Assembly: GCF_009497775.1 (NCBI RefSeq)
Contig: NZ_CP031012.1
Location: 4,057,235 to 4,121,234, forward strand
Length of the DNA stretch: 64,000 nucleotides
DNA from: Alcaligenes faecalis
GTDB taxonomy: Bacteria > Pseudomonadota > Gammaproteobacteria > Burkholderiales > Burkholderiaceae_B
Direction of reading: 5' to 3'
In this document: piece by piece, positions 1-64,000 of the stretch
How positions within the stretch are numbered: the first letter of the stretch is position 1
How the letters are laid out: each line of letters opens with the position of its first letter
Notes under the pieces: generated by a model
What the model was told of the DNA's origin: nothing
The model's database searches: none
The model's input: the letters and a program-made list of their open reading frames with translations, nothing else
Program-made: the position numbers and the translations under genes

Positions 1-13
1 TCCCGTTACATTA

Positions 14-31
14 TTCAAACACTCGTTTGAA
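14..31. promoter_or_regulatory. PsrA-type operator upstream of the TetR gene
   Basis: A perfect inverted repeat TTCAAAC-ACTC-GTTTGAA ends 14 bases before the GTG start of the TetR gene. It contains CAAAC-N4-GTTTG, which matches the published PsrA half-site pattern (G/C)AAAC-N2-4-GTTT(G/C) known from Pseudomonas. Its position over the promoter/start region suggests autoregulation. That the regulator encoded next to it binds here is inferred. Confidence 0.75.
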
Positions 32-45
32 ATTAGGAAATAACG

Positions 46-699
46 GTGAAACGCTCTGATCGGACACAGTCCGCCATTCTCGATGCAGCCGAACATCTTT
101 TCGCGCTGTATGGCCACGAAAATACCTCCATGCGCCAAATTACGGCGCAAGCCAAGGTGAACCTGTCGGCTGTCAATTATCACTTTGGCAGTAAAGACGG
201 ACTGACACAGGCCGTGTTCCAGCGCCGCCTGAACAGCATCAATCAAGAGCGCCTGGAAAAGCTGGCTTTTTATCGCCAGCAAGCCGGTGAAGGCCCGTTG
301 AAAGCATCTCAGGTGGTGGATGCCTTTTTTGGCCCACTGATCCGCCTGGCGGGTTCAGGCAACGGCACGCCACGCTCGTTTATTCCTTTGCCAGGGCAAG
401 ACCGCCCGGCGCCGCAGGATTTCATTCAGTCCATCTGTTGGGACGAACAAGTCGCCATCTTCCTTCCCTTCAAGCAGGCTTTGCACGAAGCCCTGCCCAC
501 TGTGCCGGAAGAAGAAATTATCTGGCGATTCCACTTCATGCTGGGTGCCACCTCTTATGCCTTGATGGGCACCCAATCACTGCGTCGGGCTTTGCAATTA
601 CCCCTGAGCGACAGCCCCGAAAGTGAGCAACAACTGCAACAGCGTCTGATGAGTTTCCTGCTGGGTGGATTACGAGCTCCTTTACCCGCCAGCACCTGA
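46..699 (+). CDS. psrA: TetR-family fatty-acid regulator, PsrA-like
   Basis: This is a 217-residue TetR-family repressor. The N-terminal helix-turn-helix lies at about residues 8-55 and includes the NLSAVNYHFGSKDGL recognition segment, as in Pseudomonas PsrA. The C-terminal ligand domain keeps the WRFHFMLGA stretch also seen in PsrA. Translation starts at GTG, with AGGAA a few bases upstream. PsrA proteins are released from DNA by long-chain fatty acids or acyl-CoAs and control fad genes. The operator at 14-31 and the whole fad set downstream support the same role. A hairpin and two repeats separate it from fadE, so co-transcription is uncertain. The symbol rests on similarity plus operator, not on a search. 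Confidence 0.8.
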   Translation: MKRSDRTQSAILDAAEHLFALYGHENTSMRQITAQAKVNLSAVNYHFGSKDGLTQAVFQRRLNSINQERLEKLAFYRQQAGEGPLKASQVVDAFFGPLIRLAGSGNGTPRSFIPLPGQDRPAPQDFIQSICWDEQVAIFLPFKQALHEALPTVPEEEIIWRFHFMLGATSYALMGTQSLRRALQLPLSDSPESEQQLQQRLMSFLLGGLRAPLPAST

Positions 700-738
700 G
701 CTGAACGGTCCTGTCCACCAAGCTACACCAAGGTGAAC

Positions 739-785
739 CACGCCCCTCTTTTAGGGGCAGCAAGTCGAAGGTGCAGCGTGGGGTG
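739..785. repeat. REP-like intergenic repeat, copy A
   Basis: The unit runs from CACGCCCC...GGGGCAG through AAGTCGAAGGTGCAGCGTGGGGTG. It is closely related to the unit at 831-877: a C-rich/G-rich hairpin arm, then GCAGYAAGYCGAAGGYGCAGC and a TGGGG end. Short extragenic elements of this style are common in Burkholderiales genomes. No function can be read from the sequence. Confidence 0.6.
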
Positions 786-831
786 TTTTTACCGCCGGGC
801 CGCTCCCAAGGCTCGGCGCCCCCGGTAAAAA
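786..831 (+). terminator. Hairpin between psrA and fadE, possible terminator
   Basis: The arms TTTTTACCG (786-794) and CGGTAAAAA (823-831) are perfectly complementary. They enclose a GC-rich interior that can pair further (CCGGGCCG against CGGCGCCC). On either strand the T-rich arm end would follow the stem, so it could terminate transcription weakly in both directions. It lies exactly between two copies of a REP-like repeat. Confidence 0.45.
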
Positions 832-877
832 GCGCCCCCTCGGGGGGGGCAGTAAGCCGAAGGCGCAGCATGGGGGC
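831..877. repeat. REP-like intergenic repeat, copy B
   Basis: This is the second copy of the element at 739-785. It begins GCGCCCCCTCGGGGGGGGCAG and ends CGCAGCATGGGGGC, 36 bases before the fadE start. The two copies are in the same orientation. Confidence 0.6.
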
Positions 878-913
878 ATCCTTCTTTTTTTTCTGAGCTA
901 GTCCGGAGTTGCT

Positions 914-3259
914 ATGTTTGTGACCTTGCTATTGATAGTGCTAGTGCTTGGCTGCGTCTACGTTCTCAAAAACCGGAATCTACGTACCAAGTGGCTAAGC
1001 CGCCCAATCTACCGCGCTTTTTCCAGCGTTTTGCCTGCCATGTCCCAAACCGAGCGCGATGCGCTGGAAGCGGGTACGGTCTGGTGGGAAAGCGAGCTGT
1101 TTCGCGGCAAACCCAACTGGAATACCCTGAGCTCTTATCCGGCCTACCGGCTCACCGATGAAGAGCGCCAGTTCATGGACAATGAAGTCAATGTGGCTTG
1201 CGCCATGATTGACGACTGGCAAGTCAGCCAGGAAGACTTCGACATGCCTGCCGAGGTCTGGACCTACCTGAAAGAAAACCGCTTCTTCAGCCTGATTATT
1301 CCCAAGGAATACGGCGGTCGCGGTTTTTCGGCGCAAGCGCACTCGGCGGTTGTGGCCAAGCTCTCCACCCGTAACTCGGCCTTGTCCGTCTCGGTCATGG
1401 TGCCCAACTCGCTGGGCCCGGCTGAATTGCTGCTGCACTACGGTACTGACGAGCAGAAACAACACTATCTGCCCCGTCTGGCTGATGGCCGTGACATCCC
1501 CGCTTTCGCACTGACCAGCCCTTGGGCCGGTTCCGATGCCGCCTCCATTCCTGACGTAGGGATTGTTTGCAAAGGCGAGTGGGAAGGTCAGGAAGTTCTG
1601 GGCATGCGCGTCACCTGGGACAAGCGCTACATCACGCTGGCTCCGGTTTGCACCTTGCTGGGTCTGGCCTTCCGCCTCTATGACCCGGACGGTTTGCTGG
1701 GTGGCGAAAAAGACATTGGCATTACCTGCGCCCTGGTTCCTAGCGACCATCCCGGCGTGGACACAGGCCGTCGTCATTTCCCCTTGAACGCCATGTTCAT
1801 GAACGGCCCCACCCGTGGCAAAGACGTGTTCATGCCGCTGGAGTTCATTATTGGTGGTCCCGCCATGGCCGGCCAAGGCTGGCGCATGTTGATGGAATGT
1901 CTGGCTGCTGGCCGCTCCATCTCCCTGCCCTCCTCCTTTACCGGCATGGCCAAGCTGACCAGCCGCGCCGTGGGTGGTTACTCCGCCGTCCGTACCCAGT
2001 TCCGCAGCGCCATCAGCAAGTTTGAAGGCGTGGAAGAAGCTCTGGCCCGTATCGCTGGTCACACCTACGCCATGGATGCTGCCCGCACCATGACGGCTGC
2101 CGCCGTGGACCTGGGCGAGAAACCCTCCGTGGTCTCGGCCATCGTCAAATACCACGTGACCGAACGCGGTCGTATTGTGGTGAACGACGGTATGGACGTA
2201 ATTGGCGGTAAAGGCATTTGTCTTGGCCCATCAAACTTCCTGGGCCGTGCTTACCAGCAAATCCCCGTCGGTATCACGGTGGAAGGCGCCAATATTCTGA
2301 CGCGCAGCCTGATCATCTTTGGTCAGGGCGCTATCCGTTGCCATCCTTTCATTCTGGAAGAGATGACCGCCGCGCTGAACCCCGACCGCGAAGCCGGTTT
2401 GCGCAAATTTGACCAGGCTTTCTGGGCGCACATCCGCTACACACTGGCCAACACAGGCCGCTCCTTCTGGTTGGGTCTGGGTGGCTGGCGCTTGCTGAGT
2501 GGCCCCACCGGCACCTCCAAGGCCATGCACACCTACTACAGCCAGGCCAGCCGTTACAGCGCCGCCTTCTCCTTGCTGGCCGACGCCTCCATGCTGGTGC
2601 TGGGTGGTTCCCTGAAGATGCGTGAACGTCTGTCCTCGCGTCTTGGCGACGTGCTGTCCGAGCTGTACATGCTGAGCGCCGTACTCAAGCGCTATCAAGA
2701 CGAAGGCCGTCAGCAGGAAGATGCGCCTTTGGCTCACTGGGCGGCTCAAGACGCTTTGATGCGCGCTCAACACGCCCTGGACAAGGTACTGGAAAACTTC
2801 CCGAACCGTCCTTTGGCTGCCGTGCTGCGCTTCCTGGTCTTCCCCCTGGGCCAGCGCCGTCTGGGTCCCGATGACAAGCTGGATCACACCGTTGCCAAGC
2901 TCTTGACCAAACCCGGTGCCACTCGTGATCGCCTGACTTACGACACCTACTTGCCTGACGACGATATGGAACCCGTCGGTGCGATTGAAGCCGCCTTGCT
3001 GGCTTCGCTGAACACCCGCGATATTGACGCCAAAATCCGTCAGTTCGAGAAAAGCGGTCAATTGCAGGACAACCCCAAAGCCAACGTGCGCGATCTGGCC
3101 GAAGCCGTCTTCCAGGCCGGTGGCATCACCGCCCAGGAATACGAGCAAATCCAGGCCCGCGACATCGTGCGCGACCGCGTTATTGCTGTGGATGATTTCC
3201 CCTTCGATCTGCGTCGGGAAAATCCTGCCGCTGAAGCCGCCAGTGGGAGCCAGGTATGA
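914..3259 (+). CDS. fadE: Acyl-CoA dehydrogenase FadE (long form, membrane-anchored)
   Basis: A 781-residue protein of the long bacterial FadE type (E. coli FadE is about 814). It catalyses the first, FAD-dependent step of beta-oxidation. A hydrophobic segment at residues 1-17 followed by KNRNLRTK suggests an inner-membrane anchor. The acyl-CoA dehydrogenase core spans about residues 80-480. The ITVEGANILTRSL segment carries the expected catalytic Glu, followed by GQGAIRCHP as in E. coli. The rest matches the FadE-specific C-terminal domain (DUF1974). The ATG follows CCGGAG at a normal distance. The last four bases overlap fadI (ATGA), so the two are translationally coupled. Confidence 0.95.
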   Translation: MFVTLLLIVLVLGCVYVLKNRNLRTKWLSRPIYRAFSSVLPAMSQTERDALEAGTVWWESELFRGKPNWNTLSSYPAYRLTDEERQFMDNEVNVACAMIDDWQVSQEDFDMPAEVWTYLKENRFFSLIIPKEYGGRGFSAQAHSAVVAKLSTRNSALSVSVMVPNSLGPAELLLHYGTDEQKQHYLPRLADGRDIPAFALTSPWAGSDAASIPDVGIVCKGEWEGQEVLGMRVTWDKRYITLAPVCTLLGLAFRLYDPDGLLGGEKDIGITCALVPSDHPGVDTGRRHFPLNAMFMNGPTRGKDVFMPLEFIIGGPAMAGQGWRMLMECLAAGRSISLPSSFTGMAKLTSRAVGGYSAVRTQFRSAISKFEGVEEALARIAGHTYAMDAARTMTAAAVDLGEKPSVVSAIVKYHVTERGRIVVNDGMDVIGGKGICLGPSNFLGRAYQQIPVGITVEGANILTRSLIIFGQGAIRCHPFILEEMTAALNPDREAGLRKFDQAFWAHIRYTLANTGRSFWLGLGGWRLLSGPTGTSKAMHTYYSQASRYSAAFSLLADASMLVLGGSLKMRERLSSRLGDVLSELYMLSAVLKRYQDEGRQQEDAPLAHWAAQDALMRAQHALDKVLENFPNRPLAAVLRFLVFPLGQRRLGPDDKLDHTVAKLLTKPGATRDRLTYDTYLPDDDMEPVGAIEAALLASLNTRDIDAKIRQFEKSGQLQDNPKANVRDLAEAVFQAGGITAQEYEQIQARDIVRDRVIAVDDFPFDLRRENPAAEAASGSQV

Positions 3260-4551
3260 GTTTTCAACCGGTCTATATTATTGACGGCGCACGCAGCCCG
3301 TTTCTGAAAGCGCGTAATGCGCCCGGCCCCTTCTCCGCTGGAGATCTGGCCGTGCAAACAGGTCGCGAGCTGCTGCTGCGCCAACCCTTTGAGGCCCCGC
3401 AGCTAAGCGAGGTCATCCTGGGTTGCGCCGCCCCCTCGCCCGATGAAACCAATATCGGCCGGGTTCTGGGTCTGCGTCTGGGCACAGGTCACAAAGTGCC
3501 GGGCTGGACCGTCATGCGTAACTGCGCTTCGGGTATGCAAGCGCTGGATTCGGGCGTGCAGGCCATTCAAACCGGCCGCTCGGATCTGGTGCTGGCCGGT
3601 GGCGTCGATGCGCTGTCTCACGCCCCCATCCTGTTCAGTGACGATATGGTGCGCTGGCTGGCCACCTGGGGCAAAGCGCGTAGCCTTGGCGCACGCCTGA
3701 AAGCACTGCGCAGTCTGCGTCTGGCCTACCTGAAACCGGTCATCGGCCTGCTCAAAGGGCTGACCGACCCAGTCGTTGGCCTGTCCATGGGACAGACCGC
3801 TGAAATCCTGGCACACGAGTTTGGTATCAGCCGTCAGGATATGGACGAGTTTTCGGCCCGCAGTCACCGTCTGGCCTTGCGCGCCCAGCAAGAAAACGCT
3901 TTTGAAGAAATCGTGCCGCTGAGCGACACGCGCGGTAATAACTACCCGCAAGATGATGGCGTACGCGAAGACTCCACGCCCGAGAAACTGGCCAAGCTGC
4001 GCCCGGTCTTTGACCCGCCCTGGGGCAATATCACCGCAGGCAACAGCTCCCAGGTAACCGATGGTGCGGCCCTGCTTATTCTGGCCAGCGAAGCAGCCGT
4101 CAAGGAACATCAGCTCAAACCCATTGGCCGCATTGTGGATGCGCAATGGGCTGGGCTGGACCCGGCCACGATGGGCCTGGGTCCTGTATTCGCCGCGACG
4201 CCTATTCTGGAGCGCAACCGTCTGGCCCTAAATGGCCCGGACTTGTGGGAAATCAACGAGGCTTTTGCCGCACAGGTACTAGCATGTCGTGCTGCATGGA
4301 ACGACCAGGAGTGGTGCCAAAAGCATCTGGGTCGTGATGCGTTGGGACTGCTGGATATGGACAAGCTCAATGTGGACGGCGGTGCCATTGCGATCGGCCA
4401 CCCGGTGGGCGCCTCCGGTGCCCGAATTGTGCTGCATTGCTTGAATGCCCTGCGTCGTCGCAACTTGCGTCTGGGCATGGCCGCTATTTGTATTGGCGGC
4501 GGTCAAGGCGGCGCCATGCTGATCGAATCGCTGCAAGGAACTGAATCATGA
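3256..4551 (+). CDS. fadI: 3-ketoacyl-CoA thiolase FadI
   Basis: A 431-residue thiolase, close to the length of E. coli FadI (436). It cleaves 3-ketoacyl-CoA to acetyl-CoA and a shortened acyl-CoA. The nucleophile is Cys90 in RNCASGMQALDSG. The C-terminal catalytic pair is His382 in GHPVGASGAR and Cys412 in CIGGGQGGAM. It overlaps fadE by four bases upstream and fadJ by four bases downstream. I chose FadI rather than FadA because of the length and because its partner is a FadJ-type multienzyme; the family boundary is not absolute. Confidence 0.92.
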   Translation: MSFQPVYIIDGARSPFLKARNAPGPFSAGDLAVQTGRELLLRQPFEAPQLSEVILGCAAPSPDETNIGRVLGLRLGTGHKVPGWTVMRNCASGMQALDSGVQAIQTGRSDLVLAGGVDALSHAPILFSDDMVRWLATWGKARSLGARLKALRSLRLAYLKPVIGLLKGLTDPVVGLSMGQTAEILAHEFGISRQDMDEFSARSHRLALRAQQENAFEEIVPLSDTRGNNYPQDDGVREDSTPEKLAKLRPVFDPPWGNITAGNSSQVTDGAALLILASEAAVKEHQLKPIGRIVDAQWAGLDPATMGLGPVFAATPILERNRLALNGPDLWEINEAFAAQVLACRAAWNDQEWCQKHLGRDALGLLDMDKLNVDGGAIAIGHPVGASGARIVLHCLNALRRRNLRLGMAAICIGGGQGGAMLIESLQGTES

Positions 4552-6491
4552 TGCCCGTCGCTACCTTGGATTTGCAAAACTTCACGCTGTACACGGACGA
4601 TCAGCAAATTGCCTGGCTGAACATCGATTGCGTGGGCAGCTCGGTCAACCGGCTCTCGGCCGCCGTCTTGCAGGAACTGAACCAGGCGCTGGACTACCTG
4701 GGCAGTCATCCTCCCAAAGCACTGATTATTTACTCCGGCAAAGCCGCCGGTTTTGTAGCCGGTGCGGACATTGACGAATTTTCCGAACACAACAACAACC
4801 CTGAAAAGGGTCTGGCGCTGGTCACGCGTGGCTGGACAGTTTTCAACAAGCTGGCCAAGCAAAGCTATCCCACATTGGCACTGGTGCAAGGTCACTGCCT
4901 GGGCGGTGGTCTGGAACTGGCCCTGGCGTGCCGTTACTGCCTGGCTGTGGAACAAGACGACACGCGTCTGGCTCTGCCTGAAGTGATGCTGGGTATTTTC
5001 CCCGGCTGGGGCGGCATGTTGCGCTTGCCTGAATATATAGGCCCCGCCGCTGCCATGGACTTGATGCTGAGCGGCAAAAGCGTGGATGCCCGCAAGGCTG
5101 CCCGTCTGGGTATGGTCGATGCTTGCGTCCCTGTCCGTCTGGCCAAGCAAGCCGCCGTCAAGCAGGTACTCAGTGGCAAGAAGCCACGCCGTGCCAAAGG
5201 TCTGCCCCGCCTGATGAATACCAAGCTGCTGCGCCCCCTGGTCGCGAATCAGGTACGCAAGCAACTGGCCAAGCGCGATCCCTATCAGCACTATCAGGCG
5301 CCCCGTGCCATCCTGGAGATCTGGGAAAAACACAACGGCAATGCCTTGAAGGCTCCCGAGCTGATCGAGCAAATCACCCGCTCCAACACCGCAGCCAATC
5401 TGCTGCGCGTCTTCCATCTGCAAGAGCGTCTGAAAAGCGTAGGCAAGCATTCCTCGACTCAAGAAGTCAGCCATATTCATGTGGTGGGTGCGGGCGTCAT
5501 GGGGGGCGATATTGCCGCTGTATGCGCACTGAAAGGCATGCGTGTGACACTGCAGGACCAGGACCGTACACGGATCGCCCAGGCTCAGGGTCGCGCCGCC
5601 AAGCTGTTCCAGCGCCGTCTAAAGGACCGCAGACTGGTACAAGCTGCACTGGATCGCTTGATCCCGGACCCGGACGGCCACGGCATCCCTTCGGCAGACC
5701 TGGTTCTGGAAGCCATCTTCGAGAACGCCGATGCCAAGCGCAGCCTGTACGCCACGATTGAGCCCTTGCTAAAGCCCGGTGCTGTGCTGGCGACCAACAC
5801 CTCCAGCCTGCCCCTGTCCGAGCTCAGCCTGAATCTGATCAATCCGGAACGACTGGTGGGCATTCACTTCTTTAACCCGGTCTCTCGCATGCCCTTGGTT
5901 GAAGTGGTGGAAAGCGAATTGCTGGCCCCGGAAGTGCGCAGCGCCGCCTACGCCTTTGTGAACCAGATTGGCAAGCTGCCCCTGCCCGTTAAAGACAGCC
6001 CTGGCTTTCTGGTCAATGCGGTCCTGGCTCCCTATATGTTGGAAGCCATGCGCTGCGTGGACGAAGGGCTGGACCCGGCCACCGTGGACAAAGCCATGGT
6101 GCAGTTCGGCATGCCCATGGGCCCGCTTGAATTGGCCGACACCGTGGGCCTGGATATTGCCCGTGATGCAGGCGCACAACTCAGCCAGCAGGCGGCCATG
6201 CCAGCCTGCCTGAAAACCCATCTGGATCGTCAGGAACTGGGCCGTAAAACCGGCCAGGGTTTCTACACCTGGAAAGATGGCAAAGCCCAGAAATCCCCTG
6301 CGGGAACGGTTCCAGGCGGTCTGGCTGATCGCCTGATTAAACCCTTGATCGAACAGACCGAACACCAGGTTCGAATTGGTGTTGTGGAGAACGACGATCT
6401 GGCCGATGCAGGCGTAATTTTCGGTACCGGCTTTGCTCCATTCAGAGGTGGTCCTCTGCATTACAAAGCAACACAAAAACAACGCAATTAG
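4548..6491 (+). CDS. fadJ: Enoyl-CoA hydratase / 3-hydroxyacyl-CoA dehydrogenase FadJ-type
   Basis: A 647-residue bifunctional beta-oxidation enzyme. The N-terminal crotonase domain (about 10-190) has the oxyanion GHCLGGGLE segment and the expected glutamates Glu123 and Glu145. A Rossmann NAD domain starts at GAGVMGG (314-320). The dehydrogenase His440 lies in GIHFFNPVSRMPL. It ends soon after GTGFAPFRGGPLHY, about 50-65 residues short of E. coli FadJ/FadB, so the last part of the second C-terminal domain is missing. Two ATGs (4548, 4551) are possible; the first gives the ATGA overlap with fadI. It should form a complex with FadI and completes the cycle with FadE. Confidence 0.92.
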   Translation: MMPVATLDLQNFTLYTDDQQIAWLNIDCVGSSVNRLSAAVLQELNQALDYLGSHPPKALIIYSGKAAGFVAGADIDEFSEHNNNPEKGLALVTRGWTVFNKLAKQSYPTLALVQGHCLGGGLELALACRYCLAVEQDDTRLALPEVMLGIFPGWGGMLRLPEYIGPAAAMDLMLSGKSVDARKAARLGMVDACVPVRLAKQAAVKQVLSGKKPRRAKGLPRLMNTKLLRPLVANQVRKQLAKRDPYQHYQAPRAILEIWEKHNGNALKAPELIEQITRSNTAANLLRVFHLQERLKSVGKHSSTQEVSHIHVVGAGVMGGDIAAVCALKGMRVTLQDQDRTRIAQAQGRAAKLFQRRLKDRRLVQAALDRLIPDPDGHGIPSADLVLEAIFENADAKRSLYATIEPLLKPGAVLATNTSSLPLSELSLNLINPERLVGIHFFNPVSRMPLVEVVESELLAPEVRSAAYAFVNQIGKLPLPVKDSPGFLVNAVLAPYMLEAMRCVDEGLDPATVDKAMVQFGMPMGPLELADTVGLDIARDAGAQLSQQAAMPACLKTHLDRQELGRKTGQGFYTWKDGKAQKSPAGTVPGGLADRLIKPLIEQTEHQVRIGVVENDDLADAGVIFGTGFAPFRGGPLHYKATQKQRN

Positions 6492-6548
6492 TTCGGATTG
6501 GCACAAATACCTATACGCCGATTGGCCTAGGTCATGCACCATAGAAAA

Positions 6549-6571
6549 CAAACAGGTGTTTTAAAACCTGT
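6549..6571. promoter_or_regulatory. Possible PsrA-like site and inverted repeat upstream of fadL
   Basis: CAAAC-AGGT-GTTTT at 6549-6562 differs by one base from the PsrA-type pattern seen at 14-31 and keeps the same 4-base spacer. It overlaps the inverted repeat ACAGGT (6552-6557) / ACCTGT (6566-6571). The site lies about 45-68 bases before the fadL start. The assignment is an inference from pattern and context. Confidence 0.4.
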
Positions 6572-6616
6572 CCCAAGCCTCTGTCAGACGTCGCACCTAT
6601 ACCTTGGAGAAGAGAC

Positions 6617-7936
6617 ATGAAAAAGACGGTAGTAGCTTTGCGTACCATTCCCGCCTTGCTGATTCCTCTGGGAATGAGCCTAGGGATGGGCCAAGCCCAT
6701 GCGGCTGGTTTTAACTTGCTCGAACAAAATGCGAGCGGCCTGGGCAATGCCTACGCAGGCTCGGCCGCCATTGGTGAAAATGCCAGCACGATCTACTTCA
6801 ACCCGGCCGGCATGACCCTGTTGCCCGAGACGAACTTCTCGGCAGGTTTTAACGCCATTAAACCTACCTTCAAGTTCTCCGATAAAGGCAGTACCGACCC
6901 TCTGGCCCTGACGGGTGGCGCCAGCCGTCCTGCCACCGGCGGTTCGGGTGGTGATGCCGGTAAAGTCGCCGCTGTTCCCAATATTTATCTGTCCCATCAG
7001 CTCTCGCCCAAGTGGTGGGTGGGTCTGGGTATTGGTGTCCCATTTGGTCTGACAACTGAATACGACGAAGGCTGGATTGGCCGTTACCACTCCGAAAAAT
7101 TTGCCATTGAAACCATCAACGTCAACCCGTCGGTGGCCTACAAGGTCAACGATCAGTTGTCCTTCGGTGTGGGTGTGAACTGGCTGCACATTGATGCGGA
7201 TTACCGTCTAGCGACCCCCGCTGGCTATCATCCGGCACTGGGCCCACTGGACATGGACACCCGCGTCAAGATGAAGGGCGACGCCTGGGGCTGGAACGCT
7301 GGTTTCCTGTACCAGATGACCCCAAGCACTCGTCTGGGTGTTTCCTATCGCTCGCAAATCAAGGTCACGGCTGACGGCGACACCAAGCTGCGCAACCGCA
7401 ACATTCCAACCGGCGCTCCCAACATCAACTGGGATGCCGAAGCCACCATCAAGCTGCCTGACACCGCCATTGTCAGCTTGGTGCACGACCTGAACTCGCG
7501 CTGGCAATTGCTGGCCGACGTGTCCTGGACAGGCTGGAGCAGCATCCCACGCCTGACCATTGAAAACAGCGGCCCCGGCGCCAAGGATTCCGGCCTGGAG
7601 CTGAAGTTCAAGGACGCATGGCGTGTGGCCCTGGGTGCCAACTACCACTACAGCGAACAGTGGACCTTCAAGGGTGGTATTGCCTGGGACCAATCGCCCG
7701 TACGCGACAAGAACTACCGCCCAACTGCCCTGCCTGACAGCGACCGTTACTGGGTGTCCCTGGGTGCCCAATACCGCCCCAGCAAGAACGCCACCTGGGA
7801 TATTGGCTACACCCACTTGTTCCTGAAGAACACCGACATGAACAACAACACGGATCTGGTTGGCCGTGGCTTGACTCGCGGTACCTACAAAAACAGTGGT
7901 GACATCCTGGGCGTGCAGTTCAGCTATCGCTTCTAA
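6617..7936 (+). CDS. fadL: Outer-membrane long-chain fatty acid transporter FadL
   Basis: A 439-residue FadL/OmpP1/TodX-family porin. It has a cleavable signal peptide ending near GQAHA (about residue 30). The mature start GFNLLEQNASGLGNAYAGSAA and the later FNPAGM are typical of the FadL plug/hatch region. Alternating beta-strand sequence follows, ending in the C-terminal Phe of GVQFSYRF expected for Bam-dependent barrels. It imports hydrophobic substrates across the outer membrane for FadD and the beta-oxidation enzymes beside it. AGGAGAAG-like sequence precedes the ATG. A 125-base gap with a PsrA-like site separates it from fadJ, so it probably has its own promoter. Confidence 0.93.
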   Translation: MKKTVVALRTIPALLIPLGMSLGMGQAHAAGFNLLEQNASGLGNAYAGSAAIGENASTIYFNPAGMTLLPETNFSAGFNAIKPTFKFSDKGSTDPLALTGGASRPATGGSGGDAGKVAAVPNIYLSHQLSPKWWVGLGIGVPFGLTTEYDEGWIGRYHSEKFAIETINVNPSVAYKVNDQLSFGVGVNWLHIDADYRLATPAGYHPALGPLDMDTRVKMKGDAWGWNAGFLYQMTPSTRLGVSYRSQIKVTADGDTKLRNRNIPTGAPNINWDAEATIKLPDTAIVSLVHDLNSRWQLLADVSWTGWSSIPRLTIENSGPGAKDSGLELKFKDAWRVALGANYHYSEQWTFKGGIAWDQSPVRDKNYRPTALPDSDRYWVSLGAQYRPSKNATWDIGYTHLFLKNTDMNNNTDLVGRGLTRGTYKNSGDILGVQFSYRF

Positions 7937-7945
7937 GGATGCACT

Positions 7946-8464
7946 ATGGCCCGCAGTCGCCGCATGGAGCTGCTCGCACGCCTACCCCCCACATGGCGTG
8001 CGCGCTTTTTGCAGCTGGGCTTTAACTGGCACCCCGCCTTCCGGGCAACCGGCGGGCGGGTCCACAAAGTTTCAGCGAATCTGCAACACATCGTCGTACG
8101 CCTGCCATTGCGTCGTCGCACTCGCAACATCAATGGCTCTTTATTTGGCGGGTCCCTGTTTGCCATTACAGACGGCGTGCACGCCACCATGCTCCTGGCC
8201 GGGCTGCAACGTCATGTGATTGTCTGGGACAAGAATGCAGAGATCCAGTATCGCCGCCCCGGCTACCAGACGCTGTACGCCAATTTTCAAATCAATCCAG
8301 ATGAACTGGACGCAATACGAGGACAGCTAGACCAATACCACGAGGCTGAAGCCACGTTTACCGTGCAGATCCAGGACCCGGAAGGCCAGATCTACACCAC
8401 GGTGGAACGCACCATCTATATCGCCGACGCCCACTTCTACAAGCAGAAATCACAATCACGCTAA
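7946..8464 (+). CDS. DUF4442 hotdog-fold protein, probable acyl-CoA thioesterase
   Basis: A 172-residue cytoplasmic protein whose spacing of NGSLFGGSLFAITDGVHATMLL and AEIQYRRPGY segments fits the DUF4442/PaaI-like hotdog fold. Such proteins are thought to be acyl-CoA thioesterases, but most are untested. It begins nine bases after the fadL stop and the next gene follows closely, so it belongs to the fadL-fadD transcription unit. A role in releasing CoA from dead-end or excess acyl-CoAs is plausible and inferred only from position. The N-terminus (RSRRMELLARLPPTWR) is basic. Confidence 0.7.
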   Translation: MARSRRMELLARLPPTWRARFLQLGFNWHPAFRATGGRVHKVSANLQHIVVRLPLRRRTRNINGSLFGGSLFAITDGVHATMLLAGLQRHVIVWDKNAEIQYRRPGYQTLYANFQINPDELDAIRGQLDQYHEAEATFTVQIQDPEGQIYTTVERTIYIADAHFYKQKSQSR

Positions 8465-8483
8465 TTTGCCGGAGGACCGCTTC

Positions 8484-9056
8484 ATGTTTACCCCCCGCTG
8501 TGCCGCCCTGATTTTAAGTCTGTCCCTGGGGCTACCCGCCGCCCAGGCCGCTACTGTTGCGAATGTCACCGTGCCGGACACGGTCACCGTCGAACAGCAA
8601 AGCCTGAAACTGAATGGGGCAGGCCTGCGCAAGAAAGTTGTTTTTGATGTGTACGTTGCCGCCCTGTATACCGCCTCACCGTCCCAAGATGCCGAAGCCA
8701 TTATCCAATCTCCCGGACCGCATCAGATCCGGCTGGTCCTCAAACGCGACCTGGATGCCCAAACCCTGATCGATGCCCTGAAAGACGGCATTCACAGCAA
8801 CCTGACTGATCCTGAAAAACAAGAACTGGACCCCGTCATCAAGCAATTTGAAGACTTGATGCGCCAGGTGGGTGAAGCCAAGGAAGGCGACGTCGTGGTG
8901 CTGGACATGCATGCACCACAGGTCAAGATCCTGTTTAACGACAAGACGCTGGGCGAGCTCTCTCACCCCGGTCTGACCCCTGCTTTGTTGAAAATCTGGC
9001 TAGGCAAGAAGCCTGCTCAAGAATCGCTCAAAAAGGCCCTGCTGGGATTGTCTTGA
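8484..9056 (+). CDS. Secreted chalcone-isomerase-like protein
   Basis: 190 residues from the ATG at 8484, which has GGAGG ten bases upstream; an in-frame TTG at 8466 is less likely. Residues 1-22 form a signal peptide ending in AAQA. The mature part (GAGLRKKVVFDVYVAALYT and a later DMHAPQVKILFNDKTLGELSHP) matches the bacterial chalcone isomerase-like family. Eukaryotic members of that fold bind fatty acids. A periplasmic fatty-acid-binding or handling role would fit between FadL and FadD, but this is inference. Its stop overlaps a possible TTG start in front of fadD. Confidence 0.7.
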   Translation: MFTPRCAALILSLSLGLPAAQAATVANVTVPDTVTVEQQSLKLNGAGLRKKVVFDVYVAALYTASPSQDAEAIIQSPGPHQIRLVLKRDLDAQTLIDALKDGIHSNLTDPEKQELDPVIKQFEDLMRQVGEAKEGDVVVLDMHAPQVKILFNDKTLGELSHPGLTPALLKIWLGKKPAQESLKKALLGLS

Positions 9057-9079
9057 ACCTACACGCCTCGGAGCGCTTC

Positions 9080-10744
9080 ATGGATAAAGTCTGGCTGCAG
9101 AACTACCCCACCGGTATTCCTGCCACTATCGAAGATCAGGCCCAGCAGTACTCGTCCTTGCTGGATGTATTTGAACAAAGTTGCACCGAGTTCGCGCAGC
9201 GCACGGCCTATATCAGCATGGGCAAACGCATGAGTTACCGCGAACTGTCGACCAATGCCTTGGCCCTGGCCAGCTGGCTGCAAAGCCAAGGCGTGAAAAA
9301 AGGCGACCGTGTCGCCCTGATGATGCCCAATATGCTGCAATACCCCATCAGCCTGTATGGGGTGTTGCGCAGCGGGGCCACCATTATCAATACCAACCCG
9401 TTGTATACCGCCCGTGAACTGCGCCACCAGCTGCAAGACAGCGGCGCGGAAACCATCATCATTGCGGAAAACTTTGCCCACGTGCTGCAGGAAATCCTGC
9501 ACGAAACGCCGATCAAGCGAGTCATTGTGACCAGCGTGGGCGATTGCCTGGGCGGCTTCAAGGGCTGGCTGGTCAATCAAGTAGTACGCCACATTAAAAA
9601 GGGTGTGCCTGCCTGGTCCTTGCCCAGCGCCGTTCCGTTCAAAACCGTGCTGGCACAAGGCCGTAACCGCGCCCCTGCGCCGGTCGAACTAAGCCACGAT
9701 GACATTGCCTGCCTGCAATACACCGGCGGTACAACAGGCGTTGCCAAAGGGGCCATCCTGACCCACGGCAATCTGGTCTCGAACCTGAGCCAGGCCCTGT
9801 CCTGGATTCGCCCGTATCTGAAAGAAGGCCAGATCGACTGCGTTGTCACCGCCCTGCCGCTCTACCATATCTTCGCTTTCACCGCGAACCTGCTGGTGTT
9901 CCTGCGTCTGGGTGCCGAGAACCTGCTGATCATTAATGCACGCGACATTCCGTCCATGATCAAGGACATGTCCAAGCTGCGTTTTACCGCCATTACGGGG
10001 GTGAATACGCTGTTCAATGCCATGCTGAACAATGCCGAGTTCCGCAAGCTGGATTTCTCCTCGCTGCGCTTTACCTTGGGCGGCGGGATGGCGGTGCAGG
10101 AAGTGGTCGCCAAGCGCTGGCTGGAAGCAACCGGCAAACCTCTGGCCCAGGCGTATGGCCTGACTGAAACCTCGCCGGCTGCCACCATCAATCCGCTGGA
10201 TAAGAAAGAGTTCACCGGCTCGATTGGCCTGCCCGTTCCTTCTACCGACATACGCATACGCGACGAAAACCAGAACGACCTGCCTTTGGGCGAAACGGGC
10301 GAGCTGTGCATTCGCGGACCGCAAGTCACCCCCGGCTACTGGCAACGTCCCGATGAAACCGCCAAGGTCTTTGATCGCGACGGCTTTTTACGCACGGGCG
10401 ATATCGGCTATATGGACGAGCTAGGCTACGTCTTCCTGCTGGATCGCAAGAAAGACATGATTCTGGTCTCGGGCTTTAACGTCTACCCCAATGAAGTGGA
10501 AGCCGTCGCCGCTCAGCACCCGGATATTGTCGAGGCCGCCGCCGTCGGTGTGCCGGATGAAAAAGCAGGCGAAATCGTCAAACTCTATGTCATCAGCCGT
10601 AATCCCGCGCTGACTGAAAAAGACGTGATTGCCTTCTGCCGCAAGGAACTGACCGGCTACAAATGCCCGCGTATTGTGGAATTCCGCGATGATCTGCCCC
10701 GCACCAATGTAGGCAAAATCCTGCGTCGGGAATTGCGCCCATAA
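9080..10744 (+). CDS. fadD: Long-chain-fatty-acid-CoA ligase FadD
   Basis: 554 residues from the ATG at 9080, chosen because MDKVWLQNYP aligns with the start of E. coli FadD (MKKVWLNRYP) and GGAG lies just upstream; a TTG at 9053 would add nine residues. The AMP-binding motif YTGGTTGVAKG sits at about 214-224. YGLTETSPA and the RTGDIGYMDELGY hinge follow, and the C-terminal lysine region reads TNVGKILRRELR. The enzyme couples ATP hydrolysis to CoA thioesterification of fatty acids delivered by FadL. It is the last gene of the fad locus and is followed by a clear terminator. Confidence 0.95.
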   Translation: MDKVWLQNYPTGIPATIEDQAQQYSSLLDVFEQSCTEFAQRTAYISMGKRMSYRELSTNALALASWLQSQGVKKGDRVALMMPNMLQYPISLYGVLRSGATIINTNPLYTARELRHQLQDSGAETIIIAENFAHVLQEILHETPIKRVIVTSVGDCLGGFKGWLVNQVVRHIKKGVPAWSLPSAVPFKTVLAQGRNRAPAPVELSHDDIACLQYTGGTTGVAKGAILTHGNLVSNLSQALSWIRPYLKEGQIDCVVTALPLYHIFAFTANLLVFLRLGAENLLIINARDIPSMIKDMSKLRFTAITGVNTLFNAMLNNAEFRKLDFSSLRFTLGGGMAVQEVVAKRWLEATGKPLAQAYGLTETSPAATINPLDKKEFTGSIGLPVPSTDIRIRDENQNDLPLGETGELCIRGPQVTPGYWQRPDETAKVFDRDGFLRTGDIGYMDELGYVFLLDRKKDMILVSGFNVYPNEVEAVAAQHPDIVEAAAVGVPDEKAGEIVKLYVISRNPALTEKDVIAFCRKELTGYKCPRIVEFRDDLPRTNVGKILRRELRP

Positions 10745-10775
10745 CACGTATTTCGCACGCGCTTAGACCAAGATG

Positions 10776-10797
10776 AAAGGGGCTTATGCCCCTTTTT
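10776..10797 (+). terminator. Rho-independent terminator after fadD
   Basis: Stem AAAGGGGC / GCCCCTTT with loop TTAT, followed by a short T-run. It lies 31 bases after the fadD stop and separates the fad locus from cysJ. Confidence 0.85.
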
Positions 10798-10898
10798 CAT
10801 TAACCGGAGGATTCATAAACAAATAAGAATCAGATCGTTCGTAGCCCTGATACCGCTCTTTAGAATGGGACAAACTATTTATATAAGCGAGTGTCAGA

Positions 10899-12731
10899 AT
10901 GCACGCCCTGTCCCGCCTCTCGGAGTCCAATCGCACCGCGATTGCCCAAATTACCGACGAGCTCGATCCGCTGTCCCTGAACTGGCTGTCCGGCTATCTC
11001 GCAGGTGTCGCGCAAGTGCGCCATGCCGGCCTTCCCGCTCAAGCGCCTGTTTCCCCTGAACTGTCTTTGGTGCCCGCCGCCGCTGCGCCCGCCCAACGAC
11101 CTGCCACCATTGTATTTGGCAGTCAGACAGGCAATGCCCAGCGCGTTGCCGAAGCCTTTGCCCAACGCTGCGAAGCCGCCGGTATCCCCGTGCGCCTGCT
11201 GCGCGCCGACCGTTACCCTACGCGCGAGCTGAAAGAAGAGCGTCTGCTGTACGTCATTATCAGCACCCAGGGTGAAGGCGACCCGCCAGATGATTCCATC
11301 GCGTTTTTCGAATTCCTGGCCGGTGCCCGCGCCCCCAAGCTGCCCGAACTGAAATTCGGTGTGCTGGGCTTGGGTGATTCCAGCTACCCCCTGTTCTGTG
11401 GGATCGCGGAAAAGATTGATCAACGTCTGCTGGCTCTGGGTGCGGAACGCATTCTGGACGCAGGCCTGGCCGATCTGGATATTGATACGGTTGCCGCCCC
11501 CTGGCAGGACAAGGCCTTCGGTTTTCTGGAAACGGATCACCAGACCCATGCCGCAGCGGCAGTTCCTGCTGCCCAGTCCAGCAACGTTACAGTGCTGGAA
11601 ACCCAGGCTCGCAGCAGCTTCACCCGCGACAATCCCTTCCAGGCCACGGTGCTGCAAAGCCAAAGCATTACAGGCCGCGACAGCACCCGCAATATCTATC
11701 ACTACGAACTGTCGCTGGAAGGCAGTGGCCTGAAGTACCAACCCGGTGATGCATTGGGTGTCTGGCCTACACAAAACGCCAAGCTGGTCGAAGCGGTTAT
11801 TCAGACTTTGAAGCTGGACCCGCAAGAGACCGTCACCATTCAGGACAAGTCGCACACGCTGCAAGAGTGGCTGAGCCACTACCGCGAGCTGACGCAACTG
11901 ACCAAACCTTTCCTGGTGGAACTGGCCAAGCGCAATAGCGATGCCATGCTGCAAACAGCGGTGGGCCCAGATGGTTTGAGCACCTTGCAAGAACTGCTGA
12001 AGACCCATCAAGTGCTGGACGTACTGGAACGCTTCCCGGCCACCTGGAACGCTGCCGAGCTGGTGCAAGCCTTGCGCCCCCTGGCACCCCGCATGTACTC
12101 CATCGCCTCCAGCCAGTCCGAGGTGGATGAAGAAGTACATCTGACTGTGGCCAATGTGCACTACCAGTTCAATGAACAAGATCGTTGGGGCGTGGCTTCC
12201 GACTATCTGGCCCGCCTGAGCGAAGGCGATACCGTGCCGGTCTTTATCGACCCCAATACCCGCTTCCGTCTGCCTGAAGACACCAACCGTGACGTGATCA
12301 TGATTGGTCCCGGCACCGGCGTTGCCCCCTTCCGTGCCTTTGTGCAGGAACGCAGCGTTCAAGGTGGTGAAGGTCGCAACTGGCTGTTCTTTGGCAACCC
12401 GCACTTTCACTCCGATTTCCTCTACCAGACCGAATGGCAACGCGCCCTGCAGGACGGCCAGTTGCAACACCTGGACCTGGCCTTCTCGCGCGATCAGGAA
12501 AACAAGGTTTACGTACAGCACCGCTTGCTGGAAAAAGCAGCCGAGGTCTATGCCTGGATTCAGGGCGGCGCCCACATTTATGTGTGCGGTGATGCCAACC
12601 AGATGGCCAAGGACGTACATCAAACCCTGCAGGAAATTGCCCGCCAGGAAGGTGGATTGGACGCAGACCAGGCTCGCAGCTGGTTGGAAGAACTCTCGGC
12701 GCAGGGCCGCTACGCCCGCGACGTTTACTGA
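10899..12731 (+). CDS. cysJ: NADPH sulfite reductase flavoprotein alpha subunit CysJ
   Basis: A 610-residue diflavin reductase. A flavodoxin-like FMN domain at about 65-205 begins IVFGSQTGNAQRVAEAF. An FAD-binding domain at about 225-450 contains PRMYSIASSQSE. The NADPH-binding domain has GPGTGVAPFRAFVQER and ends in the characteristic YARDVY. It passes electrons from NADPH to the siroheme of CysI, encoded 11 bases downstream. The AT-rich stretch before the ATG (TATTTATATAAGCG) may hold the promoter. CysB control would be expected, but I cannot define a site. Confidence 0.96.
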   Translation: MHALSRLSESNRTAIAQITDELDPLSLNWLSGYLAGVAQVRHAGLPAQAPVSPELSLVPAAAAPAQRPATIVFGSQTGNAQRVAEAFAQRCEAAGIPVRLLRADRYPTRELKEERLLYVIISTQGEGDPPDDSIAFFEFLAGARAPKLPELKFGVLGLGDSSYPLFCGIAEKIDQRLLALGAERILDAGLADLDIDTVAAPWQDKAFGFLETDHQTHAAAAVPAAQSSNVTVLETQARSSFTRDNPFQATVLQSQSITGRDSTRNIYHYELSLEGSGLKYQPGDALGVWPTQNAKLVEAVIQTLKLDPQETVTIQDKSHTLQEWLSHYRELTQLTKPFLVELAKRNSDAMLQTAVGPDGLSTLQELLKTHQVLDVLERFPATWNAAELVQALRPLAPRMYSIASSQSEVDEEVHLTVANVHYQFNEQDRWGVASDYLARLSEGDTVPVFIDPNTRFRLPEDTNRDVIMIGPGTGVAPFRAFVQERSVQGGEGRNWLFFGNPHFHSDFLYQTEWQRALQDGQLQHLDLAFSRDQENKVYVQHRLLEKAAEVYAWIQGGAHIYVCGDANQMAKDVHQTLQEIARQEGGLDADQARSWLEELSAQGRYARDVY

Positions 12732-12742
12732 GAAGCAAGGAC

Positions 12743-14452
12743 ATGACAGAAAAGAAAATCGCCGCTATCGAGCAAGTAAAAATTGATAGCCGCTATCTGC
12801 GCGGTGGCATTACCGAGGGTCTGGCAGACCCCATTACCGGCGCCATCAGCGAAGACGACAACAAGCTGCTGAAATTTCACGGCAGCTATCAGCAAGACGA
12901 CCGCGACCAGCGCGAAGAGCGTCGCAAACAAAAGCTGGAACCGGCTTTCAGCTTCATGATTCGCGCCCGCTTGCCCGGTGGCGTGGTCACGCCCGCCCAA
13001 TGGCTGGCCTTTGACCAGATCGCCTGTGACTGGGCCCAGTTTGGCCTGCGCATCACCACCCGTCAGACCTTTCAATGGCACGGCGTGCGCAAGCCCTTTT
13101 TAAAGCCCACCCTGCAAGCCATCAATAACGCCATGTCCACGACATTGGCGACTTGCGGCGACGTGAACCGTCAGGTGGTCAGCGCCACCAATCCCTTGCT
13201 GTCCGAGCAGCACGGTCTGGTCCAGGAGTGGGCTGACAAGATTTCCGAAACCTTCCTGCCCAAAACTCGCGCCTATGCCGAGATCTGGCTGGACGGCAAA
13301 AAAGTCGAAGACGCCATTGATGGCGAAGACTTTGAACCGATTTACGGCAAGACTTACCTGCCCCGCAAATTCAAGATCGGCATTGCCGTGCCTCCCCTGA
13401 ATGATGTGGACGTATTTGCGCAGGACATCGGCCTGATCGCGATTATTGAAAACAATCAGTTGTTGGGCTTTAACGTCGCCATTGGCGGCGGCATGGGTGC
13501 CACACATGGCGACGACACCACCTACCCACGACTGGGCAGCGTGATCGGCTTTGTACGCCCCGAGCAATTACTGGCTGTTTGCGAAGCCGTTATCACCACA
13601 CAACGTGACCACGGTAACCGCGACGAGCGCCGTCATGCCCGCCTGAAATACACCGTGGATAAGCTGGGTGCCGACTGGTTCCTGGAAGAAGTGCAAAACC
13701 GCAGTGGCCAAACGCTGGAGCCTTCGCGCCCCTATCACTTTGACCACAATGGCGACCGCTTCGGCTGGACCCAGGGCAGCAATGGCCGCTGGCACCTGAG
13801 CCTGCGTATCGATTCAGGCCGCATCATGGATACCGAAGTCGGCCCCTGGCTGACAGGTATGCGTGAGATTGCCAAAATTCACCAGGGACAATTCCGCCTG
13901 ACCTGCAACCAGAACCTGATCATTGCCGATGTGCCTGAAGAAGATAAGGCCAGGATCGACAAGCTGGTTGCCGACCACAAACTGGATGTGTACCAGACAC
14001 AAAGCGGCATACGCAGCAGCACGATTGCCTGTGTCTCTCTGCCAACTTGCGGTTTGGCCATGGCCGAGAGCGAACGCTACGCCCCCATCTTGCTGCCCAA
14101 GCTGGAAACCCTGCTGGACAAATACCAGCTGCGTGACGAGCGCATTGTGCTGCGTATCTCCGGTTGCCCCAACGGCTGCGCCCGTCCCTACCTGGGTGAA
14201 ATTGCCCTGGTGGGCCGCGCTCTGGGTCGCTATGACTTGCGTTTGGGTGCGAACTTCAGCGGCGAACGCCTGAACGTGATCTATCGCCAGAACATTGGTG
14301 AGCCTGAAATCCTGAGCATTCTGGACGAGCTGTTTGGCCGCTTCGCTGCCGAGCGTCTGGAAGGCGAGCACTTTGGTGATTTCCTGGTTCGCGCTGGCGT
14401 GGTTGCCGAGCCTTCAAGCCGCTTGATTCCTTTAGTTTTACAACCAGCCTGA
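12743..14452 (+). CDS. cysI: Sulfite reductase hemoprotein beta subunit CysI
   Basis: A 569-residue assimilatory sulfite reductase that makes sulfide for cysteine synthesis. The four cysteines binding the 4Fe-4S cluster and siroheme are Cys430 and Cys436 in [10 protein letters not shown] and Cys475 and Cys479 in [10 protein letters not shown], each four residues below E. coli numbering. The [14 protein letters not shown] substrate segment reads [10 protein letters not shown] here. It sits between its electron donor gene cysJ and the cofactor gene cysG, one base from the latter. Confidence 0.97.
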
Positions 14453-14453
14453 C

Positions 14454-15908
14454 ATGAACCTCTTTCCTTTATTCGCCAACCTGAAGCAGCGCGCGGTACT
14501 GGTGATCGGCGGTGGAGAAATCGCTGAACGCAAAGTGCGTCTGGTCCTGGCTGCCGGTGCCCAGGTTACGCTGGTCGCCCCCTATGTGGTGGACAGTCTG
14601 GAAGAGCTGGCTAATCAAGGGCGCATTACTCTGATTCGGGAGCGCTATCAGGCCCAGCATCTGCAAGGGGCCTGGCTGATTATTGCCGCCACTGACAAGC
14701 GGGACGTGAACCAGGTCATTGCCCAGGATGCACAAGAAGCCCGCATTCTGGTCAATGTGGTGGACGACCCCGAGCTGTCCAGTTTTCAGGTGCCTGCCAT
14801 TGTGGATCGCTCACCGCTGATTATTGCGATTTCCTCGGCGGGGTCGGCCCCCATGTTGGCACGGCGAGTACGGGAGCAGTTGGAAACCATGTTGGACCAC
14901 AGCCTGGGTGCGATCAGCCGTCTGGCGCAGGAATACCGCAGCGCCATTCGGCGCGCTCGCCCCGAGCTGGGTGCGCGCCGCCGTTTCTACGACTGGCTGC
15001 TGGATGGCCCGGTGGGTGCAGCACTACGCAGCCATCAGAATGAACAGGCACGCCTTAGCCTGGAAAGCGCACTGCAACAGCCTGAATTGCCCCGCGCCAC
15101 ACAAGGCCGCGTGATTCTGGTGGGTGCCGGTCCTGGTGATCCAGGTCTGCTGACCTTGCATGCCCTGCGTGCACTGAATCGCGCTGATGTAATTCTGTAC
15201 GATCGCCTGGTGTCTGATCAGGTGATGGAGCTGGCCCGTCGCGATGCCCACCGTATTTTTGTGGGCAAGCAGTTGGGTGAAGACCATCACCAGACCCAGA
15301 ACCGCATTCATCAGCTGATGATTGAACACGCTCGCGCAGGCCAAACTGTGGTGCGCCTGAAAGGCGGCGATGGCTTTATTTTTGGCCGGGGCGGTGAAGA
15401 GCTGGAATATCTGGCCGAGCACGGTGTCGCCTTTGAAGTGGTGCCCGGCATCACGGCTGCCATTGCATGTGCAGCTTATAGCGGCATTCCCCTGACACAC
15501 CGCGATCATGCCCAGTCCGTACAGTTCGTGACGGCACATCGTAAAAGCGGGCACGGCATCGAAGATTGGAACCCGTTGCTGGATACCAGCCAGACAGTGG
15601 CTGTGTACATGGGCTTGCAGCAAATCCTGGGCTTTAGCCATGAGCTGGTACAGCGTGGTCGCAGCGCCACTACGCCCTGCGCCTTGATTGAAAATGGCTC
15701 GCGCCCTGAACAACGTACCTTGCTGTCCACACTGGAAAATATTGCCCAGGATGCACAGCAACACCAGTTTGCCAGCCCCTGCATTTTGGTGATTGGTCAG
15801 GTCGCCACCTTGGGTACCACCCTGTCCTGGTATGGCGAGTTGATTGATCAGCTCAGTCCTCGTGTGGCGATTGAACAGGATGCGGACAATACCTTGGTCG
15901 CTGCCTGA
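14454..15908 (+). CDS. cysG: Siroheme synthase CysG (multifunctional)
   Basis: A 484-residue fusion. An N-terminal precorrin-2 dehydrogenase/ferrochelatase domain (about 1-210, [21 protein letters not shown]) is followed by a C-terminal SAM-dependent uroporphyrinogen-III methyltransferase (about 218-465, [16 protein letters not shown] and [15 protein letters not shown]). It makes siroheme for CysI from uroporphyrinogen III. It is somewhat longer than E. coli CysG (457), mainly at the C-terminal tail. It starts one base after the cysI stop and ends the operon. Confidence 0.95.
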
Positions 15909-16008
15909 AGGCAGTCGTCAAGCAGGGTTAGAGTCCCTGCATTGCACGACACTCTAAACAGCACGACATTAGCATCCTCAAACACCGCTTCAAGCTAAAT
16001 CTAAAAAG

Positions 16009-16042
16009 GCCCTCAACATCTCAGCATGTTGAGGGCTTTTTT
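16009..16042 (+). terminator. Rho-independent terminator after cysG
   Basis: Stem GCCCTCAACAT (16009-16019) / ATGTTGAGGGC (16025-16035) followed by a run of seven T. A-rich sequence precedes the left arm, so weak function on the minus strand is also possible. From here to 16211 I see no further gene or signal. Confidence 0.9.
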
Positions 16043-16211
16043 TATCTTCTGCAGCTTATGAAAAAGCCAGTACGCACAAGGTAAAACCGTCAGCGTCTAT
16101 AAGCGCAAAATAGACAGCGGCAGGTAGCATAATCATTCTCTGTCATTGGCTTTTCACGCAGACAAAGGACAGCCACAGCCCTTCACCCGCCAGCCCCAAA
16201 AGGCTGCTTAT

Positions 16212-17051
16212 CTAGCGCTGTCCAAAAGCCGCAAACAAGGCTCGCAAAGCACTATCCAGCAGATAGCCAATCAGACCAATCAGGACAATCACAGCCATCA
16301 GCTCGGAATACGCCATGCGATCACGCGTATCCAGAATCAGGTAGCCCAAACCGGCTGACACACCCAGCATTTCGCAGGGCACCAGCACAATCCACAAGAC
16401 ACCGATAGCCAGTCGGCTACCCGTCAGCACCGAGCCGACAATGCCGGGCAGAATCAAATACAAAAGCGTTTCCAGCCTGGTAGCCGCCAGACTGCGACCC
16501 AGCATCAGCCAGCGTGGATTCAAATGCCGCACGCCCGATGCCGTATTCAGCAAGACAGGCCAGACACCGGCTACACCCAGCAGAAAATAAATCGGTGCAT
16601 CCCCAATCCCGAAGGCCATGACAGCAATGGGCATCCAGGACAGGGGCGAGATCATGCGCAGGAACTGGAACAAGGGAGTCAATGCAGCGTGGGCTCGGGC
16701 TGACAAACCCAGCAGCAAACCGGCAGGCACGCCGACACCCAATGAAATCGCCAACCCTACAAAAATACGCTGCAAGCTGGCGCCTACGTGCATCCAGGTC
16801 TCTGACCAGCCCAGTATTTCCAACAGGCTATGAAACGCGGCTGCAGGCCCGAATTGCTGCATCAACGGGCTGCTGGACCAGGCTGTAGTCAGGTACCACA
16901 GCACGACTCCCGCCAACAAACCGCCCAAACCCCACAAAGTGCTGGCAATCCAGGCATTCATTTTGGGACGTCGCAAAGACGCAGCCGATCGTGGATCAGA
17001 CTGCGCCAAAGGCGTCACACGGGAAGAAGAAGCAGACACACTCAAACTCAT
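16212..17051 (-). CDS. ABC transporter permease, SsuC/NrtB/TauC type
   Basis: A 279-residue integral membrane protein with about six hydrophobic segments after a polar N-terminal 30 residues. It has the family-typical segment ISPLSWMPIAVMAFGIGDAPIYFLL and a cytoplasmic EAA-like loop around LGRSLAATRLETLLYLILPG. Its start overlaps the stop of the substrate-binding protein gene by four bases (ATGA), so the proteins should be made in step. It is the last gene of the minus-strand operon. Substrate is unknown; family members import sulfonates, taurine, nitrate or pyrimidine precursors. Location next to cysJIG favours an organosulfur compound. Confidence 0.85.
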   Translation of the reverse strand: MSLSVSASSSRVTPLAQSDPRSAASLRRPKMNAWIASTLWGLGGLLAGVVLWYLTTAWSSSPLMQQFGPAAAFHSLLEILGWSETWMHVGASLQRIFVGLAISLGVGVPAGLLLGLSARAHAALTPLFQFLRMISPLSWMPIAVMAFGIGDAPIYFLLGVAGVWPVLLNTASGVRHLNPRWLMLGRSLAATRLETLLYLILPGIVGSVLTGSRLAIGVLWIVLVPCEMLGVSAGLGYLILDTRDRMAYSELMAVIVLIGLIGYLLDSALRALFAAFGQR

Positions 17052-18244
17052 ACAACAATGCTCTCGTTGCGGCTGTATTGCTCGGACAAGCCAAACTGCG
17101 CCAGACCACCCTGCTTTTCCAAAGCGGCACGGACAAAGCGGTCATCCACCAGATCACTGGCTACATGCTCAGGAGACAGCCCTTCCAGAAAACCACGTTC
17201 GCCCTGGATCAGGGTCCCTTGCAGCATTTGCACCAAGGACTCGGTGTAACTGGGAAAGGGATAGGGTTGAAAATCAATGCGCTGATCATCCCAGTCCGGG
17301 TGACGAATCACGCCAGACTTCACGTATTGAGCACGATCAGCCGGGTCCGGGGACAACACTTTCAACAGGTTTTCCTGAGTGTGCGGGGTGTAGCGATTCC
17401 CACCCTCACGCGACAGGATCTGGGCCGCCTCGGCACGGTTGCTGCGTATCCAGATCTGCGCCTTGACCAGACCATCCACCACGCCTTGCGACCATTGGGG
17501 ACGAGTCTGCAAATCCTGCTCGTGCATGAAGGCCACGCAACAGGCGTGATCGCGCCAAACGTCGCCAGTAAAGCGCAGGATGCGGCCCATGCCCTGGGTT
17601 TCTGCCAAGGCATTGAACGGTTCGGCCACAGTAAAACCGGCAATCCGCCCCGAAGCCAAGGCCGGAGGCATGTCGGCAGGCGCCATCACCACCAGATTGA
17701 CCTCGTTGGAAGCCAACGCACCGGAGTTTTTCACGACCGGCGTCAGGCCATGTGCTTTGAGCACATGCTGCAACACCACGTTGTGAATCGAATACCAGAA
17801 AGGAATAGCCACCGTCTGCCCGCCCAGTTGCTCGGCCGAGCTGATGTTCTGCGCCACCGTGATGGCAGAGCCACTCATGTGATTCCAGGCCACCACTTTT
17901 GCAGGCACTTTGCTGCCGTAGCGTGCCCACACCGTCATGGGCGAGAGCAAGTGCACCAGATTGACCTGACCGGAGATAAAGGCCTCGATCAGTTGGGCCC
18001 AACTGCGCACCATCACGGGCTTTTCCACCGCAATGCCTGCTTCTTCAAAGTATCCATTGTGATGCGCCACCAACATGGCGGTGGCATCGGTAATTGGCAA
18101 ATAACCGATACGCAAAGGCGCATTCGACTCGCTCTGTGCACGGGCAACCCCTTGGGCCAGCAAAGGCGCAGCGCCCGCGACAGTCAGCAGGGACGCCAGT
18201 TTCAGTAAGTCGCGACGGGTACGGGACGTAGGAGATTCAATCAT
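17048..18244 (-). CDS. Tat-exported ABC substrate-binding protein, NrtA/SsuA-like
   Basis: 398 residues from the ATG at 18244, chosen because it has AAGGTG upstream and begins directly with a signal. The N-terminus shows a twin-arginine signal (SRTRRDLLKLAS, then a hydrophobic stretch ending in ARAQS), so the protein is probably exported folded. The mature domain begins LRIGYLPITDATAMLVAHHNG and carries SGQVNLVHLLSPM and GRIAGFTVAEPFN, as in NrtA/CmpA/SsuA-type proteins. It lies between the ATPase (ten-base gap) and the permease (four-base overlap). The ligand cannot be read from sequence; nitrate, bicarbonate and sulfonates all occur in the family. Confidence 0.85.
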   Translation of the reverse strand: MIESPTSRTRRDLLKLASLLTVAGAAPLLAQGVARAQSESNAPLRIGYLPITDATAMLVAHHNGYFEEAGIAVEKPVMVRSWAQLIEAFISGQVNLVHLLSPMTVWARYGSKVPAKVVAWNHMSGSAITVAQNISSAEQLGGQTVAIPFWYSIHNVVLQHVLKAHGLTPVVKNSGALASNEVNLVVMAPADMPPALASGRIAGFTVAEPFNALAETQGMGRILRFTGDVWRDHACCVAFMHEQDLQTRPQWSQGVVDGLVKAQIWIRSNRAEAAQILSREGGNRYTPHTQENLLKVLSPDPADRAQYVKSGVIRHPDWDDQRIDFQPYPFPSYTESLVQMLQGTLIQGERGFLEGLSPEHVASDLVDDRFVRAALEKQGGLAQFGLSEQYSRNESIVV

Positions 18245-18254
18245 GAAATGCACC

Positions 18255-19064
18255 TTACAAAACAGAAGCGTGAACCGCCTGGGAGAGGCTTTGCTCCAGG
18301 CTGGCCACAATTTCCAGGCGTATGGCCTGAAGCCAGTTATCCAGATGAGATCGGGGATGTGCCGGGCAGCTCCACTCACGCTGCAAACCGGCAGGACGGC
18401 CACCTAAAAGCAGGACGCGGTCTGCCAACAAGAGGGCTTCATCAATATCGTGAGTAACCAGCACAATGGCGCAGCCGGTCTGGTCGCGTATCGACAGAAT
18501 CAGCTCCTGCATCTGACGACGGGTTACTTCGTCCAGCGCGCCAAAAGGTTCGTCCATCAACAAGACTTGTGGGCGTCGAGCCAGACAACGCGCAATGGCA
18601 ACGCGCTGTGCCATACCGCCCGACAAGGCGCCAGGACGCTGATGACGGCTTTCATATAAACCAACCTGGCGCAGCGCCTGTTCAACTCGCAGGCGACGTT
18701 CTGCCGCGGATACGGAAGGCTGACGAGCAAAGCCCAGGCCAAAGCCGGTATTGGCCTGCACATTTAGCCAAGGCAAAAGAATGGCCTCCTGAAACGCCAT
18801 GGCCAAAGCGGGATGCACTCCACGCACGGCCTGCCCCAGAAAGGACACCTCACCCTGAGTGGGCGTTTGCAGACCGGCCAGTACCCGCAACAAGGAGGAC
18901 TTGCCCACCCCGCTGGGACCCAGCAGCGCCACGATCTCGCCCGCGCGCACGTTCAAGTCCAGGTTCTGCAAGATCGTCTGGCCACCGTAGGCCAGACTGA
19001 TCCCCCGTGCGGACAAGAGCCCGGCCCTTTCAGAATCGGTATGCGAGGGGGCGGCGGAACTCAT
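18255..19064 (-). CDS. ABC transporter ATPase, SsuB/NrtD/TauB type
   Basis: A 269-residue ATPase with Walker A GPSGVGKSSLL, Q-loop MAFQEAILLPWLN, signature LSGGMAQRVAIARCL, Walker B VLLMDEPFGALDEV and the switch His in LVTHDIDEAL. MAFQEAILLPWLNV is the form seen in nitrate/sulfonate importers. Its start overlaps the end of the acyl-CoA-dehydrogenase-like gene by four bases, which ties the transporter and the enzyme into one operon. Confidence 0.88.
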   Translation of the reverse strand: MSSAAPSHTDSERAGLLSARGISLAYGGQTILQNLDLNVRAGEIVALLGPSGVGKSSLLRVLAGLQTPTQGEVSFLGQAVRGVHPALAMAFQEAILLPWLNVQANTGFGLGFARQPSVSAAERRLRVEQALRQVGLYESRHQRPGALSGGMAQRVAIARCLARRPQVLLMDEPFGALDEVTRRQMQELILSIRDQTGCAIVLVTHDIDEALLLADRVLLLGGRPAGLQREWSCPAHPRSHLDNWLQAIRLEIVASLEQSLSQAVHASVL

Positions 19065-20152
19065 ACGGCATCCTGCCCAAGTTCAGCTTTCAGCTGCGCC
19101 ACAGTAGGCGAAATCAAAGGCACCAACATGGCTTCACGATAACGACGCAGCAGTTGCGGATGCTTGCCCTGCATATAGGTCGCGCCGCCAATCGCTGAGC
19201 TTTCCAAGGCCACGGCCTGCGACGCCAGACTGCTTAGCTCGATACGGACCTTGAACAGATCAGGCGGCGTAGCCGAACCGGGTTTACGTACGGCATCAAC
19301 CAGCACATCCGACAATTCCTGCACGCGATCCAGCAAGCGGCGAGCAGGCTGTTCCTGTACCCATTGGCAGCGTGGCGCATCCAACACTTGCTTCAAGGAG
19401 CGACGTGCCAGGCCCATGGTCATACCGCATTGCAGCGCCATGAAACGGGGACGTACCGAGCGCACAAAATGACCCGCATCAGGATGCAGCAAACGCTCCT
19501 GTCCCAGACGCACGGCATTGAACGTCAAGGCAGCGGTATTGCTGCCACGCAGTCCGACCAGATCCAGGTCCGCCGAACGTTCCAATCCTTGATCGCCCAG
19601 TTCTGCCACCCAGATACCGGCCTGGTCCTCGGGCATGGCGGCCACAATGGCGACCAGACAATTGCCGGGGCGCAGATTGGTAATCCAGGGCAAGCGACCT
19701 TCAAACTGCCATTGCCCTTGCTCGGGCTGGGCGCGCACTTGCAGCTCTTCAATACCACCCAAAAACTTGATGGCATTGGACAGTCCCGTTGCACCCGCAA
19801 TACTGCCGTCCAGCAAACCGGGTAGATAACGCTCGCGCATGGCGGGGTCCTGAACATCACGCAGGTATTCAATAAAGGTGCGCTGGCTCCACAGGACAAA
19901 ACCTGCCGTCAGCGAATGTTCAGCCACTTCCACGATGGATTGAACGGCATCGCCAAAGTCGGAAAAGTCTGCTTTCAGGCCCAGGCTCAACAAACCGTCT
20001 TGCGCCAGGCGAGGCAGCAAAGCCTGCGCCTGGGAGGCATCGCTATCCAGCGATAGGGCATGCTCCTCCAGCCACTGGGCCAAGCCGGGCGACAAAACAG
20101 GGCGTTCTGAGGCCAGCACAGGCTGCTCAGCGCGCTTTAAGGCGTTTCCCAT
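19061..20152 (-). CDS. Acyl-CoA-dehydrogenase-fold flavoprotein, possible monooxygenase (SfnB/DszC-like)
   Basis: 363 residues with the acyl-CoA dehydrogenase fold: a helical N-terminus, a central beta domain (PWITNLRPGNCLVAIVAAMP, LVGLRGSNTAALTFNAVRLG) and a C-terminal helical bundle. Segments such as VLWSQRTFIEYL replace the usual acyl-CoA handling motifs, and I see no clear catalytic Glu like that of FadE. Relatives near SsuABC-type transporters are often reduced-flavin monooxygenases of sulfur scavenging (SfnB, DszC). It overlaps the AhpD-like gene by 16 bases and the ATPase gene by four. True dehydrogenase activity cannot be excluded. Confidence 0.7.
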   Translation of the reverse strand: MGNALKRAEQPVLASERPVLSPGLAQWLEEHALSLDSDASQAQALLPRLAQDGLLSLGLKADFSDFGDAVQSIVEVAEHSLTAGFVLWSQRTFIEYLRDVQDPAMRERYLPGLLDGSIAGATGLSNAIKFLGGIEELQVRAQPEQGQWQFEGRLPWITNLRPGNCLVAIVAAMPEDQAGIWVAELGDQGLERSADLDLVGLRGSNTAALTFNAVRLGQERLLHPDAGHFVRSVRPRFMALQCGMTMGLARRSLKQVLDAPRCQWVQEQPARRLLDRVQELSDVLVDAVRKPGSATPPDLFKVRIELSSLASQAVALESSAIGGATYMQGKHPQLLRRYREAMLVPLISPTVAQLKAELGQDAV

Positions 20153-20697
20153 GCGTAGGCCTCCAGCTGGCTATTGAGCGGCGTACGGGCCAGATTATTG
20201 GCAAAGTTGCAGATCGTCGCCAAGCCGATGCCGGTAATCACTTCCAGAGCCTGCTGGTCGCCGTAACCCGCTGCACGGAAATCGGCCAGAGCCTGATCCG
20301 ACACCTGACCACGGGTATCAATCACGGCGCGGCTGAACAAAGCCAATGCTTGCAGGCGCTCGTCGTTGATCTGGTCAAAGCCACGCGCACGCAAGGCAGC
20401 CAGGATTTCCGGGTCCAGCTTGGCTTTATTGGTCGCAATGGCGGTGTGACCAGCCACGCAGAAGCGGCAACCATGAGTGGTGCCAGCGACCAGTTGCACC
20501 ACCTCGCGCTCGACCAGCGACAGGCTGGCGGTGGCGTTCAGGGCGGACATATCCTGATAGGCTTGCAGGGCAACGGGCGCATTGGCCAAAATAGCCAGCA
20601 GATTGGACAAAAAGCCGCTACCACGCACAGCTTTTTCAAGGGCTGGTTTGACCGCCTCTGGTGCGGAGTCCACAGTATGCAAAGTTAAGCGGGTCAT
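20137..20697 (-). CDS. AhpD/carboxymuconolactone-decarboxylase-family protein, peroxidase-like
   Basis: A 186-residue protein. The catalytic signature is HGCRFCVAGHT, with Cys77, Cys80 and His84 forming the CxxC-x3-H of AhpD-like peroxidases. It is the first gene of the minus-strand operon and is divergent from the cupin-AraC gene at 20827. AraC regulators with a cupin_6 domain are often next to such genes. It may remove peroxide made by uncoupled flavin chemistry of the next enzyme; this is inferred. Its end overlaps the flavoprotein gene by 16 bases. Confidence 0.8.
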   Translation of the reverse strand: MTRLTLHTVDSAPEAVKPALEKAVRGSGFLSNLLAILANAPVALQAYQDMSALNATASLSLVEREVVQLVAGTTHGCRFCVAGHTAIATNKAKLDPEILAALRARGFDQINDERLQALALFSRAVIDTRGQVSDQALADFRAAGYGDQQALEVITGIGLATICNFANNLARTPLNSQLEAYAWETP

Positions 20698-20702
20698 GAT
20701 GG

Positions 20703-20741
20703 CGACAATTCCTTAGTTAATCCGAGAAGGTTTTATTGTCG
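20703..20741. promoter_or_regulatory. Inverted repeat in the divergent promoter region
   Basis: CGACAAT (20703-20709) and ATTGTCG (20735-20741) are perfect 7-base inverted arms about three helical turns apart. They sit between the AhpD-like start (20697, minus strand) and the AraC start (20827, plus). The position suits an operator for the AraC regulator or its partner. No clear sigma-70 promoter could be fixed. Confidence 0.35.
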
Positions 20742-20826
20742 ATTGACTGGCGCCTTATCTCCATGTGCGAACATAGCGGTATTCATATTAAAAATATCCA
20801 CGAAAAGAAATAAGCATATTTTCTGC

Positions 20827-21795
20827 ATGAGCGACTCTGCCTTTCCTGACAGCCATTGCGCTGTCGATTCCAAAGACACAGGACACCCTGTGGAGGAACT
20901 GCTCTTGTCCGGGCTGGAGATCTCGGCCAGCCTGTTTCACTTGGGCCAGTACTGCAATCAATGGGAAAGCAGCCTGCACGGACATCAACGGGCAGGCTTT
21001 CATGTGGTCTTGCATGGGCCGTGCTGGCTGCATATTCAGCATCAGGACGCCCTGGCCTTGCAGGCGGGTGATGCGGTGTTCTTCTTGCGGGATGTGCCCC
21101 ATCGCCTAAGCTCATCGCCCACGCCGCCAGACTGGAACGCGGCCATGCAGCGGCAAACCATGCAGAATCTGGAGCCGCAGGTGCCGCAAAGCACGGGTTT
21201 GCTCTGTGGTTTCCTGGATCTGGGGCGTGGTTTGAGCGAATTGCTGCTGGCAACCGTGCCTGATGTTTTATTGATTGATGGTTCTCAGGCAGATGCGGAC
21301 TCTGGACGTCCTTTGCTGGACTTGATCCAGGCCGAGATGCAGCGGCAGCCACAGGCCAATTCCAGCCTGCTGGAAAAACTGGTGGAACTGTTATTGTTCT
21401 ATACCTTGCGCCAGCAAATCGGGCAGACACCGGCTGAAGGGGCCCTGCCTGCGGGCTTGATTCATCTGGCCAGCGATGCTGCGTTTGGTGGTTTGATCGA
21501 GCAACTGCTGCGAGAGCCTGCCAAAGCCTGGTCGGTGGATGATATGGCCGCCTACCTGAATATGTCACGTGCCGCCTTTCACCGCCGCTTTACTCTGCTC
21601 TGTGGGATGGCACCGGCCCAGGTGCTGCTGCAGCTGCGTATGCAGCTCGCCAAGCGTCAGCTGGAGCAAGGGCTGACCATGGAACAGATTGCCGAGCGTA
21701 TTGGCTATAGCTCGGCGGCCGCCTTTAGCGCCGCATTCAGGCGCAGTGTGGGTGTCAGCCCCGCGCAGTGGCGCAAGCAAGACGCGCGTAGCTAA
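20827..21795 (+). CDS. AraC-family regulator with N-terminal cupin (cupin_6)
   Basis: 322 residues from the ATG at 20827. A TTG start at 20743 is possible but no ATG lies between, and the extension looks non-coding. The N-terminal half is a cupin-like sensing domain (HQRAGFHVVLHGPCWLHIQ, LQAGDAVFFLRDVPHRL). The C-terminal 100 residues hold two AraC helix-turn-helix motifs (WSVDDMAAYLNMSRAAFHRR and MEQIAERIGYSSAAAFSAAF). It is divergent from the AhpD-like/flavoprotein/ABC operon and is its probable local regulator. The inducer is unknown. Confidence 0.85.
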   Translation: MSDSAFPDSHCAVDSKDTGHPVEELLLSGLEISASLFHLGQYCNQWESSLHGHQRAGFHVVLHGPCWLHIQHQDALALQAGDAVFFLRDVPHRLSSSPTPPDWNAAMQRQTMQNLEPQVPQSTGLLCGFLDLGRGLSELLLATVPDVLLIDGSQADADSGRPLLDLIQAEMQRQPQANSSLLEKLVELLLFYTLRQQIGQTPAEGALPAGLIHLASDAAFGGLIEQLLREPAKAWSVDDMAAYLNMSRAAFHRRFTLLCGMAPAQVLLQLRMQLAKRQLEQGLTMEQIAERIGYSSAAAFSAAFRRSVGVSPAQWRKQDARS

Positions 21796-21811
21796 GTCGT
21801 CAGTATGCGAC

Positions 21812-21967
21812 TTACGGCCGCAACCAGCCGCTGTTTTCAGCCCAATCATCCATGCAGGTCAATGGCCCGAGCCATAGGACATAGCCGATATCCTGCGCAA
21901 GATGCCATGCTGCCCAGGCAGGAGTAAAACCCACGGGCCACTCGGAATCAAACGCTAATTCCAGCCT
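21812..21967 (-). other. Trp-rich open stretch, possible gene remnant
   Basis: On the minus strand about 51 codons are open between TGA and TAA and read in part FDSEWPVGFTPAWAAWHL and ending AENSGWLRP. There is no ATG start and no good ribosome site, and third-position GC is not clearly coding. It may be the 3' end of a degraded gene or chance. The rest of 21796-22037 shows nothing recognisable. Confidence 0.2.
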
Positions 21968-22037
21968 TCACGCCGGCAACTGGCACACCATACGATCACT
22001 CTTTTTTTCCAGTACCCGTCGACAAACAACCGGGCAT

Positions 22038-22075
22038 AAAAAAACCCCAATCTGTAACCAGATCGGGGTTTTTTT
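22038..22075 (-). terminator. Rho-independent terminator after rpsQ
   Basis: AACCCCAATCTG / CAGATCGGGGTT stem with loop TAAC, flanked by A-runs on the left and T-runs on the right. It can therefore work in both directions. It ends the rplC-rpsQ operon 45 bases after the rpsQ stop. Confidence 0.85.
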
Positions 22076-22119
22076 GACCTACCAGAGCCAGGCCGAAGCC
22101 TGGGCATCTGAGCAAGCGT

Positions 22120-22395
22120 TTAGATCACGCGGGCTGCTTCGATCAGACGCACAACAGTCCAGGACTTGCTGCGGCTGATAGGACGGCCTTCGGAAATCTC
22201 AACGGTATCGCCTTCGTTGTACTGGTTGGTCTCGTCGTGCGCTTTGTATTTATTGGAGCGGACGATGATCTTGCCATACAAGGGATGTTTAACGCGGCGT
22301 TCAACCAGAACGACGACAGTTTTGTCCATCTTGTTGCTGACAACTTGACCAATCAGGGTACGTTGACGTTTTTCGGTAGTTTGAGTTTCGCTCAT
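22120..22395 (-). CDS. rpsQ: 30S ribosomal protein S17
   Basis: 91 residues from the ATG at 22395, chosen because it begins the family region and follows the rpmC stop by one base. The family signatures [27 protein letters not shown] and a [24 protein letters not shown] block are present (split here for length). S17 binds the 5' domain of 16S rRNA. It is the last gene of the S10-type operon, the same end point as in E. coli, but no rplN/spc operon follows here. Confidence 0.97.
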
Positions 22396-22396
22396 C

Positions 22397-22588
22397 TTAC
22401 TTTCCTGCGGTCTCAGCCATGACAGTACGGACACGAGCGATGTCGCGACGTACTTTGCCCAATTGGCTGGTGTTGGAAAGCTGTTGAGTAGCACGCTGCA
22501 TGCGCAGGTTAAATTGTGCTTTCAACAGGCTCTCGAGCTCTTTCTGGAGCTCGGCGGCATCTTTGGTACGGAGTTCGCTGGCTTTCAT
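22397..22588 (-). CDS. rpmC: 50S ribosomal protein L29
   Basis: 63 residues with the L29 signatures [20 protein letters not shown] and [21 protein letters not shown]29 sits at the exit of the peptide tunnel near L23. It is between rplP (nine-base gap) and rpsQ (one-base gap). Confidence 0.97.
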
Positions 22589-22597
22589 GACGTCTCC

Positions 22598-23014
22598 TTA
22601 AGCACCGATCTGACGCGTTACGAACGTCGTCGAGATAGGCAGCTTGGCAGCGGCCAGACGGAATGCTTCGCGTGCCAGCTCTTCGCTAACACCTTCCATT
22701 TCGTACAGGACCTTGCCTGGTTGAATCTCAGCGACCCAGAACTCTGGATTACCCTTACCGTTACCCATACGAACTTCGGCAGGTTTCTGCGAAATTGGCT
22801 TATCGGGGAAGATACGGATCCAGATGCGGCCACCACGTTTGATGTGACGGTTAATTGCACGACGTGCTGCTTCGATCTGGCGAGCAGTCAGACGGCCACG
22901 GTCAGTGGCTTTCAGACCAAATTCGCCAAACGAAACTTGCGCACCGCGAGTAGCCAGACCGGTGTTACGGCCTTTGTGCTCTTTGCGGTACTTTCTGCGA
23001 GAAGGTTGCAGCAT
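22598..23014 (-). CDS. rplP: 50S ribosomal protein L16
   Basis: 138 residues beginning [16 protein letters not shown], the standard L16 start, with [14 protein letters not shown] and [12 protein letters not shown] further on. L16 helps shape the A-site tRNA binding region of the large subunit. It starts three bases after the rpsC stop. Confidence 0.98.
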
Positions 23015-23017
23015 GTT

Positions 23018-23791
23018 TTATTCTCCTTCGGACGCAGCAGGAGCAGCGTCTTTACGAGGACCGCGGCCACGACCACCTGGACGGCGGTTTTCAGGGCGGT
23101 CACCACGTGGACGACGTGGGCGGCGCTCTTCAGGGGCTACGGTGTCAACAGGCATTTCGCCGTTAGGCAGCATGTCGCCCTTGTAGACCCAGACCTTGAT
23201 ACCGATGATCCCGTACGTCGTGTGCGCTTCGGAAGTACCGTAATCGATGTTAGCGCGCAGGGTGTGCAGAGGCACACGGCCTTCGCGGTACCATTCGGTA
23301 CGAGCGATTTCGATGCCGTTCAAGCGACCCGAGCTCATGATCTTGATGCCTTGGGCACCCAGACGCATGGCGTTTTGCATGGAACGCTTCATCGCACGAC
23401 GGAACATGATGCGCTTTTCCAGTTGCTGAGCAATGGAGTCGGCGATCAGTTGAGCGTCGGTTTCAGGTTTGCGAATTTCTTCGATATTAACGTGCACTGG
23501 CACGCCCAACAGGCGCTGCAGGTCAGCCTTCAGGCTTTCGATATCCTCGCCGCGCTTGCCGATCACTACACCAGGACGAGCCGAGTAAATGGTGATGCGA
23601 GCATTCTTGGCAGGACGCTCGATGACCACACGGCCAACGGACGCACTTTTCAGCTTGCGTTTCAGGTATTCGCGCACACGGATGTCGTCAGCCAACATCG
23701 TACCGAACTCAGCACCGTCAGCGTACCAACGCGAGCTCCAGTTACGGTTAACAGCCAGGCGGAACCCAATTGGGTGGATTTTCTGTCCCAT
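23018..23791 (-). CDS. rpsC: 30S ribosomal protein S3
   Basis: 257 residues, longer than E. coli S3 (233). It begins [12 protein letters not shown] and carries the KH-domain [10 protein letters not shown] segment. The extra length is a low-complexity Arg/Gly/Pro tail after about residue 220 ([17 protein letters not shown] and onward). Such tails are common in betaproteobacterial S3. It lies between rplV and rplP. Confidence 0.98.
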
Positions 23792-23800
23792 TGTGACTCC

Positions 23801-24133
23801 TTAAGCGCCGACTTTGACCACAATGTGGCAAGTCTGCTTCTCAATACGGTTACCGCGGCCTTTGGCTCGTGCAGAAAAACGCTTCAACGACTGAGCCTTG
23901 TCCACGTAAATGGAGGTGACTTTCAGTTCGTCGATGTCGGCGCCGTCATTGTGCTCAGCGTTGGCAATAGCCGATTCCAGAGCTTTCTTGATGATGCCAG
24001 CGGCTTTCTTAGGAGTGAAAGTCAGCGTATTCAGAGCGTGAGCGACGGACTTGCCGCGGACCATGTCCGCAACCAGACGTGCTTTTTGCGCCGAAATATG
24101 GACTCCACGAATAATTGCTGTAGTTTCCATCAC
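23801..24133 (-). CDS. rplV: 50S ribosomal protein L22
   Basis: 110 residues of the L22 family, with [20 protein letters not shown] near the start and [15 protein letters not shown] at the end. The L22 hairpin loop reaches the peptide tunnel constriction, where macrolide-affecting changes occur; nothing unusual is seen. It starts one base after the rpsS stop. Confidence 0.98.
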
Positions 24134-24409
24134 TTATCTCCGGGCCTTTTTGTCCGCAGCGTGACCCTTGAAAGTACGGGTCAAAGCGAACTCGCCGAGC
24201 TTGTGGCCAACCATGTTCTCGTTGATGTAAACGGGAATGTGTTGACGGCCATTGTGAACGGCAATCGTCAGCCCAATGAACTCGGGCAGGATGGTAGAGC
24301 GGCGCGACCAGGTTTTGATTGGTCGCTTGTCGTTACCCACAACGGCTGCGTCAACCTTTTTGATCAGGTGAGCATCAACGAATGGGCCTTTTTTGATCGA
24401 ACGTGACAT
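24134..24409 (-). CDS. rpsS: 30S ribosomal protein S19
   Basis: 91 residues starting [15 protein letters not shown], with [20 protein letters not shown] and the conserved [16 protein letters not shown] block. S19 contacts S13 in the small-subunit head. It is 12 bases downstream of rplB. Confidence 0.98.
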
Positions 24410-24421
24410 AGTGTTCGCCCC

Positions 24422-25249
24422 TTACTTGCGCTTACGGCGCGAAACAATCATGTTGTCTGTGCGCTTGTTACGACGGGTGCGGTAGCCCTTGGCAGGAGTA
24501 CCCCATGGGCTGACTGGCTCACGGCCTTCACCCGTACGACCTTCACCACCACCGTGCGGGTGATCGACTGGGTTCATCGCCACACCGCGAACGGTAGGAC
24601 GAATACCACGCCAGCGAACAGCACCGGCTTTACCGATTTGACGCAGGCTGTGATCGTGGTTGCTGACTTCGCCAATCGTGGCGCGGCAGTCGATGTGAAT
24701 GCGGCGAACTTCACCGGAACGCAGACGCACTTGAGCGTACGTGCCTTCACGAGCCAGCAACACAGCGGAACCACCAGCGGAACGAGCGATTTGAGCACCC
24801 TTACCAGGCAGCATCTCGATGCAGTGAATGGTTTGACCCACAGGAATGTTGCGGATAGGCAAAGTGTTGCCGGAACGGATAGGAGCTTCCGCGCCAGACA
24901 CAACCGTTGCACCCACTTCCAGACCACGAGGGGCGATGATGTAACGACGCTCGCCGTCTGCGTAGCACACCAATGCGATGTGAGCGCTGCGGTTAGGGTC
25001 GTATTCCAGACGTTCTACTTTCGCAGGAATACCGTCCTTGTTGCGACGGAAGTCGACAATACGGTAGTGCTGCTTGTGACCGCCGCCACGGTGACGAACC
25101 GTGATGTGGCCGTTGTTGTTACGGCCAGCACTGCTGGATTTCTTTTCCAGCAAAGCCGCGTAAGGAGCGCCTTTGTGCAGTTCAGGGTGAACCACTTTGA
25201 TCATGCCACGGCGACCTGGCGACGTTGGTTTTACTTTTACCAATGCCAT
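24422..25249 (-). CDS. rplB: 50S ribosomal protein L2
   Basis: 275 residues starting [16 protein letters not shown]. The C-terminal [18 protein letters not shown] carries the conserved His segment near the peptidyl-transferase centre. It is directly adjacent to rplW (one base between stop and start). Confidence 0.98.
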
Positions 25250-25250
25250 A

Positions 25251-25547
25251 TTAGTTCACCTCAGAAAAGTCGAGTTCCTGACCGGGCTTGAGCGAGACAT
25301 ATGCCTTGCGCACACTGCGGCGGCGACCCATGAAACGGCCAAAGCGCTTTTCCTTGCCCTTCTGATTGAGCACCTGCACCGACTCAACTTCTACTTTGAA
25401 CAGCAGTTCAATAGCAGCTTTGATTTCAGGCTTGGTAGCATCAGGAGCGACGCGGAAAGCGATTTGCTGATTTTTTTCGGCAACGTACGTGGCTTTTTCA
25501 GTCACGACAGGAGCCAGAATTACTTGCAATAGACGTTCGGCGTTCAT
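25251..25547 (-). CDS. rplW: 50S ribosomal protein L23
   Basis: 98 residues, with [20 protein letters not shown] at the start and [20 protein letters not shown] later. L23 docks signal recognition particle and trigger factor at the tunnel exit. It overlaps the rplD stop by four bases. Confidence 0.97.
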
Positions 25548-26164
25548 CCCAACATCTCCTCAAACTGAGCGACAGCCGCTTTGGTGACCAACACTTTTTT
25601 GTAGTGGATCAGGGACAGCGGGTCAGCGTAGCGTGGTTCAACCACAGCAACGTGAGGCAGGTTACGCGTAGCCAGGTACACGTTCTCGTCCAGCGCGTCG
25701 GTGATGATCAGCACGGATTCCAGGCCCAGGTCTTTCAGCTTGTTGGCTGCCAGACGGGTCTTGGGTGCTTCCAGAGTGAAGGAATCAACAACCAACAGAC
25801 GCTCGTCACGGACCAACTGAGACAGAATCGCGCTGATACCGGCGCGGTACATCTTCTTGTTGACCTTGTGCGTGTAGTTTTCTTCACCGGTGTTGGGGAA
25901 TGCACGACCGCCTCCACGCCACACGGGCGAGGATGTCATACCAGCACGAGCGCGGCCGGTGCCTTTCTGGCGCCATGGCTTCTTGGTGCTGTGGTTGACT
26001 TCGGCACGAGTCAATTGCTTGCTGTTACCGCTGCGAGCATTGGACTGGTATGCAACAACGATCTGGTGAACCAGGGCTTCGTTGAATTCACGACCGAAAA
26101 CGGTTTCGTTGGCCTGCAATGTGGATGCAGCTTGGCCTTGTTCGTTCAGGAGCTTCAGTTCCAT
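25544..26164 (-). CDS. rplD: 50S ribosomal protein L4
   Basis: 206 residues. The extended tunnel loop is the [19 protein letters not shown] region. In E. coli L4 autoregulates the S10 operon through the leader before rpsJ. Here rpsJ is elsewhere and the operon starts at rplC, so any L4 control would need a different leader. It starts three bases after the rplC stop. Confidence 0.98.
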
Positions 26165-26167
26165 GGA

Positions 26168-26842
26168 TTAGGCTCCTTTCACAGCAGGGCGCACAACGAT
26201 ATTGGCATTCTTGTGACCTGGGACAGCGCCCCGGACCAGCAACAAGCCACGCTCGGCGTCGACGCGGATCACGTCAAGATTCTGAACCGTACGGGTAACG
26301 TCACCCATATGGCCCGACATTTTTTTACCTTTGAACACACGGCCTGGATCCTGGGCTTGACCAATGGAACCGGGTACGCGGTGCGAGCGCGAGTTACCGT
26401 GGCTGTTACGCTGGCCGCCAAAATTGTGGCGTTTGATGGTACCGGCAAAGCCTTTACCGATCGTGGTGCCCGTAACGTCAACCTTCTGACCCGCTTCGAA
26501 AATGCTTTCCACAGCAACTACGGAACCGGCGGAAAGCTCGGCGATAGCAGCGGGGTCGAGGCGGAATTCTTTCAGGATGCTGCCAGCTTCAACGCCAGCT
26601 TTTGCATAGTGCCCTGCCTGGGGCTTGGTAACGCGTGTTGCACGACGGGTGCCAAAGGCAACCTGTACAGCAGCGTAACCGTCAACTGCGGGCGTCTTGA
26701 CCTGGGTGATGCGGTTGTTGGACACGTCCAGCACGGTCACAGGGATGGACTCGCCTTCCTCTGTAAACACACGGGTCATGCCAACTTTACGCCCAACAAG
26801 GCCCAGCCGCCACGCGGCAGGCGTAGGTGTCGAGTTCGACAT
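26168..26842 (-). CDS. rplC: 50S ribosomal protein L3
   Basis: 224 residues from the ATG at 26842, preferred over 26854 because GGAGA lies at proper distance before it, while the upstream ATG has its purine run almost touching. [19 protein letters not shown] begins the fold, and [20 protein letters not shown] is the conserved loop that reaches the peptidyl-transferase centre; its Gln is the PrmB methylation site in E. coli. It is the first gene of this ribosomal operon and has its own promoter at about 26943-26972. Confidence 0.97.
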
Positions 26843-26915
26843 CGTTTTCTCCATTCCTGACTACGATTGGTCAGGGCTAACTGAGAGTACACGCAATGAT
26901 TTGCGCGACGACCAT

Positions 26916-26933
26916 AGCCAAAACTTTTTGGCT
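26916..26933. repeat. Short perfect hairpin in the rplC leader
   Basis: AGCCAAAA (26916-26923) and TTTTGGCT (26926-26933) are perfect arms with a 2-base spacer. It lies about ten bases downstream of the proposed -10 on the minus strand, so it is at the start of the rplC mRNA or overlaps the promoter-proximal region. It could be a 5' stabilising stem or a regulator site. Confidence 0.4.
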
Positions 26934-26942
26934 AAGCTAGTA

Positions 26943-26972
26943 AATATAGCACGCTGCTGTAAAGCCAAGCAA
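26943..26972 (-). promoter_or_regulatory. Probable sigma-70 promoter of the rplC-rpsQ operon
   Basis: On the minus strand TTGCTT (26967-26972) is followed after 18 bases by TATATT (26943-26948). The start point would be near 26936, about 95 bases before rplC. No other plausible promoter is seen between proV and rplC. Confidence 0.5.
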
Positions 26973-27082
26973 GATTTACTGCAAAAATCTGCCCTAAACT
27001 GCTTGATTGACAACAGTTTTTTCGGATTCGGGGAGTGCGGCTATGGAGCTACGATCAGGAAAACTGATCTGCGCCCCGTTTT

Positions 27083-27925
27083 CTATTGATGCGCCTTATT
27101 TACAAAGCGGGCAACGTATTCGTTCACGGGCTCGTCGCGAATTTGAGCTGGAGTACCGCTTTGTTCCACCCTGCCCTCGCGCAGCACCACGATGTGTTGG
27201 CCCAGCCGCAATGCCTCATCAATATCGTGAGTAATAAAGATGATGGTTTTGTTCAGGCTGCTTTGCAGGCGCAACAGCTCATCCTGCATCTCGTAGCGAA
27301 TCAAGGGGTCCAGAGCCGAAAAGGCTTCGTCCATCAACAGAATGTCTGCATCGACGGCCAAGGCTCTGGCCAGACCCACCCGTTGCTGCATCCCGCCTGA
27401 CAATTCGTCTGGGTAGTTATCGGCATAGTCTTGTAGACCCACACGCTCCAGCCATTGCCTGGCCTGCTCCCGGGCTTGTGAACGCTTGTCGCCGCGTACC
27501 TCCAGACCAAAGGCAACGTTCTCCACCACCGTCAAATGGGGCAACAAGCCAAAGGCCTGAAAGACCATGCTGATTCCATAGCGACGGAACTGTCGCAGGC
27601 TGGCCATGTCCAGCTGCAAGATGTCCTGCCCATCCACCAGCACCTGTCCGGCACTGGGATCGATCAGGCGATTGATGTGACGCACCAAGGTAGATTTACC
27701 TGAACCGGACAAACCCATTACGCAGGAGATCTGCTGCGCAGGAAAGCAGGCATTCACACCCGCCAGACCCACAATGCAATCCGTCTGCTTCTGCACTGCC
27801 TGCTTATCAGCCCCCTGCTTTAACAGTTCCACGGCTTCACTCGCCCGGTTGCCAAAGACCTTATAGACGTCTCGCAACTCTATCTTGCAAGCTTGCTCGC
27901 CCAAGGGTGTAGGAATGGTATTCAT
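27083..27925 (-). CDS. proV: Glycine betaine/proline-type ABC transporter ATPase ProV
   Basis: 280 residues. Walker A GLSGSGKSTLVRHINRLIDP, signature LSGGMQQRVGLARAL, Walker B ILLMDEAFSALDP and FITHDIDEALRLG all match ProV/OpuAA. It lacks the C-terminal CBS pair of E. coli ProV (about 400 residues), the module linked to ionic-strength sensing, so osmotic gating may differ. It overlaps the fusion gene by four bases (ATGA). Substrate is probably a quaternary amine such as betaine or choline. Confidence 0.85.
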   Translation of the reverse strand: MNTIPTPLGEQACKIELRDVYKVFGNRASEAVELLKQGADKQAVQKQTDCIVGLAGVNACFPAQQISCVMGLSGSGKSTLVRHINRLIDPSAGQVLVDGQDILQLDMASLRQFRRYGISMVFQAFGLLPHLTVVENVAFGLEVRGDKRSQAREQARQWLERVGLQDYADNYPDELSGGMQQRVGLARALAVDADILLMDEAFSALDPLIRYEMQDELLRLQSSLNKTIIFITHDIDEALRLGQHIVVLREGRVEQSGTPAQIRDEPVNEYVARFVNKAHQ

Positions 27926-29856
27926 GCTTGCCTCCTGACCTTGCGGCGATGACGCTGGGAACGGCCAAAGGATTGAGAAATCCGGTCAATAACAATGGCC
28001 AGGATCACAATCGCCACCCCTGCCTGCAGCCCACGCCCTATATCCAATGTCTGAATGCCGGCCAACACGTCTTCACCCAAGCCCTGAGCCCCAATCATGG
28101 AGGCCACCACCACCATGGACAAGGCCATCATGGTGGTTTGATTAATGCCCGCCATGATGCTGGGCCGCGCCAAGGGCAAGGTGACCTTGGTCAGCATTTG
28201 CCAGCGCGTGACCCCATACGCCTGCGCCGCCTCCATCACATGCTTGTCTACCTGTCGCAAACCCAAACTGGTCAGGCGAATCAAGGGCGGGACAGCATAG
28301 ACAACGGTGGCTAGGACGGCGGGGACTTTACCCAGACCGAACAGCATCAGCACCGGAATCAGGTACACAAAGCTAGGCATGGTTTGCATCACATCCAGCA
28401 CGGGCGTCAGCACTTTTCTAAGCAGACGGCTTCGGGCGCTCAGAATGCCGACCGGGACACCGATCAAAACAGAGAAGACAGTTGCCACCAGCACCAGGGT
28501 GAAGGTTTGCATCAGCTTGTCCCACAGTCCCATGGCGCCTATCAAGTACAAGCCACCCATATACAGAAGGACAGGCAAAAAGCGCCGTTGTCCCCACCAG
28601 GCCAACAAGCCGGTCAAAACCAGAATCGCCCAGGCAGGCACTTGCTGCAAAACACGCTCCACCGGCAAGATGGCATGCGTCAGAATCCAGGCGCTGATCT
28701 GGCGAAAACCCGTGCCCCAATCCTGCACGGCAACCAGCAACTGACGGTTCACCCAATCTGCTGCTGACCACTCCGGGAAGAAGCGGGACTGCGCTGTGGT
28801 GACTGGTTTTGTTGCTTGCGGCTCCAAAGCAGCCTGCAAGCGATCTGCCTGAGCCACCGGCATCCACTGACGCCATTGCTCTGCGTTCTCTGTCAGGAAT
28901 TTCTGTACCTGCGTGCTGGCGTTCTGCCCGCCTTCCGTCATGCCCAAAATGATCTTGTTCATCTGCTCGGGCTCTAGCTGGATCTTTTCAAACAAAGCCA
29001 CCAGCTCAGGATAAGACTCTACGAAAGGGGTGGAAGCCGCTACGCCTATATGCGCCAGGATGAAGTCCGTCGGGCAAATCGTGCCCTTGCCAGAAACAGC
29101 AGCCTCCCAGCAGCTTTCATTGAAAGGCGCGCTGGCCAGTTTCTTGAAGGAGTACTTGGCCATCAGGCCTGCAGGCTGCCAGTAGTAAAACAGAATGGGC
29201 TCACGTCTGTCGTAGGCAGCACTGATTGCCGCATCCAGAGCCGCGCCCGTACCGGGCCGGAAGTTTTGATAGTGCTCGCCCAGACCATAGAGATCGAACA
29301 GGCGACTATTGAAGGTTTCACATACCCAACCGGAGGGGCAGTTATAAAAGCGGCCTTTATTCGGCTGCTCCGGGTCGCTGAAAACAGTGGCGTAGCGCCC
29401 TAGATCTTCCACTTTCTGTAGATCGGGAGCAGTTGGCTTGATTCCCTTGTCCGGGTCGCCGTCGACGACATAGTCCGGTACATACCAGCCCTGCTCGGCC
29501 CCGCCCTTCAAGGTATTGCCTAGTACTTGAACTTGACCGGCTTCAATGGCTTTTTCGATGATCTCGGTACGTCCTGACCAGATCTCGCCTATGACTTGAA
29601 TATCATTTTGCGCCAGCGCACTTTCCAGAGCAGCCGAGGAGCCCGGCACCCGTTCGGTCTTGCAACCGTAGGCCTTCTCCAGAATCTGCTGATACAGCTC
29701 GGTGCTGAATGCTGCGCTTTCCCAGCTCAGGTCGGCCAACCGTATGGGTTTGTCATCTGCACAGGCTTGCGCTGCTGCGCTGCTTCCCCACAGACATAGC
29801 CAGAGTGCCAGGAAATACCACAGGGCCAGGAACGGCTTGCGTCTCCGATTTATCAT
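27922..29856 (-). CDS. Fused substrate-binding protein-permease of a betaine-type ABC transporter (ProX-ProW)
   Basis: A 644-residue fusion. Residues 1-30 are a signal sequence or first membrane anchor. An OpuAC/ProX-type binding domain spans about 35-325, with Trp/Tyr-rich segments such as ILFYYWQPAGLM. A linker and a multi-span ProW-type permease (about 390-630) follow, containing MQTMPSFVYLIPVLMLFG and an EAA-like loop AAQAYGVTRWQMLTKVTLP. In Gram-positive OpuABC the binding domain is at the C-terminus; here it is at the N-terminus. The SD GGAGGACAAG before ATG is strong. With ProV this forms a complete importer. Confidence 0.85.
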   Translation of the reverse strand: MINRRRKPFLALWYFLALWLCLWGSSAAAQACADDKPIRLADLSWESAAFSTELYQQILEKAYGCKTERVPGSSAALESALAQNDIQVIGEIWSGRTEIIEKAIEAGQVQVLGNTLKGGAEQGWYVPDYVVDGDPDKGIKPTAPDLQKVEDLGRYATVFSDPEQPNKGRFYNCPSGWVCETFNSRLFDLYGLGEHYQNFRPGTGAALDAAISAAYDRREPILFYYWQPAGLMAKYSFKKLASAPFNESCWEAAVSGKGTICPTDFILAHIGVAASTPFVESYPELVALFEKIQLEPEQMNKIILGMTEGGQNASTQVQKFLTENAEQWRQWMPVAQADRLQAALEPQATKPVTTAQSRFFPEWSAADWVNRQLLVAVQDWGTGFRQISAWILTHAILPVERVLQQVPAWAILVLTGLLAWWGQRRFLPVLLYMGGLYLIGAMGLWDKLMQTFTLVLVATVFSVLIGVPVGILSARSRLLRKVLTPVLDVMQTMPSFVYLIPVLMLFGLGKVPAVLATVVYAVPPLIRLTSLGLRQVDKHVMEAAQAYGVTRWQMLTKVTLPLARPSIMAGINQTTMMALSMVVVASMIGAQGLGEDVLAGIQTLDIGRGLQAGVAIVILAIVIDRISQSFGRSQRHRRKVRRQA

Positions 29857-29938
29857 TCTTGTCCTCCTTCACCTTGCCCATCGTCGCATTTGTTTCCGGG
29901 TCAAAGTGTGTCCGGTCGTAAAAAACAAACCCGCAGAC

Positions 29939-29970
29939 GAAAAAAAACGCCATGCAGTTGCATGGCGTTT
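29939..29970 (-). terminator. Rho-independent terminator after rpsJ
   Basis: Arms AAACGCCATGC (29945-29955) and GCATGGCGTTT (29960-29970) with a four-base loop. The A-run at 29939-29947 becomes a T-run on the minus strand. It closes the str-type operon 31 bases after the rpsJ stop and insulates it from the betaine transporter. Confidence 0.88.
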
Positions 29971-30001
29971 CTTTCGATGAAGCTCGAACAGCTAGGCAGA
30001 A

Positions 30002-30313
30002 TTACTGCAGAGCGATTTCGACGTCAACACCGGCTGGCAAATCCAGACGCATCAGAGCGTCGACGGTCTTGTCGGTAGGATCGACAATGTCCATCAAGCG
30101 CTGGTGGGTACGCATTTCAAACTGATCGCGCGATGTCTTGTTGACGTGCGGCGAACGCAGAATGTCGTAGCGACGGATACGTGTTGGCAGTGGTACTGGA
30201 CCACGAACAACAGCGCCGGTGCGCTTGGCGGTTTCTACGATCTCAGCAGCAGACTGATCGATCAACTTGTAATCGTAAGCCTTCAGACGGATGCGGATTT
30301 TCTGGTTTTTCAT
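30002..30313 (-). CDS. rpsJ: 30S ribosomal protein S10 / NusE
   Basis: 103 residues, [20 protein letters not shown] to the end, the standard S10 length. S10 is also NusE, which links the ribosome to NusG and RNA polymerase; nusG lies at 52384-52917. It is the last gene of the str operon and ends at a terminator. It is separated from rplC, its usual neighbour, by about 3.2 kb. Confidence 0.98.
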
Positions 30314-30459
30314 GGGTAATCCTAAAGAACGATATAAGTGGGGGCTTTTTGACTGGGCTTATCAATTGCTCGAAGAAACTCTGACTAAAAAGCACCCCTT
30401 TTGGGGGTAGCAAAGACGCGGCGGGAAGGTTTACACCTTCACACCGCGATCAAGGCTTA

Positions 30460-31650
30460 TTACTTGATGATTTTTGCAACCACGCCAGCGCCAACGGTAC
30501 GGCCGCCTTCGCGAATAGCGAAGCGCAGACCTTCTTCCATGGCGATAGGAGCGATCAGGGACACTTTCATCGAAATGTTGTCGCCTGGCAGAACCATTTC
30601 CTTGTCTTCTGGCAGCTCGATCGTGCCGGTCACGTCAGTTGTACGGAAGTAGAACTGAGGACGGTAGCCCTTGAAGAAAGGAGTGTGACGACCACCTTCT
30701 TCTTTGGACAGAATGTACACTTCGGCGTCGAAGTCAGTGTGTGGCTTGATCGAACCAGGTTTGGCCAGAACTTGACCACGTTCCACGTCTTCACGCTTGG
30801 TACCACGCAGCAGCAGACCGACGTTATCGCCAGCTTCGCCTTGGTCCAGCAGTTTGCGGAACATTTCAACGCCGGTACAAATGGTCTTGACCGTGTCTTT
30901 GATACCCACGATTTCGATTTCTTCGCCGACTTTGATGATGCCGCGCTCAATACGACCGGTCACAACCGTACCACGGCCGGAGATCGAGAACACGTCTTCA
31001 ACAGGCATCAGGAACGTACCGTCAACAGCACGCTCAGGCGTAGGAATGTAGTTGTCCAGCGCTTCGGCCAGAGCCAGAACGGCTTGGCTGCCCAGTGGGC
31101 CTTCGTCGCCTTCCAGAGCCAGTTTGGCCGAACCCTTGATGATCGGGGTGTCGTCGCCAGGGAAGTCGTACTTGGACAACAGCTCGCGAACTTCCATTTC
31201 AACCAGTTCGATCAGCTCTTCGTCATCGACCATGTCGGCCTTGTTCAGGAACACGATGATGTAAGGAACGCCAACCTGACGGCTCAGCAGGATGTGCTCG
31301 CGAGTCTGGGGCATTGGGCCGTCAGCGGCCGAGCAAACCAAGATAGCGCCGTCCATCTGGGCAGCACCAGTAATCATGTTCTTGACGTAGTCAGCGTGGC
31401 CGGGGCAGTCAACGTGAGCGTAGTGACGGTTAGGCGTTTCGTACTCAACGTGCGACGTGCTGATGGTGATACCACGTGCTTTTTCTTCAGGGGCGTTGTC
31501 GATCTGCGAGTAATCGCGTGCTTCGCCGCCGTATGCCTTGGACAGAACCGTGCAGATTGCAGCGGTCAGAGTGGTTTTACCGTGGTCAACGTGACCGATA
31601 GTACCGACGTTGACGTGCGGTTTAGTCCGTTCAAACTTACCTTTTGCCAT
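30460..31650 (-). CDS. tuf: Elongation factor Tu, copy in the str operon
   Basis: A 396-residue GTPase that delivers aminoacyl-tRNA. G1 [11 protein letters not shown]2 RGITI, G3 [11 protein letters not shown] and G4 NKADMVDD are intact. The protein matches the second copy at 53524-54714 except for Ile against Leu at residue 395, and the DNA is nearly the same over almost the whole gene, which points to gene conversion. It lies between fusA and rpsJ. In 30314-30459, before rpsJ, a short CACCCCTTTTGGGGG hairpin is seen. Confidence 0.98.
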
Positions 31651-31696
31651 GATTTATCCCAATTATGTTTTACAGGAAAACAAAAAAATTGTTGAG

Positions 31697-31718
31697 CAGC
31701 CCGCCATAGGGCGGGCTG
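31697..31718. repeat. Strong hairpin between fusA and tuf
   Basis: CAGCCCGCC-ATA-GGGCGGGCTG forms a stable stem in the 77-base gap between fusA and tuf. On the minus strand it is followed after about ten bases by a run of seven T, so it may be a partial terminator or an RNA-processing/stabilising stem. Confidence 0.5.
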
Positions 31719-31727
31719 ATATTGCTA

Positions 31728-33830
31728 TTACTTACCGCGAGCGCTGATCACTTCGTCAGCCACGTTCTTTGGAGCTTCAGCATATTGCTTGAATTCCATC
31801 GTGTACGTAGCGCGACCTTGTGTTTGCGAACGCAGGCTGGTCGAGTAACCGAACATCTCGGCCAGAGGAACCTCGGCCTTGATGACCTTGCCACCACCAA
31901 CCATATCGTCCATACCCTGAACCATACCGCGACGGGAGGACAAGTCACCCATCACTGTACCGGCGTATTCCTCAGGGGTTTCAACTTCTACAGCCATGGT
32001 CGGCTCCAGCAGAACTGGGGCAGCCTTGCGCATACCATCCTTGAAGGCCATCGAAGCGGCCATACGGAAGGCGTTTTCGTTCGAGTCCACATCGTGGTAC
32101 GAACCGAAGAACAGCGTAGCTTTGACGTCCACCACTGGGTAACCAGCGACCACACCTGCGTGCAGGGTTTCGCGAATACCTTTTTCAACAGCAGGAATGA
32201 ATTCGCGAGGAACCACACCGCCCTTGATGGCGTCAACGAACTCAAAGCCGCCGCCTGCTTCCAGGGGCTCAAGCTTGAGGACAACGTGACCGTACTGACC
32301 ACGACCACCGGACTGTTTGACGAATTTACCTTCAATTTCGTCGCAAGTCTTGCGGATGGTTTCGCGGTAAGCCACTTGTGGTTTACCCACGTTGGCTTCC
32401 ACGCCGAATTCACGGCGCATGCGGTCTACCAGAACTTCCAGGTGCAGCTCGCCCATACCGGAAATAATGGTTTGGCCGGACTCTTCGTCGCTGCTGACGC
32501 GGAAAGAAGGATCTTCCTGAGCCAGACGGGACAAGGCCACGCCCATTTTTTCCTGGTCGGACTTGGTTTTTGGTTCCACAGCCTGCGAAATCACGGGCTC
32601 CGGGAACTCCATGCGTTCCAGAATGATGTGCTGACCAGCGTCACACAGGGTTTCACCTGTGGTCACGTCTTTCAGACCCACCACGGAAGCGATGTCACCA
32701 GCAACCAGTTCTTTCAGTTCGGCACGGTTGTTTGCGTGCATCTGCAAGATACGGCCGATACGCTCTTTTTTGCCCTTGATAGGGTTGTAGACCGTGTCGC
32801 CCGAACGCAGAACGCCCGAGTAAACGCGCACGAAAGTCAATTGACCAACAAAGGGGTCAGTCATCAGCTTGAACGCCAGAGCGGACATAGGCTCTTCGTC
32901 GTTGGCTTTACGATGAATGACTTCACCGTCATCGTCCGTACCTTCAACAGGTGGAATATCCACTGGCGATGGCAGGTAGTCGATCACGGCGTCCAGCATG
33001 CGCTGTACACCCTTGTTCTTGAACGCGGTACCGCACAGCATTGGCTGAATTTCGCAGGCAATGGTACGTGTACGCAGACCCAGGTTGATTTCCTCTTCGG
33101 AGAGGTCACCGTTTTCCAGGTACTTGTTCATCAGGTCTTCGCTGGCTTCAGCAGCCGACTCGACCATTTTTTCGCGCCATTCCTCGGCCGAAGCTTGCAG
33201 CTCGGCAGGAATGTCGGTGTATTCAAATTTCACGCCGTTGCTGGCTTGATCCCAGATGATTGCTTTCATCTTGATCAGGTCAACCACGCCTTGGAACTCT
33301 TCTTCAGCGCCGATCGGGATAACGACAGGCACGGGGTGGGCTTTCAGACGCAGCTTGAGCTGGTCGTAAACCTTGAAGAAGTTAGCGCCAGTACGGTCCA
33401 TCTTGTTGATGAAGGCCAGACGAGGCACACCGTATTTGTTGGCTTGACGCCATACGGTTTCCGACTGAGGCTGAACACCACCCACAGCGCAGTACACCAT
33501 GCAAGCGCCGTCCAGCACGCGCATGGAACGCTCAACTTCAATAGTGAAGTCAACGTGACCGGGGGTATCAATGATGTTGATACGGTGTTCTGGGTAATTG
33601 CCCGCCATACCACGCCAGAAAGCAGTGGTAGCAGCCGAGGTAATGGTGATCCCGCGCTCTTGCTCTTGCTCCATCCAGTCCATGGTGGCCGAACCTTCGT
33701 GGGTTTCGCCCAGCTTGTGGTTCACACCGGTGTAGAACAGGATGCGCTCGGTAGTGGTCGTTTTCCCGGCGTCGATGTGAGCCGAGATACCGATATTGCG
33801 GTAGCGCTGAATGGGGGTTTTGCGGGCCAT
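31728..33830 (-). CDS. fusA: Elongation factor G
   Basis: A 700-residue translocation GTPase. G1 [24 protein letters not shown] and [10 protein letters not shown] are all intact, and the five-domain length is usual. It lies 17 bases after rpsG in the rpsL-rpsG-fusA-tuf-rpsJ operon. The strong codon bias leaves long open frames on the opposite strand, which I do not regard as genes. Confidence 0.98.
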
Positions 33831-33847
33831 GGTTATATGTCCTCAGA

Positions 33848-34318
33848 TTACCAACGGAAATGGCTGAATGCTTTGTTAGCATCGGCCATCTTGTGCGTGT
33901 CTTCACGCTTTTTCATTGCACCGCCACGGCCTTCAGCCGCATCGGACAATTCGCCGGCCAGGCGCAAGTCCATCGATTTTTCACCGCGCTTTTTAGCGGC
34001 TTCGCGCATCCAGCGCATGGCCAGAGCCAGACGACGGACAGGGCGCACTTCGACAGGAACCTGGTAGTTAGCACCACCAACACGGCGGCTCTTAACTTCA
34101 ACAACAGGTTTTACATTATTGATGGCAGCATTAAACACTTCGAGCGGATCTTTGCCGGTTTTCTGCGCAATTTGTTCCAGCGCGCCATAAACAATACGTT
34201 CGGCAACAGCTTTCTTGCCGGACAGCATGACCACGTTCATGAATTTGGCCAGCTCAACGCTGCCAAATTTTGGGTCAGGTAGGATTTCACGTTTGGGTAC
34301 TTCGCGACGGCGAGGCAT
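33848..34318 (-). CDS. rpsG: 30S ribosomal protein S7
   Basis: 156 residues starting [21 protein letters not shown]7 nucleates the small-subunit head and in E. coli represses the str operon. It is 140 bases from rpsL, a gap long enough for a regulatory RNA structure, although I could not define one. Confidence 0.98.
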
Positions 34319-34458
34319 TTTAAATTTCCTTGTGACTATTCAGTTGAACCGCTTTTCGCGGTCTCGGCCATTCATGACAAATGACCACTTACCTACCATG
34401 GCGCAACGGCCACGGTTGCACGGATCCAGATCAGTGAACTGATCGATGGATACATGGA

Positions 34459-34830
34459 TTACTTGGGACGCTTGGCGCCGTATTTGGAGCGGGACTGTTT
34501 ACGGTCCTTGACGCCTTGCAGGTCAAGTGCACCGCGAACGATGTGGTAACGAACACCAGGCAAATCCTTGACACGACCACCGCGGACGAGAACGACCGAG
34601 TGCTCTTGCAGGTTGTGGCCTTCACCACCGATGTAAGAAATGACTTCGAAGCCGTTGGTCAGACGCACTTTGGCGACTTTACGCAGAGCGGAGTTAGGCT
34701 TCTTGGGGGTCGTGGTGTATACACGGGTGCAAACACCGCGGCGCTGTGGGCAGTTCTCGAGCGCTGGGCTCTTGCTGCTAACGCGGCTGACTTCGCGCGG
34801 TTTACGCACGAGCTGGCTAATGGTTGGCAT
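34459..34830 (-). CDS. rpsL: 30S ribosomal protein S12
   Basis: 123 residues from the ATG at 34830, which begins [15 protein letters not shown] as in relatives; upstream codons do not look like S12. [17 protein letters not shown] and [12 protein letters not shown] keep the lysines whose change gives streptomycin resistance, so the protein has a wild-type form. It ends in RPK, one residue shorter than E. coli. It is the first gene of the str operon and has a long leader of about 260 bases. Confidence 0.97.
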
Positions 34831-34837
34831 GACCTTT

Positions 34838-34875
34838 ACGTATCCTATAACGTACTTTACGTACTGGTTGACGTA
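34838..34875. repeat. Four ACGTA repeats in front of rpsL
   Basis: ACGTA occurs at 34838, 34850, 34859 and 34871, with steps of 12, 9 and 12 bases, directly before the rpsL start. The motif extends to TACGTA in two cases. It could be a protein-binding array or a structured 5' UTR; it is not obviously a ribosome site. Confidence 0.45.
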
Positions 34876-35008
34876 TGTGTTTTGAAAAACGCCGTCCAGT
34901 TGGCGGGTTTTGAAACCCTGTACCGGAAGCGGCATTGCGCAATACCACTCCCCATAAAACACGAAAAAGAGCGGTCTTGCACATGGCTTGGGCTTGATTT
35001 CAGGCACT

Positions 35009-35043
35009 AAAAAAATGCCCGCAGCCCTGAAAATCCGGGCTGC
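35009..35043 (-). terminator. Terminator-like hairpin inside the rpsL leader
   Basis: On the minus strand GCAGCCC and GGGCTGC (35037-35043 and 35021-35027) form a stem, followed by GGGCA and seven T (35015-35009). It lies between the proposed promoter at 35096-35125 and rpsL, so it could act as an attenuator or end a short leader RNA. Confidence 0.65.
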
Positions 35044-35095
35044 TATCAAATTACTGCAAGGTGTACCGGCAAAGGATCCTTAAAGTAAGCTCTAA

Positions 35096-35125
35096 AATTT
35101 ACCACAGTAAACCCTTATAGGTCAA
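35096..35125 (-). promoter_or_regulatory. Probable sigma-70 promoter of the str operon
   Basis: On the minus strand TTGACC (35120-35125) and TAAATT (35096-35101) are separated by 18 bases. Transcription would start near 35089, about 260 bases before rpsL and about 45 bases before the leader hairpin. Confidence 0.55.
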
Positions 35126-35250
35126 CGATTTGGGCACCGATCCAGCAGTTTCCCGTTGTCACGGCACACGCATGGAAGCACTTGGTCACTCGCTATCTAC
35201 ATATCGTTATACTGCAGGGCTATTGCACTTCTGCGACAAGGACAATACCC

Positions 35251-35955
35251 ATGATCATCGCTTCCCTGGAAGACGACCTCGTCCAGGCTGAACTGATTGC
35301 CCGGATCTTGACCGAGGCTGGCTATGAATGTCGCTCCTTTCATCAAGGAAAGGACCTGCTGGCCGCGCTGGCCAAGCCACATAATTTCGGTTTATTGCTA
35401 CTGGACTGGGAACTGCCGGATGTCAGCGGCCTGGATGTGTTGCGTTGGGTTCGCACCACACTGGGTCATGCCCTGCCCGTCATATTCCTGACCAGCCGTA
35501 CCCAGGAAGAGGATCTGGTCACGGGTTTGCAGGCCGGAGCCGACGACTATATTAATAAGCCCGTACGCAAGGGAGAACTGGTTGCGCGCGTCAACGCCGC
35601 TGTCCGGCGTATGGATCTGAGCACCTCGGCCACTCAGGACAGCCGATTTTCATTTGCCGGCTACGACATCTTCCCTGAACAAGGCCATATTGTGCTGGAC
35701 GGGGAAACCGTCACCCTGGCGCCCAAAGAATTTGAACTGGCCCTTTTGCTGTTTCGCAATCCCGGCCGCCTGTTCTCGCGTGATGTTTTAAGCTCCGCGG
35801 TCTGGAACCGGGAAATTCCTGCCACCTCCCGTACGCTGGACACTCACCTGTCCAACATACGCCGTAAACTCCAGTTGCGACCCGAAAACGGGGTGCGCCT
35901 GACGGCGTCCTACGCTCTGGGCTATCGCCTTGAACTTTTGACCGACCCTAGCTAG
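35251..35955 (+). CDS. OmpR-family response regulator
   Basis: 234 residues from the ATG at 35251, preceded by AAGGA eight bases upstream. The receiver domain has the acidic pair in LEDD and the phospho-acceptor Asp52 in LLLDWELPDVSG. The conserved Thr/Ser is in FLTSRT and the Lys in YINKPVRKGEL. The C-terminal winged helix (about 135-230) has LAPKEFELALLLFRNPGRLF and RTLDTHLSNIRRKL. It heads a compact + strand unit with the FecR/LysM gene (ten bases away) and the histidine kinase. A TATACT -10 at 35208 may belong to it. Cognate partner assignment is from gene order. Confidence 0.92.
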   Translation: MIIASLEDDLVQAELIARILTEAGYECRSFHQGKDLLAALAKPHNFGLLLLDWELPDVSGLDVLRWVRTTLGHALPVIFLTSRTQEEDLVTGLQAGADDYINKPVRKGELVARVNAAVRRMDLSTSATQDSRFSFAGYDIFPEQGHIVLDGETVTLAPKEFELALLLFRNPGRLFSRDVLSSAVWNREIPATSRTLDTHLSNIRRKLQLRPENGVRLTASYALGYRLELLTDPS

Positions 35956-35965
35956 CTGACTTTCT

Positions 35966-37057
35966 ATGATTACTTTGCGTATCGCCGCGCCCCTTGTTTG
36001 CGGCCTGATTTGGGGCGGCGTCGTGTCAGCCCAACCCTCCGGCGCCCGTGGCGAGAACTTTGTCTACAAAGTGCTGGCCGGCGACACCTTGCTGGGCATT
36101 TCCCAGACCTACACCCGCCAGGACCGCAACTGGTCCGAAATCCAGCGTTTGAATGCGGTGGCTGACCCTTATCGCCTGCCTATTGGCAAAGAGCTGCACA
36201 TTCCGTTTCGCATGATTCCGGAAGTGGCCGCCCCCGCCCGCATTACGCACCAAACCGGCCAGATCCAGGTGAACGGTCAGCCTCTGGGCGCAGGTACAAC
36301 ACATTTGCAGGAAGGCGACCTGATACACACGGGCAGCAATGGCTACCTGACACTGGAACTGCAAGACGGCAGCCAGCTGAGCGTCCCCGCCCAGGCCTCC
36401 TTGAGCGTGACCCGCATGCGTGCCTTTGAAGGCACTGGTCTGACCGACTCGATCATCGCTCTGGATGATGGCGACGTGGAATCGCGCGTTTCCCCGGAAA
36501 AAACCGGCGTAGGCCGCTTTGAAGTTCGCACCCCCGTCAGCATTACCGGCGTGCGTGGGACCGAATTGCGTGTGCGTACACAACAAGGCATGGCTCACAG
36601 CGAAGTGCTGGAAGGTCGCGCAGAACTGGGAACCCAGCAACGCAGCACCCCCACGGCCCTGAAGCAGAATCAAGGGGCTGCGGTGGGCACGGACGGCAAT
36701 ATCATGGCGCTGGAGCCTTTGTTGCCCGCTCCGCAGATTTCCACGCCCGAGCGTCGCGGTGGTCAATGGAACAGCACGATTCAGGCAGTACCCGGTGCCC
36801 AGGCCTATCTGGTCCAGACCTCCACCGACCCGCAAGGTGCCAAGCTGCTGTCGCGCGACATTACGACAGATACGGACATTCAGTTCGGTGCCTCGCGCCC
36901 CGGCACTTACTACGTCACCGTACGTGCCATTGACCGTCACGGTCTGATGGGCCCGGACACGATCGAAAGCTTCGAAGGCGCAGCCAGCCTGACCAGCTCG
37001 GATGGCCAAGCCGTGGTCAGCAATTTTGGCGACCCGATCCTGCTGTCTCAGTTCTAA
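35966..37057 (+). CDS. Periplasmic LysM and FecR-domain protein
   Basis: A 363-residue exported protein. A signal peptide ends near GVVSAQP. A LysM peptidoglycan-binding module (about 32-76, YKVLAGDTLLGISQTY and LPIGKELHIP) is followed by a FecR-like beta domain (about 95-215, GDLIHTGSNGYLTLELQDGS, RTPVSITGVRGTELRV). A fibronectin-like C-terminal part contains RPGTYYVTVRAIDRHG. No FecI-type sigma factor or TonB receptor is near, so this is not a classic Fec system. Position between a response regulator and a CHASE2 kinase suggests that it feeds an envelope signal to the kinase; this is inference. Confidence 0.85.
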   Translation: MITLRIAAPLVCGLIWGGVVSAQPSGARGENFVYKVLAGDTLLGISQTYTRQDRNWSEIQRLNAVADPYRLPIGKELHIPFRMIPEVAAPARITHQTGQIQVNGQPLGAGTTHLQEGDLIHTGSNGYLTLELQDGSQLSVPAQASLSVTRMRAFEGTGLTDSIIALDDGDVESRVSPEKTGVGRFEVRTPVSITGVRGTELRVRTQQGMAHSEVLEGRAELGTQQRSTPTALKQNQGAAVGTDGNIMALEPLLPAPQISTPERRGGQWNSTIQAVPGAQAYLVQTSTDPQGAKLLSRDITTDTDIQFGASRPGTYYVTVRAIDRHGLMGPDTIESFEGAASLTSSDGQAVVSNFGDPILLSQF

Positions 37058-37076
37058 AACCTGAACGGCGTACGGC

Positions 37077-39044
37077 ATGAGCAGCCCGGCCCCCAGAAAC
37101 AACAAGCTACTCTCTGACCGGATCCGGAAAGAGTGGCATCTGGTTTCGGGCTTGCTGATGCTGCTGACCTTATTGTTCAGCTCCCTGCGTGATGACTTCG
37201 CGCTGGGCAAGCTGAACAACCTGATTTACGACTTCACCATGGCGGCAGCTCTTCCACAGGCTGCGCCCCCGGATATTGTCATCGTCGCCATCGACGACTA
37301 CAGCATTGCCAATCTGGGCTTCTGGCCCTGGCGACGCATCAACCATGCACAACTGCTGAGCCGTCTTGAACAGGCCCGCGCTGTCGGCATCGATCTGGTC
37401 TTTCAGGAACCCAACCCGGCCTACCCGGATGATGACCTGGCGCTGTCCGAGGCCATCCATCATCACGGGCGCGTTGTGTTGCCGATGATTTATGACACCC
37501 AGCGCCAGACCGTCAATACCGCCATTCCCATGCTCAGCAAGGCGGCCAAGGCATCGGGCTATATCAATATCGAGCCTGATTCAGACGGTGTGGTGCGGCG
37601 TGTCGCCCTGCAGCAGGCGACCCCCTCGGGCCGGGTGCTGCCACACTTCACGATTGCCATGCTGATGACGGGCGGAGATGTGGATCTGGCCCTGCAAGCC
37701 CTGGACTCCAGCCAAACAGACATTCCCCACATTCCCTTTCTGGGCCGCAGCGGTCACTTCCAGACCGTGCCTTACTTCAATGTCCTGAACGGCGATATTC
37801 CGCCTTCCTTCTTCAAGGACAAATACGTGCTGGTGGGTGCCTGGGGCAGTGGGCTGGGCGATACCTTTCCTACCCCTTTGTCCAAAGCCGGCATGAGCAG
37901 CATGTCGGGTGTGGAGATTCTGGCCAATACCTTGCAGGCAGTGCGCAGCAATCAGTGGGTACGCACGCCACCGGCCTGGTTTATTGCGCTGGCCAGCTGC
38001 TTGCCAGTCCTGCTGGCCTGTCAGGTTCTGATTTATCTGTCGCCACGCGCCACCTTGCTTAGCCTGATCGGGCTGGTCTTTGCGATTTTGCTGGTGAACT
38101 GGATCGCCATGCATGGCTTCAACCTGTGGATTCCGCCACTGGCCAGCCTGATTACCGTCCTGCTGGCCTACCCGCTATGGCACTGGCGCAGTCAGGAAGC
38201 GGCGCTGAATCAGGTCACAGAAGAGCTGAACAAACTGCAGCTGGAGTACCCGGATGTCCGAACCGCACTGAACGAGCGCCTATCCGGCTTGAGTGCGCGT
38301 AACTTGCCGCATCGTCTGACCCAGCTGCACAAATCCATCAATCTGCTGCGTCAGGCCCAGACCAAGCGTGAAGAGACCTTGCGCTTTATTTCGCACGATA
38401 TGCGCGCCCCCCAGAACTCGATTCTGGCACTGACCAGCCTGCAACGTCAGGATGACAGCAAGCTGCCGCCAGATCAGTTTCTGCACAAGATGGAAGGCTA
38501 TGCCGAGCAAACGCTGGAGCTGGTGGATAACTTCATCAGCCTGGCACGGGCCGAGGCCATGGAAATGGTATTGAGCCCCCTGAACCTGTCTGATCTGCTG
38601 GCAGACTGTCTGGATGATGCCTGGGCCAGCGCCAGCAAGCGCTCTATCAGCCTGAACCTGAATGACTCGGAACTGGTCTGGGTGAACGGTAATGCACCCA
38701 TGCTGCGCCGTGCCTTTACCAACCTGATTCAGAACGCCATCAAATACGGGCCGGATGGCAACCAGATCGATATTGACCTTGCGCTGGACAAAAACACAGT
38801 TCAGGTATTCGTCAAAGATCAGGGCTGGGGGATTCCGGCAGAAAATCAGGCGACTATTTTTGAACCTTATCATCGAGCCCACGAAAACGCCGCTGGTGCG
38901 CCTTCAGGTAGCGGACTGGGTTTGGCCTTTGTGAAAACCGTGATCAACAAGCACGGCGGGGATATAGCCCTGGACAGCACACGCGAGCAAGGCTGTACCT
39001 TTATCGTCTCCCTGGCCACCGTTGATGTCTCCGATGAAGACTGA
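37077..39044 (+). CDS. CHASE2-domain sensor histidine kinase
   Basis: 655 residues. A first membrane span (about 23-36) is followed by an extracytoplasmic CHASE2 domain (about 45-295, including IVIVAIDDYSIANLGFWPW and KDKYVLVGAWGSG). Three spans follow at about 301-320, 326-345 and 350-367. The cytoplasmic part has a HisKA domain with phospho-acceptor His440 in RFISHDMRAPQNS and an ATPase domain with NLIQNAIKYGP, DQGWGIP and SGSGLGLAFVK. The CHASE2 loop should sense a periplasmic signal, possibly via the LysM-FecR protein. The next gene overlaps its 3' end. Confidence 0.9.
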   Translation: MSSPAPRNNKLLSDRIRKEWHLVSGLLMLLTLLFSSLRDDFALGKLNNLIYDFTMAAALPQAAPPDIVIVAIDDYSIANLGFWPWRRINHAQLLSRLEQARAVGIDLVFQEPNPAYPDDDLALSEAIHHHGRVVLPMIYDTQRQTVNTAIPMLSKAAKASGYINIEPDSDGVVRRVALQQATPSGRVLPHFTIAMLMTGGDVDLALQALDSSQTDIPHIPFLGRSGHFQTVPYFNVLNGDIPPSFFKDKYVLVGAWGSGLGDTFPTPLSKAGMSSMSGVEILANTLQAVRSNQWVRTPPAWFIALASCLPVLLACQVLIYLSPRATLLSLIGLVFAILLVNWIAMHGFNLWIPPLASLITVLLAYPLWHWRSQEAALNQVTEELNKLQLEYPDVRTALNERLSGLSARNLPHRLTQLHKSINLLRQAQTKREETLRFISHDMRAPQNSILALTSLQRQDDSKLPPDQFLHKMEGYAEQTLELVDNFISLARAEAMEMVLSPLNLSDLLADCLDDAWASASKRSISLNLNDSELVWVNGNAPMLRRAFTNLIQNAIKYGPDGNQIDIDLALDKNTVQVFVKDQGWGIPAENQATIFEPYHRAHENAAGAPSGSGLGLAFVKTVINKHGGDIALDSTREQGCTFIVSLATVDVSDED

Positions 39045-39828
39045 ATTCTGGCGTGATGCTGCCCTGCCCTATGTAGAAAGCCGACGCGCCTGTGACAGCC
39101 GTATCTGCTACCAGGAACACAGCCACCCCACCTACTCGATAGGTGCAGTTGATGGCGGTGGCAGCGTCTTTACGGGCGCACCCGGCGGCCCGGTCCGGCT
39201 TGCACCTGGTTCTTTGGTCTTTGTACCCGCGCACCGCAGCCACGCCTGCAATCCTCTGCCTGACCAGTCCTGGAGCTATCAAATGCTGCATCTGGATGCG
39301 GCATGGCTGGCGCAGCTTTGGCAGGAAAGCACAGGACTCAGGCTGGAGGCCCAGGAGCCTATCCGTGTTAGCCACGAACCGCAGCTTTATGCGGCCTACT
39401 GCGAGTTGAACACCCTCTTGTTTTCAGCCGCTCCGATACTGAGCAAAGAAGCAGCGATGATCGACTTTTTGCTGCACCACGGCTCAGCCCAATCCCAGCC
39501 CTTGGCCCCCGCTCCCCCACCTAGCGCCGTTTTGCAGAAAACCCTGGATCGCTGGATAAAAGGCCAGTTAGCCACTATTCCCCTGCACGAACTGGCGCAG
39601 GAAACAGGTTTTAGCCGCTATCAGCTGATTCGCGCCTTTCGTCGCCATACCGGCCTGACGCCACAGCGCTGGCAATTGAATCAGCGTGTCAACCTGGCCC
39701 GTGATGCCTTGCGCCACGGTGATGAGCTGGCTGATATTGCCTATCGCCTGGGCTTTGCCGACCAAAGCCATTTTCAGCGCGTCTTCAAGCACTACACCGG
39801 CGTCACCCCCGGCCAATACCGCAGCTAA
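39034..39828 (+). CDS. AraC-family regulator, probable controller of the LysE exporter
   Basis: About 264 residues from the ATG at 39034; ATG 39025 or TTG 39022 would add a few. No start has a good ribosome site, and translation is probably coupled to the kinase gene, which it overlaps. An N-terminal AraC-type arm/cupin (CYQEHSHPTYSIGAVDGG, FVPAHRSHACNP) precedes two helix-turn-helix motifs (IPLHELAQETGFSRYQLIRAF and LADIAYRLGFADQSHFQRVF). AraC proteins of this layout are commonly paired with LysE exporters like the one 107 bases downstream. Confidence 0.82.
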   Translation: MKTEFWRDAALPYVESRRACDSRICYQEHSHPTYSIGAVDGGGSVFTGAPGGPVRLAPGSLVFVPAHRSHACNPLPDQSWSYQMLHLDAAWLAQLWQESTGLRLEAQEPIRVSHEPQLYAAYCELNTLLFSAAPILSKEAAMIDFLLHHGSAQSQPLAPAPPPSAVLQKTLDRWIKGQLATIPLHELAQETGFSRYQLIRAFRRHTGLTPQRWQLNQRVNLARDALRHGDELADIAYRLGFADQSHFQRVFKHYTGVTPGQYRS

Positions 39829-39935
39829 GGCACACCTCACGCCCCTGCGACCTCTGCTCCAAGGGCGCGCACTTTTATTCAATACGGTCCCCACGCTTCT
39901 GGTCACACTGCGGTTTTGCTCCTGGAAGTACCGCC

Positions 39936-40571
39936 GTGTCCTTGTTCCTGCTGATCGCCAGTACCCATTTCCTGGCCCTGCTTTCCCCCGGCCCTGATTT
40001 CTTCCTGATCGCCCGCAGCACCTTGGCCCATGGTCGCTGGGTCGCAAGCGGTGCTTGCGCTGGTGTCGGCCTGGCCAATGGCCTGTACATCAGCCTGGCG
40101 CTGACGGGTTTTGCCCGGATGAGCACCGGCAGCCCCCTCTTTCTGCTGCTTCAGGGCGCGGGAGGGCTGTATCTGCTGTATTTGGGCGTGAAATTCCTGC
40201 AGGCAGCCCATCACAGCACCCAGCAAAGGATCAGTGCCTCTGGCGCCTCTACAGGCGGCTGGTGGCATCATGCCCTGCTGGGCCTGCTCTCCGGTCTGCT
40301 GAATCCTAAAAACGCTCTGTTTTACGCCAGCCTGGCCTCCGTACTCGCCAGCAGCCGCGCTGGCACCGGTCTGCACATCCTGCTGGGCCTGTGGATGTTT
40401 TTTATCGTTCTGCTCTGGGACTTGTTCATCACGGTTTTGATCGGGCATCCCCACTGGCAACAGCGCATACAAAAGCACTTGCCACGTATCGAGCAGCTTT
40501 GTGGCCTGCTGTTATGCCTGATTGCCGCTGCGGCACTTTTCAATGTGGCCCAACACCTGGTCACAAACTAA
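39936..40571 (+). CDS. LysE/RhtB-family amino-acid exporter
   Basis: 211 residues, with about six membrane spans. THFLALLSPGPDFFLIARST near the N-terminus and GLLNPKNALFYASLASV in the middle are LysE/RhtB signatures. Translation starts at GTG 39936 after GGAAG. Members export amino acids (homoserine, threonine, leucine, lysine); the substrate here is not known. It is probably controlled by the preceding AraC gene. Confidence 0.85.
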   Translation: MSLFLLIASTHFLALLSPGPDFFLIARSTLAHGRWVASGACAGVGLANGLYISLALTGFARMSTGSPLFLLLQGAGGLYLLYLGVKFLQAAHHSTQQRISASGASTGGWWHHALLGLLSGLLNPKNALFYASLASVLASSRAGTGLHILLGLWMFFIVLLWDLFITVLIGHPHWQQRIQKHLPRIEQLCGLLLCLIAAAALFNVAQHLVTN

Positions 40572-40826
40572 ACATCCCGAAAAGCGGAACCTGATCTGCG
40601 CTGCCGTCAAGCTCACTGGGGGCGATAGAGTGAGGCTGTTAGAGCCACATCAAACGATAAGAAAACAAATCATTTACGGGCTCGGATGCGGCAATATAAG
40701 CCGGTAAAATAGTCCGGGTCTTTGTTTTGTTAAGCACCTTGAGTGCGCTACAGTCTATGCTGTAAGACCGGAACAACACCCCCGTGTCCCGTTCCTTTTT
40801 TTGTCAGTTTTCGAGGAGTTACTAGA

Positions 40827-41273
40827 ATGTTTGCCAAACTTGCTTTCACAGCCGTTCTTGGATTGGCCAGCGTGCCTGCTTTTGCTGCTTGCGACGTTAC
40901 CATCGAAGGCAATGACTCCATGCAGTTCAACACCAAGAGCATCGTTGTTGACAAGACATGCAAGGAATTCACAATCAACCTGAAACACACCGGCAAGCTG
41001 CCTAAAGCAGCCATGGGCCACAACGTCGTTATCTCGAAGAAAGCCGATGAAAGCGCTGTTGCTACCGATGGCATGAAAGCCGGTCTGGACAACAACTACG
41101 TTAAAGCCGGTGACGAGCGCGTGATCGCTCACACTGACGTGGTCGGCGGCGGTGAAAGCACCTCCGTAACCTTTGACGTCTCCAAGCTGCAAGCCGGCGA
41201 AGACTACGCTTTCTTTTGCTCCTTCCCAGGTCACTGGAGCATCATGACTGGCGAAATCAAGCTGGGTAGCTAA
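40827..41273 (+). CDS. azu: Azurin (periplasmic blue copper protein)
   Basis: 148 residues from the ATG at 40827, with GAGGAG upstream. A 20-residue signal peptide ends PAFA, and the mature protein has 128 residues. The type-1 copper ligands are His in MGHNVV and Cys, His and Met in [12 protein letters not shown] (mature 45, 111, 116, 120; standard numbering 46, 112, 117, 121). The disulfide cysteines Cys2 and Cys25 of the mature chain are present. Azurin carries electrons to nitrite reductase, cytochrome c peroxidase or amine dehydrogenases. It is a single-gene unit with its own terminator, and I could not fix an FNR/Anr box upstream. Confidence 0.97.
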
Positions 41274-41305
41274 GCGCATCCGCTTATAGCCGCCAGACGG
41301 CCATG

Positions 41306-41345
41306 AAAAAACCCCACGTGGCATAGCCATGTGGGGTTTTTTTTT
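41306..41345. terminator. Bidirectional terminator between azurin and rpoC
   Basis: ACCCCACGTGGC / GCCATGTGGGGT stem with loop ATA, six A on the left and nine T on the right. It should terminate azu on the + strand and catch transcripts leaving rpoC on the minus strand. Confidence 0.88.
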
Positions 41346-41390
41346 AAGCTCGAACTAGCTGGTTTTATCCGATTACCTGAAGGTATCGGC

Positions 41391-41412
41391 CCACCCTGGA
41401 TAGCCAGGGTGG
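41391..41412. repeat. Perfect hairpin after rpoC
   Basis: CCACCCTGG-ATAG-CCAGGGTGG lies 18 bases after the rpoC stop on the minus strand. There is no T-run directly after it, so it is more likely a 3' stabilising stem before the terminator at 41306-41345. Confidence 0.6.
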
Positions 41413-41430
41413 GGAACCACTATATCCTGC

Positions 41431-45692
<4,262 letters not shown>

Positions 45693-45693
<1 letters not shown>

Positions 45694-48600
45694 TATTTAC
45701 GCTCCAAATCCATGTCCAGGGACAAGGAACGGATTTCCTTGACCAGAACGTTAAAGGACTCCGGCATACCGGCGTCGATCACGTGGTCACCCTTGACAAT
45801 GTTCTCGTAGACCTTGGTACGGCCGGCGATGTCGTCGGATTTAACCGTGAGCATTTCCTGCAGGGTGTAGGCGGCGCCATAAGCTTCCAGCGCCCAGACT
45901 TCCATCTCCCCGAAACGCTGACCACCGAACTGCGCCTTACCACCCAGCGGCTGCTGAGTAACCAGCGAGTATGGGCCAGTGGAACGAGCGTGCATCTTGT
46001 CATCGACCAGGTGATGCAGCTTCAGGTAGTGCATGTAGCCTACGGTGACCATACGCTCAAAGGCTTCGCCGGTACGACCATCAAACAGGCGAACCTGAGT
46101 GCGGTGTGGTGCCAGCTGCAGGTTCTCGGCGATGTCGTCAGGGTAGGCCAGACGCAACATCTGGTCGATTTCCTGCTCGGTTGCACCGTCGAACACTGGC
46201 GTTGCCAATGGCAGACCTTTCTGCAAGTTGGTGGCCATGTTCATCACTTCGTCGTCAGTCAACTCGTTGATGCGAGTCTTCTTGCCGGCAGTGTTGTAGA
46301 CCTTGTCCAGGAACGCGCGCAGTTCGGAAACCTGCACGTTCTTTTCTTCTTGCATCATGTCGTTGATGCGGTGGCCAATACCCTTGGCAGCCCAACCCAG
46401 GTGAACTTCCAGAACCTGACCCACGTTCATACGCGAAGGCACGCCCAGCGGGTTCAGAACGATGTCCACAGGAGTACCGTCAGCCATGTGCGGCATGTCT
46501 TCCACGGGAACGATGCGGGAAACCACACCCTTGTTACCGTGACGACCGGCCATCTTGTCACCAGGCTGCAGACGACGCTTAACAGCCAGGTAAACCTTGA
46601 CCATCTTCAGCACGCCAGGAGGCAGCTCGTCGCCTTGGGTGAGCTTCTTGCGCTTTTCTTCAAAAGCCAAGTCGAACTGGTGACGCTTTTGCTCCAAGGA
46701 TTCCTTGGTGTGCTCCAGCACCAGTGCGTGTTGCTCGTCAGCCAGACGGATGTCGAACCACTGCCAGCGATCCAGATCGTTCAGGTAATCAGCGGCCAGC
46801 TCGGTGCCCTTGGGCAGCTTGCGTGGACCACCGTTGACGGTTTTGCCGACCAGGAACTTCAAGGCACGGTCAAAGGCGTCGTCTTCAACGATTTGCAGCT
46901 GGTCGTTCAGGTCCTGGCGGTAGCGACGCAGTTCATCATCAATGATGGACTGGGCGCGCTTGTCACGCTCGATACCTTCACGGGTAAAGACTTGAACGTC
47001 GATCACCGTACCGACCATGCCCGAAGGCACGCGCAGGGAGGTGTCTTTAACGTCAGAGGCTTTTTCACCAAAAATGGCGCGCAGCAGCTTTTCTTCCGGA
47101 GTCAGCTGAGTTTCACCCTTGGGTGTCACTTTACCGACCAGCACGTCGTCGGCACGCACTTCGGCGCCGATGTACACAATGCCGGAATCGTCCAGACGGT
47201 TCAGCTGAATTTCGGACAGGTTGCTGATATCGCGAGTGATATCCTCAGGCCCCAGCTTCGTGTCACGGGCAACAACCGTCAGCTCTTCGATGTGAACCGA
47301 AGTGTAGCGATCATCAGCCACGACCTTCTCGGAGATCAGAATCGAGTCCTCGAAGTTGTAGCCGTTCCAGGGCATAAAGGCGATCAGCATGTTCTGACCC
47401 AGAGCCAATTCGCCCAGGTCAGTCGATGCGCCGTCAGCCAGCACGTCACCACGAGCCACGATATCGCCACGTTTGACGATAGGACGCTGGTTAATGTTGG
47501 TGTTCTGGTTGGAACGGGTGTACTTGGTCATGTTGTAGATATCTACACCGACCTCGCCAGCCACGTTCTCGTCATCGTGCACGCGAATAACCACGCGCTG
47601 TGCGTCAACGTCTACCACCACACCGCCACGACGGGCTTGTACGGTTGTACCCGAGTCAACAGCAACAGTACGTTCGATACCGGTACCGACCAAAGGCTTC
47701 TCAGGGCGCAGGCAAGGAACTGCCTGACGCTGCATGTTGGCGCCCATCAGTGCTCGGTTGGCGTCATCGTGCTCCAGGAACGGAATCAGCGAAGCAGCCA
47801 CAGACACGATCTGCGAAGGAGCCACGTCCATGTAATGGATGTTCTCTGGCGCAGTCATCATGGTTTCGCCAGCTTCACGGCAGGCAACCAGATCGTCAGC
47901 AAAGGCACCGTCTTCGGTCAACTCGGCGTTAGCCTGAGCGATGACGTAATTGCTTTCTTCAATAGCCGACAGGTAATCGATCTGTTCACTGACCTTGCCG
48001 TCAACAATCTTGCGGTAAGGCGTTTCCAGGAAGCCGTACTCGTTCAGACGAGCGTACAGCGCCATGGAGTTGATCAGACCAATGTTTGGACCTTCAGGCG
48101 TTTCAATCGGGCACACGCGACCGTAGTGGGTTGGGTGCACGTCGCGCACCTCAAAGCCCGCACGTTCACGAGTCAGACCACCAGGGCCCAGTGCCGAAAC
48201 ACGACGCTTGTGCGTGATCTCGGACAAGGGGTTGGTTTGGTCCATAAACTGCGACAGCTGGCTGGAACCGAAGAACTCTTTAACAGCCGCAGAGATGGGC
48301 TTGGAGTTGATCAGATCGTGCGGCATCAGGTTTTCGGTCTCGGCCTGGCCCAGACGTTCCTTGACAGCACGTTCCACACGCACCAGACCGGCGCGGAATT
48401 GGTTTTCGGCCAATTCGCCAACGCAACGAACACGACGGTTACCCAGGTGATCGATATCGTCGATCTGACCGCGGCCGTTACGCAGACTCACCAGCACCTG
48501 AATGGTGTCCAGGATGTCTTCGTCGGTCAGGGTCATGGGACCTTCAATGCTGTCACCACGGCCCAGACGGCTGTTGACCTTCATACGACCCACGCGCGAC

Positions 48601-49805
48601 AAGTCGTAGGACTCTTCGCTGTAGAACAGACGGTTGAACAGGGCCTCAACCGCTTCTTCGGTTGGTGGCTCGCCGGGACGCATCATGCGATAGATCGCGA
48701 TACGGGCAGCATTGGAATCCGCTGTTTCATCCGTGCGCAGGGTCAGGGAGATAAAGCCGCCCTGGTCCAGTTCATTGATGTACAGGGTCTCGAAATCACG
48801 CACATTGGCTGCGCGCATTTCGGCCAGAATGGATTCGGTGATTTCGTCGTTGGCGTTGGCAATCACTTCGCCGGTTTCGGCGTTGATGATGTTCTTGGCC
48901 AGCACACGACCCAGAAGGAAATCTTCCGGGATGGAAATGTATTCGATCTTGGCTGCTTGCAGGTCGCGCAAATGCTTGGCATTGATACGCTTGTCCTTTT
49001 CAACCAGTACGCGACCGTCACGGTCGGTAATGTCGAAACGGGCAACCTCGCCCTTCCAGTGTTCTGGAACGAATTGCAGCTTGCCACCTTCCTGGTGCAG
49101 TTCGATGTGATCGAACTCGAAGAAGTGGGCCAGGATCTGCTCTGGCGTCAGGCCAATGGCCTTTAGCAAGATAGTCACAGGCATCTTGCGACGACGGTCG
49201 ATACGGAAGAACAGAATGTCCTTGGGATCGAACTCGAAGTCCAGCCAGGAACCACGGTAAGGAATCACGCGCGCCGAGAACAGCAACTTGCCCGAGCTGT
49301 GCGTTTTACCGCGGTCATGTTCAAAGAACACGCCGGGGGAACGGTGCAGCTGGGAAACGATGACTCGTTCGGTACCGTTGATCACAAAAGAGCCGTTATC
49401 AGTCATCAGGGGCATTTCGCCCATGTAGACTTCTTGCTCTTTTACTTCCTTGACGGTAGGCTTGCTCACCTCGCGGTCCATGAGGACCAGACGAACCTTC
49501 GCCCGCAAGGGGGAGGCATAGGTCAAACCACGAAGTTGACACTCTTTGACGTCGAACACCGGCTCGCCGAGCGTATAGCTCACGAACTCTAGCCGCGCCA
49601 TTTGGTTATGGCTTACTATTGGAAATATGGAACTGAAAGCTTCCTGCAAGCCTTCAACCTTACGCTGAGAAGGCAGCGTGTCCTTCTGCAAGAAGGTTCT
49701 GAAAGAATGCAGCTGGGTAGCCAACAGGTAAGGAACCTGCTGTACGTCTTCACGTTTGGCGAAGCTCTTGCGTATGCGCTTTTTTTCGGTGTACGAATAA
49801 GGCAT
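45693..49805 (-). CDS. rpoB: RNA polymerase beta subunit
   Basis: 1370 residues from the ATG at 49805, chosen because CGGAG is at proper spacing and [15 protein letters not shown] is the usual start; a GTG two codons earlier is less likely. The rifampicin-binding region reads [20 protein letters not shown], a wild-type pattern with Thr where E. coli has Asn518. The conserved C-terminal part includes KPGDK-like [15 protein letters not shown]. It lies downstream of rplL across a 162-base gap with a hairpin. Confidence 0.98.
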
Positions 49806-49922
49806 GAGCACTCCGACTCAAGGGTTACACGGACCGTCAACCACGGCCCTGGTTTACGACTCTAAAAAACCCGACTTTCTACAATACTAATTAAAAATCG
49901 TGGGTTTTCTGGAAACGCAAAA

Positions 49923-49953
49923 GCCCGGGAAGGCTTGAAACGCATTCCCGGGC
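49923..49953 (-). terminator. Attenuator-like hairpin between rplL and rpoB
   Basis: GCCCGGGAA (49923-49931) and TTCCCGGGC (49945-49953) form a perfect 9-base stem. On the minus strand it is followed by CTTTTG, a weak T-run. E. coli has an attenuator and an RNase III site in the same place, which lets ribosomal protein genes be transcribed more than rpoBC. The same role is likely here but unproven. Confidence 0.6.
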
Positions 49954-49967
49954 ATCTATCGATACTC

Positions 49968-50345
49968 TTACTTGAGCTCGATCTTGGCGCCAGCTTCTTC
50001 CAGCTTCTTCTGAGCGTCTTCAGCATCAGCTTTGGACAGGCCTTCTTTAACAGCCTTAGGAGCACCGTCAACCAGATCTTTGGCTTCTTTCAGGCCCAGA
50101 CCGGTGATTTCGCGCACGACTTTAATGACGCTAACTTTGTTTGCGCCAACGTCAGCCAGGAACACGGTGAATTCGGTTTGCTCTTCAGCGGCAGCAGCAG
50201 CGCCACCAGCAGCAGGAGCTGCAACAGCAACAGCGGCGGCAGCAGCCGACACACCGAATTTTTCTTCCATTTCTTTGATCAGCTCGGACAGTTCGAGCAC
50301 GGACATTGCGCCGATGGCGTCAAGGATTTCAGCTTTAGTAGCCAT
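49968..50345 (-). CDS. rplL: 50S ribosomal protein L7/L12
   Basis: 125 residues. The N-terminal dimer domain is followed by an Ala-rich hinge at about 35-55 ([15 protein letters not shown]) and the factor-binding C-terminal domain ([20 protein letters not shown]). It recruits translation factors to the ribosome and partners L10, encoded just upstream. Confidence 0.98.
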
Positions 50346-50424
50346 TTTTAAGAACTCCAGATATTAGGTAAATGCCAGGTTTGGTTGTCGTTCGCAACGA
50401 CGAAGTTTCCTGAAGGAAAACCGC

Positions 50425-50949
50425 TTACGCAGCTTCTTTCTGATCGCGCACAGCCGCCAGGCCGCGAACAAACTTGGTGGGAACTTCGTTAAGCGTACGC
50501 ACAAAAGTAGCGATAGGTGCTTGCATGGTGCCCAGCAGTTTCGCCAGCAATTCGTCGCGCGAGGGCATTGTGGCCAGAGCCTTAACACCATCAGCATTCA
50601 GAACGCTATTGGGCAGCGCACCGCCCATGACGACCAATTTGTCATTGGTCTTGGCAAAATCTGCAACGACTTTCGCCGCAGCAACGGGATCTTCACTGAT
50701 GGCGTACATCAGAGGACCCACGAGCTGGCTGGAGATACCGTCAAACGAGGTACCTTCCAACGAACGACGAACCAGGGTGTTTTTCAACACACGCAGGTAG
50801 ACGCCAGACTCACGCGCTTTTTTGCGCAATACGGTAGCAGAAGCGACGTCCAGACCACGGTACTCGGCGATAATGATCGATTGGGCCTTTGCCAGTTCGG
50901 CAGTGACTTCTTCGATGACTACCGCTTTCTCTTCACGATTGAGACTCAC
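50425..50949 (-). CDS. rplJ: 50S ribosomal protein L10
   Basis: 174 residues from the GTG at 50949, chosen because AAGGAG lies nine bases upstream and [14 protein letters not shown] is the usual start. L10 anchors L7/L12 on the large subunit stalk and, with L12, represses its own mRNA in E. coli. It is preceded by a 233-base non-coding leader. Confidence 0.95.
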
Positions 50950-51182
50950 GGTTGAACACTCCTTCAAACGATGTCGGGAAGGCTTCCCAACATCAACCGA
51001 ATGCGGCGCACCTGGACGAGTTCTATTACGAATTCTTCCACGGGCGCCGTCTACGTTGGATGGGACGTTTTGCCCCGATTAAGCAGTGAGATGACAAGTC
51101 AGCCAACTGCTCCAACGGTCTTTGACAGCAGTGACCCTGTAAACAGGATCACAGCCCAAAGTTCTTTTTTTCCAACTGTTGA
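50950..51182 (-). promoter_or_regulatory. Probable L10 leader (rplJL autoregulation region)
   Basis: This 233-base gap between rplA and rplJ has no gene. Many bacteria carry the structured L10-binding leader here. On the minus strand several paired elements are visible, including GATCCTGTTTACAGGGTC near 51140. I cannot confirm the L10 leader fold by hand, so the call rests on position. Confidence 0.5.
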
Positions 51183-51878
51183 TTAAACAGTCAGAGATGC
51201 AATTTCAACACGTGCACCGCCACCCATGGTGGAGGACACGGCAACCTTGCGCAGGTAAACACCCTTGGCAGCGGCTGGACGAGCCTTGTTCAAGGCGTCA
51301 ACCAGAGCAACCAGGTTGGTCTGCAGCTGTTCAACGTTGAACGAAGCGCGACCGATGGTGCTGTGAATGATACCGGCCTTGTCAGTACGGTATTGAACTT
51401 GACCAGCCTTGGCGTTCTTGACAGCCGTGGCAACGTCAGGAGTCACAGTACCAACCTTGGGGTTTGGCATCAGGCCACGAGGACCCAGAACCTGACCCAG
51501 GGTACCAACAACACGCATGGTGTCGGGCGAAGCGATCACAACGTCAAAGTCCATTTGACCGGCTTTGATTTGCTCAGCCAGATCGTCCAGACCAACGATG
51601 TCAGCACCAGCTTCACGAGCGGCGTCGGCTTTTTCACCTTGGGCGAAAACGGCAACACGCACGGATTTACCGGTACCAGCAGGCAGAACCACCGAGCCAC
51701 GGACCAATTGGTCGGACTTACGGGGATCGATGCCCAGCTGAACAGCGATATCGATGGATTCGTCGAACTTGGCAGTGGCAGTGTCTTTCACCAGGGCCAG
51801 AGCTTCGGCCACAGGGTAGAACTTGTTGCGGTCGATCTTGGCAGCAATAGCGGCTGCGCGTTTGCTTACTTTAGCCAT
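51183..51878 (-). CDS. rplA: 50S ribosomal protein L1
   Basis: 231 residues with [20 protein letters not shown] near residue 40 and the [19 protein letters not shown] signature. L1 forms the mobile stalk near the E site and in E. coli represses rplKA. It starts three bases after the rplK stop. Confidence 0.98.
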
Positions 51879-51881
51879 GAC

Positions 51882-52316
51882 TTACACCACCCCTTCAACG
51901 TTGATGCCCATGCTGCGAGCGCTACCAGCGATGGTACGCACAGCGGCGTCCAGATCGGCAGCGGTCAGGTCGGGTTGTTTGGTCTTGGCGATTTCTTCAG
52001 CCTGTGCACGAGTCAGCGTACCGACCTTGTCCACGTTAGGACGTGCAGAACCGGATTTGATACCAGCAGCCTTTTTGATCAGGATGGTTGCTGGAGGAGT
52101 CTTCATGATGAACGTGAAGCTCTTGTCAGCAAAAGCGGTGATCACCACAGGAATTGGCAGACCGGGTTCCAGACCCTGTGTCTGGGCGTTGAACGCCTTG
52201 CAGAATTCCATGATGTTCAGACCGCGCTGACCCAGCGCTGGACCGATTGGAGGGGATGGGTTTGCCTTACCAGCTGGGACTTGCAGCTTGATAAAGCCGA
52301 CGATTTTCTTCGCCAT
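51882..52316 (-). CDS. rplK: 50S ribosomal protein L11
   Basis: 144 residues from the ATG at 52316 ([20 protein letters not shown]), the standard start; an upstream in-frame codon would add 11 atypical residues. The [20 protein letters not shown] proline region, where thiostrepton contacts occur, is intact. It lies between nusG and rplA. Confidence 0.98.
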
Positions 52317-52383
52317 GCTTAGCTCCTTGCGGGTGATGACGCCTGACACATGATGCGGCAGGCTTCCCGGGGGTTGTAATTAA

Positions 52384-52917
52384 TCAGGTCTTTTCGACTT
52401 GATCGAAATCGAGTTCAACGGGGGTGGCGCGACCGAAAATAGTAACGGTGACACGAACCTTGTTTTTCTCGTAGTTAACTTCTTCGACGTTACCGTTGAA
52501 GTCTGCAAACGGACCGTCCTTGACGCGTACCAGTTCGCCCACCTCAAACAGCACTTTGTGCCGTGGCTTCTCAACGCCCTCTTCCATTTGCGACAGGATT
52601 TTTTCCACTTCGCGCTCGGAGATAGGAGCGGGACGGTTACCGGAACCGCCCAAAAAGCCGGTGACTCGCGGCGTACTTTTTACCAAGTGCCAGGTTTCGT
52701 CGGTCAAGGCCATCTCGACCAGGACGTAACCGGGGTAAATACGTCGCTCTGTAATTGATTTCTTGCCGTTCTTTACTTCAACGACTTCTTCCGATGGAAC
52801 CAGAATGCGACCAAACGCTTCTTGGAGATCAGCGCGTTCAATGCGCTCCACCAGAGCTTTGTGCACGCTTTTTTCCATGCCGGAATAAACGTGAACCACA
52901 TACCAGCGTTTGCTCAT
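52384..52917 (-). CDS. nusG: Transcription antitermination factor NusG
   Basis: 177 residues. The NGN domain starts [19 protein letters not shown] and contains YPGYVLVEM and [11 protein letters not shown]. The C-terminal KOW motif is [13 protein letters not shown]. It binds RNA polymerase and couples it to the ribosome through S10. It is nine bases after secE. Confidence 0.97.
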
Positions 52918-52926
52918 GTGTGCCCT

Positions 52927-53307
52927 TTATTTCCAGCCCAGCAACAGGCCATAAATGATCCAGCCGAGCCCTTTGTCAATCAGCCACAACAAGATGGCCA
53001 TAACGGCAACAAACACAAAGACGATACCCGTCATTTGCGTTGCTTCTTTACGGGATGGCCAGTGGACGCGACGTACTTCCGTGTAGGCATCACGAGAAAA
53101 AGCGACCAGGCGGCGGCCTGTATCGCTAAACCAGATGATCAATACGGCGACGATTAAGCTGGCTACAAATACCCCAGCGCGAACCAGTGAATTTTGGCCA
53201 TCCAGAACGGAATAGCCAACAATACCGGCGGCGACGACTAGGACCGCTAGGCCCAGCTTGATGCGCTCGGAACCTCGGTTAACGGTTTCTACGTTGGTAT
53301 TCGACAT
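52927..53307 (-). CDS. secE: Protein translocase subunit SecE
   Basis: 126 residues from the ATG at 53307 (MSNTNVETVNRGSER). Upstream in-frame codons run into the tRNA-Trp region and were rejected. Three membrane spans (about 16-35, 40-60 and 95-115) give the three-span form seen in E. coli. The conserved cytoplasmic EVRRVHWPSRKEATQ precedes the last span. It works with SecY and SecG. Confidence 0.95.
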   Translation of the reverse strand: MSNTNVETVNRGSERIKLGLAVLVVAAGIVGYSVLDGQNSLVRAGVFVASLIVAVLIIWFSDTGRRLVAFSRDAYTEVRRVHWPSRKEATQMTGIVFVFVAVMAILLWLIDKGLGWIIYGLLLGWK

Positions 53308-53352
53308 ATTCCGACGAGTGACGCCACGCGAGATGGTGGCGAGTGACTGTGG

Positions 53353-53428
53353 TGGCAGGGGCAGAAGGAATCGAACCCTCAACCTTCGGTTTTGGAGACC
53401 GACGCTCTGCCAATTGAGCTATACCCCT
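53353..53428 (-). tRNA. trnW: tRNA-Trp (anticodon CCA)
   Basis: A 76-base gene with an encoded 3' CCA. The acceptor stem is AGGGGTA paired with TGCCCCT, and the T-loop reads GGTTCGATTCC. The anticodon stem TCGGT/ACCGA encloses CTCCAAA, giving anticodon CCA. It lies between tuf and secE, a common position. Confidence 0.97.
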
Positions 53429-53479
53429 ATACCTTGACAAACCGTAGCGCGCTACTTTGCTACGTTTGGCTTTTAGGCA

Positions 53480-53500
53480 AAAGAGGATATTAACCTCTTT
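53480..53500. repeat. Hairpin after the second tuf gene
   Basis: AAAGAGG (53480-53486) and CCTCTTT (53494-53500) form a stem in the gap between tuf and tRNA-Trp. On the minus strand only a short T-run follows (CCTCTTTTGCC), so it may be a weak terminator or processing stem. Confidence 0.45.
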
Positions 53501-53523
53501 CGCCCAAAATTACTACTCTTTTT

Positions 53524-54714
53524 TTACTTCAGGATCTTGGCTACGACACCAGCGCCAACGGTACGGCCACCTTCGCGAATAGCGAAGCGCAGACCTTCTT
53601 CCATGGCGATAGGAGCGATCAGGGACACTTTCATCGAAATGTTGTCGCCTGGCAGAACCATTTCCTTGTCTTCTGGCAGCTCGATCGTGCCGGTCACGTC
53701 AGTTGTACGGAAGTAGAACTGAGGACGGTAGCCCTTGAAGAAAGGAGTGTGACGACCACCTTCTTCTTTGGACAGAATGTACACTTCGGCGTCGAAGTCA
53801 GTGTGTGGCTTGATCGAACCAGGTTTGGCCAGAACTTGACCACGTTCCACGTCTTCACGCTTGGTACCACGCAGCAGCAGACCGACGTTATCGCCAGCTT
53901 CGCCTTGGTCCAGCAGTTTGCGGAACATTTCAACGCCGGTACAAATGGTCTTGACCGTGTCTTTGATACCCACGATTTCGATTTCTTCGCCGACTTTGAT
54001 GATGCCGCGCTCAATACGACCGGTCACAACCGTACCACGGCCGGAGATCGAGAACACGTCTTCAACAGGCATCAGGAACGTACCGTCAACAGCACGCTCA
54101 GGCGTAGGAATGTAGTTGTCCAGCGCTTCGGCCAGAGCCAGAACGGCTTGGCTGCCCAGTGGGCCTTCGTCGCCTTCCAGAGCCAGTTTGGCCGAACCCT
54201 TGATGATCGGGGTGTCGTCGCCAGGGAAGTCGTACTTGGACAACAGCTCGCGAACTTCCATTTCAACCAGTTCGATCAGCTCTTCGTCATCGACCATGTC
54301 GGCCTTGTTCAGGAACACGATGATGTAAGGAACGCCAACCTGACGGCTCAGCAGGATGTGCTCGCGAGTCTGGGGCATTGGGCCGTCAGCGGCCGAGCAA
54401 ACCAAGATAGCGCCGTCCATCTGGGCAGCACCAGTAATCATGTTCTTGACGTAGTCAGCGTGGCCGGGGCAGTCAACGTGAGCGTAGTGACGGTTAGGCG
54501 TTTCGTACTCAACGTGCGACGTGCTGATGGTGATACCACGTGCTTTTTCTTCAGGGGCGTTGTCGATCTGCGAGTAATCGCGTGCTTCGCCGCCGTATGC
54601 CTTGGACAGAACCGTGCAGATTGCAGCGGTCAGAGTGGTTTTACCGTGGTCAACGTGACCGATAGTACCGACGTTGACGTGCGGTTTAGTCCGTTCAAAC
54701 TTGCCTTTAGCCAT
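53524..54714 (-). CDS. tuf: Elongation factor Tu, second copy
   Basis: A 396-residue protein, identical in sequence to the copy at 30460-31650 apart from residue 395 (Leu here). DNA differences are confined mostly to the first and last few codons and the flanks. It sits in the tRNA-Tyr-Gly-Thr-tuf-tRNA-Trp-secE-nusG arrangement, the counterpart of tufB in E. coli, and is cotranscribed with the tRNAs. Confidence 0.98.
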
Positions 54715-54757
54715 GGCAGACTCCTGAAGGGATAGAACGATATAGAGAAGAGAGATG

Positions 54758-54833
<76 letters not shown>

Positions 54834-54870
54834 TTCAACTTCAGCCGAGAGTGGCTAAAGATTTTTTACT

Positions 54871-54944
54871 TGGAGCGGGTGAAGGGGATCGAACCCTCGT
54901 CTTAAGCTTGGAAGGCTTCTGCTCTACCATTGAGCTACACCCGC
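54871..54944 (-). tRNA. trnG: tRNA-Gly (anticodon TCC)
   Basis: A 74-base gene with encoded CCA. The acceptor stem is GCGGGTG/CACCCGC, the anticodon loop CTTCCAA gives TCC, and the T-arm is GGGTTCGATCCC. It lies in the tRNA cluster before tuf. Confidence 0.97.
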
Positions 54945-55000
54945 AGACTTTTCTTCACCCTCTCCTAAAGTCGCCTTGCTGGCTGACTCTAGAAAAGTGC

Positions 55001-55087
55001 TGGTGGTGGGAGTTGGATTCGAACCAACGTAGGCGCAGGGCCAACAGATTTACAGTCTGCCTCCTTTAACCACTCGGACATCCCACC
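55001..55087 (-). tRNA. trnY: tRNA-Tyr (anticodon GTA)
   Basis: An 87-base class II tRNA with a long variable arm and encoded CCA. The acceptor stem is GGTGGGA/TCCCACC, the anticodon stem is CAGAC-TGTAAAT-CTG with anticodon GTA. It is the first gene after the promoter at 55103-55131. Confidence 0.97.
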
Positions 55088-55102
55088 CGAAGCGAAAATC
55101 GA

Positions 55103-55131
55103 ATTATGGACATGTTTTATGAAGTCGTCAA
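55103..55131 (-). promoter_or_regulatory. Strong sigma-70 promoter of the tRNA-tuf operon
   Basis: On the minus strand TTGACG (55126-55131) and CATAAT (55103-55108) are exactly 17 bases apart, each one base from consensus. Transcription would start about ten bases before tRNA-Tyr. It fits a strongly expressed stable-RNA operon. Confidence 0.75.
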
Positions 55132-55620
55132 GCCTTTTGGGAAGAAAACTTAATAATTCGATGAAATTTTTAGAAAAACCTGATTTTGGACGCTTTTCTT
55201 ACTGGTTTTGTCACTATTTTCAGGCTCTGGGGATGCCGCTTTTGAGCGCATTCAAAACCTGGAAATCAGGGTGAAATGCGGGTAAACACATAGATTTTTT
55301 CGTATTTTCAGCGCTTATTTTTGTAAGCAAAAGATACCGAATCGGATTTTCTGCTTTTAGCCCGGCTTTCGGGCCTCTTCCCTACCTCTCCCTTGCCTCC
55401 CCAAGACCCTCATCGTGCTGTTTTCTACTGACTGGAGCACAAGCAAGCAATCTGAAAATCACGCAGTCATGAGCTGCCGCCAAAAAAAGATTGGATAGCT
55501 GAGGAGTTTTAGGGGAGTAACCCATCATTCCAGAAGTTTTTCAAAGTCTTCCTCCACCAGTCGCTTCTTTTTCTTGCTCCAAGATGCTGACCAGTCACAA
55601 ACCATGCTTCATGGCAAAGA
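55132..55620. other. Non-coding gap between tRNA-Tyr and parB
   Basis: About 490 bases without a convincing gene on either strand. A small GCCCG-GCTTT-CGGGC hairpin is near 55359-55373, and the left third is AT-rich, as expected upstream of a strong promoter. No tRNA, DnaA box or parS site was seen. Confidence 0.5.
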
Positions 55621-55645
55621 AAAAGCCGACCTTAGGTCGGCTTTT
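55621..55645. terminator. Rho-independent terminator after parB
   Basis: AAAAGCCGACC (55621-55631) and GGTCGGCTTTT (55635-55645) are perfect arms with loop TTA. The A-run at the left gives a T-run on the minus strand. It lies 42 bases after the parB stop and may work in both directions. Confidence 0.9.
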
Positions 55646-55686
55646 CTACAGCAATCACATCGCCTTCAGCGTGGCGCGCACCTGAC

Positions 55687-56625
55687 TTAATCCTCTGTTT
55701 GCTCCAGCAAGGACGACAGGCCCTGCTTTTCCAGCAAGGCATTCAGATGCTCCCAGCCATGGAAAGCGATCTGCAGCTGGCCCTTGTCCTTGGCACCGAC
55801 CTTCAGGGTCACCTTGGTACCCAGGTGGTCGGACAGCACCTTTTCAAAGCGCTGTACGTCGCCATTGCGGCTGGCCTTGCTCTGGGCCTGCTTGCTGGCA
55901 GGCTCGTCATCCTCGTGCAGGGCACGGGCAACCAGCTTCTCGGTTTCACGCACCGACAGACGGCGGGCAATCACCTCGTTGGCCAGCATGATCTGGCGGG
56001 CAGCGTCCATGGCCAGCAAGGCACGGGCGTGACCCATGTCGATGTCACCGGCCAGCAGCATGATCTGTACGGGCTCAGCCAGGTTGATCAGACGCAGCAG
56101 GTTGCTGGTGGTCGAGCGCGAACGACCAATGGCCTGGGCGGCCTGCTCGTGGGTCAGACCGAACTCGTCCAGCAGACGCTTCACACCTTGCGCCTCTTCC
56201 AGCGGATTCAGATCTTCACGCTGAATGTTCTCGATCAGCGCCATGATGGCAGCGTTCTCGTCGCCTACTTCGCGCACCAGAACGGGCACTTCTTCCAGGC
56301 CGGCAATTTGCGACGCACGGAAACGGCGTTCACCCGCGATGATCTCGTACTTGCCCTTATCCTTGCCCGACAGGGGACGCACCAAAATAGGCTGCATCAC
56401 ACCTTGTGCGCGTATGGATTCGGCCAGCTCGTTCAAGGCGCCCTCGTCCATGCGAGTACGCGGCTGATACACCCCGGCCTTCAGCAGTTTGACGGGCAGG
56501 TTGGAAGGTGGGCCATCGCTCACCGCCGCTTCGCCCTTTTTCCCTATAGTTGCGATAGCGCCTGCGTCTGCGCCGAGCAAGGCATCCAAGCCTCGACCTA
56601 GACCTTTTGGTTTTCGTGTAGCCAT
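55687..56625 (-). CDS. parB: Chromosome-partitioning protein ParB (CTPase/DNA-binding)
   Basis: 312 residues. It starts MATRKPKGLGRGLDALLG, the usual ParA-contact tail. The CTP-binding/ParB N domain has GVMQPILVRPL and the Arg patch GERRFRASQIAG. The central helix-turn-helix has LTHEQAAQAIGRSRSTTSNLLRL and the dimer domain is at the C-terminus. It loads at parS sites, three of which lie at 57823, 60108 and 60139. It is 29 bases downstream of parA. Confidence 0.97.
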   Translation of the reverse strand: MATRKPKGLGRGLDALLGADAGAIATIGKKGEAAVSDGPPSNLPVKLLKAGVYQPRTRMDEGALNELAESIRAQGVMQPILVRPLSGKDKGKYEIIAGERRFRASQIAGLEEVPVLVREVGDENAAIMALIENIQREDLNPLEEAQGVKRLLDEFGLTHEQAAQAIGRSRSTTSNLLRLINLAEPVQIMLLAGDIDMGHARALLAMDAARQIMLANEVIARRLSVRETEKLVARALHEDDEPASKQAQSKASRNGDVQRFEKVLSDHLGTKVTLKVGAKDKGQLQIAFHGWEHLNALLEKQGLSSLLEQTED

Positions 56626-56654
56626 GCTTACTTTCCTATTGATTCTTGTGTGCC

Positions 56655-57470
56655 TTACGCCTTATCGCTGCGGGAGTCTTTCTTCAAGCGCTTGATCAGC
56701 TCTTTGCCAAAGTCCATATAGGCCTTGGCGCCCCGGGAGTTCTTGTCGTAGACAATACCTGGCATACCGTGGCTTGGCGCTTCAGCCAAACGCACATTAC
56801 GTGGCACAACCGTCTTGAACACCTTATCGCCAAAGTGTGTCTCGATCTGATTGGAGACTTGCTGCTGCAAGGTAACACGACCATCAAACATCACTCGCAG
56901 CAGACCAATCAACTGCAAATCCGGGTTGATATTGCGATAGACCCGCTTAACCGTATTGACCAGATCCGACAGCCCTTCCAGTGCAAAGTACTCGCACTGC
57001 ATGGGGATGATGACCCCGTGCGCGCTGGCCAGGCCATTGAGCGTTAGCAGCGACAAGGTAGGTGGGCAGTCAATCAGCACGAAATCGTAATCGTCCAGTA
57101 CCTGTGCCAGTGCCTGTTTGAGTTGTTGCTCACGCTCTTGCATCTGAATCAGGTCGATTTCCGCGCCCGACAGCTCCCTATTGGAAGGCAAGACGTCATA
57201 GCCACCTGTTTCTGAATGTATCTTGACGTTAGCAATGTTTTCATCGCCAATTAGCACCTGGTATAAATTACCAGACAGGCTGTTTTTATCAATGCCACTA
57301 CCCATGGTGGCATTACCCTGAGGATCCAGGTCAATCAATAAAACTTTTTTCTTCAATGCTGCAAGCGCAGCGGCCAAATTGATTGCAGTGGTCGTCTTGC
57401 CCACCCCGCCCTTTTGGTTCGCAATACAAAACACATAGGCACGGGGAGATTTTTCGTCGTTTTTACTCAT
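56655..57470 (-). CDS. parA: Chromosome-partitioning ATPase ParA (Soj)
   Basis: 271 residues from the ATG at 57470, which has AAGGA upstream and gives the usual short N-terminus. The deviant Walker A KGGVGKTT is at about 20-27, and the Walker A' and B segments are LLIDLDPQGN and FVLIDCPPTLSLLTLNG. It forms the ATP-dependent dimer that moves ParB-parS complexes. Its start is two bases after the rsmG stop. Confidence 0.97.
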   Translation of the reverse strand: MSKNDEKSPRAYVFCIANQKGGVGKTTTAINLAAALAALKKKVLLIDLDPQGNATMGSGIDKNSLSGNLYQVLIGDENIANVKIHSETGGYDVLPSNRELSGAEIDLIQMQEREQQLKQALAQVLDDYDFVLIDCPPTLSLLTLNGLASAHGVIIPMQCEYFALEGLSDLVNTVKRVYRNINPDLQLIGLLRVMFDGRVTLQQQVSNQIETHFGDKVFKTVVPRNVRLAEAPSHGMPGIVYDKNSRGAKAYMDFGKELIKRLKKDSRSDKA

Positions 57471-57472
57471 GA

Positions 57473-58144
57473 TTATCCTTGCTGCACCAACCACACTAGA
57501 CAACGCTGTGCCTCTAGCTCCGGTACGGTTAATGATTCTATTCGTTCGACCTGCCAGTTACTTTCAGATTGCAATGCGGCTATTTCCAAATCAGGTTCTT
57601 TACCCTTCATAGCTGCAATGCGCCCACCTAGGCGAACATGCCTGCCTGCCAAATTTACGAAATCAAGCAGCGAAGAAAAAGCTCGGGAAACCACAATATC
57701 TGCCTGCATGGGTTCCTGCTGCTCTACACGCACATGCATAGCCGACAAATTGGGTAAGGCCAAAGCCCCAACCATTTGTTGAACAAATGCCATTTTTTTC
57801 TCAACAGCATCAATGCAAGTAATGTTCCACGTGGAACATGATGCTGCCAAAACAACACCCGGCAAACCAGCCCCTGACCCTACATCCACAATCCGAACCG
57901 ATTCTTGTGCCGAGCGATTGCTGCTGGCCAGATAGTTCTGGAACGGGCGGACAATCGACAGGCTATCAAAAATATGTTGCACCAGCATTTGATCTGGGTC
58001 ACGCAGGGCGGTCAGATTATAGGTACGGTTCCAGCGCTGCAACTGATTAATGTAATCCAGTAGCTTGCGCACCAAGGCGGGGTCCTGATCCAGGCCCAAA
58101 TCCAGCAGGGCCTGATTCAGGCGTTTTGAAAAAATATCGCTCAT
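57473..58144 (-). CDS. rsmG: 16S rRNA m7G527 methyltransferase RsmG
   Basis: 223 residues. The SAM motif is [15 protein letters not shown] and [12 protein letters not shown] is a later conserved stretch. It modifies G527 of 16S rRNA; loss gives low-level streptomycin resistance in other bacteria. It overlaps mnmG by four bases. A perfect parS site lies inside the gene at 57823-57838. Confidence 0.96.
57823..57838. other. parS site inside rsmG
   Basis: TGTTCCACGTGGAACA is a perfect 16-base palindrome, two symmetric bases away from the common TGTTTCACGTGAAACA parS consensus. It lies in the rsmG coding region next to the SAM-binding segment. The same sequence recurs at 60139-60154. Confidence 0.9.
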
Positions 58145-60057
58145 GCCGTTTGTTTGTTTTTTTGCTTACGCTTCAGGTGTACCAACAATAAAGAAACCGC
58201 CGCAGGTGTCACACCCTGAACACGTCCGGCCTGGCCAATGGTTAAAGGCTTGGCCGCCTTCAAGCGTTGACGCACTTCAATCGACAATCCTTTGATGTCG
58301 TCGTAATCCAGATCCTCTGGAATGGCTTGCTCTTCCAGAGCTGCCTGACGAGTCACCTCGTCCTGCTGACGCGCCACATAGCCCGCATACTTCACCTGAA
58401 TTTCCACCTGCTCAACATGCACCGGATCTTCCAAGCCTGGACCTGCTACGGGCGTACCTTGATCATTCAGCACAGCCATCAGCTTTGCATAGTCCACTTC
58501 GGGCCGCTTGAGCAAATCGAAGAAGGAGTATTCCCGTTCGATGTTTTTACCTAACAGTGCGTTTGCCTGTTCGGCAGGCAAGTTGCGGGGGTTCACCCAG
58601 GTACCCTTCAAACGCTCGATTTCACGTGCGACTGCATCGCGCTTGCGATTGAAATGATCCCAACGAGCATCATCCACCAGGCCCAATTCACGACCAATTT
58701 CAGTCAGTCGCTGGTCTGCATTGTCTTCCCGCAGGCTCAAACGATATTCGGCACGGGAGGTAAACATGCGGTAAGGCTCGGTCACCCCACGGGTAATCAA
58801 GTCGTCTACCAGCACACCCAGATAAGCCTCGTTGCGGCGTGGGTACCACTGCTCTTTCTCTTGTGCCAAACGAGCGGCGTTCACCCCGGCCAACAAGCCC
58901 TGAGCAGCTGCTTCTTCGTAACCCGTTGTGCCATTGATCTGGCCAGCAAAGAACAAGCCACGAATCTGTTTGGTTTCCAGCGTAGGGTACAAGGATCGAG
59001 GATCGAAATAATCGTACTCAATCGCGTAGCCCGGACGCATGATGCGGGCATTTTCCAAACCAGGCAGGCTGCGCACCATAGCCAATTGGATATCGAAAGG
59101 CAAGCTGGTCGAGACACCGTTCGGGTAGATCTCGGTCGTGCTCAAGCCTTCAGGCTCCAAAAACACCTGGTGACTGCTCTTGTCCGCAAAGCGATGAATC
59201 TTGTCTTCGATCGACGGGCAGTAACGCGGGCCAATGCCCTCGATAGTGCCCTGGTCGCTATACATGGGCGAGCGATCCAAGCCCGAGCGAATAATGTCGT
59301 GAGTACGCTCGTTAGTGTGCGTAATCCAGCACGGCATCTGTTGGGGATGCATGGAAACATCACCCATATAAGAGAACACCGGAATCGGATCACTATCGCC
59401 GGGCTGAACTTCCAGACGGGAAAAGTCGATGGTGTTGGCATCAATACGCGGAGGGGTCCCTGTCTTCAATCGCCCTTGTGGCAATTGCAGTTCCCGCAGG
59501 CGATGCGCCAGGCTAATGGACGGAGGATCCCCTGCCCGGCCTGCAGAATAATTATTCAGGCCGACATGGACCAGCCCATTCAAAAAGGTACCTGCTGTCA
59601 GAACCACGGACTTGGCTTTGAACTCCAAGCCAATTTTGGTCACGGCACCCACCACCCGATCACCTTCCACAATCAAGTCTTCGACTGACTGCTGGAACAC
59701 CATCAAGTTGGGTTGGTTCTGCAGAACCTCACGAATAGCCTTGCGGTACAAAGACCGGTCCGCCTGGGCACGAGTGGCGCGCACGGCTGGGCCTTTGGAA
59801 CTATTCAGGGTACGGAATTGAATACCGGCATGGTCGGTTGCCAAAGCCATTGCCCCGCCCAGGGCGTCAACCTCTTTAACCAGATGCCCTTTGCCAATCC
59901 CCCCGATAGAAGGGTTGCAAGACATCTGCCCCAGGGTATCCATATTGTGGGTCAGTAACAGGGTAGACACGCCGGTTCGAGCTGCCGCTAAAGCCGCTTC
60001 GGTACCAGCATGTCCGCCGCCTATGACAATAACGTCAAACTCTTCGGGATAAATCAT
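58141..60057 (-). CDS. mnmG: tRNA U34 carboxymethylaminomethyl-modifying enzyme MnmG (GidA)
   Basis: 638 residues. The FAD site [17 protein letters not shown] is at the N-terminus, and [22 protein letters not shown] and the C-terminal helical domain follow. With MnmE it makes cmnm5U34 in tRNAs. The order mnmG-rsmG-parA-parB is a classic origin-proximal cluster. It overlaps rsmG by four bases. Confidence 0.98.
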
Positions 60058-60107
60058 GTCAGAACAGCTAAAAAGTAAAAACCAATTATACGATTACCAG
60101 CGGTGTA

Positions 60108-60123
60108 TGTTCCACGTGAAACA
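60108..60123. other. parS site upstream of mnmG, copy 1
   Basis: TGTTCCACGTGAAACA differs by one base from the common parS consensus. It lies 51 bases before mnmG and 15 bases from the second copy. Confidence 0.9.
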
Positions 60124-60138
60124 CATGGAACCAACATC

Positions 60139-60154
60139 TGTTCCACGTGGAACA
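60139..60154. other. parS site upstream of mnmG, copy 2
   Basis: TGTTCCACGTGGAACA, a perfect palindrome identical to the site inside rsmG. Three close parS sites are enough to load ParB near the origin. Confidence 0.9.
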
Positions 60155-60948
60155 CAGTTTTTTGCGTAAATACCACTGTGGATAACTTTGTGGAGAAACA
60201 GGCCGTTTTTTATCCCCAGGCTACCCTATGGGGTACAAGCTGCGCTTCCAAAGATTTTTTTTAGTCAGAATCCCCCAGGGAGCGAAGCCATAAAAGGCGC
60301 GCTTATCACTCTTAAATCCCCTAAAAGTGGCTATCTAAGCGGGTACCCCATGGCAGGTGGATAAAAGCAGCCCAAGCAGGCAGCAAAATTGTGGATAACA
60401 GAGCAATAAAAAGAAATACTGCCTGATGAACAGGAATACTGCCCAACAGTCTGGCGATAAGGAAATTTCCGCTGGCCTGGAGAAAATATAAGGCTTCGTT
60501 TTTTTAATCTGGCTACTTTGGCTGCAGGTAAAAAATGTCCTATGCGCAAAAAGAGAGCGCGCTCAGACAGCGCAGAACTTGCCTGTGATGAGACAGATAC
60601 TTTGAAAAACCAGCAGTACCTTGAAGCCCGTCTTGAAACCTGGTTCCTTATCAGGAAGCCGAGTTTAGGACACAAGTTTGACCAAAAAAATTCCCGCAGC
60701 TCTAACAGGCATCCGTAGCGAAGTAGCTGGAGAAGAAAAACGGACAGCAGGAAAAGCGGCGCTTTAACCCTATATAGGCAGCAGCTATATCAATGTAAAA
60801 AACTGTCCTGAGCGATCGGTTCCACGATCAACAGATCCATGTGGAATCTATGGTATTTTCGACAAGAATTTGTCTGATACTTCACCACCCAACTTTTTGC
60901 TCAACTCTGAAGCGCGGGTGCATTTTTATTATTCATATCAGTAGACCC
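60155..60948. other. Candidate origin region upstream of mnmG
   Basis: No gene is supported here. DnaA boxes TGTGGATAA are at 60177-60185 and 60390-60398. One-mismatch boxes are at 60189-60197 (TGTGGAGAA), 60210-60218 (TTATCCCCA) and 60356-60364 (GGTGGATAA). A 9-base inverted pair ATGGGGTAC (60228-60236) / GTACCCCAT (60343-60351) encloses 106 bases. AT-rich tracts are near 60480-60510. Together with parS and mnmG this fits oriC or part of it. The last 100 bases should hold the promoter of the next gene, but I could not fix it. Confidence 0.6.
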
Positions 60949-62121
60949 ATGCAGATTACATCCAAGCTCCCTTCTGTGGGCACCACCATCTTTACCACCA
61001 TGAGCCAGCTGGCGCTTGAACACAAGGCCATTAACCTGGGCCAGGGCTTTCCAGACTTCAATCCGGATCCGGCTCTGATCGAGGCTGTACACCAGGCCAT
61101 GCTGGATGGCATCAACCAATATCCTGCCATGGCCGGCTATCCTGCCCTGCGAGCCGCTATTGCCAGCAAGACGCAGGCTCGTTATGCCCGCCTTTACAAC
61201 GTGGATACGGAAATTACCGTTACCAGTGGTGCCACTGAGGCTTTGATGGCCAGTTTCCAGGCCTTTGTGCATGCAGGTGATGAAGTCGTCGTGATTGAGC
61301 CCTTCTACGACCTGTATATCCCCGCTATCGAGCTGGCCGGCGGTATTCCTGTTGCCGTCCCCATGACAGCGCCTAGTGAGGCTGTGCCCTACTACCGCGT
61401 CGACTGGGACCGTGTGGAGCAAGCCATTACCGGCAAGACCCGTATGCTGGTAATCAACTTCCCGCACAACCCGACCTGCACCATCTTGCAGCCCCAGGAT
61501 CTGGATGCTTTGGAGCAAATTGTAGAAAAGCACCCTTCCCTGATCATCTTGTCCGACGAGGTCTATGAACACCTGACCTTCGATCAGAAAGAGCATCTAA
61601 GCCTTGCTACCCGCCCTCGCCTGGCAGAACGAGCAGTGATCGTTTCTTCCTTTGGCAAGACCTTCCACGCCACAGGTTGGAAAGTAGGCTATTGCTGTGC
61701 TCCTGCCAGTCTCAGCACGGAAATCCGCAAGGTCCACCAATACACCGTTTTTACCGTTCCCAGCCCCTTACAGGCCGGTTTAGCCACCTATATGCAGGAT
61801 CCTGCTACCTGGGAGAGCTTGCCCGCTTTCTACCAGGAAAAGCGCGATCATTTGCATCAAGGTCTGCAGAACACCCGTTTCACACCTATGCCCAGTGAAG
61901 GGACTTTTTTCCTGCTGGCCAGCTATGAAAACATTTCGGAATTGTCCGAGCTGGAGTTTGCCAAGCATTTGAACCAGAACTACGGCGTAGGCGCGATCCC
62001 CGTCTCTGCCTTCTACCTGAATCCCAATTCTGAGCAGGCTAACCATCGTTTGCTGCGTTTTTGCTTTGCCAAGCAGGCCAACACCCTGGATCAGGCCATT
62101 GAACGCCTGAAAAAGGTCTAA
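60949..62121 (+). CDS. PLP-dependent methionine-type aminotransferase (YbdL-like)
   Basis: 390 residues from the ATG at 60949, which gives MQITSKLPSVGTTIFTTMSQ, aligning with the start of E. coli YbdL; upstream in-frame codons look non-coding. Fold-type I features are NLGQGFPDF, GATEAL, NFPHNPT and the PLP Lys237 in SSFGKTFHATGWKVGYC. YbdL prefers methionine, histidine and phenylalanine; kynurenine aminotransferases are close relatives, so exact substrate is uncertain. It lies between two DnaA-box-bearing intergenic stretches. Confidence 0.85.
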   Translation: MQITSKLPSVGTTIFTTMSQLALEHKAINLGQGFPDFNPDPALIEAVHQAMLDGINQYPAMAGYPALRAAIASKTQARYARLYNVDTEITVTSGATEALMASFQAFVHAGDEVVVIEPFYDLYIPAIELAGGIPVAVPMTAPSEAVPYYRVDWDRVEQAITGKTRMLVINFPHNPTCTILQPQDLDALEQIVEKHPSLIILSDEVYEHLTFDQKEHLSLATRPRLAERAVIVSSFGKTFHATGWKVGYCCAPASLSTEIRKVHQYTVFTVPSPLQAGLATYMQDPATWESLPAFYQEKRDHLHQGLQNTRFTPMPSEGTFFLLASYENISELSELEFAKHLNQNYGVGAIPVSAFYLNPNSEQANHRLLRFCFAKQANTLDQAIERLKKV

Positions 62122-62144
62122 AGGCCTTTCTTCCTGCCTTTATC

Positions 62145-62169
62145 AAACCGCCGTCAGGCGGTTTTTTTT
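62145..62169 (+). terminator. Rho-independent terminator after the aminotransferase
   Basis: AAACCGCC (62145-62152) / GGCGGTTT (62157-62164) with loop GTCA, followed by a T-run to 62169. It lies 23 bases after the stop. Confidence 0.92.
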
Positions 62170-63289
62170 CGTCCTGATTTTTGTGGACAAGTGCGGTGGC
62201 CGCAATCTTGCCTATATCTGCCACAGAAGCTCCACAAGGGCCATGTAAAACAACACGCCTCATGCGAGGCGCAGAACACCGACCTCAACCAACAAAACCC
62301 GCATCTTGTGATCCACAAGACACCAAGCGTGAAACAGCTAATTCGGCCTCTTCGTGCTGTCCTGTTGATAACTTTGGGGGTAAACCTGATTTTTTGCCCA
62401 GTTATCGCTTCTTTTCCTTTGATAAAAGAAAAATCTAGTCAGCTCAGCGGCTTTCCTGTTTCCGCTCCTGTAGCCAGCAAAAAAACTGACCTCAAAGTTA
62501 AAACCACAAAAAATATAGATATAAAACAAGGACTTATTTCAACATTCCAGGCCTTGAACATACTTTCCAACTGTGAAAATACACAGTTCAGCAAGCCTTT
62601 TCAGGCGCAGCAGGATTCGTGCATGCACCAGCACACGCTTTACCCACAAAATGTGGATAAGTCAAAAATTCAAACAGGATTGACCTAGTACAAGCTCCAG
62701 GCGCAGCAATCCCTGCAGCCATAGCAAATTCTTGGCCAAACACGTCGTCCAGGTAGAACTCCCCTCTTTTGCCAGCCTGGTCCTTTTCTTGAGTTTTTCT
62801 CATATTGAAAGAAAACCCAGGGAACAGACGACAAAGTCGATCTTGCACGGTTCTGAAAATTTATTTTCAGCCTTTGCGGCTCAAATTTCTGTATGCAAAA
62901 GCCGCATAAGCCAGCGTTGAGCGAGATCGTGATTTTTGTTCATGGACTGCATCTTAGTCGAGAACTTTTGGCTTGCAAAGGGCAGGGACCTGGCTTGCAG
63001 GGAGTTGAACTTATCTTATATAACAAGCACTTAAATCTTTTATTAGAATTATTGGATGGAGCCCTGTTGATAAGTCGAACAAGTGTCTTTAGCAATGATA
63101 AAACAAGAGCTTAGCGGTTTTTTTTCCGGGGATAGATCTAACGCTTACCGGTGGATGGTTTAGGTACAACTTTTAGACTTCACAAAGAAGTACCTACTTA
63201 TGCCTTATGTATCCACACCCTGTTCACAATGCCCTTCCTAGAGCTTATCCACAGAAAAGAAAATTGTAACAGCGGGAAGAAAAGCGGAT
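62170..63289. other. Long non-coding region with DnaA boxes
   Basis: About 1.1 kb without a supported gene. DnaA boxes TGTGGATAA (62652-62660) and TTATCCACA (63245-63253) are perfect. One-mismatch boxes are at 62182-62190, 62363-62371, 63065-63073 and 63209-63217. Several AT-rich tracts occur (62490-62560, 63010-63060). On the minus strand 62588-62848 is open and may be a gene remnant. The region could be oriC itself or part of a split origin with 60155-60948. Confidence 0.55.
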
Positions 63290-64000
63290 TTAGCAGGTTG
63301 GCTGCGTAAAACCGGTGTCCGTCATGATGATTTTCTCTGGCCAACGCAAAGCAGCCAGGTGAAAAGCCGAGTCTTCAGGCGTCTGGTCCTTGCGACGATC
63401 GCGCCAACGAGCTCCAACGGAAAAGTCCACGCAAAACGTATTTTTCTTTGCACCGTGCCAGGAAAATGGATCTATATCCTTGAATAATAAGGAGTATTTA
63501 GACATTTTCGCTGTTGGTTGAGGAAAAAGCTGACGCCAGTAGTGGCCAAAAACGACCGGAATATCGTCCTGGTAGCTGTTCCACCAGGGGGTACGGTCGG
63601 AAAAACGCCAACGGTTGCCAGCAAAAAACGGGCGATCCGCGGGACCTTCGGTTCCGGAAGTCAGCAAACGGATGGGGTTGAAGTCATTTTTGACCAAATC
63701 GTAGTCAATGTAGGCCTGCAATAAAGGCATCAGGGTCTTTGGATCTTCAATTTTTTCTTTCCATTCTTGTTTTGCAGCCAGATATTTATTCAGAATTCCT
63801 TTTGTTTCTGCATAAGTATCAGCTTTACGCTCACATTCAAAGAAAAAATCAAGAAAATCTTCGCTTTTTACCGATCTAATTGCATCAATAGCTGGATTAT
63901 TCCAGGCGGCATGCACAATTCTGAGGTCATTTCTTTCCAATGCAATGGGTAGTGAGCTTAAAAACTTTCGGATTTCGTCTTTATTTTGAGGTTTTGCACG
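63290..64000 (-). CDS. Metallophosphoesterase-like protein, N-terminal part outside the window
   Basis: The reading frame stays open from 63290 past base 64000, so this is the C-terminal part (at least 236 residues) of a larger protein. FLSSLPIALERNDLRIVHAAWN and later DIPVVFGHYWR resemble the central and C-terminal motifs of calcineurin-like metallophosphatases of the PrpE/ApaH kind, including the metal-binding GH. The N-terminal GDxHG motif would lie beyond the edge and cannot be checked. An internal TTG near 63940 should not be taken as the start. Confidence 0.65.
   Translation of the reverse strand, partial: RAKPQNKDEIRKFLSSLPIALERNDLRIVHAAWNNPAIDAIRSVKSEDFLDFFFECERKADTYAETKGILNKYLAAKQEWKEKIEDPKTLMPLLQAYIDYDLVKNDFNPIRLLTSGTEGPADRPFFAGNRWRFSDRTPWWNSYQDDIPVVFGHYWRQLFPQPTAKMSKYSLLFKDIDPFSWHGAKKNTFCVDFSVGARWRDRRKDQTPEDSAFHLAALRWPEKIIMTDTGFTQPTC

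Follow-up and report, generated by a model that had tools for sequence, protein, structure and literature searches.

An importer-linked flavoprotein operon with exchangeable cysteine partner proteins in Alcaligenes faecalis: a possible route for thiocyanate desulfuration

The window, a 64,000-nucleotide stretch of Alcaligenes faecalis DNA, contains a five-gene operon on the minus strand (16212-20697) and a divergent cupin-AraC gene (Table 1). An open-frame check confirmed all six genes at the positions given in the initial annotation. Genes within the operon overlap by 16, 4, and 4 bases, with a 10-base gap separating the ATPase gene from the binding-protein gene, whose start was reset to an ATG preceding an RR Tat-type signal (the longest frame starts at 18403). 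This layout and the profile matches bear out the earlier description of a single operon with an importer of the nitrate/sulfonate class. Within the intergenic region, every base of a block at about 20780-20820 (GTATTCATAT, TATCCACG, AAAGAAATAA) is shared by at least four of five Alcaligenes sequences, and a promoter scan found no sigma-70-like match in this block.

Table 1. Genes and features of the operon region in the window.
Feature	Position	Strand	Evidence
AhpD-like (CMD) CxxC protein, flavoprotein partner, encoded first	20137-20697	-	open frame; Pfam CMD 41.5 bits
Divergent acyl-CoA-dehydrogenase-fold flavoprotein (ACAD-like), predicted as a likely monooxygenase	19061-20152	-	profile of relatives
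ABC importer ATPase	18255-19064	-	Pfam ABC_tran 117 bits
Tat-type exported binding protein, invariant H233-x-C235-C236	17048-18244	-	Pfam NMT1_2 159.9 bits
ABC importer permease	16212-17051	-	Pfam BPD_transp_1 65.6 bits
Cupin-AraC regulator, divergent	20827-21795	+	Pfam Cupin_6 114.8 bits and HTH_18
Intergenic region with divergent promoters (unmapped)	20698-20826	.	between AhpD-like gene and cupin-AraC gene
Terminator-like hairpin followed by T's, between convergent cysJIG and operon	16003-16042	.	17-pair stem

Sulfite release had been proposed from the neighboring cysJIG genes. These lie on the opposite strand, convergent with the operon and behind a terminator-like hairpin that has the longest stem of the nine such sites found (7.9 expected in shuffles). 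They adjoin the operon in the window and in the four Alcaligenes loci whose flanks are long enough (L003, L004, L005, and L035). None of the other 19 loci in that set shows this adjacency, nor does any locus of three further sets. Because cysJIG is convergent and its adjacency genus-specific, the sulfite argument was dropped. The view that this is not a classic ssu/tau system stands, as Pfam and NCBIfam profile searches found no SsuD, SsuE, or TauD in the operon, although the genome encodes SsuD elsewhere (586.6 bits vs a cut-off of 518.2).

The suggested gene-neighborhood comparison revealed a conserved and widely spread set. The order AhpD, ACAD, ATPase, binding protein is kept in 27 of 30 returned loci, the genome's own included, which argues against a chance arrangement. 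Flavoprotein matches at E ≤ 1e-20 occur in 81 of the 200 sampled genomes of the family, and plasmids of Cyanobacteriota, Deinococcota, Thermomicrobiota, and Actinomycetota also carry the gene set. A TauE/SafE family gene lies near the Variovorax copy, an arylsulfatase near the Rhodobacteraceae copy, and a hydroxyethylthiazole kinase gene adjoins the Pseudonocardia copy. The set is widespread in bacteria but apparently unnamed, with no description found among the listed matches in open-licence full-text literature, and its current gene names (acyl-CoA dehydrogenase, carboxymuconolactone decarboxylase, ABC transporter) reveal no function for it.

Alone, the window flavoprotein matches no Pfam family; Acyl-CoA_dh_N (PF02771) is matched by 21 of 24 aligned family members, and a profile built from 24 relatives finds isovaleryl-CoA dehydrogenase (E 1.4e-33), in line with the ACAD fold first assigned to it. 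Across 84 aligned rows, W156, Q241, E340, and P349 are invariant, K129 is present in 82, and R303, R336, and R339 are present in 83 each. Position 348, aligned with MCAD-Glu376, is Thr in 77 rows, Ser in 6, and Ala in 1, but never Glu, and in the window protein Arg236 instead of Glu aligns with the base position of isovaleryl-CoA dehydrogenase; these two positions hold the catalytic Glu in the known enzymes. A true acyl-CoA dehydrogenase, the outcome that the initial annotation had named as contrary to its proposal, is unlikely on this alignment because Glu is missing from both. A fatty-acid role for the whole operon, which would suit the fold-level match to isovaleryl-CoA dehydrogenase, is extremely improbable in view of these residues and of the absence of beta-oxidation genes from the operon. 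The SfnB profile of NCBIfam gave no match to the window flavoprotein, and its structure prediction, made from four near-identical sequences, was of low confidence (pLDDT 42.7). Three loci (L044-L046) carry a clade-I ACAD without an importer, and their surroundings yielded no hint of a substrate.

Among the 25 NCBIfam matches listed for the ATPase, none exceeded its cut-off, the nearest being taurine/nitrate/sulfonate ATPases, and the binding protein remained below the SsuA-family TIGR01728 (82.1 vs 163.5 bits). Residues W82, H98, S152, H154, H233, C235, and C236 of the binding protein occur in all 77 aligned proteins, and these seven positions are thereby also kept in the 10 distant group C proteins, of which 9 come from cynS-bearing loci. 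Every one of the 67 proteins in groups A and B has H122 and S126, irrespective of partner type; group C differs at 122 and 126. The window protein belongs to group A (50 of the 77), whose pocket-like aligned positions are identical to those of the cyanase-linked group B. By sequence alignment, the protein matches NrtA- and CmpA-type domains, which, with its NMT1_2 family and the Pseudonocardia hydroxyethylthiazole kinase neighbor, could indicate that the operon imports nitrate, bicarbonate, or a precursor of thiamine or pyrimidine and that its flavoprotein is unrelated to this. This reading is very unlikely, given that invariant Cys236 aligns with NrtA Lys269 and, in groups A and B, Ser126 with NrtA Gln155, both of which are ligand residues of NrtA. 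Nitrate binding, which the initial annotation had named as part of a second contrary outcome, appears improbable from the aligned residues. The structure prediction (four near-identical sequences) was again of low confidence (pLDDT 37.4).

The AhpD-like protein qualifies as a CMD protein by its CxxC and His in the core and its CMD domain; E65, C77, C80, and H84 are invariant in 10 aligned sequences. Of the 38 typed AhpD loci, 36 show the exact pattern GCxxCxxxH, and the other 2 lack it in that form. It passes TIGR00778 (31.3 vs 27.8 bits) but not TIGR04030, the Avi_7169-type AhpD (42.7 vs 233.15 bits), and its closest solved chains are 6e8l and 3lvy. In otherwise similar operons, this partner position is filled by AhpD (CxxC), OsmC (one conserved Cys, with extra cysteines in L103), or DUF4242 (CxC), each with conserved cysteines. 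The exchange of AhpD for OsmC or DUF4242 makes a specific thiol step more likely than the mere guarding against flavin uncoupling that had been suggested, and the latter idea is weakened. That one operon position can be taken by cysteine proteins from three different Pfam families is a clear and testable clue to an unrecognized thiol step, whatever the substrate proves to be.

RclR is an AraC-type regulator, and its profile (NF040475) is the best NCBIfam match of the cupin-AraC protein, whose C43, C66, and C127 are conserved in 18, 18, and 19 of 19 sequences; at 97.3 bits against a cut-off of 400, it is not an RclR equivalog. According to the available part of one report, RclR of Pseudomonas aeruginosa activates RclX, an AhpD-like CxxC protein encoded next to it, upon exposure to HOCl or HOSCN, and protection depends on the two together (PMC7950407). 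The window likewise has its regulator beside an AhpD-like CxxC protein, whereas an importer and a flavoprotein are not among the parts described in that portion of the report (PMC7950407). The profile match, the three cysteines, and the RclX precedent would suit a defence operon in which AhpD and the flavoprotein neutralize a toxic oxidant or electrophile (HOSCN, HOCl, or isothiocyanate), the importer restores sulfur, and the AraC protein senses thiols. We regard this as improbable, because the RclR score is far below its cut-off, AraC genes accompany fewer than half of the typed AhpD loci (18 of 38) and none of the 7 loci L047-L053, and the dedicated importer is hard to account for.

The neighbors of the related operons hint at a substrate. 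Of the 35 OsmC-type loci, 15 have cynS nearby, whereas none of the 39 AhpD-type loci (38 loci and the window) does (Fisher p = 2e-6). Treating three cyn loci from a single genus as one, the only such merger, gives p = 8e-6. The searched stretches spanned about 4 to 25 kb, with similar lengths for both types (medians of 18 kb), and the loci were drawn from ACAD or binding-protein searches rather than from cyanase, although some ACAD queries themselves came from cyn loci and may favor cyn-linked OsmC types. The typing table left out L001-L034, L055-L072, and L123-L126, which were 4-kb, Alcaligenes, or duplicate stretches. Cyanase-bearing OsmC loci often include a rhodanese or a rubredoxin/ferredoxin-type FAD reductase, compared with 1/39 (a distant match) and 0/39 of the AhpD versions, respectively. 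The OsmC-ACAD-reductase block of L054 and L112 leads directly into a second importer, a distant one, and cynS, whereas in L115 it is divergent from them; L099 reads ATPase-binding protein-permease-OsmC-ACAD-rhodanese-cynS-FAD reductase-2Fe2S ferredoxin. The cyanase, rhodanese, and reductase versions point to a C-N-S substrate. Oxidation of cyanide (or a nitrile) to cyanate by the OsmC-type module, and likewise by the AhpD version, would also suit the cynS and rhodanese neighbors; it is quite improbable, since HCN crosses membranes without a binding protein and the sulfur context of the cyanobacterial plasmid pANL would be left unexplained.

That plasmid carries a Synechococcus copy near cysK, epsC, and srpI/CyD, a context that fits a sulfur role for the operon. 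pANL has a sulfur metabolism cluster, for which the available part of the source gives no borders (PMC9239245). The window is linked to the cyanase-bearing loci through its binding protein, 63% identical to that of L113 (OsmC, ACAD, and reductase), whose ACAD is 73% identical to the L115 ACAD adjoining cynS. The window ACAD itself shares 20-24% identity with 11 OsmC-type ACADs compared. ACADs of operons with AhpD and importer fall in both deep clades (25 and 14 rows), one of which contains 34 of the 35 OsmC-type ACADs, and the AhpD label requires at least two changes on the ACAD tree. The cynS loci have binding proteins of group B (6 loci) and group C (9 loci) and none of group A. Cyanase is present in 9 of 12 typed OsmC-type host genomes and is not enriched in AhpD-type hosts (7 of 33 typed genomes vs 34 of 119 without the flavoprotein; p = 0.5); these typed hosts, the ones whose loci were inspected, make up 45 entries from 44 of the 81 genomes with a flavoprotein match, one (G025) being in both lists. 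Cyanase is absent from each of the 10 Alcaligenes genomes searched. G025 carries both AhpD and OsmC versions, and G150 carries an OsmC version and a second ACAD-importer set, so these double sets may serve two substrates. A Guyparkeria survey found cyn in all its genomes, but only SCN-R1 oxidizes thiocyanate for energy (PMC9032823); our guess is that L131, L133, and L134 are Guyparkeria.

We infer a role in uptake and oxidation, and our tentative reading, to which we give a probability of roughly 0.38, is sulfur scavenging through uptake and desulfuration of a small anion that contains sulfur, with thiocyanate as the likeliest candidate. SCN- would enter through the Tat-exported binding protein and its ABC importer. 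Reduction of the flavoprotein would fall to a housekeeping reductase in the window version and, in many OsmC versions, to a dedicated FAD reductase linked to rubredoxin or ferredoxin. The flavoprotein would then oxygenate the sulfur to hypothiocyanite (OSCN-), which a cysteine of the partner protein would attack, giving a protein-S-SCN adduct whose hydrolysis would yield cyanate and leave a persulfide on the partner. The CxxC of AhpD may resolve this persulfide to sulfide, a single-Cys OsmC may pass it to rhodanese, and the cupin-AraC protein, with its three conserved cysteines, may sense a thiol oxidant or sulfur status.

The thiocyanate reading is supported by cynS near OsmC-type loci, the orders of L054, L112, L115, and L099, the occurrence of both ACAD clades in AhpD operons, the shared binding-protein positions, the pANL sulfur genes, the cysteines in all partner types, and the RclR-RclX precedent, and it reaches the window through the 63% and 73% links. 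It is weakened by the lack of cynS beside group A binding proteins, the unenriched AhpD hosts, the cyanase-free Alcaligenes, the scarcity of reductase and rhodanese in AhpD versions, the low ACAD identity, the double sets, the Guyparkeria survey, and the lack of a precedent; to our knowledge, no flavoprotein acting on thiocyanate is known. An alternative is an ssu/sfn-like sulfur-scavenging system for another organosulfur substrate (sulfonate, sulfinate, thiol, or heterocycle), with an ACAD-fold flavin monooxygenase, AhpD clearing peroxide much as the initial annotation had suggested, and the OsmC/cyanase versions adapted to a different compound. The absence of cyanase from Alcaligenes and from the surroundings of group A binding proteins would agree with it, as would binding-protein and ATPase profiles leaning to SsuA/taurine/nitrate families, the nearby pANL sulfur genes, and the TauE/SafE and arylsulfatase neighbors. 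We consider it a serious but doubtful contender, as the genome already encodes a true SsuD, the pocket-like positions do not differ between groups A and B, and a peroxide guard poorly explains partner exchange among cysteine proteins of other Pfam families.

If the thiocyanate reading were true, there would be an enzyme for heterotroph thiocyanate use and a chemistry not yet associated with this fold, which is known mainly from dehydrogenases. The fuller proposition, rather unlikely as a whole, is a further biological thiocyanate route in which an ABC-fed, flavin-dependent ACAD-fold S-oxygenase would form intracellular hypothiocyanite, to be converted to cyanate and persulfide or sulfide via AhpD, OsmC, or DUF4242 depending on lineage; ordinary heterotrophs and cyanobacteria could then assimilate the sulfur of thiocyanate and, with cyanase, also its nitrogen.

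Among known systems, the sulfonate-sulfur operons ssuEADCB and tau also combine an ABC importer of the same family with a flavin- or oxygen-using desulfuration enzyme; in place of SsuD, SsuE, and TauD, the window has the ACAD-fold enzyme and its cysteine partner. DszC, SfnB/SfnC, and HsaA are flavin monooxygenases that share with the window flavoprotein an ACAD fold without the dehydrogenase Glu, whereas the latter forms a separate family with a K129, Q241, R336/R339 signature; the OsmC-type relative L115 gives weak profile matches to HsaA and SfnB, all far below cut-off. Of the known thiocyanate pathways, through thiocyanate dehydrogenase (TcDH) or thiocyanate hydrolase, that of TcDH resembles the proposed system in yielding cyanate and reduced sulfur, and its Thioalkalivibrio cluster also holds ABC-type transporter genes, together with flavocytochrome c (PMC5744179). 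TcDH is a different enzyme with a Tat signal, and an ACAD-fold flavoprotein, AhpD, OsmC, and an NMT1-type binding protein are not named for its cluster in the available part of that source (PMC5744179). Nitrate/cyanate importers of the NrtA and cyn types likewise use NMT1_2-like binding proteins; NrtA has Lys rather than Cys at the aligned ligand position, whereas the H-x-C-C motif is common to the window protein and the distant group C proteins, most of which come from cynS loci.

The five minus-strand genes of the operon and the divergent cupin-AraC gene were confirmed on the open frames of the window at the positions claimed in the initial annotation, with neighbouring operon genes overlapping by 4-16 bases apart from a single 10-base gap. 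The closest named records for the acyl-CoA-dehydrogenase-fold flavoprotein (ACAD) came from A. faecalis AU14 (98%), Alcaligenes sp. SORT26 (95%), and A. pakistanensis (95%), and its NCBIfam and Pfam matches included no specific family name. In its own genome, the binding protein matched only itself at E <= 1e-6. The earlier argument that the adjoining cysJIG genes indicate sulfite as the product was not substantiated: cysJIG lies on the plus strand, heading towards the operon, with a hairpin and a run of T's in between, and the adjacency was confined to Alcaligenes, occurring in the window and in the four Alcaligenes loci whose flanks were long enough, and absent from the remaining 19 loci of that set and from the further locus sets compared. 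The neighbourhood rpsQ-AraC-operon-cysGIJ was preserved in four longer Alcaligenes loci. Because a separate SsuD scoring above its cut-off is encoded elsewhere in the genome, alkanesulfonates probably have their own enzyme.

Coordinates of features in the window and in loci of relatives (L-numbers) fetched around operon homologues
Feature	Stretch	Coordinates	Strand
Hairpin then T's, between cysJIG and operon	Window	16003-16042	
Five-gene operon	Window	16212-20697	minus
Cupin-AraC gene	Window	20827-21795	plus
Ribosomal-protein cluster immediately past the AraC gene (S17, L16, S3, L2, L4-like frames, named by eye)	Window	22120-26164	minus
Four tRNA genes	Window	53356-55087	minus
Lone clade-I ACAD	L044	8154-9320	
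Lone clade-I ACAD	L045	8221-9339	
Pseudonocardia plasmid copy, with thiazole kinase, luciferase-like monooxygenase and rhodanese-like genes following	L078	11967-14893	
Group C binding protein with H-x-C-C	L112	10703-12100	
DUF302 gene (Pfam)	L128	8087-8482	
DUF302-like gene (by eye)	L132	4305-4685	
DUF302-like gene (by eye)	L137	795-1208	

The gene-neighbourhood comparison upheld the gene set outside the window, with the order AhpD-ACAD-ATPase-binding protein found in 27 of the 30 returned loci; these spanned about 4 kb each, and the permease was therefore examined in longer stretches. Within the family, the flavoprotein was detected in 81 of the 200 genomes sampled (E <= 1e-20), and at phylum level the binding protein was detected in 17 of 398 (E <= 1e-60), one of them its own genome; tblastn matched 46 plasmid records with the binding protein and 48 with the flavoprotein, among them plasmids of Cyanobacteriota, Deinococcota, Thermomicrobiota, and Actinomycetota. 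One genome (G488) held two copies of the AhpD-type operon (L089 and L090), and two loci (L101 and L102), which encode group-B binding proteins, showed no ACAD within their 18 kb. The copy carried by Synechococcus pANL shares a 25-kb stretch with two cysK genes, epsC, srpI, and the gene for CyD, a cysteine desulfurase; PMC9239245 refers to a sulfur metabolism cluster on pANL, within which, from its position, we infer that the operon copy lies. SrpI and CyD increase under sulfur starvation and their knockouts lack a growth defect (PMC8049743). The Pseudonocardia plasmid copy is followed by genes for a thiazole kinase, a luciferase-like monooxygenase, and a rhodanese-like protein.

The first gene proved exchangeable. 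Its place was taken by AhpD (CMD) in Deinococcus, Agrobacterium, Variovorax, and Roseomonas, by a DUF4242/SCO4226-like protein in Synechococcus, Thermomicrobium, and Pseudonocardia, and by OsmC in Methylocystis, Marinobacter, Pseudosulfitobacter, Corynebacterium, and a Rhodobacteraceae, where the OsmC gene usually follows the importer genes or stands apart from them; a Bartonella plasmid copy had none of the three. The AhpD relatives kept C77-x-x-C80 and H84 in all 10 aligned sequences (36 of the 38 typed loci match the pattern exactly), the three DUF4242 proteins shared KCxC, and all 12 aligned OsmC relatives kept one Cys, with (Y/W)SPV in the stretch where Ohr/OsmC proteins usually have their second cysteine; the OsmC of L103, with further cysteines, was the exception. 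One role is filled by cysteine proteins from three Pfam families.

Typing of 85 fetched loci plus the window gave 38 AhpD loci and the window, 35 OsmC, 3 DUF4242, and 9 with no partner found. Over stretches of similar length (medians 18 kb), OsmC loci exceeded AhpD loci in cynS, the cyanase gene (15/35 vs 0/39; Fisher p 2e-6), in a rubredoxin- or ferredoxin-linked FAD reductase (24/35 vs 0/39; p 2e-11), and in rhodanese (9/35 vs 1/39; p 0.005). The OsmC-ACAD-reductase genes of L054 and L112 lead directly into cynS and a distant second importer, a block adjoined by a sigma-54 regulator gene, and those of L115 diverge from such an importer and cynS; L099 carries importer, OsmC, ACAD, rhodanese, cynS, FAD reductase, and 2Fe-2S ferredoxin genes consecutively. 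The association is frequent rather than constant, since L100, L104, L107, and other OsmC loci had no cynS, reductase, or rhodanese. In several OsmC-side loci, a small DUF302 gene separates the ACAD gene from the reductase gene.

Our best reading of the operon, held tentatively at a probability of about 0.38, is thiocyanate uptake and desulfuration, of which we infer everything beyond the gene anatomy. Thiocyanate would be imported and S-oxygenated by the flavoprotein to hypothiocyanite, which the partner cysteine would capture, freeing cyanate; the sulfur would exit as sulfide with a CxxC partner, or as a persulfide passed to rhodanese with a single-Cys partner. Such a mechanism would account for the partner swap, the pairing of rhodanese with single-Cys OsmC, the link to cyanase, and the sulfur genes nearby. 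According to PMC7950407, RclR of P. aeruginosa drives the adjoining AhpD-like RclX under HOCl and HOSCN. The window's AraC protein, with three conserved cysteines, scored best against RclR, though far under the cut-off, a parallel that gives a hint for this reading.

Residue conservation was examined in 84 ACADs, in which W156, Q241, E340, and P349 were invariant and K129 (82), R303, R336, and R339 (83 each) nearly so; several of these basic residues would suit an anion ligand. The position that we take to be that of the MCAD catalytic Glu376 carried Thr in 77, Ser in 6, and Ala in 1, and Arg236 of the window's ACAD occupies what is presumably the base position of isovaleryl-CoA dehydrogenase. 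All 77 binding proteins kept W82, H98, S152, H154, H233, C235, and C236. Grouped by identity to the window's protein (A, >= 49%, n=50; B, 38-49%, n=17; C, lower, n=10), groups A and B had H122/S126 in 67 of 67, whatever the partner, and group C, 9 of 10 from cynS loci, had N122 with Q126 (one N). The H-x-C-C motif was common to group C proteins of cyn loci and the operon's family, its cysteine being a possible ligand-site residue. W102, Q155, and K269, which we take to be the nitrate ligands of NrtA, aligned with W82, S126, and C236 (one numbering offset, 29, fits all three); nitrate is an unlikely ligand, judging from the alignment of Q155 and K269 to S126 and C236.

The window's binding protein was 63% identical to that of L113, a locus with OsmC, ACAD, and reductase, which falls inside the range for AhpD operons outside Alcaligenes (51-70%). 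The L113 ACAD was 73% identical to that of L115, a cynS locus, and 69% to that of L127, near a rhodanese. The ACAD tree divided along a long branch (100/100) into two deep clades: clade I held 25 AhpD rows, the window among them, and clade II held 34 of 35 OsmC rows plus 14 AhpD rows. The AhpD label occurs in both clades and requires two or more changes on the tree, and similar AhpD-importer sets therefore operate with either. As the window's ACAD shared just 20-24% identity with the 11 OsmC-type ACADs in the comparison, a common chemistry would rest on shared motifs and operon logic. The lone clade-I ACADs of L044 and L045, without importer or AhpD and beside a Lon-like protease gene (by eye), may be remnants or have a new role.

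A different organosulfur compound as the substrate of the AhpD versions is nearly as likely as thiocyanate. The 15 cynS loci carried binding proteins of group B (6) or C (9) and none of the window's group A, and cyanase was not enriched in AhpD hosts (7/33 vs 34/119 genomes without the flavoprotein; OsmC hosts, 9/12). Cyanase was found in the S. elongatus control genome, in none of 10 Alcaligenes genomes searched, and not in the window's genome. Two versions or sets also coexist in single genomes (AhpD and OsmC versions in G025; an OsmC version and a second ACAD-importer set in G150). PMC6504805 does not regard cyanase as a reliable marker for this thiocyanate route. If thiocyanate served purely to supply sulfur, little cyanate would be produced, so that cyanase could plausibly be dispensable in Alcaligenes, which excuses its absence rather than providing evidence. 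Among the matches listed in full-text searches of open-licence PMC papers, none described the gene set. An importer coupled to flavin-dependent desulfuration is already known as a general scheme, and we rate the operon as a form of it.
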